DNA from: Nocardioides aquaticus
GTDB taxonomy: Bacteria; Actinomycetota; Actinomycetes; Propionibacteriales; Nocardioidaceae
Assembly (NCBI RefSeq): GCF_018459925.1
Contig: NZ_CP075371.1
Location: forward strand, 496,001-560,000
DNA length: 64,000 nt
Direction of reading: 5' to 3'
Positions 1 to 64,000 of this stretch are shown here, piece after piece (position 1 is the first letter of the stretch; the number at the start of each line of letters is the position of its first letter). The notes under the pieces are model-generated. The model was given only the letters and a program-made list of their open reading frames with translations, was not told the origin of the DNA and did not search any database. The translations under genes were made by a program, and so were the position numbers.

Positions 1-594
1 CTCGTCAACAACGCCGGGTACGGCTACCGCTCCGCCCTCGAGGAGGGCGACCACGAGGACGTGCTGCGGCTGTTCGACACCCACGTGCACGGCACCGTGC
101 GCCTGACGCAGGCCGTCCTGCCCGGGATGCGCGCCCGGCGCTCGGGCACGGTCGTCAACCTCTCGTCGATCGGGGCGCGGGTCTGCCCGGAGGGCTCCGG
201 CTACTACGCCGCCGTCAAGGCCGCCGTCGAGGCGCTCACGCTCTCGCTGCGCAAGGAGGTCGCCCCCCTCGGGATCACCGCCATGACCGTCGAGCCCGGC
301 GCCTTCCGGACCGACTTCTCCGGCCGGTCGCTGACCCAGTCGGCCGTCCCGATCGACGACTACGCCGACACCGCGGGCCGCCGTCGTCGCGAGAACGACC
401 CGACCGACGGCACCCAGCCCGGTGACCCGGCCAAGGCGGCGAGGGCGCTGGTCGACGTCGTGGAGTCGGGGCGGGCGCCGTACCTGCTCGTGCTCGGCAA
501 CGACGCCTCCGACGGCATCCGCGGGGCGCTGGACGCGCTGCGCGCGGACCTGGACGCCTGGGAGGACGTCAGCCGCAGCACGGACTTCGACTAG
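1..594 (+). CDS. SDR family oxidoreductase, 5' end outside window
   Basis: The reading frame is open from the first base and ends in TAG at 592-594, so the N-terminal Rossmann glycine motif is missing. The visible 197 residues contain the SDR NNAG motif (visible residues 3-6), a catalytic Ser in NLSS (about 55-56) and the YxxxK pair in YYAAVK (Tyr 69, Lys 73). This makes it a classical NAD(P)-dependent short-chain dehydrogenase. The PGAFRTDF segment after beta-6 is typical of the family. Substrate cannot be told from the sequence. Its stop overlaps the 3' end of the convergent RidA gene by 4 bases, leaving no room for a separate terminator. Confidence 0.9.
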   Translation, partial: LVNNAGYGYRSALEEGDHEDVLRLFDTHVHGTVRLTQAVLPGMRARRSGTVVNLSSIGARVCPEGSGYYAAVKAAVEALTLSLRKEVAPLGITAMTVEPGAFRTDFSGRSLTQSAVPIDDYADTAGRRRRENDPTDGTQPGDPAKAARALVDVVESGRAPYLLVLGNDASDGIRGALDALRADLDAWEDVSRSTDFD

Positions 595-995
595 GCCCGG
601 CCGAGCGGGTCCTCGGCCACCGCGCGGATCTCCACCAGCGTGCCCGGGACCACGAGCTCGGCGATCCCGATCGCCGACCACGCGGGGTACGGCGCGGGCA
701 CGTGCTGGTCCTTGACGGCGGCGAACGCGAGGAAGTGCTCGCGCAGTCCGACGTGGTACGTCGTGAGCTCGACCAGGTCGGCCGTGGTCGCACCCGCGGT
801 GGCCAGCGTCGCGTCGAGGTGGGTGAACGCCTGGCGGAACTGGGTCGTCGGGTCGGGATCGACGGTGCCGTCGGCGCGCACGCCGGTGACGCCGGAGCAG
901 AAGAGCAGGCCGCGGCTGCGGACGACGTGGCTGAAGTGCCAGCGCGCGGCGGGGTCCTGGGGGCCGGCGGCGGCGGGGTCGACGAGGTGGTCCAC
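591..995 (-). CDS. RidA/YjgF/Rid-family protein
   Basis: This 134-residue protein has the length and layout of the Rid family: a beta-strand with LLFCSGVTG near residues 30-38, a central helix (TQFRQAFTHLDATL) and a C-terminal VEIRAVA segment. The Arg at about 124 matches the residue that binds imine/enamine acids in RidA. Family members hydrolyse reactive 2-aminoacrylate-type imines or act in specific catabolic pathways. This copy belongs to the broader group, since the exact RidA C-terminal motif is not complete. It is convergent with the SDR upstream and separated from the next minus-strand gene by 33 bases, so the two could share a transcript. Confidence 0.8.
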   Translation of the reverse strand: MDHLVDPAAAGPQDPAARWHFSHVVRSRGLLFCSGVTGVRADGTVDPDPTTQFRQAFTHLDATLATAGATTADLVELTTYHVGLREHFLAFAAVKDQHVPAPYPAWSAIGIAELVVPGTLVEIRAVAEDPLGRA

Positions 996-1028
996 GGGGC
1001 GATCCTGCCCTGCTGCCGCCGGGTCCGC

Positions 1029-1373
1029 TCAGGCCCGTCGTCGCACCCACAGGCAGGCGACGACGTCGTCGGTGTCGGGTGCCAGGAAGAGCAGGTAGTG
1101 GCGTCCGGCGACGTCGTCGACGACCGGCGCCAGGCGGACGGTCTGCTGGCCGGAGGCTGCGAGGTCCTCGACTGCGCTGTCGAACCCGGCGTGCTCGACG
1201 CCGACGGCGACCACGTGCGCCGCGCGGCGCCGGTAGATCGTGAGCAGGTTCGCCGTGGTCGGCCGGCCCGGGAACGTCTCGGGGCGGGCGCCGCGCCCGA
1301 TCGCGTCGGCGCAGTCGTGCGAGGCCGGGTCGGGTCGTTCCCGCAACGTCGCCTGCAGCCGGTCGAGGTCCAT
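1029..1373 (-). CDS. hypothetical protein, 114 aa
   Basis: I do not recognise this protein. It begins at an ATG at 1373 (MDLDRLQATLRERP) and ends WVRRRA. It is a small, mixed alpha/beta, soluble protein: no membrane segment, no signal peptide, two Cys. The middle (RRRAAHVVAVGVEHAGFDSA) and the end (LLFLAPDTDDVVACLWV) look like buried beta-strands. A longer open frame extends upstream as far as about 2279, but that stretch lies opposite a better-supported plus-strand gene. The start is divergent from the 2H-phosphoesterase-like gene, 70 bases away. Confidence 0.6.
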   Translation of the reverse strand: MDLDRLQATLRERPDPASHDCADAIGRGARPETFPGRPTTANLLTIYRRRAAHVVAVGVEHAGFDSAVEDLAASGQQTVRLAPVVDDVAGRHYLLFLAPDTDDVVACLWVRRRA

Positions 1374-1443
1374 GCCCCGATGCTGGCACCCGTGTGCTGC
1401 GTTCCGGACCACCGCCGGGCCGGTCGCGTCTAGCCTGCGGGAC

Positions 1444-2066
1444 GTGCTGCTCCACCTCGCCGTCGTCCCACCCCCGCCCTGGTCGACGAGGCCTCGGCCG
1501 TGCTGCGGGACCTGCGGGCTCCGGCCCCGGCTCGCAGCGGCGGGGTCGGGCGCCTGCTCGGGCGCTCCCGCACGACGCCCGCCGGGCCGGCTCCTCTCGA
1601 CCTCCTCGACCCGGACCTGGTCCTGCTGCCCGTGACCCCCCTGGGCAACCTCACCCCGCGCGACGCCCGGCGCCTGGCCGCGGCGGTCACCGACGCCCTC
1701 GCACCGCTCGCCAGGCCGGTGGTGCGCACGCACGGCGGGGTCGCCCTCGAGCCGATCGGCGACGACCGTGTCCAGGTCCGCCTGGTCGGCGACGAGAGGG
1801 GACTGCGGACGGTGGTCTCGGCGGCGCTCGCCGCGATCGAGCAGGTCGGGATCTTCTGCGACCGCCGGGTGTTCCGTCCGCTGCTCCCGCTGGCCCGGGT
1901 CAACGAGGCGACCACCGAGGCCGACCTGGAGGCCGCTCTGGCCGCGCTGGCCGGGGCCGAGGGGCGGCCGTGGGCCGTCGACCACGTCGCGCTCCTCCAA
2001 CGCCCCGCCGACGCGCGGACCCAGCCGTCGCGGGTGGTCGAGCGGATCCCGGTCGGGGCGCCGTAG
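1444..2066 (+). CDS. 2'-5' RNA ligase/2H phosphoesterase-like protein, apparent frameshift
   Basis: From GTG 1444 one frame reads VLLHLAVVPPP. The next frame continues ALVDEASAVLRDLR and stays open to TAG 2066. Adding one C to the run at 1471-1475 joins them into a 207-residue protein of normal 2'-5' RNA ligase (LigT) length. Without it, the first in-frame start is GTG 1500 (188 residues). The fold is recognisable, but both HxT catalytic motifs are altered: LLPVTPLGN stands where HLTLxFLGN is expected, and FRPLLPLAR where FHPHLTLAR is expected. Catalysis is therefore doubtful. It could bind RNA or nucleotides without cleaving them, or be a pseudogene. Confidence 0.6.
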
Positions 2067-2126
2067 CCCGGGTGTCCTGAGGGTGGAGATCGGGAAGAAA
2101 AGCCCCGCGGTGTTGTTCAACCTTGC

Positions 2127-3143
2127 ATGAAGAAGATCGGCTTCCTGTCCTTCGGGCACTGGACCCCCTCGCCGCAGTCGCAGACGCGCTCGGCCTCCGA
2201 CGTGCTGCTGCAGTCGATCGACCTCGCGGTCGCGGCGGAGGAGCTCGGGGCGGACGGAGCGTACTTCCGCGTGCACCACTTCGCGAACCAGCTCGCCTCG
2301 CCGTTCCCGCTGCTGGCCGCGGTCGGGGCGCGCACGAGCCGGATCGAGATCGGCACCGGCGTGATCGACATGCGCTACGAGAACCCGCTCTACATGGCCG
2401 AGGACGCCGGCTCGGCCGACCTCATCTCCGGCGGCAGGCTGCAGCTCGGCATCAGCCGCGGCTCACCGGAGCAGGTCGTCGACGGCTTCCGCTACTTCGG
2501 GTACGCCCCCGGTGAGGGCCAGGACGCCTCCGACATGGCCCGTCAGCACACCCAGGTGCTTCTCGAGGTGCTCAAGGGCGAGGGGTTCGCCGAGCCCAAC
2601 CCGCGCCCGATGTTCCCGAACCCGCCGGGCCTGCTGCGCATCGAGCCGCACAGCCCCGGCCTGCGGGACCGGATCTGGTGGGGCGCCGGCACGCGCGCCA
2701 CGGCCGAGTGGACCGCGGAGCAGGGGATGAACCTGATGAGCTCCACCCTGCTCAGCGAGGACACCGGGGTGCCCTTCCACCAGCTGCAGGCCGAGCAGGT
2801 CGAGCGGTACCGCAAGGCGTGGGCCGACGCCGGGCACCAGCGGGACGGCCGCGTCTCGGTCAGCCGGAGCATCTTCCCGGTCGTCAACGACCTCGACCGG
2901 GCGTACTTCGGTGCGGCCGGCGGGCAGGACCAGGTCGGCTACCTCGACGGCGGCAAGGCCCGCTTCGGCAAGACGTACGCCGGTGAGCTCGAGCAGCTGG
3001 TCAAGGACCTGGCCGAGGACGAGGCGATCGCGGCGGCGGACACCCTGCTGCTGACGATCCCCAACCAGCTCGGGGTCGACTACTGCGCCCACGTCCTCGA
3101 CGTGGTCGTCAACCAGGTGGCGCCGGAGCTCGGCTGGCGCTGA
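2127..3143 (+). CDS. LLM-class flavin-dependent oxidoreductase
   Basis: The 338-residue protein starts at ATG 2127 (MKKIGFLSFGHW). It has luciferase-like monooxygenase features: an N-terminal beta-strand, LAVAAEELGADGAYFRVHHF, IEIGTGVIDM, and LISGGRLQLGISRGS (the flavin phosphate loop). Relatives use reduced FMN or F420 to oxidise small organic substrates. The substrate here is unknown. The gene stands alone between a plus-strand gene ending 60 bases upstream and a NUDIX-like gene 62 bases downstream. The 13 bases TTGTTCAACCTTG at 2113-2125, immediately before the start, also occur upstream of the sigma-factor gene at 58254-58266. This could be a shared regulator site. Confidence 0.88.
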   Translation: MKKIGFLSFGHWTPSPQSQTRSASDVLLQSIDLAVAAEELGADGAYFRVHHFANQLASPFPLLAAVGARTSRIEIGTGVIDMRYENPLYMAEDAGSADLISGGRLQLGISRGSPEQVVDGFRYFGYAPGEGQDASDMARQHTQVLLEVLKGEGFAEPNPRPMFPNPPGLLRIEPHSPGLRDRIWWGAGTRATAEWTAEQGMNLMSSTLLSEDTGVPFHQLQAEQVERYRKAWADAGHQRDGRVSVSRSIFPVVNDLDRAYFGAAGGQDQVGYLDGGKARFGKTYAGELEQLVKDLAEDEAIAAADTLLLTIPNQLGVDYCAHVLDVVVNQVAPELGWR

Positions 3144-3205
3144 TCCGGGGGGCGCCGACCCGGCCCGCGCCGGACGCGGCGGGGCGCGTCCGGTAGACAA
3201 TCCCC

Positions 3206-3739
3206 ATGAGCGACCTGTTCACCGAGTCCAGCAGCCAGTGGCTGAGCCGCGACGAGCTGGAGTCGGCCCGCCAGCGGCTGCCGATGCTCTACGTCGACGC
3301 GGTGCCGGTCCGGGTCGACGAGACGGGCACGGTCACCGCGTTCGGGCTGCTGCTGCGGGTCAGCGGCGACGGCGAGATCAGCAGGGCGCTGATCTCGGGC
3401 CGTGTGCTCTACCAGGAGCGGGTCCGCACCGCGCTCCTGCGCCACCTGGAGAAGGACCTCGGCCCGCTGGCGCTGCCCAAGCTCCCGGCCCACCCGCAGC
3501 CCTTCACCGTCGCGGAGTACTTCCCGATGCGGGGCGTCACCCCGTTCCACGACGCCCGTCAGCACGCCGTCTCGCTGGCCTACGTCGTGCCGGTCGAGGG
3601 CGACTGCGCCCCCCAGCAGGACGCGCTGGAGCTGGCCTGGTTCACCCCCGAGCAGGCTGCCGACCCGGAGGTCCAGCAGGCGATGGCCGGCGGCCAGGGC
3701 ACGCTGCTGCGCCAGGCGCTGGCGGTCTGCGGCTTCTAG
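3206..3739 (+). CDS. NUDIX-like DUF4916 family protein
   Basis: This 177-residue protein (ATG 3206) resembles the actinobacterial DUF4916/NUDIX-fold family: WLSRDELESARQRLPMLYVD at the N-terminus and a NUDIX-like helix around residues 65-87. The NUDIX box is degenerate. It keeps the first Gly and Glu, but the REUXEE core reads RHLEKD, so the usual metal-binding glutamates are only partly present and hydrolase activity is uncertain. The stop codon TAG at 3737-3739 shares its last base with the first unit of the tandem repeat downstream. Confidence 0.7.
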   Translation: MSDLFTESSSQWLSRDELESARQRLPMLYVDAVPVRVDETGTVTAFGLLLRVSGDGEISRALISGRVLYQERVRTALLRHLEKDLGPLALPKLPAHPQPFTVAEYFPMRGVTPFHDARQHAVSLAYVVPVEGDCAPQQDALELAWFTPEQAADPEVQQAMAGGQGTLLRQALAVCGF

Positions 3740-3845
3740 CCGAGATGACGCTCGCGGACAGCCGAGGTGACGCTCGCGGACAGCCGAGGTGACGCTCGCG
3801 GACAGCCGAGGTGACGCTCGCGGACACGCGAGATGACGGTTGCGG
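3739..3845 (+). repeat. Dispersed 22-bp repeat element, copy A (four units plus terminal unit)
   Basis: Four tandem 22-base units (starting at 3739, 3761, 3783 and 3805) share the core GAGRTGACGCTCGCGGACA. A diverged terminal unit at 3827-3845 ends GAGATGACGGTTGCGG. There are no unique spacers, so this is not CRISPR. The same composite, in either orientation, occurs at 5073, 29232 and 34060. This copy fills the space between the NUDIX-like gene and the alcohol dehydrogenase. Confidence 0.9.
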
Positions 3846-3899
3846 CGCGTGGCATGCTCCGGCCATGCCCGCTCTGCTGACACCCGGCCCCGTGCGTCG

Positions 3900-5054
3900 A
3901 TGAGGGCGGTCTCCTGCGCCCACGGCGAGCTGGAGGTCGTCGACCTGCCCGACCCTCGCCCGGCCGCCGGCCAGGTCGTGCTCGCCGTGCGCCGATGCGG
4001 GATCTGCGGCTCCGACCTGCACGCCAAGGACCACGCCGACGAGCTCGACGAGGTCATGGTGGAGGTCGGGTACGACGCCTCGATCCGCTCCGACCGCCCC
4101 ACCGTGCTCGGCCACGAGATCTGCGGCGAGGTCGTCGAGCGCGGTCGTGGCGTCCCCCGGGAGCTCCGTCCGGGCACGCTGGCGGTGACCTTCCCGCTGG
4201 TCCGCGCGGCCGGGGCGGTGCACCTGACGGGGTTGTCGCCCCAGGCGCCGGGCGGGTACGCCGAGCAGGTGCTGGCGCAGGGCTCGATGACGCTCGCCGT
4301 GCCGAACGGGCTCGCGCCCGAGGTCGCCGTGCTGACCGAGCCGATGGCCGTCGCGCTGCACGCGGTGCGCCGGGCCGACGTCGGGCGGCGCGACGTCGCG
4401 GTCGTCCTGGGCTGCGGCCCCGTCGGCCTGGCCGTGGTCTGCCACCTGAAGGCGCGCGGCGTACGTCGGGTCGTGGCCTCGGACCCCTCGGCCGCCCGGC
4501 GGGCGCTGGCCCTGCGGTGCGGAGCGGACACCGTGGTCGACCCGCGCGAGGAGTCGCCGTACGACGCAGCCTCGACGCGGCGGACCGTGCGGACGGCCCC
4601 GCAGCTCCTCGAGCTGGCCGTGGGTTCGATGGACAGGCTGCGCCGGGTCCCGGGGTGGGTGCACCTCTACCGCGCCGCCGAGCTGGCCGGGGCGGCGGAC
4701 GCGCCGCGGCCGGTCGTCTTCGAGTGCGTCGGCACCCCCGGGATGATCGACGGTGTCCTGTCCGGGGCGCCGATGGGCACCCGGGTCGTGGTGGTCGGCG
4801 TCTGCATGGGCGCGGACCGGATCCGCCCGTCGATGGCGGTCAACAAGGAGATCGAGCTCCGCTTCGTGCTCGGCTACACCCCTCTTGAGCTGCGGGACAC
4901 GCTGCACCTGCTGGCCGAGGGCGAGGTCGATGCCTCGCCGCTGGTCACCGGGACGGTCGGGCTCGACGGGGTGGCCGGGGCGTTCGTCGCGCTGGCCGGG
5001 GCCGAGCGGCACGCCAAGGTGCTCGTCGACCCGTCGTCCGACGCCGTGCTCTGA
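3900..5054 (+). CDS. Zinc-binding alcohol dehydrogenase (MDR family)
   Basis: The most likely start is ATG 3900 (MRAVSCAHGELEV). Upstream in-frame codons fall in or next to the repeat element. The 384-residue protein has the MDR catalytic-zinc ligands: Cys36 in CGICGSDLH and His72-Glu73 in LGHEICGEV. The nucleotide loop is GCGPVGLAV. The four-Cys lobe that binds structural zinc in classical alcohol dehydrogenases is absent. The C-terminal part (HAKVLVDP) is normal. It oxidises or reduces an unknown alcohol with NAD(P). The gene is bracketed by two copies of the dispersed repeat. Confidence 0.85.
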   Translation: MRAVSCAHGELEVVDLPDPRPAAGQVVLAVRRCGICGSDLHAKDHADELDEVMVEVGYDASIRSDRPTVLGHEICGEVVERGRGVPRELRPGTLAVTFPLVRAAGAVHLTGLSPQAPGGYAEQVLAQGSMTLAVPNGLAPEVAVLTEPMAVALHAVRRADVGRRDVAVVLGCGPVGLAVVCHLKARGVRRVVASDPSAARRALALRCGADTVVDPREESPYDAASTRRTVRTAPQLLELAVGSMDRLRRVPGWVHLYRAAELAGAADAPRPVVFECVGTPGMIDGVLSGAPMGTRVVVVGVCMGADRIRPSMAVNKEIELRFVLGYTPLELRDTLHLLAEGEVDASPLVTGTVGLDGVAGAFVALAGAERHAKVLVDPSSDAVL

Positions 5055-5072
5055 CCCCGGGGCGAGGGCGCG

Positions 5073-5134
5073 CCGCAACCGTCACCTCGAGGCGCCGCGA
5101 GCGTCATCTCGGCTGTCCGGAAGGGTCATCTCGG
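5073..5134 (-). repeat. Dispersed 22-bp repeat element, copy B
   Basis: Read on the minus strand this holds three units: one ending CCTTCCGGACA, one ending CTCGCGGCGC, and the conserved terminal unit ending GACGGTTGCGG. It lies between two plus-strand genes, in the opposite orientation to copy A. Confidence 0.88.
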
Positions 5135-5168
5135 CCCGGGTGCGGTGCGGGGCCCGGGACAGGGGACG

Positions 5169-6464
5169 ATGCCGGTCATGCGACTGACCTGGACCCTGCA
5201 CGGTGACGGGCGCTCGGTGGCCCCCGACGCGATCGTCCGCCCCGGCGAGCGGCTCAGCTGGCCGCTGACGGTCGGGCTCGGCGCGCAGCACGTCGTCGCG
5301 ATGTTCGGCGCGACCTTCCTGGTCCCGCTGCTGACCGGCTTCCCGCCGACCGCGACCCTGTTCTTCTCCGGCGTCGGCACGATCCTCTTCCTGCTGCTGA
5401 CGGCGAACCGGCTGCCGAGCTACCTCGGCTCGTCGTTCGCCTTCATCGCCCCGATCACGGCCGCCAGCACCAGCGGCGGCCCCGGGGCGGCCCTGTTCGG
5501 CGTGCTGGCCACCGGGCTGCTGCTCGCCGCGGTCGGCGCGGTGGTCCTGGTCACCGGCACCGGCTGGATCGAGTCGCTGATGCCGCCCGTGGTCACCGGC
5601 GCGATCGTCGCCCTGATCGGCCTGAACCTCGCCGGCGCCGCGACGACCAACGTCGAGATGGCGCCGCTCACCGCCTTCGTGACCCTCGCCGTGGTGCTGC
5701 TGGTCGCGGTCGGCCTGCGCGGGTTCGCCGCCCGCCTGTCCATCCTGATTGGCGTCGCCGTCGGGTACGTCGTGGCCGCGGTCACCGGCGTCGTCGACCT
5801 CGCCCCCGTGGGCGACGCGGCCTGGGTCGGCCTTCCCGACTTCACCGCCCCGTCCTTCGCGTGGTCGGTCCTGCCGGCCTTCCTGCCGGTGGTGCTGGTC
5901 CTGGTCGCCGAGAACGTCGGCCACGTCCGTACGGTCGCCCACCTGACCGGGGACGAGTCGGTCAACCGGCTCACCGGACGAGCGTTGCTGGCCGACGGGC
6001 TGGCCACCACGCTGGCCGGGGCCGGCGGCGGATCGGGCACCACGACGTACGGCGAGAACATCGGCGTGATGGCCGCGACGCGCGTCTACTCGACCGCGGC
6101 CTACTGGGTCGCCGGGCTGACCGCGCTCCTGCTGAGCTTGTCGCCCAAGTTCGGTGCGCTGGTCAACACGATCCCGGCCGGCGTGCTGGGCGGGGTGACC
6201 GTCGCGCTCTACGGCCTGATCGGCGTCATCGGCGTCAAGATCTGGATCGACAACCGGGTCGACTTCTCCCGCCCGGTCAACCAGCTCACGGCGGCCGTCG
6301 CGCTGGTGATCGGGATCGGCGACCTGACCCTCGGCTTCGGCCTCGGCGGCGAGGACGTCGTGGTGACCGGGATCGCGCTCGGCACGATCGCCGCGCTGGT
6401 CGTCTTCCACCTGATGACCGCGGTCGAGAGGGCCCGCGGGACGGGCCCCGCCGGCCGGCCGTGA
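5169..6464 (+). CDS. NCS2 family uracil/xanthine permease (UraA-like)
   Basis: This polytopic membrane protein of about 431 residues carries the NCS2 hallmarks. They are a GAQHVVAMFG motif in TM1, LGSSFAFIAPI (TM3 half-helix) and TTTYGENIGV, the UraA-type substrate and proton-coupling motif with its conserved Glu. About 12-14 hydrophobic segments are visible. It should import uracil or a related nucleobase with a proton. ATG 5169 or ATG 5178 can both be the start. The purine-rich AGGGGA at 5161-5166 is close to the first and 11 bases from the second. A hairpin 18 bases after the stop is a plausible terminator. Confidence 0.9.
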   Translation: MPVMRLTWTLHGDGRSVAPDAIVRPGERLSWPLTVGLGAQHVVAMFGATFLVPLLTGFPPTATLFFSGVGTILFLLLTANRLPSYLGSSFAFIAPITAASTSGGPGAALFGVLATGLLLAAVGAVVLVTGTGWIESLMPPVVTGAIVALIGLNLAGAATTNVEMAPLTAFVTLAVVLLVAVGLRGFAARLSILIGVAVGYVVAAVTGVVDLAPVGDAAWVGLPDFTAPSFAWSVLPAFLPVVLVLVAENVGHVRTVAHLTGDESVNRLTGRALLADGLATTLAGAGGGSGTTTYGENIGVMAATRVYSTAAYWVAGLTALLLSLSPKFGALVNTIPAGVLGGVTVALYGLIGVIGVKIWIDNRVDFSRPVNQLTAAVALVIGIGDLTLGFGLGGEDVVVTGIALGTIAALVVFHLMTAVERARGTGPAGRP

Positions 6465-6482
6465 GTCTCCGGGCTGTTCTCG

Positions 6483-6501
6483 CCGAGCGCCTCTGGCTCG
6501 G
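6483..6501 (+). terminator. Candidate terminator hairpin after permease
   Basis: Inverted repeat CCGAGC / GCTCGG with a 7-base loop, 18 bases after the permease stop. No T-run follows, as is usual in high-GC actinobacteria. Moderate support only. Confidence 0.45.
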
Positions 6502-6517
6502 TGTCTACTCTTGCCGG

Positions 6518-6607
6518 GTGCGCAGCCTGCTGGTGGTGGAGGACGACCGGGACGGGCGGGCCCGGACCGCCGCACCGGTCCCGCGACGACGCCCGGTGAG
6601 CCCGTGA
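6518..6607 (+). CDS. Small ORF resembling a response-regulator N-terminus, 29 aa
   Basis: GTG 6518 opens a 29-residue frame beginning VRSLLVVEDDRDGRAR. This matches the first beta-strand and acidic pair of CheY-like receivers, but it ends at TGA 6605-6607 with no further receiver sequence. The stop overlaps the GTG start of the histidine kinase (GTGA). It may be a decayed response-regulator remnant, a short leader that couples translation to the kinase, or chance. No similar residues continue in another frame within the kinase gene, so a simple frameshift does not restore it. Confidence 0.35.
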   Translation: MRSLLVVEDDRDGRARTAAPVPRRRPVSP

Positions 6608-8697
6608 CCCTGGCCGAGGACCCCGTCGACGGCGTGCCGCGTCCCCGAGTCGTCGCCCACCTCGGGTGGGCCCTCGTCCTCGTCCTGCTCGTCCTGGTCG
6701 GTCGTCTCACCGTGGTGGGGGACGAGTCCCTCGGCCTGGTGTGGCCCGCGGCGGGGGCGGCGTTCATGTGGTTGTTCCAGCAGCGGGGTCGGCCGGCCTC
6801 GGCAGCCGTGCTGGCCGGCATCGCGGCCGCGGTGGGCGTCGCGACGGCGTTGACCGGTGCGTCCACGCTCGTCCTGGTGATCGCGGTCGTCGTCAACGTC
6901 GGCGAAGCAGCCCTGGCTGTGCTGCTCGTGCGGCGCTGGTGCCCCCAGCTGCTCGGCGCCGGAGGGCAGGACAGCGTGCACGATCCCGGGGTCGTGGCCC
7001 GCGGGGTCGCCGCGGTCGCCCTCGCCACCGGTGTGGGAGCGGTCGCCGCCAGCCTGTCGTTGGCGGCGGCCGGTCTCGCCGGGCCGGGCGCCGGTTTCCT
7101 CGACTGGTGGGCCCGTCACCTGACGGGACTCGTGGTGGTCGCGGCCGTGACGCACCTGCTCTGGGAGCGCCTGCTCCGACGACGCGCCGGCCTCCCCGCA
7201 CCCGGGTGGACACGGACCTCGCGGCTCGAGGCCGTGGCGCTCGGGGTGGTCTCGCTGGCGTCCTACGGGACGGTCTTCCTGCAGGACTCCGGTCTGCCGC
7301 TGACCTTCCTGCTGATGGTACCTGCGATCTGGGTGGCGTCGCGGTTCAGCACCCTGGTCGCGGTGCTGCACAGCGTCGTCCTGGGGTCGGTGGGCGTCGC
7401 GCTGACGGTGACGGGTCGCGGGCCGTTCGGCGACCTGGCGACCGCGCAGGCCGAGGTGCTCGTGGTCCAGGCGTTCCTGCTGACCGTCCTGCTCACGGTT
7501 CTGGCGATCGGCTCCGGGCGGGACGAGCGGCAGCGGCTGGTGGCCGAGCTGGTCGTGTCCCACCAGGGCACCGCGCGTCGCGCGGAGCTTCTCGACGCGA
7601 TGACCGACGCGATGGACGAGGGGCTCGTCGTGCTCGACCGCGCGGGAGTCATCCTGCGCACCAACCTCGCCGCGCGCGAGTTGCTGGAGATCACCGACAC
7701 CGGGTACCGCTCGTCCTCGCGCGAGTACGCGGTGCTCCGGCCCGACGGGACGCCGATGCCGTTCGAGGAGCATCCCTCCCAGCGGGCACTGCGCGAGGGG
7801 CGCGTCGCCCCCGAGGACGTGGTGCTGCGCGACGTCGGTGGTGGTGAACGCGTCCTGTCGGTCACGGCGGCTCCTCTGTCGTCGGGCGTCCCCGGGGCGG
7901 CGGCGACGGCCTCGCTGGTGGTCTACCGCGAGGTCACCGCGGAGCGTCAGCAGCGCGCGCGGCTGGCGGACTTCGCCGCCGTGGCCGCGCACGACCTCCG
8001 CAACCCGTTGACCTCGGTCGGCGGATGGGTCGACCTGGCCCGTATGCAGGTCGCCAAGAAGGACGGCGCCGACCCCGTCGCGCTGGACCGCGCGCTGGGC
8101 CGGGCCCGGAGCGCCGTGGACCGGATGGCCTCCCTCGTCGACGACCTCCTGGCCCAGGCGCACGCCGAGGGCGGCGCGCTGGTCCTCGTCGCCACCGACC
8201 TGGGCGGGGCCGGCGGACTGGTGCGGGACGTGGCCGGCGAGCTCGACCTCGCCGTCGAGGTCGCCGACGGTCCGTGGCCGGAGGTCCTGGTCGACGCCGA
8301 CCTCGTGCGTCAGCTGGTCGCGAACCTGCTGGGCAACGCCCACAAGTACGTCGCCCCCGGGGTCGAGCCGCGCGTCTGCGTGTCGTCGCAGGTCGCCGGT
8401 GCGCGCCTCGTGGTCCGCGTGGAGGACAACGGGATCGGGGTGCCCGAGGGCCAGCACGACCAAGTGTTCGAGCGGTTCCACCGCGCGCACGCCGAGGACG
8501 GGTCCTACCCGGGCACGGGCCTCGGCCTGGCGATCTGCCGCACGGTGGTGCAGCGGCACGAGGGCAGCATCGTCTGCACGCCGGCCCCGGGGGGCGGCAC
8601 CGCCTTCACCTTCGACCTCCCGTTGGCGGCGACAGGAGGGGCCGAGGGCCCCGCCGAGGGTGCGAGCGGCGTCACGCCCGGTCGAGCAGGGTGGTGA
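6604..8697 (+). CDS. Sensor histidine kinase with MASE1-like membrane domain and PAS
   Basis: The start chosen is GTG 6604, overlapping the small ORF. The 697-residue protein has about eight hydrophobic segments over residues 20-310 (MASE1-like: GLVWPAAGAAFMWLF), then a PAS-like domain (MDEGLVVLDRAGVI). The HisKA domain contains the H-box AHDLRNPLTSV. The ATPase domain has N-box NLLGNAHKYV, G1 DNGIGVPEG, F-box FERF and G2 GTGLGLAI. It should autophosphorylate on the H-box His in response to a membrane or cytosolic cue. No complete response regulator is adjacent, so it is an orphan here. Its 3' end overlaps the convergent HAD gene by 26 bases. Confidence 0.9.
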   Translation: MTLAEDPVDGVPRPRVVAHLGWALVLVLLVLVGRLTVVGDESLGLVWPAAGAAFMWLFQQRGRPASAAVLAGIAAAVGVATALTGASTLVLVIAVVVNVGEAALAVLLVRRWCPQLLGAGGQDSVHDPGVVARGVAAVALATGVGAVAASLSLAAAGLAGPGAGFLDWWARHLTGLVVVAAVTHLLWERLLRRRAGLPAPGWTRTSRLEAVALGVVSLASYGTVFLQDSGLPLTFLLMVPAIWVASRFSTLVAVLHSVVLGSVGVALTVTGRGPFGDLATAQAEVLVVQAFLLTVLLTVLAIGSGRDERQRLVAELVVSHQGTARRAELLDAMTDAMDEGLVVLDRAGVILRTNLAARELLEITDTGYRSSSREYAVLRPDGTPMPFEEHPSQRALREGRVAPEDVVLRDVGGGERVLSVTAAPLSSGVPGAAATASLVVYREVTAERQQRARLADFAAVAAHDLRNPLTSVGGWVDLARMQVAKKDGADPVALDRALGRARSAVDRMASLVDDLLAQAHAEGGALVLVATDLGGAGGLVRDVAGELDLAVEVADGPWPEVLVDADLVRQLVANLLGNAHKYVAPGVEPRVCVSSQVAGARLVVRVEDNGIGVPEGQHDQVFERFHRAHAEDGSYPGTGLGLAICRTVVQRHEGSIVCTPAPGGGTAFTFDLPLAATGGAEGPAEGASGVTPGRAGW

Positions 8698-9502
8698 GGG
8701 TGCGCACGACCCCGTCGTCGGTGTTGGCCGGGGCCCGGTGCCGGGCGCGCTGGAGGACGTCGGGGTGCGCGTTGTCCATCGCGAAGGACAACCCGGCCTC
8801 GTCGAGCATCTCGAGGTCGTTGAGGTAGTCGCCGAAGGCGGCCGTCTGCGCCGCGGTCACCCCGAGCGCCTCCTGCAGCCGCCGCACCGCGACGCCCTTG
8901 TGCACCCCGGCGTCCATCACGTCGACCCAGTGCGCGCCCGAGACGACCACCTGGTGGTCGGGCCGCAGCGGGGCCAGGGCCGGCTCGACCTGCTCGGTCG
9001 GGTCGCCGAAGGCGAACACGGCGACCTTGACCGCGATGTCGTCGACGGCGAGCAGGTCCTCGACCTCGGTCAGGCTGGCGTAGTAGGGGTCGACGTGGTC
9101 GAGGAAGGCCCGGTCGTGGCGCTCGACGTAGGCCGTGCGGCGACCGCAGACGACCACGCCGAGGTCGGCGCCGCCGTCCGCGAGCGCCCGCATCCGGCGG
9201 ACGACGTCGGTCACCAGGGCGGCCGGCAGGGTCGCCGCGCTGATCTCCTGACCGTCGCGCACGACGTAGCCGCCGTTCTCGGCGATGAACACCATGCCCT
9301 CGGCTGCGCGGGCGAACATCGCGGCCAGGGTCGCGTACTGCCGCCCGCTCGCGGGGGCGAAGACCACGCCGGCCTCCCGCATCCGCTCGAGCAGCGGCCA
9401 GAGGCCGTCCGGCACCTGCCCGGCACCGTCGAGGAGCGTGCCGTCCATGTCGACGACCGCGAGGCGGAGGTCGGGACGCTCGGGCAGCGGTGCGTGGCTC
9501 AC
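8672..9502 (-). CDS. HAD family hydrolase, Cof/sugar-phosphatase type
   Basis: The 276-residue protein (GTG 9502) has HAD motif I VVDMDGTLLDG with both Asp, motif II in ASGR, a Lys in HKGVAV (motif III) and motif IV GDYLNDLEML. A large C2-type cap of about 130 residues sits between motifs II and III, as in Cof-type phosphatases that act on sugar phosphates or flavin nucleotides. It is likely cytosolic and Mg-dependent. It is divergent from mycothione reductase, with 196 bases between the two starts. Confidence 0.85.
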   Translation of the reverse strand: MSHAPLPERPDLRLAVVDMDGTLLDGAGQVPDGLWPLLERMREAGVVFAPASGRQYATLAAMFARAAEGMVFIAENGGYVVRDGQEISAATLPAALVTDVVRRMRALADGGADLGVVVCGRRTAYVERHDRAFLDHVDPYYASLTEVEDLLAVDDIAVKVAVFAFGDPTEQVEPALAPLRPDHQVVVSGAHWVDVMDAGVHKGVAVRRLQEALGVTAAQTAAFGDYLNDLEMLDEAGLSFAMDNAHPDVLQRARHRAPANTDDGVVRTLTTLLDRA

Positions 9503-9698
9503 CCGGTCAGGATCCCAGTCCCGCCCGGAACCTGCGCACCCGGTCACTCGTCGCCGGAAGGAACGAAGTGCGCCGTGCCCCCTGGTGCGGGGCACTGACC
9601 TGCACCGACCGCGGACGGGTTGGAGGTCGGCACGACTTCCTTCCTTCCCACGACGTCACTACCCGCCGGGTGAGGCGTCCCGACCTACGGTTCTGCCC

Positions 9699-11108
9699 AT
9701 GACTCACTACGACCTCGTGATCATCGGGACCGGCTCCGGCAACACCATCCTGGACGACCGGTTCGAGGGGTGGCGGGTCGCGATCGTCGAGGAGGGCGCG
9801 TACGGCGGGACCTGTCTGAACCGCGGCTGCATCCCCTCGAAGATGTACGTCGTCCCCGCCACCATCGCCCACGACGCGGCCGACGAGGGCCCCCGCCTGG
9901 GTCTGCGGACGTCGTACGACGGCGCCGACTGGCGCGCGATGCGGGACCGGGTCTTCGGGCGGATCGACCCGCTCGCACGGCAGGGCCACGAGTACCGCGT
10001 CGGGCAGTCGCACGTCGACGCGATCGACGGCCGGGCGCGGTTCACCGGGGCCCGTGCCCTGGTGGTCTCCCGCGAGGGGGAGACCGACCTGGAGCTGACC
10101 GCCGACCACGTCCTGATCGCGGTGGGCAGCCGGCCGGTCGTGCCGGACGTGCCGGGCCTGGACGCCGTGCCCTACGAGACCAGCGACACCGTGATGCGCC
10201 TCGACGCGCTGCCCGCGCGGATAGGGGTCGTCGGCGGTGGCTACGTCGGGTCGGAGTTCGCGAACGTCTTCGCCTCCCTCGGCACCCAGGTGGTGCAGGT
10301 CGACTCGGCGCCGCGGCTGATCGACAACCACGACCGGGAGGTCGCCGACCACTTCACCGAGCTCGCCGGGCGCCGCTGGGACCTCCGCCTCGACGCCGGT
10401 CTCGAGAAGGTGGAGCGCACGGACTCCGGGAGCATCACGATGCACCTCGGCGACGGCAGCCGCGCCGAGGTCGACGTGCTGCTGCTGGCCGTGGGTCGCA
10501 CGCCCAACGCCGACCTGCTCGACCTCGACGGCAGCGGGAGCGGGGTGGAGGTCGACGACGCCGGCCGGGTGGTGGTCGACGAGCACCAGCGCACCACCGC
10601 AGACGGGGTCTGGGCCCTCGGCGACGTCTCCTCGCCTCAGCCGCTCAAGCACGTGGCCAACCAGGACGCCCGGGTCGTGCAGCACAACCTGCTGAACCCC
10701 GACGGCCTGCGGGTCAGCGACCACCGGTTCGTGCCGAGCGCCGTGTTCGCCTCCCCGCAGGTCGCCGCGGTCGGCCTGACCGAGGAGCAGGCCCGCGAGC
10801 AGGGCCTCGACCTCGCGGTCGGCCGGTCCCACTACGCCGACACCGCGCACGGGTGGGCGATGGAGACCGACGACCGGTGCCACTTCGCCAAGGTGCTGGC
10901 CGACCGCGCCACCGGCCGGCTCGTCGGCGCGCACCTCATCGGCCCCCAGGCCTCCGTCCTGGTGCAGCCGCTGATCCAGGCGATGAGCTTCGACCAGCCG
11001 GTGGTGGGGCTGGCCCGCGGGATGTACTGGATCCACCCCGCGCTGAGCGAGGTCGTCGAGACCGCGCTGCTCGCGCTCGAGGAGGAGCTGGTCGGCGAGA
11101 AGCCGTAG
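9699..11108 (+). CDS. mtr: Mycothione reductase
   Basis: This 469-residue flavoprotein disulfide reductase reduces mycothione (oxidised mycothiol) with NADPH. Visible are the FAD loop IIGTGSGN (residues 8-15), the redox disulfide in GGTCLNRGCIPSK (Cys39, Cys44), the NADPH loop GGGYVGSEF, and the C-terminal interface with the catalytic His-Glu in HPALSEVVE. The GSGN-TILDDRF N-terminus separates it from lipoamide and mercuric reductases and matches mycothione reductases. Presence of this enzyme implies mycothiol, which is confined to actinobacteria. ATG 9699 is the start. Confidence 0.9.
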   Translation: MTHYDLVIIGTGSGNTILDDRFEGWRVAIVEEGAYGGTCLNRGCIPSKMYVVPATIAHDAADEGPRLGLRTSYDGADWRAMRDRVFGRIDPLARQGHEYRVGQSHVDAIDGRARFTGARALVVSREGETDLELTADHVLIAVGSRPVVPDVPGLDAVPYETSDTVMRLDALPARIGVVGGGYVGSEFANVFASLGTQVVQVDSAPRLIDNHDREVADHFTELAGRRWDLRLDAGLEKVERTDSGSITMHLGDGSRAEVDVLLLAVGRTPNADLLDLDGSGSGVEVDDAGRVVVDEHQRTTADGVWALGDVSSPQPLKHVANQDARVVQHNLLNPDGLRVSDHRFVPSAVFASPQVAAVGLTEEQAREQGLDLAVGRSHYADTAHGWAMETDDRCHFAKVLADRATGRLVGAHLIGPQASVLVQPLIQAMSFDQPVVGLARGMYWIHPALSEVVETALLALEEELVGEKP

Positions 11109-11169
11109 GCCCGGCCGCCGAGGCCGACGCCGCCGCCGGGGGTGAGCGGGGCCGCCGTACCGTCGGGGC

Positions 11170-12168
11170 GTGGACGAGACGACGAACGAGCAGGGCCCCG
11201 CGACGGCACGCCGCCGGCGGGTGCTGGTCACCGGCGCGACGGGGTACGTCGGCTCGCGGCTCGTGCCCGCCCTGCTCGCCGAGGGCCACGAGGTGGTCGC
11301 GGCGACGCGCAGCGCGTCGAGCCTCGAGGACTACCCCTGGTCGGACCGGGTCGACGCGGCCGAGTTCGACATCGCCGACGAGGACAAGATCGCCGCCGCG
11401 GTCGAGAGCGTCGACGCGGTGGTCTACCTGGTGCACTCGATGGCCGACGAGGACTTCGTCCGCAAGGACCGGGAGGCCGCCGAGCGGGTGGCCCGGGCCT
11501 GCGAGAAGGCCGGTGTGGAGCAGGTCGTCTACCTCTCCGGCCTCGTGCCGGACGCCGAGCTGACCGACCACCTGCGCTCGCGCCTGGAGGTCGAGGAGGT
11601 CTTCCTCGACTCGTCGGTCCCGGCGACGGTGCTGCGCGCCGCGATGGTGATCGGGTCCGGGTCGACCTCCTTCGAGCTGCTGCGCCGGCTCAGCCGTCGG
11701 GTGCCGCTGGTGACGCCGGTCCCGTCGTGGATGCGCCGCAGCCTCCAGCCGGTCTCGATCGACGACGTCGTCCACCTGCTGGTGCGCGCGCTCCAGGGTG
11801 AGGTGCACGACCGGCACTACGACGTCGGGGGCGACGACGTCCTGACCTACCCCGAGCTGCTGGCGCTGTTCGCCGAGGTGGACGGCCTGCGCCGACGCCG
11901 CGTGCTCGTGCCGGGCCTGTCGGCGAGGACGGTCGGGTGGGCCTGCGCGCGGATCAGCGGGATGGACATCACCACCGTCTCGGCCCTCGTCGAGAGCCTC
12001 GGTGAGGACATGGTCTGCGGCGAGGACGACGTACGTCGGGACCTCGCCGACCCCGACCACCGGTTCGTGTCCGTGCGGGAGGCGCTGCAGCGCTCCGTCT
12101 CGGAGTCCACGGACGGCGGGACGCTCGAGGGCGACACGCACGCCCCGGCACCGACCGACTCGGTCTGA
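11170..12168 (+). CDS. NAD(P)-binding protein, atypical SDR/NmrA-like
   Basis: A 332-residue protein starting at GTG 11170, with the atypical-SDR glycine motif VTGATGYVGSRL near residues 20-31. It has YLVHSM and a serine strand QVVYLSGL, and then VLRAAMVIGSGSTSFE, typical of extended or atypical SDRs that bind NAD(P) without the strict YxxxK active site. The C-terminal third (residues about 205-290) resembles the DUF2867-adjacent region of such proteins. Function unknown: possibly a redox sensor, reductase or quinone oxidoreductase-like protein. It follows mtr by 61 bases on the same strand. Confidence 0.75.
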   Translation: MDETTNEQGPATARRRRVLVTGATGYVGSRLVPALLAEGHEVVAATRSASSLEDYPWSDRVDAAEFDIADEDKIAAAVESVDAVVYLVHSMADEDFVRKDREAAERVARACEKAGVEQVVYLSGLVPDAELTDHLRSRLEVEEVFLDSSVPATVLRAAMVIGSGSTSFELLRRLSRRVPLVTPVPSWMRRSLQPVSIDDVVHLLVRALQGEVHDRHYDVGGDDVLTYPELLALFAEVDGLRRRRVLVPGLSARTVGWACARISGMDITTVSALVESLGEDMVCGEDDVRRDLADPDHRFVSVREALQRSVSESTDGGTLEGDTHAPAPTDSV

Positions 12169-12183
12169 GCCGCCTCAGCCGCC

Positions 12184-12903
12184 TCAGCCGCGCAGCGCCG
12201 CAGCCTCGCCGAGCGAGGGGCCGTACCAGGTCAGCAGGCGGCCGGGCACCCGGCGGGTCGGGACCCGGGTGAAGGCCTCGGGGCCGTCGGCGGCGGTGAA
12301 CTCGTACGGCTCGTCGGGCAGCAGGACCAGGTCCACCCGCTCGGGGTCGTCGATCTCGGCCAGCTCGACGTGCGGGTAGCGCTCGCGGTCGCCGAAGGCG
12401 TTGGCCCAGCCCAGCCGGCGGGCCAGGTCGGAGGTGAAGGTGTCGCCGCCGACGACCATCCACGGGTCGCGCCACACCGGGATCGCGACCCGCGCGACGA
12501 CCGGCGGCAGCGGTCCGCACCACTGCTCCCGCGCCGCGCCCAGCCAGCCGGGCCGGTCCCAGCCCAGCACGCGGTCGAAGAGGTCCTCGAAGGTCTCCAC
12601 GGCCTCCGGGACCGTGCTGATCTCGCTGACGTGCACCCGGACGCCGGCGTCGCGCAGACGCCGCACGTCGAGCTCGCGGTTCTCCTCCTTGACCGCGAGC
12701 ACGAGGTCGGGCGCGAGCGCGCGGACGGCCGCCAGGTCGGGGTTCTTCGTGCCGCGCACGCGGGTGACGTCGAGGTCGTGCGGGTGGGTGCACCAGTCCG
12801 TGGCGCCCACGACGCGCTCGGGGGCGACCGAGGCCAGCGCCTCGGTGAGCGAGGGCACCAGGGAGACCACCCGCTGCGCCGAGCGAGGCGCGCCGAGGAT
12901 CAC
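12184..12903 (-). CDS. Helical-backbone metal receptor / BtuF-like protein without signal peptide
   Basis: The 239-residue protein (GTG 12903) has the TroA/BtuF fold signature: RVVSLVPSLTEALASV, GATDWCTHP, a long rigid middle helix and PDLVLLPDEPYEF. In periplasmic relatives this fold binds cobalamin or metal chelates for ABC import. Here there is no signal peptide, lipobox or adjacent ABC transporter, so it is presumably cytosolic. Its start overlaps the thioesterase stop (GTGA), making it third in an operon with an XRE-TetR regulator and a thioesterase. A role in handling a cobalamin-type ligand is possible but unproven. Confidence 0.72.
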   Translation of the reverse strand: MILGAPRSAQRVVSLVPSLTEALASVAPERVVGATDWCTHPHDLDVTRVRGTKNPDLAAVRALAPDLVLAVKEENRELDVRRLRDAGVRVHVSEISTVPEAVETFEDLFDRVLGWDRPGWLGAAREQWCGPLPPVVARVAIPVWRDPWMVVGGDTFTSDLARRLGWANAFGDRERYPHVELAEIDDPERVDLVLLPDEPYEFTAADGPEAFTRVPTRRVPGRLLTWYGPSLGEAAALRG

Positions 12904-13421
12904 GACGGACGCCGCAGCGACAGGCCGGTGGCCACGTCGGCGACCCACGGGTGCGCGGCGACCTCGGCGCCGGCCCGGGCCGCGACGTCGTCCGGCATCG
13001 TGCTCGAGCGCCGCGCGTCCATGTCGACGTGCAGGTAGACGACCTCCATCCGGCATGCGACGCGGTCCCGCTCGCGGTCGAGGACGAGCGCGAGGCCGTG
13101 CAGCGCCTTGTCGGTGCGCCCGGCGAGGGCGGCGTGCACGGAGTACCGCTCGCCGAGCCGCAGCTCGCCGAGGTAGGCGATCCGGTGCTCGACGGTGAAG
13201 AAGGACGAGCCCCGGCGGGCGATGTAGTCCGCCCCGGTGACCCGCTCGGTGGTGAGGTCCCAGACCGCCCACGACGCGGCCGAGAAGTAGTGGCCGATGT
13301 TCATGTGGCCGTTCTCGTCGATGTGGTCCTCGGGCACCGTGGTGTCGGTCGCGGTGTGCAGCGCGAGGACCTGGGCGGTGGTCGGCTGCGCGGTCGGGCG
13401 GGCGGCGGGGGAGTCGGTCAC
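12900..13421 (-). CDS. Acyl-CoA thioesterase, hotdog fold
   Basis: A 173-residue hotdog-fold protein starting at GTG 13421, preceded by AGGAAGG. The segment NGHMNIGHYF, the long central helix SAASWAVWDL and HVDMDARRS match 4HBT-type thioesterases that hydrolyse acyl-CoA to free acid and CoA. A paralogue lies at 48627-49142 (NGHLNIRHYV, HVSMETRR). It overlaps the upstream regulator stop and the downstream metal-receptor start by GTGA junctions, so the three genes are almost certainly cotranscribed. Confidence 0.82.
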   Translation of the reverse strand: MTDSPAARPTAQPTTAQVLALHTATDTTVPEDHIDENGHMNIGHYFSAASWAVWDLTTERVTGADYIARRGSSFFTVEHRIAYLGELRLGERYSVHAALAGRTDKALHGLALVLDRERDRVACRMEVVYLHVDMDARRSSTMPDDVAARAGAEVAAHPWVADVATGLSLRRPS

Positions 13422-14341
13422 GGGGCCTTCCTGAGGGGCGGGGGACGGTGGTCGGGGGCGCAGCGGACGAGGTCCAGGGCGAACCCGACGTAGTCGGCGG
13501 CGACCTGCTCGGCGGTCGCCGGGCCGTCGTGGCGGAACCACTGGGGCAGCGCGGTGCACAGGGTCACCGCGGCGCGGGCGGCCTCGTGCGGCCGGGTGGT
13601 GGCGAAGACGCGAGCGCGCACGCCGTCCTCGACGACGGCGTCGACGACCCGCTGCTCGGCGACCCGGCTCGCGGCGACGCGGGACCGGGCGGCCGGCTCC
13701 AGGCTGCGCATCTCGGAGGCGCCGACGAAGCCGAGCTCGCGGCGGTGGGTGTGGAACAGCGCCAGGCACTCGACCACGTGCGCGAACCGCTGCACGGGCC
13801 CGTCGGCCTCGTCCAGCGCGGCCCGGGTGCGGGCGTGCAGGTCGGCCATCGTCACGTCGAGCAGGGCCACGAGGAGGTCCTGCTTGCTGTCGTGGTGGTG
13901 GTAGAGCCCGGGCACCGACAGACCCGCCCGCCCGGCGATCGTGCGCATCGTGGCGCCGTGGTAGCCGTACTCGAGGAAGGCCGACAGCGCCCCGGTCAGC
14001 GGGGCGTCCAGGACCAGCGGCGGGAACGTCCGCCAGTCGCCGGCGTGCACGGCGGCCAGGGCCGCGGCGGCGCCGCGCGGGGGGCGGTCCGCGGGGTCGG
14101 CGAACAGCTGCTCCACGGGCACCCCGAGGGCCTGCGCGACCTGGGCCAGGCGCTGGGTCGAGACGCCCGTACGGCCGTTCTCGATCCCGCTGACCGTCGC
14201 GGTGCTCACCTCGAGCAGGGCGGCCAGCTGCCGGGAGGTGAGGCCGCGCTGGTGGCGCAGGCCGCGGATGGTCCGACCGAGCCGCTCGCGGTGGGTGACG
14301 TCGCCGGACGGGACCGGCGGGACGTCGTCGAGCGTGGGCAC
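13418..14341 (-). CDS. XRE-TetR fusion transcriptional regulator
   Basis: The 307-residue protein carries two DNA-binding domains. Residues about 20-80 form a Cro/C1-type HTH (SRQLAALLEVSTATVSGIENG). Residues about 118-165 form a TetR-type HTH (ATMRTIAGRAGLSVPGLYHH), followed by a TetR ligand-binding helical domain. The start GTG 14341 directly follows a dyad that contains TATGTT, so the mRNA may be leaderless. An internal GTG (VTHRERL) is an alternative start. It heads an operon with a thioesterase and a BtuF-like protein and is divergent from a cyclase/acyl-CoA ligase operon, its likely target together with itself. Confidence 0.85.
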   Translation of the reverse strand: MPTLDDVPPVPSGDVTHRERLGRTIRGLRHQRGLTSRQLAALLEVSTATVSGIENGRTGVSTQRLAQVAQALGVPVEQLFADPADRPPRGAAAALAAVHAGDWRTFPPLVLDAPLTGALSAFLEYGYHGATMRTIAGRAGLSVPGLYHHHDSKQDLLVALLDVTMADLHARTRAALDEADGPVQRFAHVVECLALFHTHRRELGFVGASEMRSLEPAARSRVAASRVAEQRVVDAVVEDGVRARVFATTRPHEAARAAVTLCTALPQWFRHDGPATAEQVAADYVGFALDLVRCAPDHRPPPLRKAP

Positions 14342-14363
14342 GGGTTCAACATAACTGAACCCG
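14341..14363. promoter_or_regulatory. Dyad operator at regulator start
   Basis: Inverted repeat CGGGTTCA / TGAACCCG with a 7-base spacer. On the minus strand TATGTT within it lies 6 bases before the GTG start, suitable for a -10 element of a leaderless transcript. Binding by the XRE-TetR protein itself is the simplest reading. Confidence 0.6.
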
Positions 14364-14441
14364 GCGGTGGTGAGGGGGACGGTGGACGGACCCTTGACGC
14401 CCGGGTGCGGCCCGCGACATGGTGAGGTACGTCATACGCGC

Positions 14442-14459
14442 GCCGAGCGCTCGCTCGGC
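14442..14459. promoter_or_regulatory. Dyad operator upstream of cyclase gene
   Basis: Perfect inverted repeat GCCGAGCG / CGCTCGGC with a 2-base centre, 29 bases before the cyclase start. Its core CCGAGC-N4-GCTCGG recurs at 19291-19306 upstream of the acyl-CoA dehydrogenase, suggesting one regulator for both. Confidence 0.6.
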
Positions 14460-14488
14460 CCGTGACCGCCACCGTGCTGGAGGAACCC

Positions 14489-15448
14489 ATGAACGACGCC
14501 CCCGTCCCCGCCCTCGGCGAGCTGCTCAAGGACGCCCCGAGCAACTGGGGGAAGTGGGGGGAGGACGACGAGGTCGGCGGGCTGAACTACCTCGGCCCCG
14601 AGCAGGTGCTCGCCGCCGTCGGGCTGGTCCGCCAGGGCAAGACGTTCTGCATCCAGCGGCTGATCGGCGACCCGAAGGGCGACCCGGTGTGGCCGGGCCG
14701 CAAGCCCGCCGTGCGCACCCAGATCATGGACGAGGCGACCTGGGACGCCGACGACGCGCCGGCCTTCCCCGGCGGCCTGCACTACGCCGACGACATGATC
14801 AACGCCTTCCTCCAGGGCTCCACGCAGTACGACGCCCTCGGCCACGTGTGGTTCGACGGCCAGATGTGGAACGGCTACGACGCCCGCAGCTCGGTGGGCG
14901 GGATGGACAAGGCCAGCGTCGAGCCGATCGCGCAGAAGGGCGTCGTGGGGCGTGGCGTGCTGCTCGACATGGCCCGCTTCCGCGGCAAGACCTACCTCGA
15001 CTCCGCCGAGACCTTCACCCACGAGGACCTCCTGGCCTGCGCCGAGTCCCAGGGCGTCGAGCTGCGCAAGCGCGACATCCTGGTGATCCGCACCAACTAC
15101 CTCCAGCGGTTCTTCGAGCTCGGCGAGGCGTTCTACGAGGGCTTCTGCGAGCCGGGCCTGGTCTACAGCCCCGAGCTCGTCCAGTGGTTCCAGGACATGG
15201 AGATCCCCAACCTGGTCACCGACACCATCGCCAACGAGGTCACCTTCGACCCGAACACCGGTGTCGCGCTGACCCTGCACAACGCGCTGATGCGCAACCT
15301 CGGCGTCACCTTCACCGAGATCGTCGACCTGGAGGACCTCGCCGCCGACTGCGCCGACGACGGCACGTACGAGTTCTGCTACACCGCCGCCCCGATCAAG
15401 GTGGCCCAGGGCAGCGGTGCCCCGGTGAACCCCGTCGTCCTGAAGTGA
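14489..15448 (+). CDS. Cyclase family protein (PF04199, KynB-like)
   Basis: ATG 14489 is preceded by GGAGG at a 5-base spacing and is preferred over GTG 14462, giving 319 residues. The protein belongs to the putative cyclase / kynurenine formamidase-like family of metal-dependent hydrolases. The hallmark HxGTHxD is replaced by QGSTQYD (followed by ALGH), as in a large-protein subgroup, so metal binding may differ. It lies 7 bases upstream of an acyl-CoA ligase on the same strand. The likely role is opening or closing a ring in a catabolic acid that the ligase then activates. Confidence 0.8.
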   Translation: MNDAPVPALGELLKDAPSNWGKWGEDDEVGGLNYLGPEQVLAAVGLVRQGKTFCIQRLIGDPKGDPVWPGRKPAVRTQIMDEATWDADDAPAFPGGLHYADDMINAFLQGSTQYDALGHVWFDGQMWNGYDARSSVGGMDKASVEPIAQKGVVGRGVLLDMARFRGKTYLDSAETFTHEDLLACAESQGVELRKRDILVIRTNYLQRFFELGEAFYEGFCEPGLVYSPELVQWFQDMEIPNLVTDTIANEVTFDPNTGVALTLHNALMRNLGVTFTEIVDLEDLAADCADDGTYEFCYTAAPIKVAQGSGAPVNPVVLK

Positions 15449-15455
15449 GCACCCG

Positions 15456-17102
15456 GTGAGCGCCTACGACGAGTTGCCGTGGCTGGGCGTCTACGCCGGG
15501 CAGTCCGCCGAGCTCCCGCCGGAGCACCCCGACGCGCTGACGATGTACCGCGCCGGGCTCGCCGCCGACCCCGACGGCGTCGCGATCCGCTACTTCGACG
15601 GCGTGCTGACCCGGTCCGAGCTGGAGGCGCAGAGCGACGCCCTGGCCAGCGCCCTGCTGGCGCACGGCTTCGAGCGGGGCGACCGGCTCGCGGTCTACCT
15701 CCAGAACGTCCCGCAGTTCGTGGTCTGCATGGTCGCGACCTGGAAGGCCGGCGGGGTGATGGTCTCGATCAACCCGATGAGCCGCGCCCGCGAGCTGACC
15801 TACCTCCTGGCCGACTCCGGCGCGCGGGTCCTGGTCAGCCTGGAGACGCTGTACGACGAGGTGGCGCGCGAGGTCGTGCCCGGCACTGCGGTCGACCTCG
15901 TCCTGACCACCAGCGGGCTCGAGCACCAGCAGCGGCACGACGAGCGGCTGTTCGCCGGGGTCGCGCGCGCGCGGCACGACGGGACGACCGACCTGGCCAC
16001 GCTGATCGAGGAGCACCGCGGCCAGGTGCCGCCGCCGGTCACGCTCGGGCCCGACGACGTCGCGTTCCTGACCTACACCTCGGGCACGACCGGGGTGCCC
16101 AAGGGCGCGATGAACACCCACCGCAACGTCGTCTTCACCGCCGGCGTCTACCGGGACCGGGCCCGGTTCGCGCCCGGCGGGTCGGTGTTCGGCGTCGCCC
16201 CGCTGTTCCACATCACCGGGCTCATCGGGCACGTCGCCGTCACCCTCGCCGCCCCGTCCGAGCTGGTGCTGGCCTACCGGTTCGAGCCGGGCGTCGTGCT
16301 GGACGCGCTGCTGGAGCACCGCCCGACGTACACGATCGGCGCGATCACCGCCTTCAACGCGCTGCTCAACGCCGAGGGCTTCACCCGCGACCACTTCTCG
16401 TCCTTCACCTCGGTCTACTCCGGAGGGGCCGCGATCTCGCCGACGGCCGAGAAGGCGTTCGCGGAGAAGACCGGGCTGCAGGTGCACAACGCCTACGGGC
16501 TGACCGAGACGACCAGCCCGATGACGCTCACGCCGTACGGCGCCCCCTCCCCGGTGGACCCGACCTCCGGGGCGCTGTCCGTCGGGGTGCCCGTGCCGAG
16601 CACGATCGTGCGGATCCAGGACGACGACGGGAACGACCTGCCGCTCGGCGAGGTCGGGGAGATCGTCGCCGACGGCCCGCAGGTCGTGGCGGGCTACTGG
16701 GGCAAGCCCGAGGAGACCGCCGCCGGCCTCCCGGGCGGGGCGCTGCGCAGCGGCGACGTGGGGTTCATGGACGCCGACGGCTGGGTCTACATCGTCGACC
16801 GCAAGAAGGACATGATCAACGCCTCCGGCTACAAGGTCTGGCCACGCGAGGTCGAGGACGTCCTGGCCGAGCACCCCGCCGTGCGCGAGTCCGCGGTGGT
16901 CGGCGTGCCCGACGAGAAGCGGGGCGAGACGGTCAGGGCGTTCGTCAGCCTGCACGCCGGCGCGACCGTCACCACCGAGGAGCTCGTCGCGCACTGCAAG
17001 GAGCGGATGGCGGCCTACAAGTACCCCCGCCAGGTCGTCGTCATCGACGAGCTCCCCAAGACCGTCACGGGCAAGATCCTGCGCCGCGAGCTGCGCGACT
17101 GA
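15456..17102 (+). CDS. AMP-binding acyl-CoA synthetase (class I adenylate-forming)
   Basis: A 548-residue ligase from GTG 15456. Motifs in order are the P-loop-like A3 YTSGTTGVPKGA (about residue 205), the A5 NAYGLTETT, A7 with RSGDVGFMD, A8 DRKKDMINASGYKVWP, and A10 with the catalytic Lys PKTVTGKILRREL. It activates a carboxylic acid with ATP and CoA. Substrate is not assignable: a medium- or long-chain or cyclic acid is likely. It is downstream of the cyclase gene and convergent with the SDR/ACAD pair. A strong hairpin begins 2 bases after its stop. Confidence 0.88.
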   Translation: MSAYDELPWLGVYAGQSAELPPEHPDALTMYRAGLAADPDGVAIRYFDGVLTRSELEAQSDALASALLAHGFERGDRLAVYLQNVPQFVVCMVATWKAGGVMVSINPMSRARELTYLLADSGARVLVSLETLYDEVAREVVPGTAVDLVLTTSGLEHQQRHDERLFAGVARARHDGTTDLATLIEEHRGQVPPPVTLGPDDVAFLTYTSGTTGVPKGAMNTHRNVVFTAGVYRDRARFAPGGSVFGVAPLFHITGLIGHVAVTLAAPSELVLAYRFEPGVVLDALLEHRPTYTIGAITAFNALLNAEGFTRDHFSSFTSVYSGGAAISPTAEKAFAEKTGLQVHNAYGLTETTSPMTLTPYGAPSPVDPTSGALSVGVPVPSTIVRIQDDDGNDLPLGEVGEIVADGPQVVAGYWGKPEETAAGLPGGALRSGDVGFMDADGWVYIVDRKKDMINASGYKVWPREVEDVLAEHPAVRESAVVGVPDEKRGETVRAFVSLHAGATVTTEELVAHCKERMAAYKYPRQVVVIDELPKTVTGKILRRELRD

Positions 17103-17103
17103 C

Positions 17104-17143
17104 CACGTCGGACCACGGAGCCCCGCGCCCGTGGTCCGACGTG
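17104..17143. terminator. Bidirectional terminator hairpin, 15-bp perfect arms
   Basis: CACGTCGGACCACGG (17104-17118) pairs perfectly with CCGTGGTCCGACGTG (17129-17143) across a 10-base loop. It sits in the 54-base gap between two convergent genes, so it can end both transcripts. Confidence 0.85.
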
Positions 17144-17156
17144 CCCCACCCGGGGC

Positions 17157-18002
17157 TCAGGCGTCGTCGGGGTCCAGGAACAGGTCCGGGAGGAGCGGCC
17201 CGGTGCCGCCCTCGACGCGGTACCCGTCGAGGTCGGTGACGCCCTCCTCGGCGAGGACCTCGTCGTCGACCAGGAAGCGGCCGGTGCAGGTGCGCGGGTC
17301 GCGGGTCAGCACGGCGTACGCCGCGTCGGCGACGATCTCCGGCGTGCGCGACCCGGCCACGGCCTCGGCGCCACCGAGCAGGTTGGCGACCGCGGCGGTG
17401 GCGATCATCGTGCGCGGCCACAGCGAGTTGACCCCGATGCCGGCCTCGCGCAGCTCCTCGGCCAGCCCGAGCGTCACCAGGCTCATCCCGTACTTCGCCA
17501 TCGTGTAGCCGAGGTAGGACCCCGCCCAGCGCGGGTCGAGGTCGAGCGGCGGCGACAGCGTGAGGACGTGCGCCTGGTCGCTGCGCTCGAGGTGCGGGAT
17601 CGCGGTCTTCGACAGCAGGAACGTGCCGCGGGCGTTGATCGACTGCATCAGGTCGTACTTCTTCATGCTGAGCTCGCGGGTGGGGCTCAGGTCGATCGCG
17701 CTGGCGTTGTTGACCACCACGTCGATCCCGCCGAAGCGCTCGACGGCCGCGGCCACCGCGCGCTCGACGTCGTCGTCGCTGCGCACGTCGCCGACCACGG
17801 CGAGGGCCTCGCCGCCGGCGGCCTCGATCTCGGCGGCCGCGGTGTGCACGGTGCCCTCGAGCTTCGGGTGCGGCTGGTCGGTCTTGGCCATCAGCACCAC
17901 GCGGGCACCGTCGCGGGCGGCGCGCAGCGCAATCGCCAGGCCGATGCCGCGGCTGCCGCCGGACATCAGGATCGTGCGGCCGGCCAGGGTGCGGGTGCTC
18001 AC
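17157..18002 (-). CDS. SDR family oxidoreductase, HSDL2-like
   Basis: The 281-residue protein (GTG 18002) has the SDR cofactor loop SGGSRGIGLAI, NNAS (for NNAG), and the active site YTMAKYGMS with YxxxK. The segment LTLSPPLDLDPRWAG and the C-terminal FLVDDEVLAEEGVTDLDGY are typical of the hydroxysteroid-dehydrogenase-like-2 subgroup. These proteins are linked to fatty-acyl or sterol side-chain metabolism. Its start overlaps the stop of the upstream acyl-CoA dehydrogenase (GTGA), so the two are cotranscribed. Confidence 0.85.
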   Translation of the reverse strand: MSTRTLAGRTILMSGGSRGIGLAIALRAARDGARVVLMAKTDQPHPKLEGTVHTAAAEIEAAGGEALAVVGDVRSDDDVERAVAAAVERFGGIDVVVNNASAIDLSPTRELSMKKYDLMQSINARGTFLLSKTAIPHLERSDQAHVLTLSPPLDLDPRWAGSYLGYTMAKYGMSLVTLGLAEELREAGIGVNSLWPRTMIATAAVANLLGGAEAVAGSRTPEIVADAAYAVLTRDPRTCTGRFLVDDEVLAEEGVTDLDGYRVEGGTGPLLPDLFLDPDDA

Positions 18003-19269
18003 GCGCGGCCCCCGTCGGTGTTCCCGGAGGTGGGGCCGGCGGGGGGCAGGACCGGCGTACGCCCGAGCTCGCCGCGCGCGATCGAGCGCACGTGAACCTC
18101 GTCGGGCCCGTCGAAGAGCCGCATCGCGCGGTGCCAGCCGTACATCGCGGCCAGCGGGGTGTCGTCGGTGACGCCGGCGCCGCCGTGGACCTGGATGGCC
18201 CGGTCGATCACCTGGGTCGCGGCACGGGGGACGGCGACCTTGGCCATCGCGACCAGGTTGCGGGCCTCCTTGTTGCCGTGGGCGTCGATCACCGCGCAGG
18301 CGCGGTGGCAGAGCAGCCGGGCCTGGTCGATCTCCATCCGGGACTCGGCGATCTGCTGGCGCACGACGCCCTGGTCGGACAGCGGTCCGCCGAAGGCGAC
18401 CCGGTCCTGGGCGCGGGCGACCATGAGCGCCAGCGCCCGCTCGGCCGCGCCGAGGGCGCGCATGCAGTGGTGGATCCGGCCGGGACCGAGCCGGGCCTGG
18501 GCGGCGGCGAACCCGCCGCCCTCCTCGCCGAGCACGTTGGTCGCGGGCACCCGCACGTCGTCGAAGCGGACCTCGGCGTGGCCGTGCTGGTCGTGGTGGC
18601 CGAAGACGGGCAGGTCGCGCACGATCGTCACGCCGGGGGTGTCCCGCGGGACGATCACCATCGTCTGCTGGCGGTGGGTGGCGGCCTCGGGGTCGGTCTT
18701 GCCCATCACGACGAGGACCGCGCAGCGCGGGTCCATCGCGCCGCTGGTCCACCACTTGCGGCCGTTGATGACGTACTCGTCGCCGTCGCGGACGATCCGG
18801 GTGGCGATGTTGGTGGCGTCGCTGCTGGCCACGGCCGGCTCGGTCATCGAGAACGCCGAGCGGATCTCCCCGGCGAGCAGGGGGGCGAGCCACTGCTGCT
18901 TCTGCTGCTCGGTGCCGAGCAGGTGCAGCAGCTCCATGTTGCCGGTGTCGGGCGCCTGGCAGTTCAGCGCCTCGGGCGCCAGGTCCAGGCTCCACCCGGA
19001 GAGCTCGGCGATGGGGGCGTACTCGAGCTGGGTCAGCCCGGACTCCGAGGGCAGGAACAGGTTCCAGAGCCCCAGCGCCTGCGCCTTCGTCTTCAGCTCT
19101 TCGACCACCGGCGGCAGGGTGTGGTCGTCGGGACCGGCGGCGCGACGGTGGTCGGCGTAGGCCTGCTCGGCGGGCAGCACCTCGGTGCGCATGAACTCGA
19201 CCATCCGGCCGTGCAGGTCCACCGCCCGCTCGGAGGGGCGGGCAGCGAGTGGTCGTCGTACGTCGTCAC
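17999..19269 (-). CDS. Acyl-CoA dehydrogenase (ACAD10/11-like), apparent N-terminal frameshift
   Basis: The main frame runs from GTG 19222 to TGA 17999 and contains FSMTEPAVASSD, GRKWWTSGA and RLFDGPDEVH. The last motif is the ACAD10/11-type active-site region, with Asp where short-chain enzymes have Glu. A better start is GTG 19269, 7 bases after CAGGAG. From there one frame reads VTTYDDHSLPA, and the next continues PSERAVDLHGRM. Adding one C in a 4-C run near 19236 joins them into 423 residues. It is an FAD-dependent dehydrogenase for an unknown acyl-CoA. The dyad at 19290-19307 lies just upstream of the ribosome site. Confidence 0.85.
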
Positions 19270-19289
19270 AGAGGCGCTCCTGAAGTCGG

Positions 19290-19307
19290 ACCGAGCCAGC
19301 GCTCGGT
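19290..19307. promoter_or_regulatory. Dyad operator upstream of ACAD/SDR operon
   Basis: Perfect ACCGAGC / GCTCGGT with a 4-base spacer. It shares CCGAGC-N4-GCTCGG with the dyad at 14442-14459 and is about 20 bases from the inferred GTG start. Confidence 0.6.
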
Positions 19308-19345
19308 GACGTTCACCATAGCGGGGGCGGGCCGCCCCGGCGGGG

Positions 19346-22300
19346 TCAGACGTTGCGGCGGTACTGCCCGCCGACCTCGAAGAACGCCTCGGTGACCTGG
19401 CCGAGCGAGCAGACCCGCGCGGCGTCCATCAGGACCGCGAAGACGTTCTCGCCGCCCATCGCGGCCTCCTTGAGCCGGGCCAGCGCGGCCTCGCCCTCGT
19501 CGGTGTGGGCGGTGCGGAAGGACTGGACCCGCTCGAGCTGGCCCTCCTTCTCCTCCTCCGTGGCCCGGGCGAGCTCGACGTGCTGCGGGGTCGCGTCGTC
19601 GGACTGCGGCGCCAGGAAGGTGTTTACGCCCACGATCGGCAGCGAGCCGTCGTGCTTGCGGTGCTCGTAGAGCATCGACTCGTCCTGGATGCGGCCGCGC
19701 TGGTAGCCGGTCTCCATCGCGCCGAGCACGCCGCCGCGCTCGTTGATCCGGTCGAACTCGGCCAGCACGGCCTCCTCCACCAGGTCGGTCAGCTGGTCGA
19801 TGACGAACGATCCCTGGAGCGGGTTCTCGTTCATCGCCATGCCCCACTCGCGGTTGATGATGAGCTGGATCGCCAGCGCCCGGCGTACGGACTCCGCACC
19901 CGGGGTGGTGACCGCCTCGTCGTAGGCGTTGGTGTGCAGGCTGTTGGCGTTGTCGTAGATCGCGATCAGCGCCTGGAGCGTGGTGCGGATGTCGTTGAAG
20001 TCCATCTCCTGCGCGTGCAGCGACCGCCCGGACGTCTGCACGTGGTACTTCAGCTTCTGGCTGCGCTCGTTCGCGCCGTACTTCTCCTTCATCGCCACCG
20101 CCCAGATCCGCCGCGCGACGCGGCCGATCACGGAGTACTCCGGGTCCATGCCGTTGGAGAAGAAGAAGGACAGGTTCGGCGCGAAGGCGTCGATGTCCAT
20201 CCCGCGCGCGAGGTAGGCCTCGACGTAGGTGAACCCGTTGGCGAGGGTGAAGGCGAGCTGGCTGATCGGGTTCGCCCCGGCCTCGGCGATGTGGTAGCCG
20301 GAGATCGACACCGAGTAGAAGTTGCGCACGCCCTTCTCGATGAACCACTCCTGGATGTCGGCCATCATCCGCAGCGAGAACTCGGTGGAGAACAGGCAGG
20401 TGTTCTGGCCCTGGTCCTCCTTGAGGATGTCGGCCTGGACCGTCCCGCGGACCGTGGCCACCGCGTGCGCGGCGAGCATCGCGGTCTCCTCCTCGCTCGG
20501 GTCGCGGCCCTCGGCCGTGCGGAACTTCTCGACCTCCTGGTCGATCACGGTGTTGAGGAAGAACGCCAGCACGGTGGGCGCCGGGCCGTTGATCGTCATC
20601 GAGACCGAGGTGGTCGGCGAGGTGAGGTCGAACCCGCCGTACAGCACCCGCATGTCGTCGAGCGTGGCCACCGAGACCCCCGACGTGCCGACCTTGCCGT
20701 AGATGTCGGGGCGCGGGTCGGGGTCGCGGCCGTAGAGCGTGACCGAGTCGAACGCCGTCGAGAGGCGCTTGGCGTCGCCGTCGGCGGAGAGCACCTTGAA
20801 GCGGCGGTTGGTGCGGGCGGGGTCGCCCTCGCCGGCGAACATCCGCGCGGGGTCCTCGCCGTCGCGCTTGAACGGGAACACCCCGGCGGTGAACGGGAAC
20901 ATCCCGGGGAGGTTCTCGTGGCGCCAGAAGCGGACCAGCTCGCCGTGGTCGGCGTACGCCGGCAGCGCGACGCGGGGGATCCTGCTGCCGGACAGCGACT
21001 CGCGGGTGAGCTGGGTGGTGATCTCGGTGTCGCGGACCTTGGTGACCTGCTCCTGCCCGGAGTAGGACTCGACCACGGCCGGCCACCCGGCCAGCTGGTC
21101 GTGCAGCGCCGGCGGCACCTCGCGGCGGCTCTTCTCGAGCAGCTGCGGGACGTCGCCCTGGTCGCCCTCGCCGAGGGCGGCGGTGACGGCCTCGACCTGC
21201 TGCAGCCGCCGCGCCGCGTCGGCCAGCCGCTCGGTCTCGGCGTGGTAGCCGCGCACCGTCTCGGTGATCTCGGCGAGGTAGCGGACCCGGTCGGTCGGCA
21301 CCACCTGGCGGATGCCCGAGGAGTGCCGCACGTCGACAGCCGGCAGCACGCCGTCGGCCACCGGCAGGCCACGGTCGGCCAGCAGGCCACGCAGCTCCTG
21401 GTAGAGCGCGGTCACGCCGTCGTCGTTGAAGGTCGCCGCGCTGGTGCCGAAGACCGGCATGTCGTCGGGCTGCTTGCCGAAGGCCTCGCGGTTGCGGACC
21501 AGCTGGCGGCCCACGTCGCGCAGCGCGTCCTTGGCGCCGCGGCGCTCGAACTTGTTGATGGCCACGACGTCGGCGAAGTCGAGCATGTCGATCTTCTCCA
21601 GCTGAGAGGCGGCGCCGAACTCCGGCGTCATCACGTACAGCGAGGTGTCGACGAACGGCACGATCGCCGCGTCGCCCTGGCCGATGCCCGGTGTCTCCAC
21701 CACGACCAGGTCGAAGCCGGCGGCCTTGAGGACCGTCATCACGTCGTCCAGGTGCTCGGGCAGCTCGCGGGCGCCGCGGGTGGCCAGCGAGCGGAAGTAG
21801 ACCCGGTCGCCGTCGAGGGAGTTCATCCGGATCCGGTCGCCGAGCAGCGCCCCGCCGCCCTTGCGCCGGGTCGGGTCGACGGCCAGCACCGCGACGCGGA
21901 GCTTGTCCTGCTGGTCGAGCCGCAGCCGGCGTACGAGCTCGTCGGTCAGCGACGACTTGCCCGAGCCGCCGGTGCCGGTGATGCCGAGGACGGGCACCTG
22001 GTGGCCGGCCGCGGCCTCGCGCAGGCGGGTCAGCGTGGCCTCGTCGAGGCGGCCGGTCTCGGCGCCGGTGATCGCGCGCGCGATCGCGGCGTGGTCGCCG
22101 GTGAGCACCTGGTCGGCGGTGACCGCGCCGGCCTGCCACAGGTCGGTGTCGCAGTCGGCGACGACCGTGCTGATCATCCCGGCCAGGCCGAGGCGCTGGC
22201 CGTCCTCCGGCGCGAAGATGGTCACGCCGGACTCTCGCAGCCGGGTGATCTCGTCGCGCACGATGACGCCACCGCCCCCGCCGACGACCTTCACGTGGCC

Positions 22301-22570
22301 GGCGCCGCGCTCGCGCAGGGACTGCACGAGGTACTCGAAGTACTCGATGTGGCCGCCCTGGTAGCTGCTGACGGCGACGCCCTGGACGTCCTCCTGGACG
22401 GCGGCGTCGACGACGTCGGCGACCGAGCGGTTGTGCCCGAGGTGGATCACCTCGCAGCCCTGGCTCTGCAGGATCCGCCGCATGATGTTGATCGAGGCGT
22501 CGTGGCCGTCGAAGAGGGCGGAGGCCGTGACGAGGCGCACCGGGTTGGTGGGGACGTGGAGCTCGGGCAC
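19346..22570 (-). CDS. icmF: Fused isobutyryl-CoA mutase IcmF (B12 domain, G-protein chaperone, mutase)
   Basis: The start GTG 22570 (VPELHVPTNPVRL) has AGGAGG 5 bases upstream, giving 1074 residues, the usual IcmF length. In order there is a B12-binding domain with FDGHDASINIMRRIL (His for the lower axial position) and SYQGGH. Next is a MeaI-type GTPase with P-loop GTGGSGKSSL, ETPGIGQGD and NKFERRGAKD. Last is the TIM-barrel mutase with RTAEGRDPSEEE and NANSLHTNAYDEA. It interconverts isobutyryl-CoA and n-butyryl-CoA using adenosylcobalamin, with the GTPase protecting and reloading cofactor. It would feed branched acyl-CoA into beta-oxidation. A 20-bp palindrome lies 40 bases upstream. Confidence 0.93.
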   Translation of the reverse strand: MPELHVPTNPVRLVTASALFDGHDASINIMRRILQSQGCEVIHLGHNRSVADVVDAAVQEDVQGVAVSSYQGGHIEYFEYLVQSLRERGAGHVKVVGGGGGVIVRDEITRLRESGVTIFAPEDGQRLGLAGMISTVVADCDTDLWQAGAVTADQVLTGDHAAIARAITGAETGRLDEATLTRLREAAAGHQVPVLGITGTGGSGKSSLTDELVRRLRLDQQDKLRVAVLAVDPTRRKGGGALLGDRIRMNSLDGDRVYFRSLATRGARELPEHLDDVMTVLKAAGFDLVVVETPGIGQGDAAIVPFVDTSLYVMTPEFGAASQLEKIDMLDFADVVAINKFERRGAKDALRDVGRQLVRNREAFGKQPDDMPVFGTSAATFNDDGVTALYQELRGLLADRGLPVADGVLPAVDVRHSSGIRQVVPTDRVRYLAEITETVRGYHAETERLADAARRLQQVEAVTAALGEGDQGDVPQLLEKSRREVPPALHDQLAGWPAVVESYSGQEQVTKVRDTEITTQLTRESLSGSRIPRVALPAYADHGELVRFWRHENLPGMFPFTAGVFPFKRDGEDPARMFAGEGDPARTNRRFKVLSADGDAKRLSTAFDSVTLYGRDPDPRPDIYGKVGTSGVSVATLDDMRVLYGGFDLTSPTTSVSMTINGPAPTVLAFFLNTVIDQEVEKFRTAEGRDPSEEETAMLAAHAVATVRGTVQADILKEDQGQNTCLFSTEFSLRMMADIQEWFIEKGVRNFYSVSISGYHIAEAGANPISQLAFTLANGFTYVEAYLARGMDIDAFAPNLSFFFSNGMDPEYSVIGRVARRIWAVAMKEKYGANERSQKLKYHVQTSGRSLHAQEMDFNDIRTTLQALIAIYDNANSLHTNAYDEAVTTPGAESVRRALAIQLIINREWGMAMNENPLQGSFVIDQLTDLVEEAVLAEFDRINERGGVLGAMETGYQRGRIQDESMLYEHRKHDGSLPIVGVNTFLAPQSDDATPQHVELARATEEEKEGQLERVQSFRTAHTDEGEAALARLKEAAMGGENVFAVLMDAARVCSLGQVTEAFFEVGGQYRRNV

Positions 22571-22610
22571 GGGTGCCTCCTGCGGCGGGGGAGTGGGGCT
22601 GGTCACGACA

Positions 22611-22630
22611 TTAGTAGGACGTCCTACTAA
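22611..22630. promoter_or_regulatory. Perfect 20-bp palindrome, operator between icmF and GH6-like gene
   Basis: TTAGTAGGACGTCCTACTAA is fully self-complementary and strikingly A/T-rich for this region. It sits between two divergent starts (22570 and 22677), where a TetR-type repressor site is expected. The cognate regulator is not identifiable here. Confidence 0.75.
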
Positions 22631-22676
22631 ATGCCATCCGCCCTCGGGCCGGCCCGGGGCGTCGTACCGTCGGTGG

Positions 22677-23756
22677 GTGACCCGACGCCTGACCGCCCTG
22701 CTCCTCGGCGCCCTCGCGCTGCTGCTCGCCGTGCCCGCCGGTGCCGGCGCCGGGGCCGCCCCGGCCGCGCCGCGGGACAACCCGCTGGCCGGGCGGGAGT
22801 GGGGCACCTACCGGGGCCCGGCCGAGATGGCCTGGCAGCCCTACGTCGACGCCCGCGGTCCGCGGAAGAGGACGCTGGCGCGGATCGCGCAGACCCCGAA
22901 GGCGAAGTGGTTCGGCGCCTGGATCCCCGACCGCGAGATCGCGGGCAAGGTGCGTGAGTACGTCGCGAACGCCCAGGGCGGCGACCCGTCGGTGCTGGTG
23001 CAGATGTCGGTCTTCCGGATGGTGCCGTGGGAGCACGAGGCGTGCTCCCGGCTGCCCACCGCACGGGAGCAGGCGTCGTACCGGACCTGGATCGACAACT
23101 TCGCGCGCGCCCTCGGCGACACCCCGGCCGCGGTCGTGCTGCAGCCCGACCTGCCGTTCGCGCTGTGCGTGCCGCGCGGCTCGGACGTGCCGACCCGGCT
23201 GGTGGCCTACGCCGCGAAGAAGCTCGCGGACCTGCCCCGCACCTCGGTCTACCTCGACGCGGGCGCGGCGGACTGGCCCTCGGCGGGGCAGGGTGGCGTG
23301 CGGCGGGCCCTGGACTTCCTGGTCCCGGCGGGGATCCGGCACGTGCGCGGCGTGGCCCTGAACGCGACGCACTACTCCGCCACCGCGCTGGAGGTGCGCC
23401 GTGCGGCCGCCCTGGTGAAGGCGCTGGACGCGCGCGGCATCACCGGCAAGCACGCGGTGATCAACACCTCCTCCAACGGCCAGCCGTTCAAGTTCGGCGA
23501 GTACGACGGCCCGGACCCCGACAACGCCCGCACCTGCCGCTCCCGTCACGACACCCGCCGCTGCGTCGCGCTCGGGATCCCGCCGACCCACCGCGTCGCC
23601 GCCGACCGCTGGCGGCTGCCGGCCGAGGTCGACCGGCTCGCCCGCCGCTACGTCGACGCCTACCTGTGGGTCGGCCGGCCCTGGCTGTACCGCCAGAACT
23701 CGCCGTTCCAGATGAAGCGGGCGCTGGCCGTGGTGCGCTCCAGCCCCTGGCGCTAG
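22677..23756 (+). CDS. Secreted GH6-like glycosidase homologue
   Basis: GTG 22677 opens a Sec signal peptide (RR, LTALLLGALALLLAVPAGA, cut near residue 25), then a GH6-fold domain; 359 residues in all. Recognisable blocks are AKWFGAWIP, YRTWIDNFARAL, VVLQPDLPFAL (for VVxEPDxL), VYLDAGAADW, GVALNATHY and INTSSNGQPF. The block that normally holds the catalytic acid (NIPxRDCG in cellulases) reads VFRMVPWEHEAC, so the standard Asp is absent. A cellulase role is unsure: an altered specificity or a carbohydrate-binding role is possible. It is divergent from icmF across the palindrome. Confidence 0.78.
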   Translation: MTRRLTALLLGALALLLAVPAGAGAGAAPAAPRDNPLAGREWGTYRGPAEMAWQPYVDARGPRKRTLARIAQTPKAKWFGAWIPDREIAGKVREYVANAQGGDPSVLVQMSVFRMVPWEHEACSRLPTAREQASYRTWIDNFARALGDTPAAVVLQPDLPFALCVPRGSDVPTRLVAYAAKKLADLPRTSVYLDAGAADWPSAGQGGVRRALDFLVPAGIRHVRGVALNATHYSATALEVRRAAALVKALDARGITGKHAVINTSSNGQPFKFGEYDGPDPDNARTCRSRHDTRRCVALGIPPTHRVAADRWRLPAEVDRLARRYVDAYLWVGRPWLYRQNSPFQMKRALAVVRSSPWR

Positions 23757-23763
23757 TCGTCCG

Positions 23764-23873
23764 GCGTAGCCAGGCGTACCCAACGGGTCCGGGGTGCTAG
23801 CGGCCAGGCCGCTGACCTGCGTCGACGCGGATGCCCGCGCGGCATCGGCCGCGGTTGGTACGCCTGGCTACGC
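23764..23873. repeat. Long perfect inverted repeat with inner hairpins, element 1
   Basis: GCGTAGCCAGGCGTACC (23764-23780) pairs with its exact complement at 23857-23873. The 76-base interior holds two more hairpins: AGCGG/CCGCT at 23799-23813 and GATGCC/GGCATC at 23830-23846. Folded, this is a three-way junction. It lies between the 3' ends of two convergent genes. Confidence 0.85.
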
Positions 23874-23905
23874 GGTAGCACCGGCCCGGCCCAGGGGTTC
23901 TGGAA

Positions 23906-24008
23906 CGGAAGAACGTACACAAGCCGTGCTGCCGCCCCCGCGGCCGCGCATCACCGCAGGTCAGCGCGGTCCACCCGGGCCCGGCCCGGGCTTGTGTACG
24001 TTCTTCCG
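23906..24008. repeat. Long perfect inverted repeat with inner hairpin, element 2
   Basis: CGGAAGAACGTACACAAGCC (23906-23925) pairs with its exact 20-base complement at 23989-24008 across 63 bases. Inside, CCGCGC/GCGCGG (23944-23949, 23964-23969) can form another stem. It is unrelated in sequence to element 1, but has the same size and build. Confidence 0.85.
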
Positions 24009-24024
24009 TCGGCCGCGGGCCGAC

Positions 24025-24624
24025 TCAGCAGCACAGATGGGCGCGCAGGCCGCGCATCGCCTCGTCGACGAGGCCGGCCAGGGAGCGGGAGGGGTCGCGC
24101 ATCCAGGCGTCGTAGGCCGCCAGCGCCAGCGCCAGGGAGACGTGGCCGACGGTGGTGGGCAGCAGGTCGGTGGGGGCGCAGCCCAGCCGGTCGGCGACGT
24201 GCTCGGCGATCACGGCGCGCCACTCGGCGTAGCGCAGCGCGGAGTGGGCCTGGAGCTCCGGCGTGCCGAGGATCAGCTCCATCCGCTCGCGGTGGCCGGG
24301 GCGGGCGTCGCCGGGGAACTCGTTGAAGCGCACCACGCCGCGGTGCACCGCCTCCCACAAGGGGAGGCCGGCCGGGGTGGCGTCGAGGATCCGGCGGAAG
24401 TCGTCGAGGGTGCGGTCGAACTGCCCCCACGGGATGTCGTTCTTGGAGCGGTAGTAGCGGAACAGGGTCCGCCGCCCGACGCCGACCGCCGCGGCGATGT
24501 CGTCCAGCGTGGTGCCGGCGAAGCCCCGCTCGGCGAACAGGCCGAAGGCGGCCTGCTCGATCGCAGCGTGGCTGGTGGCTCCCGGGCGCCCGGCCGCCCG
24601 CGGGCGCGCCGGCGTGGTCGTCAT
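24025..24624 (-). CDS. mftR: Mycofactocin system TetR regulator MftR
   Basis: The 199-residue TetR protein has the HTH TTLDDIAAAVGVGRRTLFRY followed by YRSKNDIPWGQFDRTLDDFR, a hallmark of MftR. MftR proteins repress mycofactocin biosynthesis and respond to acyl-CoA in mycobacteria. The C-terminus ends in LRAHLCC. The gene is divergent from mftA with 132 bases between starts. That gap holds the dyad GTGACG-N7-CGTCAC. Downstream of its 3' end lie the two long inverted repeats. Confidence 0.9.
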   Translation of the reverse strand: MTTTPARPRAAGRPGATSHAAIEQAAFGLFAERGFAGTTLDDIAAAVGVGRRTLFRYYRSKNDIPWGQFDRTLDDFRRILDATPAGLPLWEAVHRGVVRFNEFPGDARPGHRERMELILGTPELQAHSALRYAEWRAVIAEHVADRLGCAPTDLLPTTVGHVSLALALAAYDAWMRDPSRSLAGLVDEAMRGLRAHLCC

Positions 24625-24714
24625 GGCTCGGACCCTAGCCCGCCCCCGGCGGGACCGCGGCCGGCGGCGACCCGTCCGTTCGGAGGGGTCGTTGTGGCCA
24701 CCGGTGCCAATAGC

Positions 24715-24733
24715 GTGACGCAGACCACGTCAC
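24715..24733. promoter_or_regulatory. Dyad in mftR-mftA intergenic region
   Basis: GTGACG-N7-CGTCAC, 24 bases upstream of the mftA start. The position fits an MftR operator, but I have no independent evidence that MftR recognises this sequence. Confidence 0.5.
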
Positions 24734-24756
24734 ACCCCGCCACGAGAGGAGTCGCG

Positions 24757-24858
24757 ATGAACCCCGAGCACGCCCAGACCAGCCAGACCGACGAGGAGAT
24801 GACCGCCGAGACGCTGGTCGAGGAGGTCTCCATCGACGGCATGTGCGGCGTCTACTGA
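24757..24858 (+). CDS. mftA: Mycofactocin precursor peptide MftA
   Basis: A 33-residue peptide from ATG 24757, preceded by GAGAGGAG at a good distance. The C-terminus is IDGMCGVY, the conserved MftA core. Its last Val-Tyr pair is the substrate: the radical SAM enzyme MftC oxidatively decarboxylates Tyr and crosslinks it to Val, and MftE releases the product. The acidic leader (ETLVEEVS) is the part recognised by MftB. The TGA stop overlaps the mftB ATG by one base (TGATG). Confidence 0.95.
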   Translation: MNPEHAQTSQTDEEMTAETLVEEVSIDGMCGVY

Positions 24859-25130
24859 TGCTCGACGAGCCCTGGACCCTGTCACCGTCGGTGGCGCTGC
24901 GCCCCGAGCCCTTCGGTGCGCTGGCCTACCACTTCGGCAACCGGAAGCTGAGCTTCCTCAAGCGGCCCGAGCTGGTGGCAGTGGTCCGGGGACTCGGTGA
25001 CGCGCCCGACGTCCGGTCGGCCCTGGTCGCCGCCGGCGTCCCCGACGCCCAGCACGACGCCTACGCGGCCGCCCTCGAGGGCCTGGCCGCCACCGACATG
25101 ATCCGCCCCCGCACGGAGGTGCCCGCATGA
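24858..25130 (+). CDS. mftB: Mycofactocin peptide chaperone MftB
   Basis: A 90-residue RRE (PqqD-like) protein from ATG 24858. WTLSPSVALRPEPFGALAYHF and LSFLKRPELVAVV are the MftB signature. It binds the MftA leader and presents the C-terminal Val-Tyr to MftC. Its stop overlaps the mftC ATG (ATGA), indicating translational coupling in the order A-B-C. Confidence 0.93.
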   Translation: MLDEPWTLSPSVALRPEPFGALAYHFGNRKLSFLKRPELVAVVRGLGDAPDVRSALVAAGVPDAQHDAYAAALEGLAATDMIRPRTEVPA

Positions 25131-26467
25131 CCCTGGCTCCCGAACGCCCCCTCACCGTGACGCCCGCGCGTCCGGAGCGCCCGGTCGGCGGTGCGCTGGT
25201 CGACCAGTTCGAGCTCGGCCTCGACGCCCCGATCTGCCTGACGTGGGAGCTCACCTACGCCTGCAACCTCGAGTGCGCGCACTGCCTGTCCTCCAGCGGT
25301 CGCCGCGACCCCGACGAGCTGACGACCGAGCAGTGCGAGGCCGTCATCGACGAGCTGCAGCGGATGCAGGTCTTCTACGTCAACATCGGCGGCGGCGAGC
25401 CCACGATCCGCCCCGACTTCTGGCACCTCCTCGAGTACGCCGTGGCGCACGACGTGGGCGTGAAGTTCTCCACCAACGGCGTGCGGATCACCCCCGAGCG
25501 GGCGCGCTTCCTGGCCTCGACCGACTACGTCGACGTGCAGATCTCCCTCGACGGGGCGACGGCCGAGGTCAACGACTACGTGCGCGGCCCCGGGTCGTAC
25601 GACACCGCGATCACCGCACTGCAGAACCTCCAGGACGCCGGGTTCGTCGACGCCAAGATCTCGGTCGTCTGCACCCGCGAGAACATCGGCCAGCTCGACG
25701 AGTTCAAGGCGCTGGCCGACTCGTTCGGGGCCACGCTGCGGCTGACCCGGATGCGTCCCTCGGGCCGCGGCGCGGACGTGTGGGACGAGCTGCACCCCCT
25801 GCCCCACCAGCAGCGGGAGCTCTACGACTGGCTCGTCGCCAACGGCGAGAACGTGCTGACCGGCGACTCGTTCTTCCACCTCGCAGCCTTCGGCGAGCCG
25901 CTGCCCGGTCTCAACCTGTGCGGCGCCGGCCGCGTGGTCTGCCTGATCGACCCGGTCGGCGACGTCTACGCCTGCCCGTTCGCGATCCACGACCAGTTCC
26001 ACGCCGGCAACCTGCTGCGCGACGGCGGGTTCGACAACGTCTGGAAGACCTCACCGCTGTTCACCGAGCTCCGCTCCCCGCAGACCGGTGGCGCGTGCAC
26101 GAAGTGCTCGCACTTCGACGCCTGTCGCGGGGGCTGCATGGCGGCGAAGTTCTTCACCGGCCTCCCGCTCGACGGACCCGACCCCGAGTGCGTCAAGGGG
26201 TACGGCGAGACCGCGCTGGCCGGCGAGCGGACCATCCCGGCGCAGAGCCAGGACCACTCCAAGTCCAACCCGACCCGCAACCAGCCGGTGATGCTGCAGC
26301 TGCTCACCCGTCGGCCCGACGGGTCCTCGGACGGCTCGGGCGTCCCGGTCTCGGCGTGCGCCGAGAGCCCGCTGGCCGGGTTCAGCCCGACCGACCCGAC
26401 GGGCGACCCGCTGGCCGCCGCGAGCCCGTCCGGGGGCTGCGGCTGCAGCGCCGGAGGGGCGCACTGA
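25127..26467 (+). CDS. mftC: Mycofactocin radical SAM maturase MftC
   Basis: A 446-residue radical SAM enzyme from ATG 25127. The AdoMet cluster motif is CNLECAHC (CxxxCxxC, about residue 44). It is followed by GGGEPTIRPDFW and a C-terminal SPASM domain with CxxCxxFDACRGGC-type cysteines near residues 320-340. It decarboxylates the MftA Tyr and forms the Val-Tyr carbon-carbon bond. The protein carries a tail of about 60 residues after the SPASM domain, rich in Ser/Pro and ending in SGGCGCSAGGAH. Overlaps with mftB and mftD show one operon. Confidence 0.95.
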   Translation: MTLAPERPLTVTPARPERPVGGALVDQFELGLDAPICLTWELTYACNLECAHCLSSSGRRDPDELTTEQCEAVIDELQRMQVFYVNIGGGEPTIRPDFWHLLEYAVAHDVGVKFSTNGVRITPERARFLASTDYVDVQISLDGATAEVNDYVRGPGSYDTAITALQNLQDAGFVDAKISVVCTRENIGQLDEFKALADSFGATLRLTRMRPSGRGADVWDELHPLPHQQRELYDWLVANGENVLTGDSFFHLAAFGEPLPGLNLCGAGRVVCLIDPVGDVYACPFAIHDQFHAGNLLRDGGFDNVWKTSPLFTELRSPQTGGACTKCSHFDACRGGCMAAKFFTGLPLDGPDPECVKGYGETALAGERTIPAQSQDHSKSNPTRNQPVMLQLLTRRPDGSSDGSGVPVSACAESPLAGFSPTDPTGDPLAAASPSGGCGCSAGGAH

Positions 26468-27735
26468 TGGAGACCTCGAAGAGCGCGCGGATGGCCACCA
26501 TCCGCAAGAACCTCGAGAACCCGTGGAAGCAGAACCCGTGGTTCGAGTCCGTCGCGGTCGCGCAGCAGCGGGCCCGCAAGCGGCTGCCCGGCCCGGTGTA
26601 CGGCGCCCTGGTCGCCGGCTCCGAGCGGGGCCAGACCATCGACGACAACCAGCGGGCGTTCACCGAGATCCAGTTCGCCCCGCACGTCGCCGGCCACCAG
26701 GCCGAGCGGTCGATGGCCACGACCCTGATGGGCCAGGAGATCTCCCTGCCCGTCGTGATCAGCCCGACCGGGGTGCAGGCGGTCGACCCCGAGGGCGAGG
26801 TCGCGGTGGCCCGTGCGGCGGCATCGCGCGGCACGATCATGGGGTTGTCGAACTTTGCCTCGAAGTCGGTCGAGGAGGTCTGTGCGGTCAACGACAAGAC
26901 CTTCTTCCAGATGTACTGGACCGGCGACCGCGACGTGATGGTCCAGCGGATGCAGCGCGCCGCCGACGCCGGCTCGAAGGGTCTCATCGCGACCCTCGAC
27001 TGGTCGTTCTCGATGGGCCGCGACTGGGGCAGCCCGGAGATCCCGGAGAAGGTCGACCTCCGCACGATGGTGCGGATGGCGCCCCAGGTCGCGACCAAGG
27101 TCGGCTGGTTGTGGCGGTTCGGGAAGACCGGGACCATCCCCGACCTCACCGCGCCCAACCTCGCCGCCCCCGGCGCCGCGAAGGGCCCGACGTTCTTCGG
27201 CGCCTACTACGAGTGGATGACCACCACCCCGCCGACCTGGGAGGACGTCGCCTGGATGTGCGAGCAGTGGACCAGGGTCAGTGGCGGCAAGCCGTTCATG
27301 CTGAAGGGCGTCTGCCGGGTCGACGACGCCAAGCGTGCCGTGGACGCCGGGGTCAGCGCGATCTCGGTCTCCAACCACGGCGGCAACAACCTCGACGGCA
27401 CCCCGGCCACGATCCGCTGCCTCGCGGCGGTGGCCGAAGCCGTGGGCCACGACGTCGAGGTCGTCCTCGACGGCGGGGTACGGCGCGGGTCCGACGTGGT
27501 CAAGGCCGTCGCCCTGGGCGCGCGCGCGGTGATGATCGGGCGGGCGTACCTCTGGGGCCTGGCCGCCAACGGCGAGGACGGGGTCGGCAACGTCCTGGAC
27601 GTGCTCCGCTCCGGCATCGACTCGGCGCTGCTCGGGATGGGCCTGTCGTCGATCGACCAGCTCAGCCCCGACGTGCTCGAGATCCCCGACGGGTTCCACC
27701 GCGCGCTCGGCGTCCCGGCGCAGCACCGGCACTGA
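26467..27735 (+). CDS. mftD: Pre-mycofactocin synthase MftD
   Basis: A 422-residue FMN-dependent alpha-hydroxy-acid-dehydrogenase-fold protein from ATG 26467, sharing one base with the mftC stop. Features are ISPTGVQAVDPEGE, SNHGGNNLDGTP (the usual active-site His-Gly-Gly region), VVLDGGVRRGSDVVKA and GARAVMIGRAYLWG for the flavin phosphate. MftD oxidatively deaminates the AHDP intermediate to the redox-active alpha-keto lactam premycofactocin. It is followed after 20 bases by mftE. Confidence 0.94.
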   Translation: METSKSARMATIRKNLENPWKQNPWFESVAVAQQRARKRLPGPVYGALVAGSERGQTIDDNQRAFTEIQFAPHVAGHQAERSMATTLMGQEISLPVVISPTGVQAVDPEGEVAVARAAASRGTIMGLSNFASKSVEEVCAVNDKTFFQMYWTGDRDVMVQRMQRAADAGSKGLIATLDWSFSMGRDWGSPEIPEKVDLRTMVRMAPQVATKVGWLWRFGKTGTIPDLTAPNLAAPGAAKGPTFFGAYYEWMTTTPPTWEDVAWMCEQWTRVSGGKPFMLKGVCRVDDAKRAVDAGVSAISVSNHGGNNLDGTPATIRCLAAVAEAVGHDVEVVLDGGVRRGSDVVKAVALGARAVMIGRAYLWGLAANGEDGVGNVLDVLRSGIDSALLGMGLSSIDQLSPDVLEIPDGFHRALGVPAQHRH

Positions 27736-27755
27736 GCCGGGTGGAAGGCGGCCGG

Positions 27756-28448
27756 GTGCGGACGGCGCAGGCGACGTCGGCCGAGGTGGTCAGCGCGGGC
27801 GTGGTGCTCGTGCCGGTCGGCTCGACCGAGCAGCACGGACCGCACCTCCCGCTGGGCACCGACACCCTGGTGGCGACGGCGGTCGCCGACGCGCTCGCAG
27901 CACGGCTCGGCCCGGACGTCCCCGGCGGTGCCTGGGTGGCGCCGCCGGTGGCGTACGGCTCCAGCGGCGAGCACCAGTCCTTCCCCGGCACCGTCTCGAT
28001 CGGGACCGAGGCGCTGCGGGTGGTGCTGGTCGAGCTGGTCCGCTCGGTGCGCACCTGGTGCGACCGGGTGGTGCTGGTCAACGGCCACGGCGGCAACCTG
28101 GAGGCCGTGCGGGGGGCGGTCGAGCAGCTGACGTACGAGGGTCACCGCGTCGACTGGGTCCCGTGCGCGGTCGCCGGCGCCGACGCCCACGCGGGGCGTA
28201 CCGAGACCTCGCTGGTGCTGCACCTGCAGCCCGACGCCGTCCGCACCGCGCTGGCGGAGGCCGGCTGCACCACGCCCGTGCGCGACCTGCTCCCGGCCCT
28301 GCGCGCCGGCGGCGTCGCGGCCGTCTCGGCCAACGGGGTCCTCGGCGACCCGACCGGCGCGAGCGCGGCCGAGGGCGAGAGGCTGCTGGCCGCGATGGTG
28401 GACGGGGCGCTGGCGCGGCTGCGCCCCGACGTCGAGGCGTCCGCGTGA
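27756..28448 (+). CDS. mftE: Mycofactocin peptidase MftE (creatininase family)
   Basis: A 230-residue creatininase-fold metallopeptidase. The start is GTG 27756, 8 bases after GGAAGG; GTG 27741 is possible. VGSTEQHGPHLPLGTDT holds the metal-binding Glu, His and Asp, and NGHGGNLEAV and HAGRTETS complete the site. It cleaves the modified MftA to free the two-residue product AHDP. The stop overlaps the start of the next SDR gene (GTGA). Confidence 0.94.
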   Translation: MRTAQATSAEVVSAGVVLVPVGSTEQHGPHLPLGTDTLVATAVADALAARLGPDVPGGAWVAPPVAYGSSGEHQSFPGTVSIGTEALRVVLVELVRSVRTWCDRVVLVNGHGGNLEAVRGAVEQLTYEGHRVDWVPCAVAGADAHAGRTETSLVLHLQPDAVRTALAEAGCTTPVRDLLPALRAGGVAAVSANGVLGDPTGASAAEGERLLAAMVDGALARLRPDVEASA

Positions 28449-29227
28449 CGCCGGCCCGCGTCGCCCTGGTCACCGGCGCCGCCCGCGGGATCGGCGCGGC
28501 CACCGTCGCCCGGCTCGCCGCCGACGGGTGCGCCGTGCTCGCCCTGGACTCCTGCGCCGGGCCGGGCGCGACGCCGTACGACCTCCCGACCCGAGCGGAC
28601 CTCGAGGCGGTGGCCGCACCGTGGCCCGAGGTGCTCCCCGTGGTCGCCGACGTCCGCGACCGCGCCGCGCTGCGCGACGCGGTGGGGCACGCCGTCGAGC
28701 GGTGGGGACGGCTGGACGTGGCCGTCGCCGCCGCCGCCGTGATGGTCGGGGGGCGCCCGCTCTGGGAGACCGACCCGGCCGAGCTCGACCTGCTCTGGGA
28801 CGTCGACGTCAAGGGCGTCTGGCACACCGCCGCCGCGGCCGTCCCCGCGATGATCGACGGCCCGGACCCGTCCGGGTGCCGGGTCGTGGCCGTCGCGTCG
28901 GCCGCCGGCAGCCACGGGCTCTACCGGCTGGCCGGCTACACCGCGGTCAAGCACGCCGTGGTCGGCCTGGTGAAGGGCCTGGCCGCCGACCTCGTCGGCA
29001 CCGGGGTCACCGCGGTCGCGGTCTCACCCGGCTCGACGCGGACCGCGATGCTCGAGCAGACCGCCGCCATCTACGCCACCACCACCGACGACCTGGTCTC
29101 GCACCAGCTGCTCGGCCGGGTGATCGAGCCCGAGGAGATGGCCGCCACGATCGCCTTCTGCGCGAGCCGGGAGGCCGCGGTCCTGCACGGCTCGGTGGTC
29201 TCCGCCGACGGCGGCTTCGGCGCCTGA
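28445..29227 (+). CDS. Mycofactocin-coupled SDR oxidoreductase
   Basis: A 260-residue SDR from GTG 28445. It has the loop TGAARGIGAAT and YTAVKHA (YxxxK). After beta-2 there is the insertion LDSCAGPGATPYDLPTRADL, diagnostic of the mycofactocin-dependent SDR subfamily, whose bound NAD cannot exchange and is reoxidised by mycofactocin. NNAG is changed to AAAA, also common in this group. It is fused by GTGA to the mft operon and is the likely alcohol-oxidising client here. Substrate unknown. Confidence 0.9.
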   Translation: MTPARVALVTGAARGIGAATVARLAADGCAVLALDSCAGPGATPYDLPTRADLEAVAAPWPEVLPVVADVRDRAALRDAVGHAVERWGRLDVAVAAAAVMVGGRPLWETDPAELDLLWDVDVKGVWHTAAAAVPAMIDGPDPSGCRVVAVASAAGSHGLYRLAGYTAVKHAVVGLVKGLAADLVGTGVTAVAVSPGSTRTAMLEQTAAIYATTTDDLVSHQLLGRVIEPEEMAATIAFCASREAAVLHGSVVSADGGFGA

Positions 29228-29231
29228 CGCG

Positions 29232-29294
29232 CCGTCACCGTCACCTCGACGCGCCGGAAGCGTCATCTGGGCTGTCCGGGAGCGTCATCTCGGC
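29232..29294 (-). repeat. Dispersed 22-bp repeat element, copy C
   Basis: On the minus strand: unit ending CTCCCGGACA, unit ending CTTCCGGCGC, and terminal unit GTCGAGGTGACGG. It lies between convergent genes. The FGGY kinase reads into it and uses a TGA within the repeat as its stop. Confidence 0.86.
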
Positions 29295-30735
29295 GGAGGA
29301 CGGGGGCGAGGGAGGCGCGGAGGTCGGCGTGGGTCTGCCCGATCTCCCCGTACGCCCGGGTCGCCGCCGCGTCCGGCTGCACGGACGGCCCGGGGGCGAC
29401 CATCGCGGCCACCGCCTCGTCGAAGCCGGGGTGGACGCCGGTCCCGACCGCGGCGCAGACCGCGGCCCCGAGCGCGGCCGGCGAACCGTCGTCGACGGCC
29501 ACGCGGACCGGCAGGCCGGTGACGTCGGCGACCACCTGGCGCATCAGCGGCGACCGGGCGCCGCCGCCGGAGAGCAGCACCAGCCGCACGTCCCGGTCGA
29601 GCCCGTCGACCAGCGTCCGGAGGTGGCCCCCGACGGTCAGCGCCAGGCCCTCCAGCACGGCGCGGTAGAGGTGGGCGGCGCCGTGCCGGCCGTCGAACCC
29701 GACGAACGCCCCGCGCCGCCACGGCTCGTGCGCCGGGGCCAGCCAGTCGAGCACGGCCAGCAGCCCGTCCGCGCCGACCGGAACCTCCGCCGCGGCGCGG
29801 TTCAGCACGTCCTCGAGCTCCTCGGGCGCGCCGCCCGGGAGCAGCCCGGGGCCCACCAGGTCGCGCAGCCAGGACACCGTCCACATCCCGCGCCGCACGC
29901 CGCCGCCCTCCAGCAGGTACCGGCCCGGGACGCTGGCCAGGTTCGTCCAGGCGCCGGCGGCCTCCTCCTCACCGGGTCTCAGCGGGGCGTCGCCGAGCAG
30001 CATCGGGGCGACGTAGGTGCCCAGCGAGACCAGGGCCTGGTCGGGCCCGGCCAACCCGCAGCCGAGCGCCTCGACGGCCTTGTCGTTCGCGGTCGCGACC
30101 ACCGGCAGGCCCGCCGGCAGGCCGGTGGCGTGGGCGGCGACCTCGGTCACCGCACCGAGCACCGCCCCCGGGAGGACGAGGTCGACCAGCTGGTCGCGGC
30201 GCAGGCCCGACGCCGCCACCACCGCGTCGTCGGTCGACCAGTCCCAGCGCTCCAGGTCCAGCGGCCACAGCACCGGGTAGGCGGCCGGCGAGTCCGCCGC
30301 CCGGCCGGTCAGCCACCGGGTGAGGTGACCCGACGAGGCGGTCACCACCGCGGTGTCGGCGGGTGCCGCGGCGGGGTCGTGGGGGCGGGAGGCCCGCTCG
30401 TCCATCCAGCTGATCACCGGGGCCGCGAGGGTGCCGTCGGCGCGGAGCAGGGCACGGGTTGACCGGATCCCGCAGAGCCCGAGCCCGACGAGGTCGCCGG
30501 TCGACCCGCCCGCCGCCGAGAGCGCGGCCACCGCGTCGCGGCAGGCGGCGGCGAGGGCGTCGACCAGGTCGTCGTCGGGGTGCTCCACCACGCCGGGTCG
30601 CGGGGTCAGCGCCGCGCGCAGCGGCCGTCGTCCGCTCGCCACGACCCGACCGTCGGCGGTGTGGACGGCGACCTTCGCGCTCTGGGAGCCGAGGTCGACA
30701 CCGACCAGGAGCGGGCCGGCAGGCGACCGGGTCAC
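29263..30735 (-). CDS. FGGY-family carbohydrate kinase
   Basis: A 490-residue kinase of the xylulokinase/glycerol kinase family from GTG 30735, with the N-terminal VGVDLGSQSAKVAV, the ISWMDERAS active-site segment, and the FGGY signature LLSGGGARSPLMRQVVAD. It phosphorylates a sugar or polyol with ATP. The last eight residues (DDAPGQPR) are encoded by the dispersed repeat. GTGA overlap with the FAD oxidase upstream, and an SDR before that, suggest a three-step pathway for an unknown polyol. Sugar specificity cannot be read from the sequence. Confidence 0.87.
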   Translation of the reverse strand: MTRSPAGPLLVGVDLGSQSAKVAVHTADGRVVASGRRPLRAALTPRPGVVEHPDDDLVDALAAACRDAVAALSAAGGSTGDLVGLGLCGIRSTRALLRADGTLAAPVISWMDERASRPHDPAAAPADTAVVTASSGHLTRWLTGRAADSPAAYPVLWPLDLERWDWSTDDAVVAASGLRRDQLVDLVLPGAVLGAVTEVAAHATGLPAGLPVVATANDKAVEALGCGLAGPDQALVSLGTYVAPMLLGDAPLRPGEEEAAGAWTNLASVPGRYLLEGGGVRRGMWTVSWLRDLVGPGLLPGGAPEELEDVLNRAAAEVPVGADGLLAVLDWLAPAHEPWRRGAFVGFDGRHGAAHLYRAVLEGLALTVGGHLRTLVDGLDRDVRLVLLSGGGARSPLMRQVVADVTGLPVRVAVDDGSPAALGAAVCAAVGTGVHPGFDEAVAAMVAPGPSVQPDAAATRAYGEIGQTHADLRASLAPVLRRDDAPGQPR

Positions 30736-32210
30736 GTCAGCGGGTAGATCGTGCCGGGGTTCATCACCCCGTGCGGGTCGAAGGCCTCCTTGAGCCCCGT
30801 CAGCAGCCGCCACGACGAGCCGTGCTCGGCCTCGACCCACGGCGTGCGGTACTTGCCGACGCCGTGGTGGTGGACCATCGAGCCGCCCACGCGCAGCGCC
30901 TCCTCGACCACGATCGCGTTGAGCGGGCGGTGGTAGAGCTCGATCTCCTCCCGCGGGTCGCAGGTGATGTCGTAGTCGTAGACGAAGTACAGGTTGGTGC
31001 CGGTCTGGTAGCTGTGCGAGGAGTGCGCGCCGAGCATGGTCAGGTCCGCGGCGCGGGGGAACTCCTCGCGCACCCGGCGCAGCACGGCGGCGTGCAGGTC
31101 GGCCACCTGCGACCAGGCCGCCGAGACCTCGGTGGTGTACCCGAGGTGCCGGTCGGTGAGCATCGCCTGCTTCTCGGCCTCGATCTTCTCCGGGCCCCAG
31201 TTCAGGTGCGCGAACCAGTCCTCCACCAGGGCGGGGTCCACCGGCCGCGCACCGACGGCCTCGGCGGCCGCGACCACGGCCGCGGCGGTGGCCTCGGCGA
31301 TGCCCCGCGGGCCCTCGGACACGGCCACGAGCACCGCCGACCCCGGCCCGCCGGCCCCGTCGCCCGGGCCGTCGGCCCAGCCGGGCAGGTGGGAGAAGTG
31401 CTGCTGCGCGTCACCGGCGTCGTAGACCCGGGCGACCGAGGGCCGGAACCCCGCGGTGACCACCTCGCGGAGCACCTCCACGCCGCCGGGCAGGTCGTCG
31501 AGCAGGTAGCCGGTGAAGACCCGGTGCTCGGGCAGCCGGTAGACCTGCACGGTGACCTCGGTGACGTAGGCGAGCGCGCCCTCGTTGCCGAGCACGACGT
31601 GGCGCACGTCCGGGCCGGCGGCCCGGCGCGGGACCGGGCGGACCCGGACCACCTCGCCGCCGGGCAGCACCGCCTCGAGCCCGAGCAGCATGTCCTCGAT
31701 GCCGCCGTAGAGCGTGGACAGCTGGCCGATCGACCGGGTCGCGACCAGACCGCCCATCTGGGCCAGCGGCTGTGACTGCGGCGAGTGGCCGGTGGTCAGG
31801 CCCTCCGCGCGCAGGGCGTCCTCCAGCACCGCCAGGCGCACGCCGCACTGCGCGGTGGCGGTCATGTCGACCGGGTCGATGTCGAGGATCTGGTCGAGGT
31901 CCGAGCCGTCCAGCACGATCGTGCCGTCCACGACGACCTCGAGGCCGCCCTCGGTGCCGGTGCCGCCGGTGCGCGGGACGACCGGCACCCGCTCGTCGTG
32001 GGCCAGGGCGAGCACGGCGGCGACGTCGTCGGTCGAGCGCGCCCGCACCAGCGCGACCGGCTGCGGGCCGTCGAAGATGCCGTGCACCGACTGGTACTTC
32101 TTCCAGCGGTCCTGGCTGACCTCGCGCAACCGGTCCGGGTCGACCACGACCCGGTCGGCGCCGACCAGGTCGACGAGGCGGGCGACGAGCGCGTCGGTGG
32201 AGAGGGTCAC
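30732..32210 (-). CDS. FAD-binding oxidoreductase, alkyl-DHAP synthase-like
   Basis: A 492-residue VAO/PCMH-type flavoprotein from GTG 32210 (AGGAG upstream). The FAD-binding core has VVPRTGGTGTEGG and TAQCGVRLAVLED. The C-terminal VHHHGVGKYR is the His-rich active-site loop of alkyldihydroxyacetonephosphate synthases and relatives. PCMH flavoenzymes oxidise hydroxy acids or polyols, or exchange acyl for alkyl. The neighbouring FGGY kinase and SDR argue for oxidation of a polyol-derived substrate. Confidence 0.85.
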   Translation of the reverse strand: MTLSTDALVARLVDLVGADRVVVDPDRLREVSQDRWKKYQSVHGIFDGPQPVALVRARSTDDVAAVLALAHDERVPVVPRTGGTGTEGGLEVVVDGTIVLDGSDLDQILDIDPVDMTATAQCGVRLAVLEDALRAEGLTTGHSPQSQPLAQMGGLVATRSIGQLSTLYGGIEDMLLGLEAVLPGGEVVRVRPVPRRAAGPDVRHVVLGNEGALAYVTEVTVQVYRLPEHRVFTGYLLDDLPGGVEVLREVVTAGFRPSVARVYDAGDAQQHFSHLPGWADGPGDGAGGPGSAVLVAVSEGPRGIAEATAAAVVAAAEAVGARPVDPALVEDWFAHLNWGPEKIEAEKQAMLTDRHLGYTTEVSAAWSQVADLHAAVLRRVREEFPRAADLTMLGAHSSHSYQTGTNLYFVYDYDITCDPREEIELYHRPLNAIVVEEALRVGGSMVHHHGVGKYRTPWVEAEHGSSWRLLTGLKEAFDPHGVMNPGTIYPLT

Positions 32211-32273
32211 GGTGGCTCCTGCGGGTGGGTGCGGGGGTGCGGGGCGGGGAGTCGTACGGGCGCGGCGTCGCCG

Positions 32274-33050
32274 TCAGCGGACGAGGTAGCCGCCGTCGAC
32301 GGTCAGCACGTGTCCGTTGACGTGGTCGGAGGCGCGCGAGGCCAGGAAGACCACGGTGCCCATCAGGTCCTCCGGCTCGCCCCAGCGGCCGGCGGGCGTG
32401 CGCTCGCGCACGGCCCGCTCGGCGACGGGGTCGGCGCGGGTCGAGGCCGTCAGCGCGGTGGCGACGTAGCCGGGGGCGATCGCGTTGACCTGCACCCCGT
32501 GGCCGCCGAGCTCGTCGGCGTAGGCCTTGGTGAACCCGACCAGGCCGTGCTTGGTCGCGGCGTACGCGGGCGAGGTGCGGCCGCCGAGGAAGGAGAAGAC
32601 GGAGGCCACGTTGACGATCTTGCCGCGGCCGCGGTCGACCATCCCGGGTGCCGCGGCGCGCGCCATCGCGAACGGCGCGGTGAGGTTGACCTCGACCATC
32701 GGCTCCCAGTGCTCGCGGCCGAACTCCTGCCACGGGGCGACCCGGTTCAGACCGGCGGAGTTGACCAGCACGTCGGGCCCGCCCAGCTCGGCGGCGCAGG
32801 TGGCGACGACCTCCTCCGCCGCGCCGTCGCGGGTCAGGTCGATGGTCAGCTCGACGTAGCGCCGGCCCGTGGCCTCGACCAGGGCGCGGGTCTCGCCGCC
32901 GTCGCCGAGCAGGGTCGGGACGCACACGTCGGCGCCGGCCGTGGCCAGGGCCAGGCTGAACGCCTGCCCCAGGCCGCTGTTGCCGCCGGTCACGACGGCC
33001 GTACGCCCGGCCAACGAGAACCACTCCAGCGAGAAGTCGGTGATGCCCAC
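32274..33050 (-). CDS. SDR family oxidoreductase, KduD/gluconate-dehydrogenase-like
   Basis: A 258-residue classical SDR from GTG 33050, with loop VTGGNSGLGQAF, NSAG, an active-site Ser in NVASVFSF, YAATKHGLVG (YxxxK) and NAIAPGYVATALT. The closest family feel is 2-deoxy-gluconate 3-dehydrogenase / polyol dehydrogenases. It is first in the operon with the FAD enzyme (63 bases later) and the FGGY kinase. A longer upstream frame exists but lacks a convincing start. Confidence 0.84.
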   Translation of the reverse strand: MGITDFSLEWFSLAGRTAVVTGGNSGLGQAFSLALATAGADVCVPTLLGDGGETRALVEATGRRYVELTIDLTRDGAAEEVVATCAAELGGPDVLVNSAGLNRVAPWQEFGREHWEPMVEVNLTAPFAMARAAAPGMVDRGRGKIVNVASVFSFLGGRTSPAYAATKHGLVGFTKAYADELGGHGVQVNAIAPGYVATALTASTRADPVAERAVRERTPAGRWGEPEDLMGTVVFLASRASDHVNGHVLTVDGGYLVR

Positions 33051-33206
33051 GTGATGCAGCCTGGCACGTCCGGCCCCTCCTGTGGGGTCGGGGTGGCTCG
33101 AAGGGGTGAGCAGCCGGCCCCCGGGCGCGAGGCACCCTCGAAGGGCACCCTCGTTGTCCACAGGACCCGGGTGAGCCCTCACCTGCAGGAAGTGGGCGAG
33201 GGGACG

Positions 33207-33236
33207 GTGGCCCTGCTCCCCCGGGGGCGGGGCCAC
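33207..33236. other. Hairpin upstream of membrane-protein gene
   Basis: GTGGCCC/GGGCCAC with a 16-base loop containing CCCCCGGGGG. It lies in the 238-base divergent gap 33051-33288, which holds no gene I can support. It may be a 5' leader structure. Confidence 0.35.
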
Positions 33237-33288
33237 GACCGCTGCTCCCCGGCCCGGACGACCGCCTAGACCCAGGAGGAACAGCACC

Positions 33289-34059
33289 ATGAGCGCGCGC
33301 ACGAACCCAGGCGACCGCAACCGTGCCGGCAGGCAGGCCCAGCGGTGGGAGGACCCGGACGCCGGCGACGACGTCAGCTACGTCGGTCCGAGCCACACCG
33401 TGCGTCCGCGCTGGTCCTGGAGCGGGCTCGCCCTGCTCGTCCTCGGCGGCGTGGTCGCCGGCGTCGGGGTCGCGATCACCCTCGTCTGGCTGATCGCCGT
33501 CGGCGCCGTGGTCCTGGCCGTGGGGGCGTTCGCGGCGCTCAAGGGCAACCTCTTCTACGACATCGAGGGCGTCTCGCTCTCCCAGGAGGGGGCGAAGACC
33601 GTGGCCCCGGGCGCCACCGCGCTCGTCGACGACGGCGAGATGCGCACGGAGGTCGCCGAGGAGGAGCACGAGCTGGCCAGGATCCGCACCCGCGAGGGCG
33701 TGCGACCGACCCTGCGCAAGCCCGCCGCGGGGCTGCTCGTCGCCCTCGGCGCGTGGCTCGTGCTGACCCAGGGCGTCTGGTACTCCGAGTCCGACCCGAG
33801 CGGCCGCGACGGCACCTACCGCGCGCTGGCCGCCGGCCTCGCGCTGCTGCTCCCCGGGACGTACCTGCTGCTGAAGCGGTCCTCGGTCGTCGCTGCCGCC
33901 GTCTGCCTGGTCGCCGGGGTCGGCCTGGTGCTCGGCGGTCTGCTGGCCGGGACCAGCGACGTGCGCGGGCCGGTCAACGAGATCATCTGCGGCGTCCTGG
34001 TCCTGCTCGCCGCCCCGGTCGCCGCGCTTCCGGCGCTGAAGGGCCGCCCCCGCGCCTGA
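33289..34059 (+). CDS. Hypothetical integral membrane protein, 256 aa
   Basis: ATG 33289 has a strong AGGAGGA ribosome site. Residues 1-40 are polar (WEDPDAGDDVSYVGPSH). Then come two hydrophobic helices (about 45-85), a cytoplasmic or extracytoplasmic loop rich in Glu (VAEEEHELARIRTREG, about 110-140), and four more helices to the C-terminus. No family is recognised. Its stop is directly followed by copy D of the dispersed repeat. Confidence 0.72.
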   Translation: MSARTNPGDRNRAGRQAQRWEDPDAGDDVSYVGPSHTVRPRWSWSGLALLVLGGVVAGVGVAITLVWLIAVGAVVLAVGAFAALKGNLFYDIEGVSLSQEGAKTVAPGATALVDDGEMRTEVAEEEHELARIRTREGVRPTLRKPAAGLLVALGAWLVLTQGVWYSESDPSGRDGTYRALAAGLALLLPGTYLLLKRSSVVAAAVCLVAGVGLVLGGLLAGTSDVRGPVNEIICGVLVLLAAPVAALPALKGRPRA

Positions 34060-34122
34060 GCCGGGATGACGCTCGCGGACAGCCGAGATGACGCTCGCGG
34101 CGCGTCGAGATGACGGTTGCGG
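34060..34122 (+). repeat. Dispersed 22-bp repeat element, copy D
   Basis: Three units in plus orientation: one ending CTCGCGGACA, one ending CTCGCGGCGC, and the terminal GAGATGACGGTTGCGG. It fills the whole 64-base gap between two convergent stop codons (34059 and 34124). Confidence 0.9.
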
Positions 34123-34123
34123 C

Positions 34124-34627
34124 TCAGAGCACGTGCTCGCCGTACATCTCGCCGAGCGGGTCGGCGATCAGCTCGAGGCGCGCACCGTCGGGGTCGCGGA
34201 AGTAGATCGAGACCCCGCTGTGCACCTCGTGGTCGACGCCCGCCGCGGTGAGCCGCCCCCGCAGGGCCTCCCAGCGCTCCGGGTCCACCGAGATCGCTAC
34301 GTGGTGCAGGCCGCCGAGGACCTCGGCGTACGGCCCGACGTCGAGACCGGGGAAGTCGAAGAAGGCCAGCAGGTTGGAGTTCCCGATGTCGAAGAAGAAG
34401 TGCGAGGAGCCCGCGTAGTCGCGGTTCTCGATCAGCTCGGTCAGCGGGAACCCGAGCACGTCCTGGTAGAACGCCACGGTCCGCTCGACGTCGCTGCTGA
34501 CCAGGGCGGTGTGGTGCAGCCCCCGCGCGGTCGAGGCCGGGCGCTCCCCGGTCGGGCGCAGGTGGGTGGCGCGGATCCGCTCGCGCGCGGCGGCGACGGC
34601 GTCCAGGTCGACGGTGCTCTCGGTCAT
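34124..34627 (-). CDS. VOC family protein (glyoxalase/dioxygenase-like)
   Basis: The 167-residue protein has two beta-alpha-beta-beta-beta halves: GLHHTALVSSDVERTVAFYQ at residues 36-55 and GLHHVAISVDPERWEAL near 105. The metal ligands expected are His in each LHH strand and Glu in ARLELIA. VOC proteins include glyoxalase I, extradiol dioxygenases and epimerases. Substrate cannot be assigned. About 35 N-terminal residues precede the fold. It stands alone, ending at the repeat element. Confidence 0.8.
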   Translation of the reverse strand: MTESTVDLDAVAAARERIRATHLRPTGERPASTARGLHHTALVSSDVERTVAFYQDVLGFPLTELIENRDYAGSSHFFFDIGNSNLLAFFDFPGLDVGPYAEVLGGLHHVAISVDPERWEALRGRLTAAGVDHEVHSGVSIYFRDPDGARLELIADPLGEMYGEHVL

Positions 34628-34700
34628 CGCCCCATGGTAGTTGAGGCGTCAACCACCTGGTCCCGTTCCTGACGTCCTGGTCGGGGAGGCAGGAACGACG

Positions 34701-34731
34701 ACGCCCCCGGCCGCGAGGCGACCGGGGGCGT
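34701..34731. terminator. Terminator hairpin after aldehyde dehydrogenase
   Basis: ACGCCCCCGG pairs perfectly with CCGGGGGCGT across an 11-base loop, 35 bases beyond the aldehyde dehydrogenase stop on the minus strand. Confidence 0.75.
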
Positions 34732-34765
34732 ACGGGTGGTGCCGTGCCGCAGCTGCGGCGGGCGA

Positions 34766-36142
34766 CTACTTCGCGGAGACGCGGACCAGCTTCTTGTTCA
34801 CGAACTCGTCCATGCCCCAGGGGCCCAGCTCGCGGCCGACGCCGGAGCGCTTCACGCCACCGAAGGGCAGGCCGGGCATCGTCGTGCCGTGCTCGTTGAC
34901 GAAGGCCATGCCGACGTCGAGGCCCTCGGCCACCTCGCGGGCACGCTCGGTGTCCGCGGACCAGACCGAGCCGGAGAGCCCGTAGGCCGAGTCGTTGGCC
35001 AGGGCGAGCGCCTCGGCGGCGTCCTTGACCTTGTAGACCACGCCGACGGGACCGAAGAGCTCCTCGGCGAAGGCGCGCATCTCCGGGGTGACGTCGGCCA
35101 GCAGCGTCGGCTGGACGTACGCCCCGGGGCCGTCGACCTTGCCGCCACCGGTGAGCACGGTCGCGCCCTTGGACACGGCGTCCTCGACCTGCTCGACCAG
35201 GGTGTCGGCCGCGGTCTGCGAGGACAGCGGGCCCAGCTTGGTGCTCTCGTCGAGCGGGTCGCCGGTCTTGGTGGCCTCGAAGGCCGCGGTGAGCTGCTCG
35301 ACGAAGTCGTCGTAGTACTCCTCGGTGACGATCAGGCGCTTCGCGGCGTTGCACGCCTGGCCGGCGTTGGACAGCCGGGCCCGGGCCGCGGACTTGACGG
35401 TGGCCGCCATGTCGGCGCTGTCCAGGACGATGAACACGTCGGAGCCGCCGAGCTCGAGCACGACCTTCTTCAGGTTGCGCCCGGCGGTCTCGGCGACCGC
35501 GGTGCCGGCGCGCTCGCTGCCGGTGAGCGAGACGCCCTGGACGCGCGGGTCGGCGATCATGTCGGCGATCTGCTCGTTGGTGGCGAAGATGTTGAGGTAG
35601 GCGTCCTCGGGCAGGCCGGCGTCCCGGAAGATCTCCTCCATCAGCAGCGCCGAGGCCGGGCAGCTGGGGGCGTGCTTGAGCAGCACGGTGTTGCCGACCA
35701 TCAGGTTCGGGCCGGCGAACCGGGCCACCTGGTAGTAGGGGAAGTTCCACGGCATGACCCCGACCAGGGCGCCGATCGGGCGCCGCTGCACGACCGACGA
35801 CTCCGCACCGGGGACGTCGAGGGTCTCCTCGGCCAGGAACGACGGGCCGTGCTCGGCGTAGTAGGCGTAGATCGCGGCGGAGAGCTGCACCTCGCCCTTG
35901 GCCTCGCGGACCGGCTTGCCCATCTCGAGCGAGATGGACCGGGCGAGCTCGTCGGCGCGCTCGGTGTAGATCTCGGCGACGCGGGACAGCACCCGCGAGC
36001 GCTCCTCGATCGGCGTGGTGCGCCAGGAGAGGTAGCCCTGGTGGGCGCTCTCGAGGGCCTGCTCGACACCTGCGGCGTCGAGGGTGTAGTACTCCTTCAC
36101 GGTCTCGCCGGTGGCCGGGTTCACGGTCTGGTAGGTGCTCAT
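34766..36142 (-). CDS. NAD(P)-dependent succinate-semialdehyde dehydrogenase-like ALDH
   Basis: A 458-residue aldehyde dehydrogenase from ATG 36142 (MSTYQTVNPATGETVKEY). The family motifs are PWNFPYYQVARF, the Glu in LELGGSDVF, the catalytic Cys in SNAGQACNAAKR, and PFGGVKRSGVGREL. Length and the N-terminal NPATGE match the short GabD-type succinate semialdehyde dehydrogenases. The product would be succinate. It is divergent from the pcaF-type thiolase, with an IclR-type operator region between, so joint control is possible. Confidence 0.87.
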   Translation of the reverse strand: MSTYQTVNPATGETVKEYYTLDAAGVEQALESAHQGYLSWRTTPIEERSRVLSRVAEIYTERADELARSISLEMGKPVREAKGEVQLSAAIYAYYAEHGPSFLAEETLDVPGAESSVVQRRPIGALVGVMPWNFPYYQVARFAGPNLMVGNTVLLKHAPSCPASALLMEEIFRDAGLPEDAYLNIFATNEQIADMIADPRVQGVSLTGSERAGTAVAETAGRNLKKVVLELGGSDVFIVLDSADMAATVKSAARARLSNAGQACNAAKRLIVTEEYYDDFVEQLTAAFEATKTGDPLDESTKLGPLSSQTAADTLVEQVEDAVSKGATVLTGGGKVDGPGAYVQPTLLADVTPEMRAFAEELFGPVGVVYKVKDAAEALALANDSAYGLSGSVWSADTERAREVAEGLDVGMAFVNEHGTTMPGLPFGGVKRSGVGRELGPWGMDEFVNKKLVRVSAK

Positions 36143-36210
36143 GGGGGCATAGCGGTCCCGGGCGCCGAGGTATTCCAGGAGGCGTGGCGGCCGTCACCTC
36201 CGGTCGCTAG

Positions 36211-36249
36211 TCTGTGCGCACAGAGAACAGACGTTCGCTGTGCGAACAG
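36211..36249. promoter_or_regulatory. IclR-type operator region upstream of thiolase operon
   Basis: Palindrome TCTGTGCGCACAGA (36211-36224) and dyad GTTCGC-TGT-GCGAAC (36233-36247). The near-identical CTGTGCGCACAG and CTGTGCGAACAG form a direct repeat 26 bases apart. The ribosome site AGGAG begins at 36248. The IclR protein at the operon end is the obvious candidate binder. Confidence 0.65.
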
Positions 36250-36258
36250 GAGATCACC

Positions 36259-37482
36259 GTGACCGAGCCCTTGTCCGAGTCCTACGTGTACGCCGCCGCC
36301 CGCACCCCCTTCGGCCGCTTCGGCGGCGCCCTGGCCGAGACCCGTCCCGACGACCTCGCCGCCGTCGCGCTGTCCGGCGTGCTCGCGAAGGCACCCGCCC
36401 TCGACCCGGCCGCGGTCGGCGACGTGGTGTGGGGCTGCGCCAACGGCGCCGGGGAGGACAACCGCAACGTCGGCCGGATGGCGGTGCTGCTGGCCGGGCT
36501 GCCGACCTCGGTGCCGGCCAGCACCGTCAACCGGCTCTGCGGGTCCTCCCTCGACGCGGCGATGTCGGCCTCGCGCTCGATCGAGACCGGGGACGCCGAC
36601 GTCGTGGTGGCCGGCGGGGTCGAGTCGATGACCCGGGCGCCCTGGGTGCTGCCGAAGCCCTCGCGGGCCTTCCCGGCCGGCAACGTCACGGCCGTGTCGA
36701 CCACCCTGGGCTGGCGCCTGGTCAACGACCGGATGCCGCAGGAGTGGACGATCTCGCTGGGGGAGTGCAACGAGCAGCTGCAGGAGCGCTTCGGGATCTC
36801 GCGCCAGCGCCAGGACGAGTTCGCCGCGCGGTCGCACAACCTGGCCCACGAGGCCTGGGAGTCCGGGTTCTACGACGACCTCGTGGTGGCCGTCGACGGC
36901 GTCGACCTCGCCCGCGACGAGGGCATCCGGCCCGGCTCGACCGCCGAGAAGCTCGGCGGGCTGAAGCCGGCCTTCCGCCCCGACGGCACGATCACGCCGG
37001 GCAACGCCAGCCCCCTCAACGACGGTGCCGCGGCGCTGCTGCTCGGCTCCGGCGGGGCGGCCGGCACCCTCGGGCGCGACCCGCTCGCCCGGGTGGCCGG
37101 CCGCGGCGCCCACGCCCTGGACCCCCAGGAGTTCGGCTACGCCCCGGTCGAGGCGGCCAACACCGCGCTGCGCCGGGCCGGCATCTCCTGGTCCGACGTC
37201 GGGGCGGTCGAGCTCAACGAGGCGTTCGCGGTGCAGTCCCTGGCCTGTGTCGACGCCTGGGTGGCCGACGGCCTGGCCGACGCGGAGCTGGTCAACGCCC
37301 GCGGCGGCGCGATCGCGATCGGGCACCCGCTCGGGGCCTCCGGCGCGCGCGTGCTCGGCACCCTGGCCCACCGCCTCGTCGCCGACGGGCAGCGGTGGGG
37401 GGTCGCCGCGATCTGCATCGGTGTGGGCCAGGCCCTCGCGGTCGTGCTGGAGAACGTCGACACCGCGCGGCGGTCCGCGTGA
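36259..37482 (+). CDS. pcaF: Thiolase, probable beta-ketoadipyl-CoA thiolase PcaF
   Basis: A 407-residue thiolase from GTG 36259, 6 bases after AGGAG. The acylated Cys is in NRLCGSSLDA, His in NEAFAVQ and GHPLGASGAR, and the second Cys lies in ICIGVGQ. Thiolases cleave beta-ketoacyl-CoA with CoA. Cotranscription with CoA-transferase subunits and an IclR regulator, and an aromatic cluster nearby, assign it to beta-ketoadipyl-CoA, giving succinyl-CoA and acetyl-CoA. A generic acetyl-CoA acetyltransferase is the alternative. The stop overlaps the next start (GTGA). Confidence 0.88.
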   Translation: MTEPLSESYVYAAARTPFGRFGGALAETRPDDLAAVALSGVLAKAPALDPAAVGDVVWGCANGAGEDNRNVGRMAVLLAGLPTSVPASTVNRLCGSSLDAAMSASRSIETGDADVVVAGGVESMTRAPWVLPKPSRAFPAGNVTAVSTTLGWRLVNDRMPQEWTISLGECNEQLQERFGISRQRQDEFAARSHNLAHEAWESGFYDDLVVAVDGVDLARDEGIRPGSTAEKLGGLKPAFRPDGTITPGNASPLNDGAAALLLGSGGAAGTLGRDPLARVAGRGAHALDPQEFGYAPVEAANTALRRAGISWSDVGAVELNEAFAVQSLACVDAWVADGLADAELVNARGGAIAIGHPLGASGARVLGTLAHRLVADGQRWGVAAICIGVGQALAVVLENVDTARRSA

Positions 37483-38147
37483 GCGCCACGACCTTCGCGG
37501 GGGACACGGCCTACGACGACGCGCTCGCCGACGTCGCGGACGGCGCGACCGTGCTGGTCGGGGGGTTCGGGATGGCCGGGATGCCCGTCGAGCTGATCGA
37601 GGCCCTGATCCGTCAGGGTGCCGGCGACCTGACCGTGGTCTCCAACAACGCCGGCAACGGCGACACCGGCCTGGCCGCGCTGCTGGCGGCCGGGCGGGTG
37701 CGCAAGGTGGTCTGCTCCTTCCCGCGGCAGAAGGACTCGTGGGTCTTCGACGGGCTCTACCGCGAGGGCCGGGTCGAGCTCGAGGTCGTCCCCCAGGGCA
37801 CGCTCGCGGAGCGGATGCGGGCCGCCGGCGCCGGAATCGGGGCGTTCTTCTGCCCGACGGGGGCGGGCACCCTGCTCGGTGAGGGCAAGGAGACCCGCGA
37901 GATCGACGGGCGGCTGCACGTGCTCGAGCACCCCATCCGCGGCGACCTCGCCCTGGTCAAGGCCTCCGTCGCCGACGAGCTCGGCAACGTCGTCTACCGC
38001 AGGACCGCGCGGAACTTCGGGCCGGTGATGGCGACCGCGGCGGAGACCGTGGTGGTCCAGGTCGACCGGGTCGTGCCGGTCGGCGGGCTCGACCCCGAGG
38101 CCGTCGTCACACCGAGCATCTACGTCGACCGGGTGGTGGTGGCATGA
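37479..38147 (+). CDS. pcaI: 3-oxoadipate CoA-transferase subunit A
   Basis: A 222-residue alpha subunit from GTG 37479. [16 protein letters not shown] is the CoA-transferase family 1 signature, and [20 protein letters not shown] is typical of PcaI/ScoA. With subunit B it moves CoA from succinyl-CoA to beta-ketoadipate. GTGA and ATGA overlaps place it tightly between the thiolase and subunit B. Confidence 0.88.
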
Positions 38148-38815
38148 GCCGCAGCAAGGACGAGATCGCCGCGGCGATCGCCGCCGACATCCCGGCGGGC
38201 TCCTACGTCAACCTCGGGATCGGGCAGCCGACCCTCGTCGCGGACCACCTCACGCCCGGGTCCGGGGTGGTGCTCCACACGGAGAACGGCATGCTCAACA
38301 TGGGTCCCGCCGCGCACGGCGACGAGATCGACCCCGACCTCACCAACGCCGGCAAGATCCCGGTGACCGAGCTGCCGGGTGCGGCGTACTTCCACCACGC
38401 CGACTCCTTCGCGATGATGCGCGGCGGGCACCTCGACGTGTGCGTGCTGGGGGCCTTCCAGGTCTCGTCCGGCGGCGACCTCGCCAACTGGCACACCGGC
38501 GAGCCCGACGCGATCCCGGCCGTCGGCGGCGCCATGGACCTCGCCATCGGCGCGCGGCGGGTGTTCGTGATGATGACGCTGCTGGCCCGCGACGGCACGC
38601 CCAAGCTGGTGCCCGAGTGCACCTACCCGCTGACCGGGCTGGGCTGCGTGGACCGCGTCTACACCGACCTGGCGACCTTCGAGGTCGGCCCGACGGCGCG
38701 CGCCGCGGGCGGGGTCCGGGTGCTGGCGACGTACGGGACCGGGGTGGCCGACCTGCGCGAGCTGCTCGCGGTGCCGCTGGTCGACGCCACCGCGGCCCCC
38801 GCCGACGGCGGCTGA
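38144..38815 (+). CDS. pcaJ: 3-oxoadipate CoA-transferase subunit B
   Basis: A 223-residue beta subunit from ATG 38144. [15 protein letters not shown] and [10 protein letters not shown] contain the conserved Glu that forms the CoA thioester. [13 protein letters not shown] and [12 protein letters not shown] are family-typical. It pairs with PcaI. The regulator gene follows after 10 bases. Confidence 0.88.
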
Positions 38816-38825
38816 GGGGCCCGGG

Positions 38826-39578
38826 GTGGCCGAGGAGTTCGTCCGGTCGCTGGCCCGCGGGCTGGAGGTGATCACCGCCTTCGACGCCGACCACCCCGCG
38901 TTGACACTGAGCGAGGTGGCCGCGCGGACCGGCCTGGGTCGCGCGACCGCGCGGCGGTTCCTGCTGACCCTGGTCGAGCTGGGGTACGTCCGCTCCGACG
39001 GCCGGCGCTTCACGCTGACGCCGCAGGTGCTCCGGCTCGGGACGGCCTACCTCTCGGGCCTGGACCTGCCCGGCGTCGCCCAGCCGCACCTCGAGCAGCT
39101 CTCGGCGGAGGTCGGCGAGTCGACGTCGGCAGCGGTGCTGGACGGGACCGACATCGTCTACGTCGCCCGGGTCGCGACCCGACGGATCATGTCGGTCGGG
39201 ATCACCGTCGGCACCCGCTTCCCCGCCCACGCCACCTCGATGGGGCGCGTCCTGCTGGCCGGTCTGGACGCGCCCGAGCGTCGCGCGCTGCTGGGGGAGG
39301 GTCCCCTGGCCGCGCCGACCGGGCGGACGCTGACGCGCGTCGACGACGTGCTGGCCGCGGTCGACCGGGTCGCGGCGCAGGGGTGGGCCCTGGTCGACGG
39401 CGAGCTGGAGGTGGGTCTCCGTTCCCTGGCGGTGCCGCTGCGCGACGCCGGGGGCGCGGTCGTGGCCGCGCTCAACGTGTCCTCCACGTCACCGGCCGCG
39501 ACGCTGCGCCAGACGCTCGGGCCGCTGCGCGCGACCGCGGCCGCCGTCGAGGCCGACCTGCGGCTCGTCGCGCGCTGA
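38826..39578 (+). CDS. pcaR: IclR family regulator, PcaR/PobR-like
   Basis: A 250-residue regulator from GTG 38826. It has an N-terminal winged HTH (LSEVAARTGLGRATARRFLL, residues about 24-43) and a C-terminal IclR effector domain with the HATSMGRVLLAGL motif (residues about 135-150). The MSVGITVGTRFPAHATSMGR stretch matches beta-ketoadipate pathway regulators of the PcaR/PcaU group. Last gene of the pcaFIJ operon, so probably autoregulatory and responsive to beta-ketoadipate or protocatechuate. Confidence 0.85.
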   Translation: MAEEFVRSLARGLEVITAFDADHPALTLSEVAARTGLGRATARRFLLTLVELGYVRSDGRRFTLTPQVLRLGTAYLSGLDLPGVAQPHLEQLSAEVGESTSAAVLDGTDIVYVARVATRRIMSVGITVGTRFPAHATSMGRVLLAGLDAPERRALLGEGPLAAPTGRTLTRVDDVLAAVDRVAAQGWALVDGELEVGLRSLAVPLRDAGGAVVAALNVSSTSPAATLRQTLGPLRATAAAVEADLRLVAR

Positions 39579-39597
39579 GGCCACGGCCCCGCGCTGC

Positions 39598-40671
39598 TCA
39601 GGCGACGAAGTCGTCCCAGTTCTCGGCCAGGTAGTCCACGAACACCGGTCCCACCGCCTCCGCCGCGAGGTGCTGGCGGGTGACCGGCTGGTCCACCGCC
39701 CGGAAGCCGGCGTCGGCGACCGCGCGGCGGGCGAAGTCGTGGTGCAGGATCGCGCCGGTGCCGACCAGGACGAAGTCCGCGCCGCGCGACAGGCACCACG
39801 CGGCGTCGGCGGCCGACTTGATCTCGCCGGCCAGCCCGAGCCGGGCGCCGTGGCGGGGCAGGTCGACGACGTGGTCGACCAGCAGGCCGTCCCAGCGCTC
39901 GGTGTCGTGCGGGGCCTTGCGGACGTCCCACATCGAGACGTCGAGGTAGTCCAGCCGCCCGCTCGCCAGCACCGAGCCGGCGACCTCGCGGAACTCGCCG
40001 AGCTCGATGCCCATCCGCTCCGGGGTCAGCCGCAGCCCGACCTGGAAGTCGGGCCCGGTCGCCCCGCGGACGCCCTCGAGGACCTCGCGCAGGAAGCGGG
40101 ACCGGTCCTCGAGCGAGCCGCCGTACCCGTCCTGGCGGTGGTTCGAGCGCGCGTCGAGGAACTGCCCGATCAGGTAGCCGTGCGCGCCGTGCAGCTCGAC
40201 CCCGTCGAAGCCGGCCCTCTCGGCGCGGACCGCGCCGGCCACGAAGTCGGCGACGGCCTCGTGCACCTCGGCGGTGCTCAGCGCGGTCGCACCGGTCGAC
40301 TCGTCGTCCCAGGGCGCCTTCGTCGGGACGCCGGAGACCTCGCTGCTGGCGCGGCGACCGCCGTGGTGGAGCTGCACCGAGGAGACCGCGCCGGCCTCGC
40401 GCAGCGACGTCGCGAGCCGGGTCAGGCCGGGGAGGTGTGCGTCGGAGGCGATCCCGAGCTGGCCGTGCCAGGCCTTGCCGGCGTCGGAGACGTACGCGGC
40501 GCACGTCATGACCAGCCCGAAGCCGCCCTCGGCGCGCGCCCGCAGCCACCGGTGCTCGTCCTCGGCCAGGGTGCCGTCCGCGTGCGACTGCTTGTTGGTC
40601 AACGGCGCCAGCGCGTAGCTGTTCGGCCACGCGGGCCCGTGGGGCAGGGAGAGGGTCACCCCGCCAGTCAA
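39598..40671 (-). CDS. NADH:flavin oxidoreductase, old yellow enzyme family
   Basis: A 357-residue TIM-barrel flavoprotein. Features are LAPLTNKQSHADG, SVQLHHGGRRAS, GAVRAERAGFDGVELHGAHGYLIGQFLDARSN, and GLAGEIKSAADAAW. The FMN- and substrate-binding His are present in the HGAHGY block. OYEs reduce activated C=C bonds. TTG 40671 overlaps the upstream IclR stop (TTGA); GTG 40659 is the alternative start. Placement beside an aromatic cluster with its own IclR gene suggests a linked enoate or enone substrate. Confidence 0.82.
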   Translation of the reverse strand: MTGGVTLSLPHGPAWPNSYALAPLTNKQSHADGTLAEDEHRWLRARAEGGFGLVMTCAAYVSDAGKAWHGQLGIASDAHLPGLTRLATSLREAGAVSSVQLHHGGRRASSEVSGVPTKAPWDDESTGATALSTAEVHEAVADFVAGAVRAERAGFDGVELHGAHGYLIGQFLDARSNHRQDGYGGSLEDRSRFLREVLEGVRGATGPDFQVGLRLTPERMGIELGEFREVAGSVLASGRLDYLDVSMWDVRKAPHDTERWDGLLVDHVVDLPRHGARLGLAGEIKSAADAAWCLSRGADFVLVGTGAILHHDFARRAVADAGFRAVDQPVTRQHLAAEAVGPVFVDYLAENWDDFVA

Positions 40672-41477
40672 CCCGTCGGCCCGGGCGGGCGGGGAGCCGG
40701 GTGCGCCGACCCGACCGTCCGGCCGATGCCCCGGGCGGCCACCTGGAGCGGCGCGACCAGCCGGGCGCGCTGCCCGCGGAGCGTCGGGACCACCAGCCCG
40801 AGCGCGGCGACCACCTCGCCGTCGGCGCCGCGGCGCACCGGCACGGCCAGCGAGCAGGCGCCCAGGCTCATCTCCTCGCTGGTCGTCGCGTGGTCCTCGG
40901 CCCGGACCCGGGCGAGCTGGCGGTCCAGCGTCCCGGGCTGGGTGACCGTGTAGGCCGTGACCCGGGTCAGCCCGGCCAGCACCTGTCGCCGCACGTCCGC
41001 CGGGGCGTGCGCGAGCAGCACCTTGCCGACCCCGGTGGCGTGCAGCGGCAGCCGCGAGCCGACGGTGCTGACCACGGGCACCGACGCGTGCCCGCCCAGC
41101 CGGTCGAGGTAGAGCGCCTGGTCACCGTCGCGCACCGCGAGGTGCACCGTGGCGCGGGTCGCGGCGTAGAGGTCGTGCAGGAAGGGCGAGGCCGCCTCGA
41201 CCAGGTCGGTGTTGACCGGTGCGAGCAGCCCGACGTCCCACAGCCGCCGGCCCACGACGTAGCGGCCGTCCTCCTCCCGGGCCAGCGCACCCCAGGAGAC
41301 GAGCTCGCCGACCAGGCGGTGCGCCGTCGGCAGCGGCAGCCCGGCCCGCTCCGCGAGCTCGGTGAGGCCGAGCCGCCGGTGGGCGTCGTCGAAGGCGCCG
41401 ACCAGCGACAGCGCGCGGGACGTGACGCTCGCGCCGGGTGCGGCCCGCGTACGCCCGTCGTCGCCCACCGCGTCCAT
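40668..41477 (-). CDS. IclR family transcriptional regulator
   Basis: A 269-residue IclR protein from ATG 41477. The HTH is TELAERAGLPLPTAHRLVGE, and the effector domain has RLPLHATGVGKVLLAHAP. It is transcribed with the OYE gene and divergent from a VOC gene. A dyad CCGGTCG-N5-CGACCGG lies between the two starts. It is a diverged paralogue of PcaR at 38826, so the cluster holds two IclR switches. Confidence 0.85.
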   Translation of the reverse strand: MDAVGDDGRTRAAPGASVTSRALSLVGAFDDAHRRLGLTELAERAGLPLPTAHRLVGELVSWGALAREEDGRYVVGRRLWDVGLLAPVNTDLVEAASPFLHDLYAATRATVHLAVRDGDQALYLDRLGGHASVPVVSTVGSRLPLHATGVGKVLLAHAPADVRRQVLAGLTRVTAYTVTQPGTLDRQLARVRAEDHATTSEEMSLGACSLAVPVRRGADGEVVAALGLVVPTLRGQRARLVAPLQVAARGIGRTVGSAHPAPRPPGPTG

Positions 41478-41541
41478 CCCGCCATCATCGCCCGGGAAAC
41501 CCCTGGCGCCGACCTCCCGGTCCTGCCTAGCCTCGTCGGGC

Positions 41542-41560
41542 CCGGTCGATCCCCGACCGG
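41542..41560. promoter_or_regulatory. Dyad between IclR and VOC genes
   Basis: Perfect CCGGTCG/CGACCGG with a 5-base spacer, ending 14 bases before the VOC start. It is a candidate operator for the divergent IclR protein. Confidence 0.5.
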
Positions 41561-41574
41561 TCGGAGGAGGACAC

Positions 41575-41979
41575 GTGCAGCTGCAGAACCTCGGGTTCGT
41601 CATCCTGTCCCGCGACGTCCGCGCGGCCTCGCAGTTCTACGTCGACCTGCTGGGCTTCCAGCCGCTGGTCGTCCTGGACTGGTACGCCAGCCACCAGCAC
41701 CCGTCCTTCGAGGGCGTCTTCCTCGACGTCCTCGACGCCGACCACGAGGCGGCCGGCGGTCGCCTGCGAGGCCAGGAGACGACGGGCACGATGATCGCGC
41801 TCGTCGTCGCCGACGCCACGGCGGAGCGGGAGCGCCTGGCGGGGCTCGGGGCGGAGGTCGTGCTCGACCTGCAGGACGAGCCGTGGGGCCAGCGCCGGTT
41901 CCAGGTGCTGGCGCCGGACGACGTCGTGGTCGAGGTGGTCCAGCGGATCGACCCCGACCCGAGCTGGTCGGCCGGCTGA
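41575..41979 (+). CDS. VOC family protein
   Basis: A 134-residue, single-domain glyoxalase/bleomycin-resistance-fold protein from GTG 41575, after GGAGGAGGA. QLQNLGFVILSRDVRAASQF and a C-terminal VLAPDDVVVEVVQ give the two half-motifs. The first metal ligand position is Asn/Gly rather than His, so it may be a metal-free member. It lies divergent from an IclR gene and convergent with the transporter. Function unknown. Confidence 0.78.
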   Translation: MQLQNLGFVILSRDVRAASQFYVDLLGFQPLVVLDWYASHQHPSFEGVFLDVLDADHEAAGGRLRGQETTGTMIALVVADATAERERLAGLGAEVVLDLQDEPWGQRRFQVLAPDDVVVEVVQRIDPDPSWSAG

Positions 41980-41990
41980 CGGACGCTGGC

Positions 41991-43253
41991 TCAGGCCGTG
42001 CTCGGCACCCCGTCCGGCACCGTCTCGTCCTCGAGGTCCGCCGGCACGGTGGCCAGCGCCGCGAGGGCGAGCAGGGCGGCGACCGCGAAGGCGTAGAAGC
42101 CCCAGGGGTAGGCGATGCCGGCGGTGACCAGCAGGCCGCCGAGCGAGGGCCCGACGATCGCGCCCACGCGCCCCACGCCGGCCGACATCCCGAGCGCGGT
42201 CCCGCGGACCGCGGCCGGGTAGAGGTGCCCGACGAAGGCGTAGACGAGCACCTGCGCGCTGAAGACGAAGATGCCGGCCAGGGTCACGGCGACGTAGACC
42301 AGCGGGGTGCTCTCCAGACGGACCGACAGGGCAGCGAGGAAGACCGCCGCCAGGCCGAACCAGGCCAGGACGGTCGGCTTGTTGCCGCGCGAGTCGCTGA
42401 TCCGACCGGCCAGCAGCAGGCCCAGCACCGCGCCGACGTTCAGCACCAGCAGCAGCCCGGTGCCCTGGTCGATCGAGTAGCCGGCCTCGCCCATGATCGT
42501 GGGCAGCCAGGTGTTGAGGCCGTAGACCAGGAGCAGACCCATGAACGAGGCGACCCACAGGCCCAGGCTGACCCGCAGGAAGCGCCCCCGCACGACGTCG
42601 GAGCTGCGGACGCGCGCCGGGGACAGGGTGCCCTCGGGGGCCGCGCCGCGGCGGGCCAGCTCGTCGAGGTAGCCCTGGGACTCGGGCAGCCTGAGCCACA
42701 TCACCGGCAGCACCAGCAGCCCGGCCACGCCGCCGACCACGAACATCGACTCCCAGCCGGCGGCGGCGATCAGCCACAGCCCCAGCAGGGCCGTCAGCAC
42801 CGCGCCGACGTGGTAGCCGGTCATCATCCGGGTCACCGCGGTGCCGCCGCGCCCGGGCGTCGCGTGCTCGCTCATGTAGGCCAGCGCCGTCGGCAGGCAG
42901 GCTCCCAGGCCGAGCCCGGCGGCGAACCGCAGCACCGTGAACGACGTCGTGCTCCCCGCCAGCGGGATCGCCAGGGTGAGCACCGAGAAGAGCGCGATGC
43001 ACCCGATCAGCGGGAGGCGCCGGCCGTACCGGTCGGCGACCGGGCCGATCGCGACCGCGCCGATCCCCACGCCGACCAGGCCCAGGGTCGAGGCGACGGT
43101 CAGCGAGGCCGCGGTGAAGCCGAGGTCGCCGGAGGCGGCCAGGACCGGGATCACCGCACCGAGGACGACGAGGTCGAAGCCGTCGAGGGCCACGGCGGCC
43201 CAGCACAGCCAGACGGGCCAGGCCGAGCGGGCGGTGGTGGTGGGGTCGGTCAT
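41991..43253 (-). CDS. MFS aromatic acid transporter, AAHS/PcaK-like
   Basis: A 420-residue, 12-TM major-facilitator protein from ATG 43253. The TM1 motif LDGFDLVVLGAVIP is the aromatic acid:H+ symporter hallmark; its Asp is needed for substrate. The loop motif GPVADRYGRRLPL follows TM2. In family members, 4-hydroxybenzoate and protocatechuate are carried. It is divergent from pobA, with an IclR-type dyad between, which supports uptake of 4-hydroxybenzoate. Confidence 0.87.
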   Translation of the reverse strand: MTDPTTTARSAWPVWLCWAAVALDGFDLVVLGAVIPVLAASGDLGFTAASLTVASTLGLVGVGIGAVAIGPVADRYGRRLPLIGCIALFSVLTLAIPLAGSTTSFTVLRFAAGLGLGACLPTALAYMSEHATPGRGGTAVTRMMTGYHVGAVLTALLGLWLIAAAGWESMFVVGGVAGLLVLPVMWLRLPESQGYLDELARRGAAPEGTLSPARVRSSDVVRGRFLRVSLGLWVASFMGLLLVYGLNTWLPTIMGEAGYSIDQGTGLLLVLNVGAVLGLLLAGRISDSRGNKPTVLAWFGLAAVFLAALSVRLESTPLVYVAVTLAGIFVFSAQVLVYAFVGHLYPAAVRGTALGMSAGVGRVGAIVGPSLGGLLVTAGIAYPWGFYAFAVAALLALAALATVPADLEDETVPDGVPSTA

Positions 43254-43332
43254 CGGGGTGCTCCGAGACGGTCGGGGACGGGGTGCATCCGGCCACGCTG
43301 CCCACGTCCGGGTGACGGTCGCCACAGGCCGG

Positions 43333-43347
43333 TTCCGTCCAGCGGAA
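43333..43347. promoter_or_regulatory. Dyad between transporter and pobA
   Basis: TTCCG-N5-CGGAA in the 138-base divergent promoter region, 44 bases before the pobA start. Size and position fit an IclR-type site for a PobR-like protein. Confidence 0.5.
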
Positions 43348-43391
43348 GTCGGGTGTGTCGGTCGTCTCCGCCGACGGGACACGATGGCGTC

Positions 43392-44606
43392 ATGCCCGAG
43401 GTCGCGCCCGTCCGTTCCCACGTGCCCGTCGCCGTCGTCGGTGCCGGTCCCGCCGGCCTCATGCTCACCCACCTGCTCGCCCGGTCCGGCATCGCCAGCA
43501 CCGCCGTCGACCTGCGCACGCGCGCCGAGATCGAGCAGACCCACCGCGCCGGCATCCTGGAGTCCGACAGCGTGCGGATGCTGGTCGACAGCGGTGCCTC
43601 CGACCGGGTCCTGCGCGACGGCGACGAGCACCGCGGGATCGAGCTCGGCTTCGGCGGGGGCCGGCACCACCTCGACTTCGCCGACCTCGTCGGTGCCACC
43701 ACCCGGCTCTACCCGCAGACCGACGTCTTCCTCGACCTCGCCGACGCCCGCGAGCGCGACGGCGGGGACGTCCGCTTCGGGGTCGCCGACGTCGAGGTCG
43801 GCGACCTGTCCGCCCGGACGCCGGCGGTGCGGTTCACCGACGCGGACGGCGTGCGGCACGAGGTCACCTGCGACTACCTCGTCGGGGCCGACGGCTCCCG
43901 CTCGGCGTGCCGCCGGGCGGTCCCGGCCGACGCCCGACGCCAGTACGTGCGGGAGTACCCGTTCGCCTGGTTCGGCATCCTCGCCGAGGCGCCGCCCAGC
44001 GCGCCCGAGCTCGTCTACCACCACAGCCCGGACGGCTTCGCCCTCGTCAGCCAGCGCACGCCGACCCTGCAGCGGATGTACTTCCAGTGCGACGCCGCCG
44101 AGGACCCCGACGCGTGGTCCGACGACCGGGTCTGGGCGCGGCTGCAGGCGATCTGCGGCAGCAACGGCCACGAGCTCCTCGAGGGGCCGATCACCTCGCG
44201 CACCGTGCTGCCGTTCCGCTCCTTCGTCCAGGAGCCGCTACGCCACGGCCGCACCGTGCTGGTCGGCGACGCCGGGCACACCGTCCCGCCGACCGGCGCC
44301 AAGGGCCTCAACCTGGCCCTGGCCGACGTCCGGGTGCTGGCCGAGGAGCTCGAGCGCGCCGTGCGCGACGACGACCCCGACCACCTCGACACCTACTCCG
44401 TCCGCGCCCTCGAGCGGGTCTGGAAGGTCCAGCACTTCTCCTACTGGATGACCACCATGCTGCACGCGCTGCCCGACGCGTCCGACTTCGACCTGCGCCG
44501 CCAGCAGGGCGAGCTGGCCGCCGTCGTCGGCTCCCGCGCCGGCTCCACCTGGCTGGCCGAGGCCTACACCGGCTGGCCGACCACGACCACGGGAGGACCC
44601 CGATGA
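43392..44606 (+). CDS. pobA: 4-hydroxybenzoate 3-monooxygenase
   Basis: A 404-residue FAD monooxygenase from ATG 43392. The FAD loop VVGAGPAGLML, the DG motif VGADGSR, and GDAGHTVPPTGAKGLNLAL are those of p-hydroxybenzoate hydroxylases. QTHRAGILESDS and FAWFGILAE are PobA-specific blocks. It adds OH at C3 of 4-hydroxybenzoate with NAD(P)H and O2 to give protocatechuate. The stop overlaps pcaH by ATGA. First gene of the pobA-pcaHGBL operon. Confidence 0.93.
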   Translation: MPEVAPVRSHVPVAVVGAGPAGLMLTHLLARSGIASTAVDLRTRAEIEQTHRAGILESDSVRMLVDSGASDRVLRDGDEHRGIELGFGGGRHHLDFADLVGATTRLYPQTDVFLDLADARERDGGDVRFGVADVEVGDLSARTPAVRFTDADGVRHEVTCDYLVGADGSRSACRRAVPADARRQYVREYPFAWFGILAEAPPSAPELVYHHSPDGFALVSQRTPTLQRMYFQCDAAEDPDAWSDDRVWARLQAICGSNGHELLEGPITSRTVLPFRSFVQEPLRHGRTVLVGDAGHTVPPTGAKGLNLALADVRVLAEELERAVRDDDPDHLDTYSVRALERVWKVQHFSYWMTTMLHALPDASDFDLRRQQGELAAVVGSRAGSTWLAEAYTGWPTTTTGGPR

Positions 44607-45433
44607 CCGAGACGACCCAGGCGCAGACGACCCAGGCCCAGCCGACCCAGGCCCAGCCGACACAGGCCGAGGTCAGCGCCGAGATCGAGGCCGAGGAGCA
44701 GGCGTACGCCGCCCGCCCCGCCGGCACGCCCGCGGAGACCGCGACCCGGCGCGGCTGGGGGGCGTACCGCTCCAGCGTGCTGCGCGTCCCGCGCAACGAC
44801 CCCCACCCCGTCGACCCCGAGGGCGTCGAGCTCTGGGCGCCCTGCTTCGGCCAGCGCGACGTCGACCCGCTCGAGGCCGACCTGACCATCCAGGGCCGCG
44901 GCGAGCCACTGGGGGAGCGGATCGTGGTCACCGGGCGGGTCCTGGACGGCGACGGCCGCCCGGTGCGCGGGCAGCTCGTCGAGGTCTGGCAGGCGAACGC
45001 GAGCGGCAGGTACGTCCACCAGCGCGACCAGCACCCGGCGCCCCTCGACCCGCACTTCACCGGCACCGGGCGCTGCCTGACCGACCAGGACGGCACGTAC
45101 CGCTTCACCACGGTCAAGCCCGGGCCGTACCCGTGGCGCAACCACCGCAACGCCTGGCGGCCGGCGCACGTGCACTTCTCGCTCTTCGGCACCGACTTCA
45201 CCCAGCGGCTGGTGACCCAGATGTACTTCCCCGGCGACCCCCTGATGGGGCTGGACCCGATCGCGACCGCCGTGGTGGACCCCGCCGCCCGGGCCCGGAT
45301 GGTCGCGACCTACGACCACGACCTGACCCAGCCCGAATGGGCCACCGGCTACCGGTGGGACGTCGTCCTGACCGGCGCGCACCGCACCCCCCGCGAGGAC
45401 GACCTCGCCGCCGCCCTGGGCGAGGAGGCCTGA
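44603..45433 (+). CDS. pcaH: Protocatechuate 3,4-dioxygenase beta subunit
   Basis: A 276-residue intradiol dioxygenase subunit from ATG 44603. Fe(III) ligands are visible as Tyr in ASGRY, Tyr in PGPYPW and two His in RPAHVHFS. The first 24 residues contain an in-frame tandem repeat of TQAQP, absent from typical PcaH, before the normal EIEAEEQAYAARP start of the fold. It opens the protocatechuate ring between the hydroxyls, giving 3-carboxymuconate. It acts with PcaG, whose ATG shares a base with its stop. Confidence 0.93.
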   Translation: MTETTQAQTTQAQPTQAQPTQAEVSAEIEAEEQAYAARPAGTPAETATRRGWGAYRSSVLRVPRNDPHPVDPEGVELWAPCFGQRDVDPLEADLTIQGRGEPLGERIVVTGRVLDGDGRPVRGQLVEVWQANASGRYVHQRDQHPAPLDPHFTGTGRCLTDQDGTYRFTTVKPGPYPWRNHRNAWRPAHVHFSLFGTDFTQRLVTQMYFPGDPLMGLDPIATAVVDPAARARMVATYDHDLTQPEWATGYRWDVVLTGAHRTPREDDLAAALGEEA

Positions 45434-46038
45434 TGACCGCGACGCCGCCGACCCCCGGCCCGACCCCCGGACCGACCCCCGGCCAGACGGTGGGCCCGTT
45501 CTTCCACGACGCCCTGCCGTGGCCGGGCGACGCCGAGCTGGTCCCGCCCGGGCGCGCCGACGCCGTACGCCTGCACGGCGTGGTCCGTGACGGCGCCGGC
45601 GACCCGGTGCCCGACGCGCTGGTCGAGCTGTGGCAGGTCGGCCCGGACGGCCGGGTCGTGCAGCGGCCTGGCTCGCTGCGCCGCGACGGCCACACCTTCA
45701 CCGGCTTCGGGCGCTGCGCCACCGACCGGGCCGGGTCCTACTCGTTCACCACGCTGCTGCCCGGGCCGCACGCCGACGGAGCCGCGCCCTTCGTCGCCCT
45801 CACCGTCTTCGCCCGGGGGCTGCTCCACCGCCTGCTGACCCGTGCCTACCTGCCCGAGGGTCGGGGTGGCACGGCCGAGGCCCTGGCGGCCGACCCGCTG
45901 CTGTCCGCGCTCGACGACGCCGGGCGGGCGACGCTGGTCTGCGACGTGGACGGCGACGCGCTGCGCCGCGACCTGGTGCTGCAGGGTCCGGGGGAGACGG
46001 TCTGGCTGACCTACCCCCGGCTGCCGCACGGCGGCTGA
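45433..46038 (+). CDS. pcaG: Protocatechuate 3,4-dioxygenase alpha subunit
   Basis: A 201-residue subunit from ATG 45433. GQTVGPFFHDALPW is the PcaG N-terminal motif, and ELWQVGPDGRV and TGFGRCATDRAGSYSF match the intradiol fold, without the iron ligands of the beta subunit. A short in-frame PTPG tandem repeat precedes the fold. It forms the alpha-beta unit with PcaH. Confidence 0.92.
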   Translation: MTATPPTPGPTPGPTPGQTVGPFFHDALPWPGDAELVPPGRADAVRLHGVVRDGAGDPVPDALVELWQVGPDGRVVQRPGSLRRDGHTFTGFGRCATDRAGSYSFTTLLPGPHADGAAPFVALTVFARGLLHRLLTRAYLPEGRGGTAEALAADPLLSALDDAGRATLVCDVDGDALRRDLVLQGPGETVWLTYPRLPHGG

Positions 46039-46072
46039 GCCGGGCCGGGCGGACGTGGGCGAGACTGACGGG

Positions 46073-47368
46073 GTGACCGACCTCCTCGTGCCCGGCGACC
46101 ACCGTGCCGACGGCGTCCTCGACGACGCCGCCGTGCTCGCGGCGATGCTCCGGGTCGAGGAGACCTGGCTGGCCGCGCTGGTCGTGCACGACGTCGCGCC
46201 GCCGGCCGCGGCCCTGCCCGCCGGGGGGCTGGGCCGCCTCGTCGGCGACGGTGACCTCGCCGTGCTGGCCCGGGAGGCCGACGACAGCGGCAACCCGGTC
46301 GTCGCGCTGGTCGCCCTGCTGCGCGCGCGGCTGGAGGACGCCGGGGAGCCGGACGCCGCGCGCTGGCTGCACCGCGGCCTGACCAGCCAGGACGTCGTCG
46401 ACACCGCCCTGGTGCTCGGGGCCCGCGAGGGCGTGCGCCGGGTGCGCCTCGACCTGGCCACCCAGGTCGCCCGGCTGGCGCAGGTCGTGGCGGCGCACCG
46501 CGACACGCTCGCCGCCGGGCGGACGCTGACGCAGCACGCGGTCCCGACCACCGTCGGCCTGCGCGGCGCCGGGTGGCTGACCGGCCTGCTCGACGCCGAC
46601 GACGACCTCGCCGCGCTCGAGGCCGACGGCTGGCCGGTCCAGGTCGGGGGTGCCGGCGGCACCCTCGCCGCGCTGGTCGCGCAGGCCGGGCCCGAGCGCG
46701 CCCGGGCGGTGGTCGCCACCCTCGCCGAGCAGCTCGGCCTGCGCCCCGTCGCCCCGTGGCACGGCCGCCGTCGCCCGCTGACCCGGGTCGGCGACGCCCT
46801 GACCACCACCACCGACGCCTGGGGCCACCTCGCCGCGGACGTGCTCGCGCTCGGCCGGCCCGAGGTCGGCGAGCTCGCCGAGGGCGCCGGCGGCGGGTCG
46901 TCGACGATGCCGGGCAAGGCCAACCCCGTCCGGTCGGTGCTGCTGCACCGCGCCGCGCTGGCCGCTCCCGCCCACCTCGCGACGCTGCACCTCGCGGCGG
47001 CCGGCCAGGTGGAGGAGCGGGCCGACGGGGCCTGGCACGCCGAGTGGCCCGCCCTGCGCGCCCTGGTCCGTGGTGCCGTCACCGCCGGCGGGCACGCCAC
47101 CGACCTGCTGGCCGGGCTGGTGGTGCACGCCGACGTCGCCACGGCCCGGGCGCACGAGGCGGCAGAGGTGCTGACCGCGGAGCAGCGCTCGATGGCCGCC
47201 CTGGCCGGGCCCGCGCCCCGTGCCGTCACCGCGGACGCCGACCCCGCGTCGTACCTCGGCCTGGCCGGTGACCTCGTCGACGCCGTGCTCGTCCGCGCCG
47301 CCACGCACCAGGCAGCCCACCAGGCAGCCCACCAGACCCGTCCGTCCCCGACCCCGGAGGTCCCATGA
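46073..47368 (+). CDS. pcaB: 3-carboxy-cis,cis-muconate cycloisomerase
   Basis: A 431-residue fumarase/adenylosuccinate lyase superfamily enzyme from GTG 46073 (GTG 46055 is possible). The superfamily signature GGSSTMPGKANPVR lies near residue 280, with LTSQDVVDTA and TLTQHAVPTT before it. It cyclises 3-carboxymuconate to gamma-carboxymuconolactone. The C-terminus carries a tandem HQAA repeat followed by a Pro-rich tail. The ATGA overlap with pcaL confirms the operon. Confidence 0.92.
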   Translation: MTDLLVPGDHRADGVLDDAAVLAAMLRVEETWLAALVVHDVAPPAAALPAGGLGRLVGDGDLAVLAREADDSGNPVVALVALLRARLEDAGEPDAARWLHRGLTSQDVVDTALVLGAREGVRRVRLDLATQVARLAQVVAAHRDTLAAGRTLTQHAVPTTVGLRGAGWLTGLLDADDDLAALEADGWPVQVGGAGGTLAALVAQAGPERARAVVATLAEQLGLRPVAPWHGRRRPLTRVGDALTTTTDAWGHLAADVLALGRPEVGELAEGAGGGSSTMPGKANPVRSVLLHRAALAAPAHLATLHLAAAGQVEERADGAWHAEWPALRALVRGAVTAGGHATDLLAGLVVHADVATARAHEAAEVLTAEQRSMAALAGPAPRAVTADADPASYLGLAGDLVDAVLVRAATHQAAHQAAHQTRPSPTPEVP

Positions 47369-48582
47369 CCATCGCCGTCCGATTCGGCCGTGGCAGCACG
47401 GCCGACAAGCCGCTGCTCGTGCTCGGTCCCTCCCTGGGCACCTCCGCCACCACGCTGTGGTCGGCGGCCGCCGACCGGCTGGCCGAGCACTTCCACATCC
47501 TGGCCTGGGAGCTCCCCGGGCACGGGCTCGACCGGGTGGTGCCCGAGGGCCCGCTGAGCGTCGCCGACCTGGCCGCCGGCGTGCTCGAGCTGGTCGACGA
47601 GGTCGGCGAGCGTCGCTTCCACTACGCCGGCGACTCGGTGGGCGGCGCGGTCGGCCTGCAGCTGCTGCTCGACGCACCCGACCGCGTCGCCTCGGCCGTG
47701 CTGCTGTGCACCGGCGCGCGGATCGGCAGCGAGCAGGTGTGGAACGACCGGGTCGCCGCCGTCCGTGCCGGCGGCACCGCCGGCCTGGTCGAGGCCTCGG
47801 CCGGGCGCTGGTTCGGCCCCGGGTTCGTCGGGCGCGAGCCCGACCGCGCCGGCGCGCTCCTGCACGCGCTGGCCGGCGCGGCCGACGAGGGGTACGCCGC
47901 CGTGTGCCAAGCCCTGGCCGGCTTCGACGTCCGCGACCGGCTCGCCGAGATCGGTGCGGCCGTGCTGGCCGTGGCCGGCGCCGAGGACGCCGTGACGCCT
48001 GTCGACGGCCTGCGCGAGATCGCCGACGGTGTCCGCGACGGTCGCCTCGAGGTCCTCGACGGCGTGGCCCACCTGGCCCCGGCCGAGGCGCCGGACCGGG
48101 TGGCCGCGCTGGTGCTCGAGCACGCGCTGGGCATCCAGCCCGAGCCGGCTCCCGCGCCGGAGGAGGCGCCGGGGGTGCCGGGCCCGACGGCGGCGGGCCC
48201 GTCGTACGACGCCGGGATGGCGGTGCGGCGCGAGGTGCTCGGCGACGCCCACGTCGACCGCGCGACGGCGGCGACGACCTCGTTCACCGCCGACTTCCAA
48301 CAGTTCGTCACCGAGCACGCCTGGGGCGCGGTGTGGACCCGCGACGGCCTCGACCGACGGAGCCGCTCCATGATCACGATCACCGCGATGGTCGCGCTGG
48401 GCCACCAGGAGGAGCTGGCGATGCACGTGCGCGCCGCACGTACGAACGGGCTGAGCGTGGAGGAGATCCGCGAGGTGATCCTGCACAGCGCGGTCTACTG
48501 CGGGGTCCCCGCGGCGAACACGGCCTTCCGGGTCGCCCAGGAGGTCCTGGTCGGCCTGGGCGACGTCGAGTCGCCTGTCTGA
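47365..48582 (+). CDS. pcaL: Fused beta-ketoadipate enol-lactone hydrolase / carboxymuconolactone decarboxylase
   Basis: A 405-residue PcaD-PcaC fusion. Residues 1-255 are an alpha/beta hydrolase with nucleophile GDSVGGAVG, LPGHGLD and His in GVAHLAPAE. A Pro/Ala/Glu linker (PEPAPAPEEAPG) leads to a C-terminal carboxymuconolactone decarboxylase domain with ITITAMVALGHQEEL and HSAVYCGVPAA. It decarboxylates the lactone and hydrolyses the enol-lactone to beta-ketoadipate. Fusions of this order are known as PcaL in actinobacteria. Last gene of the operon. Confidence 0.93.
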   Translation: MTIAVRFGRGSTADKPLLVLGPSLGTSATTLWSAAADRLAEHFHILAWELPGHGLDRVVPEGPLSVADLAAGVLELVDEVGERRFHYAGDSVGGAVGLQLLLDAPDRVASAVLLCTGARIGSEQVWNDRVAAVRAGGTAGLVEASAGRWFGPGFVGREPDRAGALLHALAGAADEGYAAVCQALAGFDVRDRLAEIGAAVLAVAGAEDAVTPVDGLREIADGVRDGRLEVLDGVAHLAPAEAPDRVAALVLEHALGIQPEPAPAPEEAPGVPGPTAAGPSYDAGMAVRREVLGDAHVDRATAATTSFTADFQQFVTEHAWGAVWTRDGLDRRSRSMITITAMVALGHQEELAMHVRAARTNGLSVEEIREVILHSAVYCGVPAANTAFRVAQEVLVGLGDVESPV

Positions 48583-48604
48583 GAGCCGGACGTGACGGGC
48601 AGGT

Positions 48605-48623
48605 CGCGGCGGGGGAGGCCGCG
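48605..48623. terminator. Candidate terminator after pca operon
   Basis: CGCGGC/GCCGCG with a 7-base loop in the 44-base gap between convergent pcaL and a thioesterase gene. No T-run. Confidence 0.45.
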
Positions 48624-48626
48624 CCG

Positions 48627-49142
48627 TCAGCGCAGCGCCATCGACCCCGAGACGGGGGAGTCGAAGCCCAGCGCCTGGTGCTCGGCGACCCGCTCGTCGA
48701 GCTTGGCGGCGACGTCGGCGGGCCAGGGGGCGGTGCGGCGGGTCTCCATCGAGACGTGGAGGAAGATCTCCTCCATCACGTAGCTGAGCCGCTCGTGGGT
48801 GTCGTCGAGCAGGTAGACCAGCACGTGCACGGCGCGCTCGGAGCGGCCGACCAGGCGCACGCGGACCGAGATCTTGTCGCCGGTGCGCAGCTCGTCGAGG
48901 TAGCTCATGTGGTGCTCGGCGGTGAAGACGCCGGAGCCGGCCACCGTGGGCCACTTCTGCGGGATGCCGCACTCGACGAGGGACTCGTCGAGGCCCTCGC
49001 TGGAGATGCCGACGTAGTGCCGGATGTTCAGGTGCCCGTTGACGTCCTCAAAGGCCGCCGGCACGGACCGCGCGGCGTACGACGGCAGGGCGGCGAGCTC
49101 GGCGTAGCTCGGCTGGGACGTGGCAGAGTTCGAGGAGGTCAC
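48627..49142 (-). CDS. Acyl-CoA thioesterase, hotdog fold
   Basis: A 171-residue hotdog protein from GTG 49142. NGHLNIRHYVGISSEGLDES and FLHVSMETRRTAPWP resemble the thioesterase at 12900-13421, so the two are paralogues. It would hydrolyse an acyl-CoA. It ends convergent to the pca operon; no cotranscribed partner. The 25-residue N-terminal extension is Ser/Ala-rich. Confidence 0.8.
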   Translation of the reverse strand: MTSSNSATSQPSYAELAALPSYAARSVPAAFEDVNGHLNIRHYVGISSEGLDESLVECGIPQKWPTVAGSGVFTAEHHMSYLDELRTGDKISVRVRLVGRSERAVHVLVYLLDDTHERLSYVMEEIFLHVSMETRRTAPWPADVAAKLDERVAEHQALGFDSPVSGSMALR

Positions 49143-49256
49143 GCAGCAGATCCTAGGTGGTCGACGTCACGTGGGCTGGCCCCCGGTCTGATCTGAGACA
49201 CGGGTCACGCGCCGTCCGGTAAGGTCGGAGGTCCCAGTCGAGCCCCGGAGGCCTCC

Positions 49257-49460
49257 ATGACCGTCGTCCTGTGCGTCCTCGCGTTCCTGGCCGCGATCCT
49301 CCTGGTCGACCTGGTGCTCGACCGCCGGCTCGCGGCCCGCCTCAAGCGCGGGGGACGTGGCGAGGTCGGTTCGCAGCCGTTCAACGCGGCGGCGGAGGAG
49401 CACGGCATCGAGCGCTCCGCCCAGCAGGGTCGGGACGCGACGTACGGCAGCGGCTTCTGA
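49257..49460 (+). CDS. Small membrane protein, 67 aa
   Basis: ATG 49257 follows GGAGGC. One N-terminal transmembrane helix (VVLCVLAFLAAILLVDLVL) is followed by a basic motif DRRLAARLKRGG and an end ATYGSGF. No family recognised. It is followed at once by a second small protein of the same plan (49462), so they are probably a tandem duplicate pair with a shared membrane-associated role. Confidence 0.65.
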   Translation: MTVVLCVLAFLAAILLVDLVLDRRLAARLKRGGRGEVGSQPFNAAAEEHGIERSAQQGRDATYGSGF

Positions 49461-49461
49461 G

Positions 49462-49671
49462 ATGGGCGCCGGACTGCTGGTCGCGATCGGGGTGGCCGCG
49501 CTCGTGGTGGCCTACCTGGTCCACGACTGGCGCTCCGACCGACGGCTGCGCCGGCGCCTCGCCGACGGCGGTGCGCCGCCGCGGGGTGTCGCCGGCGAGT
49601 ACGACGCCGCCGTGCACGCCCACGTCAACATGCCCCGCGCCGACGACGGCCGGAGCGGCACCGGCTTCTGA
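49462..49671 (+). CDS. Small membrane protein, 69 aa, tandem paralogue
   Basis: ATG 49462 is one base after the previous stop. One N-terminal helix (GLLVAIGVAALVVAYLV) is followed by DRRLRRRLADGG and the end SGTGF. It mirrors the 49257 protein in size, in the Arg-rich motif directly after the helix, and in the Gly-Phe C-terminus. Function unknown. Confidence 0.62.
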   Translation: MGAGLLVAIGVAALVVAYLVHDWRSDRRLRRRLADGGAPPRGVAGEYDAAVHAHVNMPRADDGRSGTGF

Positions 49672-49713
49672 GCCGGCGCCGCGTCCGGGCGTCGTCGGTC
49701 GTGCCAATCGGTC

Positions 49714-52038
49714 CTAGCGGACCTCGGCCAGCTCGCTCTCCCGGGTGCCCGGGCCCTCGCGCCGGGTGGCGTCCAGGTGCGCCTGGAGCTTCTCGCCCTC
49801 GACGTCGACGTCCGGCAGGATCCGGTCGAGCCAGGCCGGCAGCCACCAGGCCTTGTCGCCGAGCACGTACATCAGCGCCGGGATCAGCGCCATCCGCACG
49901 ACGAAGGCGTCGAAGACCACGGCGACGGCGAGTGCGAAGCCCATCGACTTGATGATCGGGTCGTCGATCAGCACGAAGGCGGCGAACACCGAGGTCATGA
50001 TCACCGCGGCGGCGGCGACCACGCGGGCGGAGTTGCGGAACCCGTCGACGACGGCCTCGCGGGCGTCGGCCCCGTGCACGTACGCCTCCCGGATCCGGGT
50101 GACCAGGAAGACCTGGTAGTCCATCGCCAGCCCGAAGACCACGCCGATCAGCAGGATCGGAAGGAAGCTGACGATCGGCTGTCCCTCCACGAGCCCGAAC
50201 GCCCCCTCCTGGAAGACCGCGACGGTGGCGCCGATGGTGGCCAGCACCGAGAGCAGGAAGCCCAGGGTGGCGGTCAGCGGCACCAGGACCGAGCGGAAGA
50301 CCACCATCAGCAGCAGGAACGCCAGCCCGACGACCACCGCGAGGTAGATCGGGAGCGCCCCGTTGAGGCGGTCCGAGACGTCGGTGGTGATGGCGGTCAG
50401 GCCGGTGATGCCGAGGTCGGTGCCGGTGGCCTGCTCGGTGTCGCCCTCGGTGTCGCGCAACTCCTGGAGCAGGTCCCGCGTCGCGGGGTCGTCCGGCCCG
50501 GCCTCGGGGGTGATCAGCACCTGCGCGCCGTCCCCGGCCTCGTTGGTGCCGGCGACCTGGGCGTTGACCACGCCGTCCTGGGTGGCGGCCCACTCGGTGA
50601 CGGCGCCGAAGGCGGCGCCGCGCTCCTCGGCGGGCACGTCACGGGCGTCCACGACGACCAGGAGGGGGGCCTCGCGGCCGGGGCCGAAGGCCTCGGTGAC
50701 CAGGTCGGAGGCGCGGCGCTGGGTGGTGTCGGAGGAGGCGGTGCTGTCGGTCGGGAAGGCCAGGAAGAGGTCCTTCATCGGGATCGCGACCGCGCCGAGC
50801 GCCACCACGACGAGCAGCGCCACCGCGACCGGGCGCTTGCCGACCACCCGGGCCCAGCGGACGCCGTTGTTGAGCACGGCGCCGTCGGCCTCGCGGGTCG
50901 GGCGGTAGCGGCGGACGACGCCGCCGAAGGCCTTGCCGCCGACCATGCCGAGCAGGGCGGGCAGCAGGGTGAGCGCCACCAGCACGGCGACCAGCACGGT
51001 CGCGGCCGCGGCCAGGCCCATCGCGGAGAGGAAGGGGATGCCGACGACCGTGAGCGCCGCCAGGGCGATCAGCACGGTCAGGCCGGCGAAGACCACCGCG
51101 GAGCCGGCGGTGCCGACCGCCTTGCCGACGGCCTCGGCCCGGTCGTCGGTCCGGGTCAGCTCCGAGCGGTAGCGGGCCAGGATGAACAGGGCGTAGTCGA
51201 TGCCGACCGCGAGCCCGATCATCGAGGCCAGGGTCGGGGTGGTCGACCCGACGGTGTCGGTCAGGCCGGTGGCGGCGGTGATGCCGGCGATGCCGATGCC
51301 CACCCCGACCATGGCGGTCAGGATCGGCAGGCCGGCCGCGACCAGGGAGCCGAAGGTCAGCACGAGCACGCCGAGGGCGACGGCGATGCCGAGGGCCTCG
51401 GAGGAGGCGCCCGGCGGCTCGAAGCTGGCCATGCCCTGGCCGTTGGCCTCGGCGGTCAGCCCCGCGTCGCGGGCGTCGGCCAGGGCGTCCTTGACGGCGT
51501 CCTGGCTGGCCGGCTCGACGTCGGTGACGGTGTCGACGTCGAAGGCGAAGGAGATGACGCCGACCCGGCCGTCCTCGCTCAGGGTGGCGATGGTGTCGGC
51601 GTTGGCCTCGGCCGCCGCGCGCGGGGTGCCGGCCTGGACCTGCTGGGCCACGATGCCCTGGCGCTGCTCGGGCCAGGCGACCGACGGGTCGGCCAGGGGC
51701 GCGTCGTCGGGCACCTGGTCGACGGCCAGCAGGTCGTCGATCAGGGCCTGGACGGCCGCCTGGTTGTCGGGGTCAGCGAGCGTCTCGCCCTCCGGTGCCG
51801 CGACGACCACGTTGACGGTGGCCTGGTCGAAGGCGTCCTGGCTCGACGGGAAGAGCTCCTGCTGCAGGTCGGCGGCCTGCTCGGAGGGGATGCCGGGGAT
51901 CGTGAACTCGTCGGAGGTCGGCTGCGACAGCGTGAACGCGGCGGCGCCGACGGCGACGACGGCGACGAGCCAGACGGCGAGGAAGGCCTTCCAGCGCCGG
52001 AACGCCGTCCGGCCGAGGCGGTAGAGCAGGGTGGCCAT
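49714..52038 (-). CDS. MMPL/RND-family transporter
   Basis: A 774-residue protein with the MmpL architecture: TM1, a large extracytoplasmic domain (about residues 45-190), five TMs, a second domain (about 430-550) and a last TM set. The proton-relay pairs Asp-Tyr lie in VGIDYALFILARYR and GLAMDYQVFLVTRIRE, as in MmpL3. Such pumps export lipids or drugs by proton motive force. Start ATG 52038 is 76 bases downstream of the TetR stop (52115), and the TetR gene likely controls it. Confidence 0.9.
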   Translation of the reverse strand: MATLLYRLGRTAFRRWKAFLAVWLVAVVAVGAAAFTLSQPTSDEFTIPGIPSEQAADLQQELFPSSQDAFDQATVNVVVAAPEGETLADPDNQAAVQALIDDLLAVDQVPDDAPLADPSVAWPEQRQGIVAQQVQAGTPRAAAEANADTIATLSEDGRVGVISFAFDVDTVTDVEPASQDAVKDALADARDAGLTAEANGQGMASFEPPGASSEALGIAVALGVLVLTFGSLVAAGLPILTAMVGVGIGIAGITAATGLTDTVGSTTPTLASMIGLAVGIDYALFILARYRSELTRTDDRAEAVGKAVGTAGSAVVFAGLTVLIALAALTVVGIPFLSAMGLAAAATVLVAVLVALTLLPALLGMVGGKAFGGVVRRYRPTREADGAVLNNGVRWARVVGKRPVAVALLVVVALGAVAIPMKDLFLAFPTDSTASSDTTQRRASDLVTEAFGPGREAPLLVVVDARDVPAEERGAAFGAVTEWAATQDGVVNAQVAGTNEAGDGAQVLITPEAGPDDPATRDLLQELRDTEGDTEQATGTDLGITGLTAITTDVSDRLNGALPIYLAVVVGLAFLLLMVVFRSVLVPLTATLGFLLSVLATIGATVAVFQEGAFGLVEGQPIVSFLPILLIGVVFGLAMDYQVFLVTRIREAYVHGADAREAVVDGFRNSARVVAAAAVIMTSVFAAFVLIDDPIIKSMGFALAVAVVFDAFVVRMALIPALMYVLGDKAWWLPAWLDRILPDVDVEGEKLQAHLDATRREGPGTRESELAEVR

Positions 52039-52114
52039 GGGGTTCTCCTGGGGAAGCGGGCGTACGGGGCGGGGAGCGGGTGGTGCAGGTGGTGCGGGTG
52101 ACCGGGGGAGCCGG

Positions 52115-52735
52115 TCAGCGGAAGACGGTGCGGACCTCGCGCACCACGTCGGCGAAGGTGTCGGCGAAGGCCCGGGGGTCGGCGTCGGGCCGCTCGAGGA
52201 CGCGGGCGAGGGCGAGGTCGTGCGCCACGACCAGGACCCGCACCAGCAGGGTCGCCCGGTCGCGGCCGAAGCCGGGACCCTCGCGCTCGATCAGCAGCCC
52301 GGCGAGCTCGGAGGCGAGCTGGTCGAAGCGCTCGTGCGCGGCCGCGAGCAGGCGCGGCTCGCCGAGCATCACCCGGCGGCTGCGCTCGAGCTCGTCCAGG
52401 CTGAGCCCGGCGGCGTCCACGAGGGGGCGGGCCGCGACCAGCAGGTCCTCCACGAGGTCGCCGGCCGGTCCGCCGGCGCAGAACTCCTCGACGTCGGTGC
52501 CCGCGACGTCGGGCAACGGGCCGAGGACCGCGTCGACCTTGCTCGGGAAGTAGTTGAACAAGGTGCGGCGCGAGACCCCGACGGCGGCGGCGAGGTCGTC
52601 GAGGGTGAAGCCGTCGAGGCCGCGCTCCTCGGTGAGGGCCTGGGCGGTCGCGGTGATCCGGTGCGCGGTGTCCCACCGACGCAGGTCGCGCAGGGACACG
52701 CGTCCGGACGGCGCGGAGGTTGCACTCTCGGTCAT
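52115..52735 (-). CDS. TetR family regulator of MMPL transporter
   Basis: The start is taken at ATG 52735 (MTESATSAPSGRV); an upstream extension to 52774 would cross the operator. The 206-residue protein has the TetR HTH FTLDDLAAAVGVSRRTLFNYF (residues about 43-63) and a helical ligand domain. It precedes the MMPL gene on the same strand. Four TGCACT/AGTGCA half-sites surround its start codon, indicating autorepression. Confidence 0.87.
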   Translation of the reverse strand: MTESATSAPSGRVSLRDLRRWDTAHRITATAQALTEERGLDGFTLDDLAAAVGVSRRTLFNYFPSKVDAVLGPLPDVAGTDVEEFCAGGPAGDLVEDLLVAARPLVDAAGLSLDELERSRRVMLGEPRLLAAAHERFDQLASELAGLLIEREGPGFGRDRATLLVRVLVVAHDLALARVLERPDADPRAFADTFADVVREVRTVFR

Positions 52736-52770
52736 GAAGTGCAGTTTTGCACTCTGGACCCCGGAGTGCA
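52721..52770. promoter_or_regulatory. Symmetric array of four TGCACT half-sites
   Basis: TGCACT at 52721 and 52748, and AGTGCA at 52738 and 52765. All four are arranged symmetrically about 52745.5, with a central AGTGCA-N4-TGCACT dyad. The array spans the TetR start codon at 52735-52733. Confidence 0.75.
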
Positions 52771-52793
52771 CCATCGGCGCCGTAGGTCCTTGG

Positions 52794-53957
52794 TCACACG
52801 TGGGTGATCTCCCCGGACCCGCGGACGTCCAGGCCGCGCGCGACGACCATCCGCTGGATCTGGTTGGTGCCCTCGAAGATCTGCATCACCTTGGCCTCGC
52901 GCATGTAGCGCTCGACCGGGAAGTCGCGGGTGTAGCCGGCCCCGCCGAGCACCTGGACGGCGTCCGTGGTCACCTTCATGGCCTGGTCGGTGGCGACGAG
53001 CTTGGCCACCGAGGCCTCCCGGGAGAACGGGCGGCCGAGGTCGCGCAACCGGGCCGCCGCCAGGGTCGTGGCGCGGGCCGACTGCACGGCCGCCTCCATG
53101 TCGGCCAGCACGAAGCCGAGCCCCTGGTGGTCGATGATGCGGCGTCCGAAGGTCTCCCGCTCCCGGGCGTAGGCCAGCGCGTGGTCCAGCGCGCCCTGGG
53201 CCAGCCCGGTGGCCACCGCGGCGATGCCGAGGCGCCCGGAGTCGAGGCCGGCCAGCGCGATCTTGAGCCCGTCGCCCTCCTCGCCCAGGCGGCGCCCGGC
53301 CGGCACGCGCACCCCGTCGAGGCGCATGGTCGCGGTGGCGGACCCGGTCAGGCCCATCTTCCGCTCCGGCGGGTCGGCCACGAGGCCCTCGGTGCCCGCC
53401 GGCACCAGGAAGCAGGAGATCCCGTTGCGGTCGTCCGAGGTCCGCGCCATCACCTTGTAGAAGTCCGCGTGGCCGCCGTGGGTGGTCCAGGCCTTGGCGC
53501 CGTCGAGGACGTAGTCGTCACCGTCGCGGCGCGCGGTGGTCCGCATGGCGGCCGGGTCCGAGCCGGCGTGCGCCTCCGAGAGGCAGTACGCCCCCAGCTG
53601 CTCGCCCCCGAGCATGTCGGGCAGCCACGCCTTCTGCTCCTCGGTGCCCCGGGTGAACAGGCCGAAGCAGGACAGGGCGTGCACCGAGACCCCCACGCCG
53701 ACCGAGGCCCACACCGCCGCGAGCTCCTCGAGCACCTGGAGGTACACCTCGTACGGGACCCCGCCCCCGCCGACCTCCTCCGGGTACGGCAGCCCCAGCA
53801 CCCCGGCCCGCCCCAGCAGCCGGAACACCTCGCGGGGGAACTCCTCCTCGGCCTCGGCCCGCGCCACGGCCGGGGCGAGCTCGGTGGTGGCGAGGTGGCG
53901 GACCAGGCGGAGCAGGTCCGCGGTCTCCTCGGTGGGCAGCACGCGGTCGGCGGGCAC
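52794..53957 (-). CDS. Acyl-CoA dehydrogenase
   Basis: A 387-residue, normal-length ACAD from ATG 53957. Motifs are [19 protein letters not shown] (FAD and substrate), [20 protein letters not shown]-type [16 protein letters not shown] and [13 protein letters not shown] with the catalytic Glu. It oxidises an unknown short- or medium-chain acyl-CoA to the enoyl-CoA. It is divergent from a TetR gene that probably represses it. Confidence 0.9.
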
Positions 53958-53999
53958 GGGTCCTCCAGGGGTGTCGGGCTGACGGTCAGGGCCGAGTCG

Positions 54000-54025
54000 A
54001 GTACCAGAGTACGCCGCTGGGTACT
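54000..54025. promoter_or_regulatory. Dyad between ACAD and TetR
   Basis: AGTACC and GGTACT arms with an inner AGTACG, in the 82-base divergent gap and 14 bases from the TetR ATG. Likely operator for that TetR. Confidence 0.5.
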
Positions 54026-54039
54026 GCTAGCGTCGATCC

Positions 54040-54630
54040 ATGACCTCGGAGGTCGGGCCTCGGACGCGTCGAACCCGTGAGGCCCTGCTCGACGAGCTGG
54101 TCGGGGTGTTCCTCGCCGAGGGGTTCCGTCACCTCGGGGTCGCCGACCTGGCCGCCCGCCTGCGGTGCTCCCGGTCCACGCTCTACGCGGTGGCGCCCAG
54201 CAAGGAGCAGCTGGTGCTGGCGGCCGTCCGGCACTTCTTCCGGCGCGCCACGGAGCGGATCGAGCCGGCGGTGCGGGCCGAGCCCGATCCCGGGCGCCGG
54301 CTCGGCGCCTACCTGGCGGCCGTGGCGCGCGAGCTGGCCCCGGCGAGCGCCGCCTTCCGGGCCGACCTGGCCGGGCACCCGCCGGCCGACGAGGTCTACC
54401 GCGCCAACACCGAGCGCGCGGCCCGACGGGTGCAGGAGCTGGTCGACGACGGCGTGCGGGCCGGGCGGATGCGTCCGGTCGACGCGCGCTTCGTGGGCGC
54501 GGCGGTGGCCGAGGTGATGACGGGCATCCAGCGCGGGGTGCTGCAGGAACGGACCGGGCTGGGCGACGCCGCGGCCTACGCGGCGCTCGCCGACCTCGTC
54601 ACCCGCGGCGTCGGCACGCCCGGGACATGA
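54040..54630 (+). CDS. TetR family transcriptional regulator
   Basis: A 196-residue TetR protein from ATG 54040. The HTH HLGVADLAARLRCSRSTLYAV (residues about 26-46) is followed by an all-helical ligand domain. It is divergent from the acyl-CoA dehydrogenase and is the natural candidate for its control. It ends at a strong hairpin shared with the convergent LuxR-type gene. Confidence 0.87.
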   Translation: MTSEVGPRTRRTREALLDELVGVFLAEGFRHLGVADLAARLRCSRSTLYAVAPSKEQLVLAAVRHFFRRATERIEPAVRAEPDPGRRLGAYLAAVARELAPASAAFRADLAGHPPADEVYRANTERAARRVQELVDDGVRAGRMRPVDARFVGAAVAEVMTGIQRGVLQERTGLGDAAAYAALADLVTRGVGTPGT

Positions 54631-54632
54631 AG

Positions 54633-54664
54633 GACGCCGCGCACCCCGGGGGGTGCGCGGCGTC
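54633..54664. terminator. Bidirectional terminator hairpin, 13-bp perfect arms
   Basis: GACGCCGCGCACC pairs with GGTGCGCGGCGTC over a 6-base loop between convergent stop codons at 54630 and 54686. Confidence 0.85.
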
Positions 54665-54685
54665 GTGCTCCGGGGGGTGGAGGGA

Positions 54686-55462
54686 TCAGCTGGCGACGGC
54701 CGACAGCGTCGTGCCGGTGCTCGCCGGCGCCTGGGTGTCGGTCGCCTCGACCTCGTCGGTCTCGAGGTCTTCGGGCAGCGCGCCGCCGAGGCCGTTGGTC
54801 ATGCCCCAGGCCACGGCCTGGGCGCGACGCTCGACGTCGATCTTGCGGTAGGCCTGACGGATGTAGGTCTTGATCGAGTTGATGCTCAGCGTGAGCTGCT
54901 CACCGATCTCGGCGTTGGTCAGGCCGTTGGTGATCAGCACCAGGATCTCGTGCTCGCGGCGGGTCAGGCGCAGGCCCGAGGGCGTCTGCGGGTGCACCGG
55001 GGTGGCGGGGCGCATCGGGCGCACCTCCTCGACCTCGGCGGCGGCCTGGGCCTCGGCCTCGGCGCGGGCGGCGACCTCGTCCTCGCCCGGGGTGGTCTCG
55101 AGCTCGCCGCGGCCGCTGACGAGGTCCTCGAGCGCACGGACCAGCTGGGAGGCGGTCAGTCGCTTGGACAGGTACGGGCGGGCCGTCGCGGTGGGCAGCT
55201 GGTCGGCGGGCGCCCAGCTCCACACCACCGAGGTGGCGTCGCCGGCGCGCTGCAGGTCGCGGAGCACGGCCTCGCCGAAGTGGGACTGGCCCATCGGCTC
55301 GTACAGCACGACGTCGACGTCCTTGGCCCGGGCGAGCCCGGAGCGGAGGTCGAGCAGCTCCACGCGCTCGGCGTACGGGGCGAGCATGCACTCGAGACCC
55401 GAGACCGACAGGTCGTGGTCGTCGACGAGGGCGATGGTGATCTGCGGGGTGGTGGAAGACAT
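54686..55462 (-). CDS. LuxR-type response regulator with Glu at the phosphoacceptor site
   Basis: A 258-residue NarL-like regulator from ATG 55462 (AGGAG upstream). The receiver begins ITIALVDDHDLSVSG and keeps the acidic pair and the Lys in YLSKRLTA. The strand-3 position expected to be Asp reads DVVLYEPMG, i.e. Glu. An acidic Ala/Glu linker follows, then the LuxR HTH LTRREHEILVLITNGLTNAE and LSINSIKTYIRQAYRKI. The paralogue at 61864 has Asp at the same point. A Glu can mimic phospho-Asp, so it may be constitutively active or signal-independent. It is preceded by a 119-residue protein gene. Confidence 0.88.
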   Translation of the reverse strand: MSSTTPQITIALVDDHDLSVSGLECMLAPYAERVELLDLRSGLARAKDVDVVLYEPMGQSHFGEAVLRDLQRAGDATSVVWSWAPADQLPTATARPYLSKRLTASQLVRALEDLVSGRGELETTPGEDEVAARAEAEAQAAAEVEEVRPMRPATPVHPQTPSGLRLTRREHEILVLITNGLTNAEIGEQLTLSINSIKTYIRQAYRKIDVERRAQAVAWGMTNGLGGALPEDLETDEVEATDTQAPASTGTTLSAVAS

Positions 55463-55472
55463 GGGGGAACTC

Positions 55473-55832
55473 CTAGGAAGCCGTGTCGGACGATGCGTCG
55501 AGCAGAGGACGTGCCTCGCGGAGCGAGGCGCGGTTGGCCGGTGGCAGGGCCGGCAGGAGCTCGTCGAGGACGGCCCCGACGAGGGCGTGCAGCAGGTGGG
55601 GGCGCAGTCGGGCCCGGGTCGCCTCGGCGACCAGGACGGCCAGGTCGCGGCGCAGCTCGCCGGTCTCGTGGTCGTCGAGGTCCGAGAGCGGCAGCGAGAG
55701 GCGGGCGAGGTGGGCGAAGTAGACCAGGCCGTTCCGCACGCTCGCGGCGTGTTCGCGCCGGGCGTCCGCGCTGCCCGGGGAGTCGTCCCCGAGAGCGGTC
55801 CCGGTCGGGACGGAGTGGAGTGCGGCGGACAT
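55473..55832 (-). CDS. Hypothetical protein, 119 aa
   Basis: Unrecognised. ATG 55832 with GAGAGGACGG upstream. It is mostly helical with Ala/Arg/Leu-rich stretches (HLARLSLPLSDLDDHETGEL, LHALVGAVLDELLPALPP). No signal peptide, no Cys. It lies between the MerR-B12 regulator and the Glu-receiver regulator on the same strand, 10 bases before the latter. It may be a partner or an anti-factor for the regulator, but this is inference from position only. Confidence 0.6.
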   Translation of the reverse strand: MSAALHSVPTGTALGDDSPGSADARREHAASVRNGLVYFAHLARLSLPLSDLDDHETGELRRDLAVLVAEATRARLRPHLLHALVGAVLDELLPALPPANRASLREARPLLDASSDTAS

Positions 55833-55925
55833 GAGTCCGTCCTCTCGGTCGGGTCGGGCGCCCGGTCGAGCGCCTCGAACCCCCCGTTCTCCGCCCGTGC
55901 GGGTTTCAATCACCTCGGGCTGAAA

Positions 55926-55939
55926 AACTTTCTACAAAC
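55926..55939 (-). promoter_or_regulatory. Candidate MerR-B12 operator, copy 2
   Basis: Minus-strand GTTTGTAGAAAGTT at the very end of the MerR gene and 94 bases upstream of the 119-aa gene. It matches the 56963-56976 copy at 12 of 14 positions. Confidence 0.5.
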
Positions 55940-56954
55940 TTTGTACAGGCCCCTCCGGGCCGGACCGGCGGATCGTCCCGCGCAGGCGCTGGGGGACCAG
56001 CTGCTGGGCGCTGGCGACCGGGTCGCCCGACAGGTGGGTCGCCCCCCACGCCGCGGCCAGGGCGGCGTCGGCGCCGGCGCCGGCGATCGCCAGGGGCCAG
56101 CGGGTACGGAGCTCGGTCAGCGCGGGGTCGTCGGTGTGGAACGCGGCCCGCCGGGTCGCGGCGAGCACGACGAGGTCGGGCTCGACGACCTCGGCCGCGG
56201 CCAGCAGCGAGCGGGTGGGGGTCTGGGTGCCGAGGAACCGGGTCCGCCAGCCGGAGCGCTGCAGGACGACCTCGAACGCCTTGAGCGCCAGGTCGTGCGT
56301 CTCTCCGGGGGGACAGGCCAGCAGGACCAGCGGACCGGTGCGGGGGGCGCCGCCCACGGCCAGCGCGGACAGGCGGGACCGGACGACCTCGGTCGCGAAG
56401 TGCTCGTCGGCCACGTCGTAGTCGCCGGTGGACCAGCCCCGGCCCACCTCGTGCATGAACGGCATCAGCACGTCGCGGATGGCGGCCTCGACCGAGACGC
56501 TGCGCAGGACGCGGTCGATCGTGTCGTGCATCGCGGTGACGTCGTAGCCCACCATCGCGGCCCGCAGGTCCTCGCGGGCGACCTCGGCGTCGTGCTCGCG
56601 CCGCACCCGGTCGGCCTCCGCGGCCTCCTCGTCGTGGGCCCGCCCGGCAGCGGTGGCCCGCTCGGCGGTCAGCACCTCCGCCGCGGCGCGGGCGGCCGGC
56701 ACCCCCTGGTCGCGGGCGGCGACCATCGCGCGGATCCGCCGCTCGTCCTCCGGGCCGTAGAGCCGGTAGCCCGAGGCCGAACGGGTCGGGCTCAGCAGGC
56801 CGTAGCGGAGCTCCCACGCACGCAGCAGGGTCTCGGAGACCCCGACCCGTGCGGCGAGGACGCCGATCCTCCACCGCTCGCCCGGGCCGGCGGGGCGCGC
56901 TGCGGGACCGCCGGGACCACCGTCGGGACGGCCGTCCTGCAGATCCTCGGGCAC
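55932..56954 (-). CDS. MerR-type regulator with cobalamin-binding domain, CarH/LitR-like
   Basis: A 340-residue protein. The N-terminal MerR HTH (IGVLAARVGVSETLLRAWEL, RYGLLSPTRSASGYRLY) is followed by a four-helix B12-binding cap (about residues 125-205) with WSTGDYDVADEH, the W-x9-EH motif of AdoCbl photoreceptors. A Rossmann B12 domain has ETHDLALKAFEVVL, in which the His would be the lower ligand. In the dark form AdoCbl tetramers repress; light breaks them. Function as a light or B12 sensor is inferred. A matching 14-base element occurs upstream and at its 3' end. Confidence 0.85.
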   Translation of the reverse strand: MPEDLQDGRPDGGPGGPAARPAGPGERWRIGVLAARVGVSETLLRAWELRYGLLSPTRSASGYRLYGPEDERRIRAMVAARDQGVPAARAAAEVLTAERATAAGRAHDEEAAEADRVRREHDAEVAREDLRAAMVGYDVTAMHDTIDRVLRSVSVEAAIRDVLMPFMHEVGRGWSTGDYDVADEHFATEVVRSRLSALAVGGAPRTGPLVLLACPPGETHDLALKAFEVVLQRSGWRTRFLGTQTPTRSLLAAAEVVEPDLVVLAATRRAAFHTDDPALTELRTRWPLAIAGAGADAALAAAWGATHLSGDPVASAQQLVPQRLRGTIRRSGPEGPVQSL

Positions 56955-56962
56955 CGGCTCTT

Positions 56963-56976
56963 AACCTTCCACAAAC
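56963..56976 (-). promoter_or_regulatory. Candidate MerR-B12 operator, copy 1
   Basis: Minus-strand GTTTGTGGAAGGTT, just upstream of the MerR start codon in the 110-base gap to the divergent 102-aa gene. Confidence 0.5.
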
Positions 56977-57064
56977 ATTCGACTACCCTGAGGTTACCGC
57001 AGCAGTCACCGCGCGGCCGGGCTCGTGCCCCGGGCACCGGCGCTTTCCTGGGGAGGGACCGTTG

Positions 57065-57373
57065 ATGACACAGGCAGAACCGCTCGGCGGGCTCGTCGAC
57101 TCGCTCGGCGTCCGGCACCGCCCCGAGGAGGGTGAGCTGGTCCTCGGCGCGGTCGTCCTGCTGAAGGTGATGGAGCCCGACGGCGAGATCACGATGCGGT
57201 CCGCGTGGTCGCCCGGTCTGTCGTGGATGGAGCGGGTCGGCATGCAGCACGCCGCAGCCCAGGCCGACCAGCCGGCCCGCGAGGAGCGGCGCGACGCCGT
57301 GCCCCCACCAGCCCGGCTCGATCTGGTGGCGGACCTGGCCGAGGACCTGGTCGACGAGGACGAACCGGCCTGA
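57065..57373 (+). CDS. Hypothetical protein, 102 aa
   Basis: ATG 57065 after GGGGAGGGA. A small acidic protein with a conserved-looking core VLGAVVLLKVMEPDGEITMR and an acidic end (LAEDLVDEDEPA). Not recognised. The core resembles a small ligand-binding or regulatory fold. It is divergent from the MerR-B12 regulator and convergent with the sigma factor, so it may be a target of either. Confidence 0.6.
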   Translation: MTQAEPLGGLVDSLGVRHRPEEGELVLGAVVLLKVMEPDGEITMRSAWSPGLSWMERVGMQHAAAQADQPAREERRDAVPPPARLDLVADLAEDLVDEDEPA

Positions 57374-57404
57374 GGGCAGCGCCTGCCGCGGTTGGCGGGC
57401 CGGA

Positions 57405-58204
57405 TCAGCCGACGTCGCCGAGTGTGGCGCGCAGGTGCGTGAGCATCTTCTGCAGCAGCCGCGACACCTGGATCTGGGTCATGCCCAGGCGCTCGGCGAT
57501 CTGGCGCTGCGACATCTCGTCGACGAACCGCCAGGCCAGGATCTGGCGCTCGCGCTCGTCCATCGAGGCCACCAGCGGGGCCAGCATGGTCCGCGCCTCG
57601 GCGGCCTCGGCCGCGTGGTCGCCGACGTCCGCGACGTCGATCGTGCTGCCGCCGGCCTCGGTGGGCTTGTCCAGGGAGAGCAGCGAGAAGCCGTCCCGCG
57701 CGACGAGCGCCTCACGGACGACCTCGACGGACTCCTCGACCTCGGCGGCCAGCCGCTCGAGCGCGTCGGCGTCGTAGCGGTCGCGCTGGTCGCTGCTGCG
57801 CAGGATCCGGGAGTGGGCCCGCTGCACCTCGCGCGGGGGCGGATGCTCCACCCCTGGTCACGGAAGTGGCGGCGGATCTCGCCGGTGATGTTGGGGACCG
57901 CGAAGGTCAGCAGGTCCTCACCGCGGTCGGCGTCGTAGGTGGCCACGGACCGGACCAGGGCGAGGTAGGCGACCTGGGTGAGGTCCTCCAGGGGGATGCT
58001 GCGCTGGGCGTAGCGCCGGGCGACGGCCTCGGCGACCTGCATGTTGAGCTCGACCACGGCGTCCAGCAGGCGGTCGCGCTCCACCGGGTCGCCACCGTCG
58101 GCCGCCGTGGCGGCGGCCGCGAGCAGCTCGGTGGTGCGCGCCGAGCGTTCCGCCGGGGGGACGCGCCGGGAGCGGCGCTGGTGCGTGAGATCGATGCGGT
58201 CCAC
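57405..58204 (-). CDS. SigB/F/G-type RNA polymerase sigma factor, apparent frameshift
   Basis: GTG 58204 (AGGATC upstream) opens a frame with sigma-2 (VARRYAQRSIPLEDLTQVAY, TFAVPNITGEIRRHFRDQGW). The frame then runs into unrelated sequence after IRP. The next frame, to 57405, carries REVQRAHSRILRSSD and sigma-4 with ERERQILAWRFVDEMSQRQI and GMTQIQVSRLLQKML. Adding one G/C in the 5-base run 57835-57839 restores WSIRPPREVQRA and a 266-residue protein of usual length. It directs stress or developmental transcription. Inverted repeats lie 42-76 bases upstream. Confidence 0.85.
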
Positions 58205-58245
58205 GATCCTGGCCTCTCCGTCGGGCACCGTCCGGTGCGGGTCGT

Positions 58246-58280
58246 GTTGAACCTTGTTCAACCTTGTCTCCACAAGGTTG
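58246..58280. promoter_or_regulatory. Nested dyads upstream of sigma-factor gene
   Basis: GTTGAA-N5-TTCAAC at 58246-58262 overlaps CAACCTTGT-N4-ACAAGGTTG at 58259-58280. They lie between the divergent sigma-factor and cyclase starts (58204 and 58409). The 13-mer TTGTTCAACCTTG within it also precedes the LLM gene at 2127. Confidence 0.65.
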
Positions 58281-58408
58281 CACAGACCTACGGCGTAAGC
58301 CAGCCACGCCGGATATTCCACCTCTCGGGGTGAGAGCGCCCCGAGGGCCCGGTGGGCAACACCGCTGTCCGGCTCCGACCGGCTCCGGTCGGCCGCTACC
58401 CTGCCGCC

Positions 58409-60022
58409 ATGCCGACGAGCCCCCAGGGCGTGGGTTCCACCGCCTTCGAGTCGGTCCTGCTGGGTCCCACCGACCAGTCGCCGCGCCGGCTGCGCTGGCG
58501 CGTGCAGGTCCTGCTCACTTCGATGCTGCTCGCCACGCACCTGATCGGCGCCGCCGTCGTGGTCGTGCTCTCGGTGCTGGTGCTGCCGTCCACCCCGCTC
58601 TCCGACGCCAGCGTGGTGGGGCTGGCGATCGCGGTGCCCGTCTACGTCGTCGTCGCGGTGGTGGTCGGTGGCACCGCCGCGACCGTCCGCGGGCTCCGCG
58701 CCCTGCGCTGGTCCAGCCAGGGGCGCGCGCCCTCGGAGCAGGAGCGGCGTACGGCGCTGCGGCTGCCGTGGCAGCTGACCCTCGTGCAGGCCGCGATGTG
58801 GGCCGGGGCGCTCGGGGTCTTCTCGCTCCTCAGCCTCCTCCTGCAGCCCGAGCGGGCGCTGACCACGGCGCTGACGATCGCGATCGCGGGCCTGGTGGTG
58901 AGCGCCGTGGCCTTCCTGCTCAGCGAGTTCGGGCTGCGCCCGATCGCGGCACGGGCGCTGACCGGCGAGCTGCTCCAGGACGGTCGCGGCCTGGTCGGCG
59001 TGCGTCGGCGGATGGTCGTCTTCTGGTTGATCGGCACGGCCGCGCCGCTGATGGGGGTCTTCCTGGCCGCGGTCATCTTCCTGGCCGACGGCGCGCTGGG
59101 CGGCGAGGACCTGGGGCCGACGCGGTTCGCCTGGATCGTGCTGGCGCTGGCCGGGGTGGTCCTCGGCGTCGGGCTGCTGGTCACGCTGCTCACGACGCGG
59201 GCGGTGGTCGGCCCGATCACCTCGGTCCGGCAGGCCCTGCTGCGGGTCGGCGAGGGCGACCTCGACACCGAGATCACGGTGTACGACGGCACCGAGCTCG
59301 GGCTGCTGCAGGCCGGCTTCAACCAGATGGTCCGGGGCCTGCGCGAGCGCGAGGAGCTGCGCGACGTGTTCGGGCGCCACGTCGGGCGCGAGGTCGCGGA
59401 CGCGGCCGCCGCGGGGTCGGTCGAGCTGGGCGGGCAGTCCCGCGCGGTCACGGTCCTCTTCGTGGACCTGGTCGGCTCGACCTCGTTCGCGACCGAGCGG
59501 GACGCCGACGAGGTGGTGGGCACGCTCAACCGGTTCTTCGCCGTCGTGGTGGAGGAGGTCGGGCGTGAGCGGGGCCTGGTCAACAAGTTCATGGGCGACG
59601 CCGTCCTGGCGGTCTTCGGGGCACCGGTCGACCACGAGGACCACCCGGGTGCCGGGCTCCGCGCGGGGCGACGGATCGCGGCCCGGCTGGCCGAGGAGGT
59701 CGGCGAGATCCGTGCCGGCATCGGGATCGCGACGGGCACCGCCTTCGCCGGCAACGTGGGCGACGAGCAGCGCTACGAGTACACCGTGATCGGCGACTCG
59801 GTGAACTGCGCGGCGCGGCTGTGCGACCTCGCCAAGGACCCGCCCCCCGGGACCGCGGAGGCGGTCGGGTCGTCGCTGCTGCTCGCCGCGATGAGCACGG
59901 TGGCGGCCGCTGCGGGCGACGAGGCCGGGCACTGGCGCGCGGCGGGCTCGACGGTGCTGCGCGGGCGCAGCGAGGAGACGGAGCTGGCGGCGCTCGCCGC
60001 CCCGGTCAGCGCGGCCCGGTGA
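58409..60022 (+). CDS. Membrane-bound class III adenylate/guanylate cyclase with HAMP
   Basis: A 537-residue protein from ATG 58409. About six hydrophobic helices in residues 25-280 are followed by a HAMP-like region (TSVRQALLRVGEGDLDTEIT) and a catalytic domain. FVDLVGSTSFA and KFMGDAVLAVFGAP hold the two metal-binding Asp, and GDSVNCAARL the transition-state region. It makes cAMP (or cGMP) in response to a membrane signal. It is divergent from the sigma factor across the dyad region. The convergent class-V gene overlaps its end by 17 bases. Confidence 0.88.
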   Translation: MPTSPQGVGSTAFESVLLGPTDQSPRRLRWRVQVLLTSMLLATHLIGAAVVVVLSVLVLPSTPLSDASVVGLAIAVPVYVVVAVVVGGTAATVRGLRALRWSSQGRAPSEQERRTALRLPWQLTLVQAAMWAGALGVFSLLSLLLQPERALTTALTIAIAGLVVSAVAFLLSEFGLRPIAARALTGELLQDGRGLVGVRRRMVVFWLIGTAAPLMGVFLAAVIFLADGALGGEDLGPTRFAWIVLALAGVVLGVGLLVTLLTTRAVVGPITSVRQALLRVGEGDLDTEITVYDGTELGLLQAGFNQMVRGLREREELRDVFGRHVGREVADAAAAGSVELGGQSRAVTVLFVDLVGSTSFATERDADEVVGTLNRFFAVVVEEVGRERGLVNKFMGDAVLAVFGAPVDHEDHPGAGLRAGRRIAARLAEEVGEIRAGIGIATGTAFAGNVGDEQRYEYTVIGDSVNCAARLCDLAKDPPPGTAEAVGSSLLLAAMSTVAAAAGDEAGHWRAAGSTVLRGRSEETELAALAAPVSAAR

Positions 60023-61256
60023 CGAGCCGGCCGAGGCCGTCCAGCAGGCGGTCGACGTCCTCGTCGTCGGTGTAGGGCGAGATCCCCACCCGGAGGCCAC
60101 CGGTGTCGCCCAGGCCGAGGTGCCGTGAGGCGTGCACCGCGTAGAAGTGGCTCGCGGGCGCGTTCACCCCCAGCCCGGCCAGGAACCGGTACGCGTCGGC
60201 CGCCTCGACGCCGGGCACGTCCTCGAACGTCAGCAGCAGGGTCGGGGTGCGCCGGGCCGCCCGGGACCTCACGGTGACGCCCAGGTCGGTGGCGCCCTGC
60301 TCCACCCGGTCGCGGAGCCGGGCCTCGTGCGCCTCGACCGCGGCCAGCGAGTGCGCGAGGCGGGTGGGCCGCGGGTCCGTGGCCGCGGCGGCGGGCGCGC
60401 CCACCACGTCGGCCAGCCCGGCCAGGAAGTCGACCGCGGCGCTCAGCCCGGCGAGCAGCTCGTACGGCAGCGTGCCGGCCTCGAACCGCTCCGGCACCCG
60501 CTCGGGCGACGGCTCCAGCTTGGCCGGGTGCAGCGTCTCGAGGAGCGCGGGGTCACCGTGCAGGACGCCGCAGTGCGGGCCGAGCACCTTGTAGGGCGAC
60601 CACGAGTAGAGGTCGGCGCCGATCGCGGGGAGGTCGACGCGGTGGTGCGCGGTGAGGTGGACGCCGTCGACGTGCACCAGCGCGCCGGCGTCGTGGGCGG
60701 CCTCGGTGATCGCGGCGACGTCGGGGCGGGTGCCGAGCAGGTTGGAGGCGCCGGTCACCGCGACCAGGCGGGTGCGCGGGCCCAGCAGCCCGGTGATCGC
60801 GGCGGGGTCGAGCTCGCCGGTGGCCGGGTCGAAGTCCGCCCAGCGCACGGTGGCGCCGACGGCCGCGGCGGCCGAGGTCCAGGGCGCGACGTTGGCGTCG
60901 TGGTCCAGCCGCGTCACGACCACCTCGTCCCCGGGACCCCACCCCGCGGCCAGGGTGCGGGCGAGGTCGAAGGTCAGCGCGGTCATGCTGCGGCCCACGA
61001 CCACGCCCGCGGGATCCCCGCCCACGAGGTCGGCGGCAGCCTGTCGGGCGGCCAGGACGACGGCGTCCGCGCGCCGCTCCGAGGCCGTGGTGCCACCCCG
61101 GTTCGACAGCCCCGCGACGAGCGCGCCGGCGACGGCCTCGGCGACCGCGGTCGGGGTCTGCGAGCCCCCGGGCCCGTCGAAGTAGGCGGTGCCGTCGGCC
61201 AGCGCCGGGAAGTGCGCCCGGAGCGCGGCGACGTCGTAGGTGGTGCCGGTGCTCAC
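60006..61256 (-). CDS. Class-V PLP-dependent aminotransferase / cysteine desulfurase-like
   Basis: A 416-residue fold-type I enzyme from GTG 61256. FDGPGGSQTP at the N-terminus, HDANVAPW, VHVDGVHLTAHH (PLP Asp and ring-stacking His) and the Schiff-base Lys in WSPYKVLGPHCG are visible. The family includes cysteine desulfurases, kynureninase-like and isopenicillin epimerase-like enzymes. No clear active-loop Cys typical of SufS/IscS is seen, so desulfurase activity is unsure. It is cotranscribed with an upstream 129-residue protein by a GTGA overlap. Confidence 0.82.
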   Translation of the reverse strand: MSTGTTYDVAALRAHFPALADGTAYFDGPGGSQTPTAVAEAVAGALVAGLSNRGGTTASERRADAVVLAARQAAADLVGGDPAGVVVGRSMTALTFDLARTLAAGWGPGDEVVVTRLDHDANVAPWTSAAAAVGATVRWADFDPATGELDPAAITGLLGPRTRLVAVTGASNLLGTRPDVAAITEAAHDAGALVHVDGVHLTAHHRVDLPAIGADLYSWSPYKVLGPHCGVLHGDPALLETLHPAKLEPSPERVPERFEAGTLPYELLAGLSAAVDFLAGLADVVGAPAAAATDPRPTRLAHSLAAVEAHEARLRDRVEQGATDLGVTVRSRAARRTPTLLLTFEDVPGVEAADAYRFLAGLGVNAPASHFYAVHASRHLGLGDTGGLRVGISPYTDDEDVDRLLDGLGRLVTGPR

Positions 61257-61642
61257 CGCAGGACCTCGCGGACGGCGGCGGTGAAGCCGTCCACGTCGGC
61301 CACGGTGAGGGTCGCGCCCGGGTGCCGCAGCCGGCCGGTCGGCTCGATGCTATGGACCGGCTCGTGGAAGGAGACGCAGGCGCCGCGGTCGCCGTTGGTG
61401 GCGAAGCTGATCCCGCGGTCGCTGAAGGAGAGGTGCGGCGGGCCGGCGGTCTTGAGCAGGGCGTAGCCGCCGGAGACCTCGACACCGGCCAGGTTGGCGA
61501 CCGGGGTCCGCAACCGCCACGGCCCGAACCGCACCCGCAGCTCGTCGTCCAGCTCCACGCCGGTGGTGGCGGCCGTGATGCCGAAGGGCAGGCCCAGGAC
61601 CTTGTAGCGCGGGTCGAGGCGGAAGGCGAAGCGCTGCGTCAT
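61253..61642 (-). CDS. Hypothetical protein, 129 aa
   Basis: Unrecognised, from ATG 61642. A beta-rich sequence with a repeated strand pattern (VELDDELRVRFGPWRLRTPV) resembling PH-like or DUF-type actinobacterial proteins. No TM helix. Its stop overlaps the class-V enzyme start, so it is part of that operon; role unknown. Confidence 0.6.
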   Translation of the reverse strand: MTQRFAFRLDPRYKVLGLPFGITAATTGVELDDELRVRFGPWRLRTPVANLAGVEVSGGYALLKTAGPPHLSFSDRGISFATNGDRGACVSFHEPVHSIEPTGRLRHPGATLTVADVDGFTAAVREVLR

Positions 61643-61863
61643 CCGGGCAACCTACGCGTGGCCCCCCCGGCCCCGTCCTCGCCCGTCAGGTCGGGGTGGC
61701 GGCGAGATTCTGGAGGCACAGTCGCGCGGATCAGGGTTCACCCTTCAGAATGGGGCGCGGCGGCACGCGCTGCCGTTTCGATCGGGCGTGGCCCGCACCA
61801 CGTTCCCCCCTGCGGCGACCACCGAGCCCGCGACCACCGAGCCCGCGACCGCGAAGGAGCCCC

Positions 61864-62715
61864 GTGACCCCCCACGCCCACGACGCCCGGGCGGCCCGCC
61901 GGGCGCTCCGGGGGGTGCGCGGCGGGGTGCTCGGGGGGACCGGTCGCCCGGTACGGCTGGCGGTCGTCGACGACTACGAGATCGTCCGCGCCGGCATCAC
62001 GGCGATGCTCGAGCCGTACGCCGCGCGGGTCCGCGTCGTCGAGGTCGCCGCGGCCGACCTCGACCAGGAGGACGTCGACGTCGTGCTCTACGACACCGAC
62101 ACCCAGACCCAGGGCACCCGGGTCAGCCTCGAGGTGCTGCTCGGGCGGACCCCGGTGGCCGCCGACCGGGCCCCGGGGCAGCGACCGCCCCGGGTGGTGG
62201 TCTTCAGCTGGAACGTGGACCCCGCCCGGGTCGACACGGCCCTGCGGCGCGGTGCGGCGGGCTACCTCAGCAAGGGGCTCACGGCGGTGGACCTGGTCAC
62301 CGCGGTCGAGCAGGTGCAGGCCGGCGAGCGGGTGCGTCCCGAGGCCGAGGGCGACGACGACGAGCCGGCCGGCGGGTGGCGCGGCCAGGGGGAGGGCCTG
62401 AGCGCGCGGGAGGCCGAGACCATCGCGCTGATCACCCAGGGCCTGTCCAACCAGGAGATCGCCGACCGGTCCTTCCTGTCGATCAACTCGGTGAAGACCT
62501 ACATCCGCAGCGCCTACCGCAAGATCGGCGTGACCCGTCGCTCGCAGGCGGTGCTGTGGGGCCTGCAGCACGGGTTCGACGTCCCGGACCGGCCCGTGCC
62601 GGGGGTCGGCGCCGCGGGGGCCGACCTGACCCGGCGGCCCCCGCCGTCCCACCCGCCGTCCCACCCGCCGCCCCACCCGCCGTCCCGCCCGCGCCCGCCC
62701 GCCGTCGAGGCGTAG
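61864..62715 (+). CDS. LuxR-type response regulator with proline-rich tail
   Basis: A 283-residue NarL-like protein from GTG 61864 (AAGGAG upstream). The receiver has RLAVVDDYEIVRAGITAML, the phospho-Asp in DVVLYDTDT and the Lys in GYLSKGLTA. The LuxR HTH is LSAREAETIALITQGLSNQE and LSINSVKTYIRSAYRKIG. It is a close paralogue of the protein at 54686. The tail (residues about 255-281) is a 12-base tandem repeat coding PPSHPPSHPPPHPP. No kinase adjoins, so its partner is unknown. The 221-base gap before it holds only a short direct repeat ACCACCGAGCCCGCG. Confidence 0.88.
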   Translation: MTPHAHDARAARRALRGVRGGVLGGTGRPVRLAVVDDYEIVRAGITAMLEPYAARVRVVEVAAADLDQEDVDVVLYDTDTQTQGTRVSLEVLLGRTPVAADRAPGQRPPRVVVFSWNVDPARVDTALRRGAAGYLSKGLTAVDLVTAVEQVQAGERVRPEAEGDDDEPAGGWRGQGEGLSAREAETIALITQGLSNQEIADRSFLSINSVKTYIRSAYRKIGVTRRSQAVLWGLQHGFDVPDRPVPGVGAAGADLTRRPPPSHPPSHPPPHPPSRPRPPAVEA

Positions 62716-62922
62716 CCCCGCACCGTCGGGTCGTTCGTCGGGCCGCTCGTCGGGGGTGGGCCGATCCGGCATACTGGGCGTGCCGGCGGTCACGCCCGGG
62801 TTCCCGACTCACGCAGACGGGGCCCGAGCCTGGCTGCCGGTGCCACGTCCGGGGGACGGACCGACGCCCGCCGACCCGACTGGGTGGCCGGTGCCCACGC
62901 GCGCTGCTGGCAGGCTGGGACG

Positions 62923-64000
62923 GTGAGCCCCACCGAGAAGCTGCCCCCGCACGTCATGGTCCTCTTCGGCGCGACGGGTGACCTCGCCCGCCGCAAGCTC
63001 TTCCCGGGCCTCTACAAGCTGGCCCGCGCCGGTCGGCTGCCCGCGGACTACCAGGTCATCGGCAGCGGCCGGCACAGCCCGGGCTCCGACGAGGAGTTCC
63101 GCGACCAGGTCCGCAAGGGGCTGGCCGAGACCGTCGGCGACCTCGACGACGACCTGGTGGCCGAGCTCGTCGGCCGGGTGTCGTTCCAGACCTCGAACGC
63201 CGACGACGGTGCCGACCTCGCCGAGGCCGTCCGGACCGCCGAGCAGGCGCTGGTGGGGGGCGACGACGTCTCCGACGTCCGCCGGCTGGTCTACCTCTCG
63301 GTGCCGCCGTCGGCCATGCAGGACATGATCCACATGCTCGGTCGGGAGGGCATCGCCGAGCGCGCCCGCCTGGTGATCGAGAAGCCGTTCGGTCTGGACC
63401 TGGAGTCCTCCCGCGAGCTCGACGCGGCCCTCAAGGACGTCGTCGACGAGGACCAGGTCTTCCGCATCGACCACTTCCTGGGCAAGGAGGCGGTGCAGAA
63501 CATCCTGGCGCTGCGCTTCGCCAACGGCCTCTTCGAGCCGGCCTGGGACGCCCAGCACCTCACCTCGGTGCAGATCGACGTGCCCGAGGAGCTCGGGCTG
63601 GAGGGACGCGGCAGCTTCTACGAGTCCACCGGCTGCCTGCGCGACATGGTCTCCACCCACCTCTCGCAGCTGCTCGGCTTCGTGGCGCTGGAGGACCCGG
63701 GCGAGTTCAGCGCCGACGCCGTGCGCGACGCGAAGGCGAAGGTCTTCGCCGACCTGCAGCCGCTGGACCCGGCCAAGGTCGTCTTCGGGCAGTTCGAGGG
63801 CTACCGCGACGAGGAGGACGTGGCCGAGGACTCCGACGTCGAGACGTTCGTGGCGATCGAGGCCCGCGTCGACAACGACCGGTGGCGCGGGGTGCCGTTC
63901 TACCTGCGCACCGGCAAGGCGCTGGCGCAGCAGCGGCGCACGATCACGCTGCGCTTCCGGACCGCGGAGAGCCTGATCTTCGGCGAGGACCCCGGCCCGA
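62923..64000 (+). CDS. zwf: Glucose-6-phosphate dehydrogenase, 3' end outside window
   Basis: GTG 62923 ([16 protein letters not shown]) opens a frame running off the window after about 359 residues. The NADP loop [15 protein letters not shown] and the substrate/active-site block [13 protein letters not shown] (His and Lys) identify G6PD, the first enzyme of the oxidative pentose phosphate pathway. FYLRTGKAL near the end is also diagnostic. No pathway neighbour is visible here. The 207 bases upstream hold no gene I can support. Confidence 0.93.

Follow-up and report, generated by a model that had tools for sequence, protein, structure and literature searches.

The closest working parallel to the elements described here is the REPIN-RAYT system. 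REPINs are similar to them in overall size. In the published account, REPINs are extragenic inverted doublets of which one genome has several flavours, and repeats that match them are located near genes of a low-copy family (PMC3116915). The elements reported below resemble them in these respects; the match between dispersed inverted doublets and repeats beside a low-copy gene is present here, not for every arm type. The two systems differ in the partner protein, which here combines an AbiEi-like region with a DUF559/Vsr-like domain, in the arms, which by eye are mostly not palindromic (one type in the Nocardioides genome G195 is), and in the conserved asymmetric core and the helical phasing of double-stranded DNA seen here. 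Furthermore, the Y1 transposase (PF01797) was absent from all of 14 genomes searched, the six richest in elements among them, while the same search was positive in 5 of 14 control genomes. Membership in the REP/REPIN-RAYT class was therefore rejected.

A second parallel is provided by the antitoxins AbiEi and Rv2827c on their operators. The Streptococcus agalactiae AbiEi bends DNA and binds to a pair of 23-bp inverted repeats with 3 bp between them, Rv2827c binds pairs located 13 bp apart, and neither protein binds the sites of the other (PMC7319586). An AbiEi-like region, inverted repeats of about 20-23 bp and spacing classes 10 bp apart are common to these proteins (PMC7319586) and to the present case. 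In contrast, the repeats described here lie about 45-100 bp apart, enclose a core and are dispersed chromosome-wide, and the protein carries an added nuclease-like domain. The BIME, RIB and Correia elements are likewise inverted repeats in intergenic DNA at transcript ends. We know of no sequence relation between them and the present elements, which differ from them in having a G+C-rich core common to several genera and arms that pair with a gene family. A Correia element is able to carry an IHF site, according to PMC10969869. Titles and abstract openings in the open-licence literature on 'DUF559' contain no mention of dispersed repeats.

Results

Two inverted repeats between convergent genes

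The window, i.e. the whole stretch of 64,000 nucleotides of Nocardioides aquaticus DNA that was analysed, contains two inverted repeats, A and B, side by side between convergent genes. Upstream of them is a glycosyl hydrolase family 6 gene (22431..23756, + strand; PF01341; the longest open frame was taken and its start is approximate), whose stop codon is 7 bp short of element A. On the other side is mftR, a TetR-type gene (24025..24624, - strand; PF17754 MftR C-terminal domain and PF00440), whose stop codon lies 15 bp past element B, so that the location given in an earlier note on this DNA, beside mftR and between convergent genes, is right (gene ends at 23756 and 24025). Element A consists of a left arm of type A (23764..23780, + strand; GCGTAGCCAGGCGTACC), a left spacer (23781..23804) whose length is rigid and whose sequence is not conserved, a central core (23805..23828; CAGGCCGCTGACCTGCGTCGACGC) with its best conserved stretch at 23811-23827, a right spacer (23829..23856) and the inverted right arm (23857..23873; GGTACGCCTGGCTACGC), which matches the left arm in exact pairs. 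Element B is oriented the other way. In its own orientation, on the - strand, it has a left arm of type B at 23989..24009 (ACGGAAGAACGTACACAAGCC), a core at 23949..23965 (GCTGACCTGCGGTGATG) and a right arm at 23905..23925 (GGCTTGTGTACGTTCTTCCGT). The earlier note had given outer stems of 17 and 20 base pairs around 76 and 63 bases; element A indeed has 17 exact pairs enclosing 76 nt, and the 63 nt of element B are enclosed by 21 exact pairs instead of 20. The same note called the two stem-loops unrelated in sequence, which is true of the arms. The core of A on the + strand and that of B on the - strand, however, are one and the same asymmetric core, GCTGACCTGCGgyGAyG.

As a yardstick, 30 other Nocardioides loci were sampled in 600 windows of 230 bp, none of which contained an inverted repeat scoring at least 15. 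RNA folding of the A/B region was 4.9 sd (+ strand) and 5.6 sd (- strand) below that of shuffled sequences, with none of 200 shuffles reaching the native value on either strand, and a search of the region against Rfam gave no match, even at E 10. In Nocardioides sp. AX2bis the same two genes are followed by one element of type D and one of type B, which are separated by about 500 bp of additional DNA (L134 4675-5442, as compared with 23764-24009 of the window).

Copies in the genome and in relatives

A search for copies elsewhere, as had been proposed in the earlier note, was productive both in the own genome and in relatives, and the lack of conservation and of copies that would have spoken against the elements was not observed. 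The DNA search of the own genome gave 13 matches, including the place of the query. Searches with the arms only gave six type-B and five type-A elements, and the core was present in all 11 of these with 0-4 mismatches in 16 positions. With a covariance model based on 12 elements, 19 places were detected in the own genome (E of about 0.02 or better, each place being counted once), and when 147 genomes of the genus were scanned with the same model one other genome stood out, that of AX2bis (G148), with 17 elements. These 36 elements (19 and 17) were used for a second model, which at E 0.001 matched in 14 of 215 Nocardioides genomes: at least 18 times each in the window genome, AX2bis and G195, five times each in G096 and G013 (one G013 place being counted on both strands) and once each in nine others. 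At E 0.01, matches were also found in Kineosphaera limosa (42) and Piscicoccus intestinalis (33), both Dermatophilaceae, and in an Actinomycetota MAG (9). A pattern scan of all genomes returned 38 stretches, ten in AX2bis, seven in K. limosa, one each in Piscicoccus and the MAG, and 19 which by eye were without convincing arms. Later counts do not include loci L143-L145 and the low-scoring places. One Piscicoccus locus (L220) contains two tandem elements 242 bp apart, which agree in arms, core and spacer lengths and seem to have arisen by a recent local duplication.

Arms, core and spacers

All elements have the order arm, spacer, core, spacer, inverted arm. The arms fall into types, those of the window genome and AX2bis being A to F, with others in the other genomes, and within one type the arm sequence itself is shared, beyond mere complementarity. 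The core profile of 114 elements reads C-R-n3-C-G-CTGACCTGC-R-g-Y-G-A-Y-G-C, with TGACCTG conserved at 94-100% and little information farther out; these percentages are inflated, since most of the 114 elements were selected by means of models or filters in which the core is scored, and the unbiased check is given by the elements found by arms alone, all 11 of which have the core. Read as RNA, the CUGA and GAUG boxes of the core resemble a kink-turn, which we take to be a coincidence, probably. One arm type of G195 (L196, L264, L265, L267) contains a palindrome-like stretch of its own, e.g. TCCTCGTGGCCACGAGGA, and each of its arms is able to form a hairpin, as each REP sequence does.

The lengths of the spacers were found to be fixed for each arm type. 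Leaving out four measures from two doubtful cores (L255 minus strand and the second element of L243), the elements with arms that matched no anchor out of nine, as well as type M2 (two elements), and with measurements within one type being non-independent, 187 of 212 spacers were within 1 bp of the mode of their type, eight of the 187 coming from four elements (L119, L120, L125 and L127) whose ends were placed by eye on an outer GTA motif. The remaining 25, from seven arm types and several genomes, were all 9-11 bp off.

One suggestion of the earlier note was a pair of structured RNAs, and long RNA hairpins at the ends of transcripts, including bidirectional terminators, would explain the strong folding, the position of many elements directly past stop codons and the covariation of the arms. 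Of 18 pairs 17 had changed on both sides, and 86% of the cells were paired compared with 60% when shuffled and 32-40% when slid. The compensatory changes asked for by the earlier note are therefore there, but covariation would also be expected if the arms were two copies of one binding site. Among the arm mismatches of the 36 Nocardioides elements alone, 13 were G-U and seven A-C, which speaks for RNA, whereas over all elements 33 G-U stood against 40 A-C. Spacer steps of 9-11 bp are unexpected for single-stranded loops, no conserved pairing inside the loop was present in the 36 aligned elements, Rfam gave no match, and an arm sequence common to a whole type exceeds what complementarity requires. 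We regard the RNA reading as very unlikely, and rejected it mainly on the 10-bp spacer steps and the overall counts of G-U and A-C. Since the spacers change by 9-11 bp and G-U is no commoner than A-C, the anatomy speaks for a protein complex on double-stranded DNA and not for RNA; a fixed spacer length would fit a complex assembled on one face of the double helix and is hard to reconcile with an RNA loop.

Position relative to genes and conservation at orthologous loci

Among 109 elements from the five genome groups, 50 were in convergent, 44 in tandem and 12 in divergent gaps, with three undetermined, on gene calls that were home-made and approximate and with two places counted on both strands. 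None of the 109 was located wholly within a gene and three overlapped a gene end. For the 36 elements of the two Nocardioides the numbers were 15 convergent, 17 tandem and four divergent, compared with 13, 63 and 62 among 138 element-free gaps of at least 60 bp at the same loci.

BIME and RIB elements are gene-end sites for IHF and gyrase, and the elements could in a similar way be fixed regulatory or chromosome-architecture sites at gene ends, bound by an AbiEi-like protein and not mobile. The preference for convergent over divergent gaps speaks for such sites, and so does the pattern of conservation. The window genome and AX2bis have 11 orthologous places, at all of which the spacing class is identical. 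Five of these retain the arm type, and in the five pairs differences were counted at 15 of 230 positions in the arm zones and 2 of 85 in the core, in contrast to 51 of 279 in the spacers (Fisher p ~1e-4). Against fixed sites speak the very uneven copy number (at E 0.001, 201 of 215 Nocardioides were without a match), the absence of one compared element from the sister species, and the nuclease-like domain of the protein described below, with its invariant acidic and histidine residues in five aligned sequences. On balance we consider this explanation unlikely.

At the other six orthologous places, that of element A among them, the flanks can be aligned and location and spacing class agree, but both arms belong to a different type. 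Spacer likeness at these arm-switched loci was best in its row in two cases only. A change of arms by simple divergence was discarded, and on these figures a rewriting of the arms in place at orthologous sites is suggested, no more firmly than that.

The first of the three guesses of the earlier note, miniature inverted-repeat elements, came nearest, in that copies exist elsewhere. Ordinary MITEs derived from a known insertion-sequence family would account for inverted terminal repeats, a length of about 110 bp, an intergenic location and multiple copies, and one near-duplicate pair (750B and 2639B) does exist in the window genome. Apart from this pair, the spacers of same-type copies within the window genome or AX2bis are no more alike than background, which a MITE would not lead one to expect, as it would not the constraint in place at orthologous loci. 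Clean insertions were sought for four of the eight elements of the own genome that have no known counterpart in AX2bis. The element of L119, next to a gene resembling that of ribosomal protein S20 by eye, is missing from AX2bis, with no clean boundary to be seen, and at this one absent site compared there was no clean target duplication. In place of L118, AX2bis has a longer, different gap, L120 was matched there by one flank only, and both flanks of L121 were matched about 2.8 kb apart. Together with the lack of a Y1 transposase, the one transposase family covered, in 14 genomes and a matching gene that belongs to another family, the unrelated spacers, the constraint in place and the lack of a visible target duplication at that site make an origin as ordinary MITEs highly improbable.

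A family of AbiEi-DUF559 proteins near the elements

When open frames near the elements were compared in the five genome groups, one protein family, and no other, was seen in four of the five. Its members are about 300-390 aa long and combine an AbiEi-like region with a domain of the DUF559 or REase_MTES_1575 (Vsr-like nuclease) kind. The PADLOC AbiEi model PDLC02249 matched all five proteins analysed (best E 8.4e-11) and Pfam AbiEi_4 two of them, only below its cut-off; DUF559 and/or MTES_1575 were found in all five, several times below the Pfam cut-off. Residues corresponding to D, E-x-D, H and D were invariant among the five aligned proteins. The only PDB match below E 0.1 was 3r3p, 'Mobile intron protein', a homing endonuclease with a Vsr-like fold; this likeness of the nuclease domain is weak (E 0.015), and one PADLOC 'homing endonuclease' model matched one of the five proteins. 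Many candidate sites within one genome, as found here, set the system apart from a homing endonuclease. It also departs from the AbiE type IV toxin-antitoxin systems, as the antitoxin-like region is present but the AbiEii (DUF1814) toxin gene was found in none of ten neighbouring frames at five loci. A match to AAA_21, described as putative AbiEii toxin, was dismissed as an ABC transporter ATPase.

With the best nine candidates per genome scored, the gene was matched at E 1e-25 in 144 of 215 Nocardioides genomes, mostly one to three times, and in 71 it was not matched. It was present in all 14 element-matching genomes and in 130 of the 201 others (p 0.003); conversely, 130 of the 144 gene-bearing genomes had no element match at E 0.001. 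One gene match each was obtained in the window genome (G000 4045418-4046363; L126/L283) and in AX2bis (G148 95238-96180; L128/L282). The two orthologues share about 60% identity, with 10/30 in the presumed recognition region, compared with about 87-95% in the flanks, and the element beside them is of type B in the window genome and of type F in AX2bis.

Pairing of genes with arm types

The 3' end of the gene overlaps an element in the window genome, AX2bis, G013, G161 and the MAG. In the window genome the overlapping element has type B arms, as in element B, and the single gene found there at E 1e-25 (best nine candidates) fits type B; none was found for types A, C, D and E. An inverted repeat scoring at least 12 was present at the gene 3' end in 21 of 30 returned loci, compared with 5 of 600 control windows, and one scoring at least 15 in 13 of 30 compared with none of 600. 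The arm of the 3' repeat recurred upstream of its own gene, at 85% or better, in 7 of 21 cases, compared with 8 of 609 for the upstream zones of other loci. At six loci (L288, L290, L300, L304, L306 and L307) inverted repeats with the same arms flank the gene, one of them upstream at about -175 to -55 and the other spanning the stop codon. Many gene-side repeats are without the core, several gene loci are without a clear repeat, some repeats are hundreds of bp away from the gene (L314, L319, L325), and two of the genes look broken (L299, L317/L321).

Outside the two best-studied genomes, three gene loci of K. limosa are located at most 1.5 kb from arm types K1, K2 and K3-like, one of the genes being only partly matched. 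At K. limosa L317/L321 the gene is split in two pieces near K3-like arms, and K3 elements persist. Of six genes in the MAG, two are located next to M2 and M3 and one more next to a new repeat, one of two Piscicoccus genes is near P1, and the two genes of G195 are near its two main arm types, one of these genes having an internal stop codon.

The gene-side arms were then compared with dispersed arms of all genomes. For 17 gene-side arms, hand-picked with the dispersed arms known and thus not blind, the own genome was strictly best in 12 cases, one of them weak (score 10 vs 9), and in 13 with ties, and the observed sum was reached by none of 20,000 label permutations. Not strictly best were M3, G169, G123 and G113, plus type B, which was tied and occurs also in AX2bis. 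This comparison has no row for the gene loci without a clear repeat (L316, L318, L320, L323, L324, L326, L329, L330, L332, L333 and L334); for G161 (L331), L335, L336 and most of L284-L311 there was no known dispersed element to compare, and for G181 the upstream repeat (score 13) was taken instead of the 3' one (score 10). The pairing of several arm types with AbiEi-DUF559 genes suggests that the genes and their candidate dispersed target sites evolve together. Judged from these sequence matches, the arms are very likely the cognate sites of the AbiEi-DUF559 family.

Discussion

The explanation which we favour, and which we hold to be probable, is that A and B are arm-core-arm elements with paired arms as sites of an AbiEi-DUF559 protein, and that they belong to a set of dispersed, gene-dependent copies. 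The element would be an inverted pair of binding sites on one helix face, at fixed distances from the common core. By analogy with AbiEi on its 23-bp repeats, the protein may bind both arms, probably as two touching subunits that bend the DNA, and the core may be contacted by the same or by another protein. The dispersed elements could then be satellites that rely on the gene and are spread or rewritten by means of its nuclease, much as REPINs rely on RAYTs. In the window genome, element B would go with the single AbiEi-DUF559 gene that was found, and element A with a paralogue that escaped the search or has been lost; as types A, C, D and E have no gene in this genome, the assignment of element A is made by family likeness.

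Whether the elements are spread or rewritten by the protein, or serve only as its regulatory sites, is evenly balanced on the present comparison of genomes. A point against simple spreading is that same-type copies share arms and core and not the spacers, which is unexpected for a simple copying element. In a stronger version, the AbiEi-like protein with its homing-type nuclease would form a self-maintaining gene-site system which keeps, spreads and rewrites its own paired sites chromosome-wide. Changes in the recognition surface would be followed by a rewriting of both arms of existing sites in place, and for this reason orthologous sites of sister species would keep position, core and spacing but differ in their arms. 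We put this forward tentatively, as possible but rather doubtful. If true, dispersed bacterial repeats would have a new way of arising that does not involve RAYTs, and the system would offer a natural code of protein-DNA recognition.

A common and little-studied type of protein, matched in 144 of 215 Nocardioides genomes, would be tied to a target in the DNA, the sequence of which is in many cases legible next to the gene. About two dozen natural pairs of protein and site would become available, together with an example of site sets that switch arms between sister species, and the elements may represent a second origin of REPIN-like repeats.
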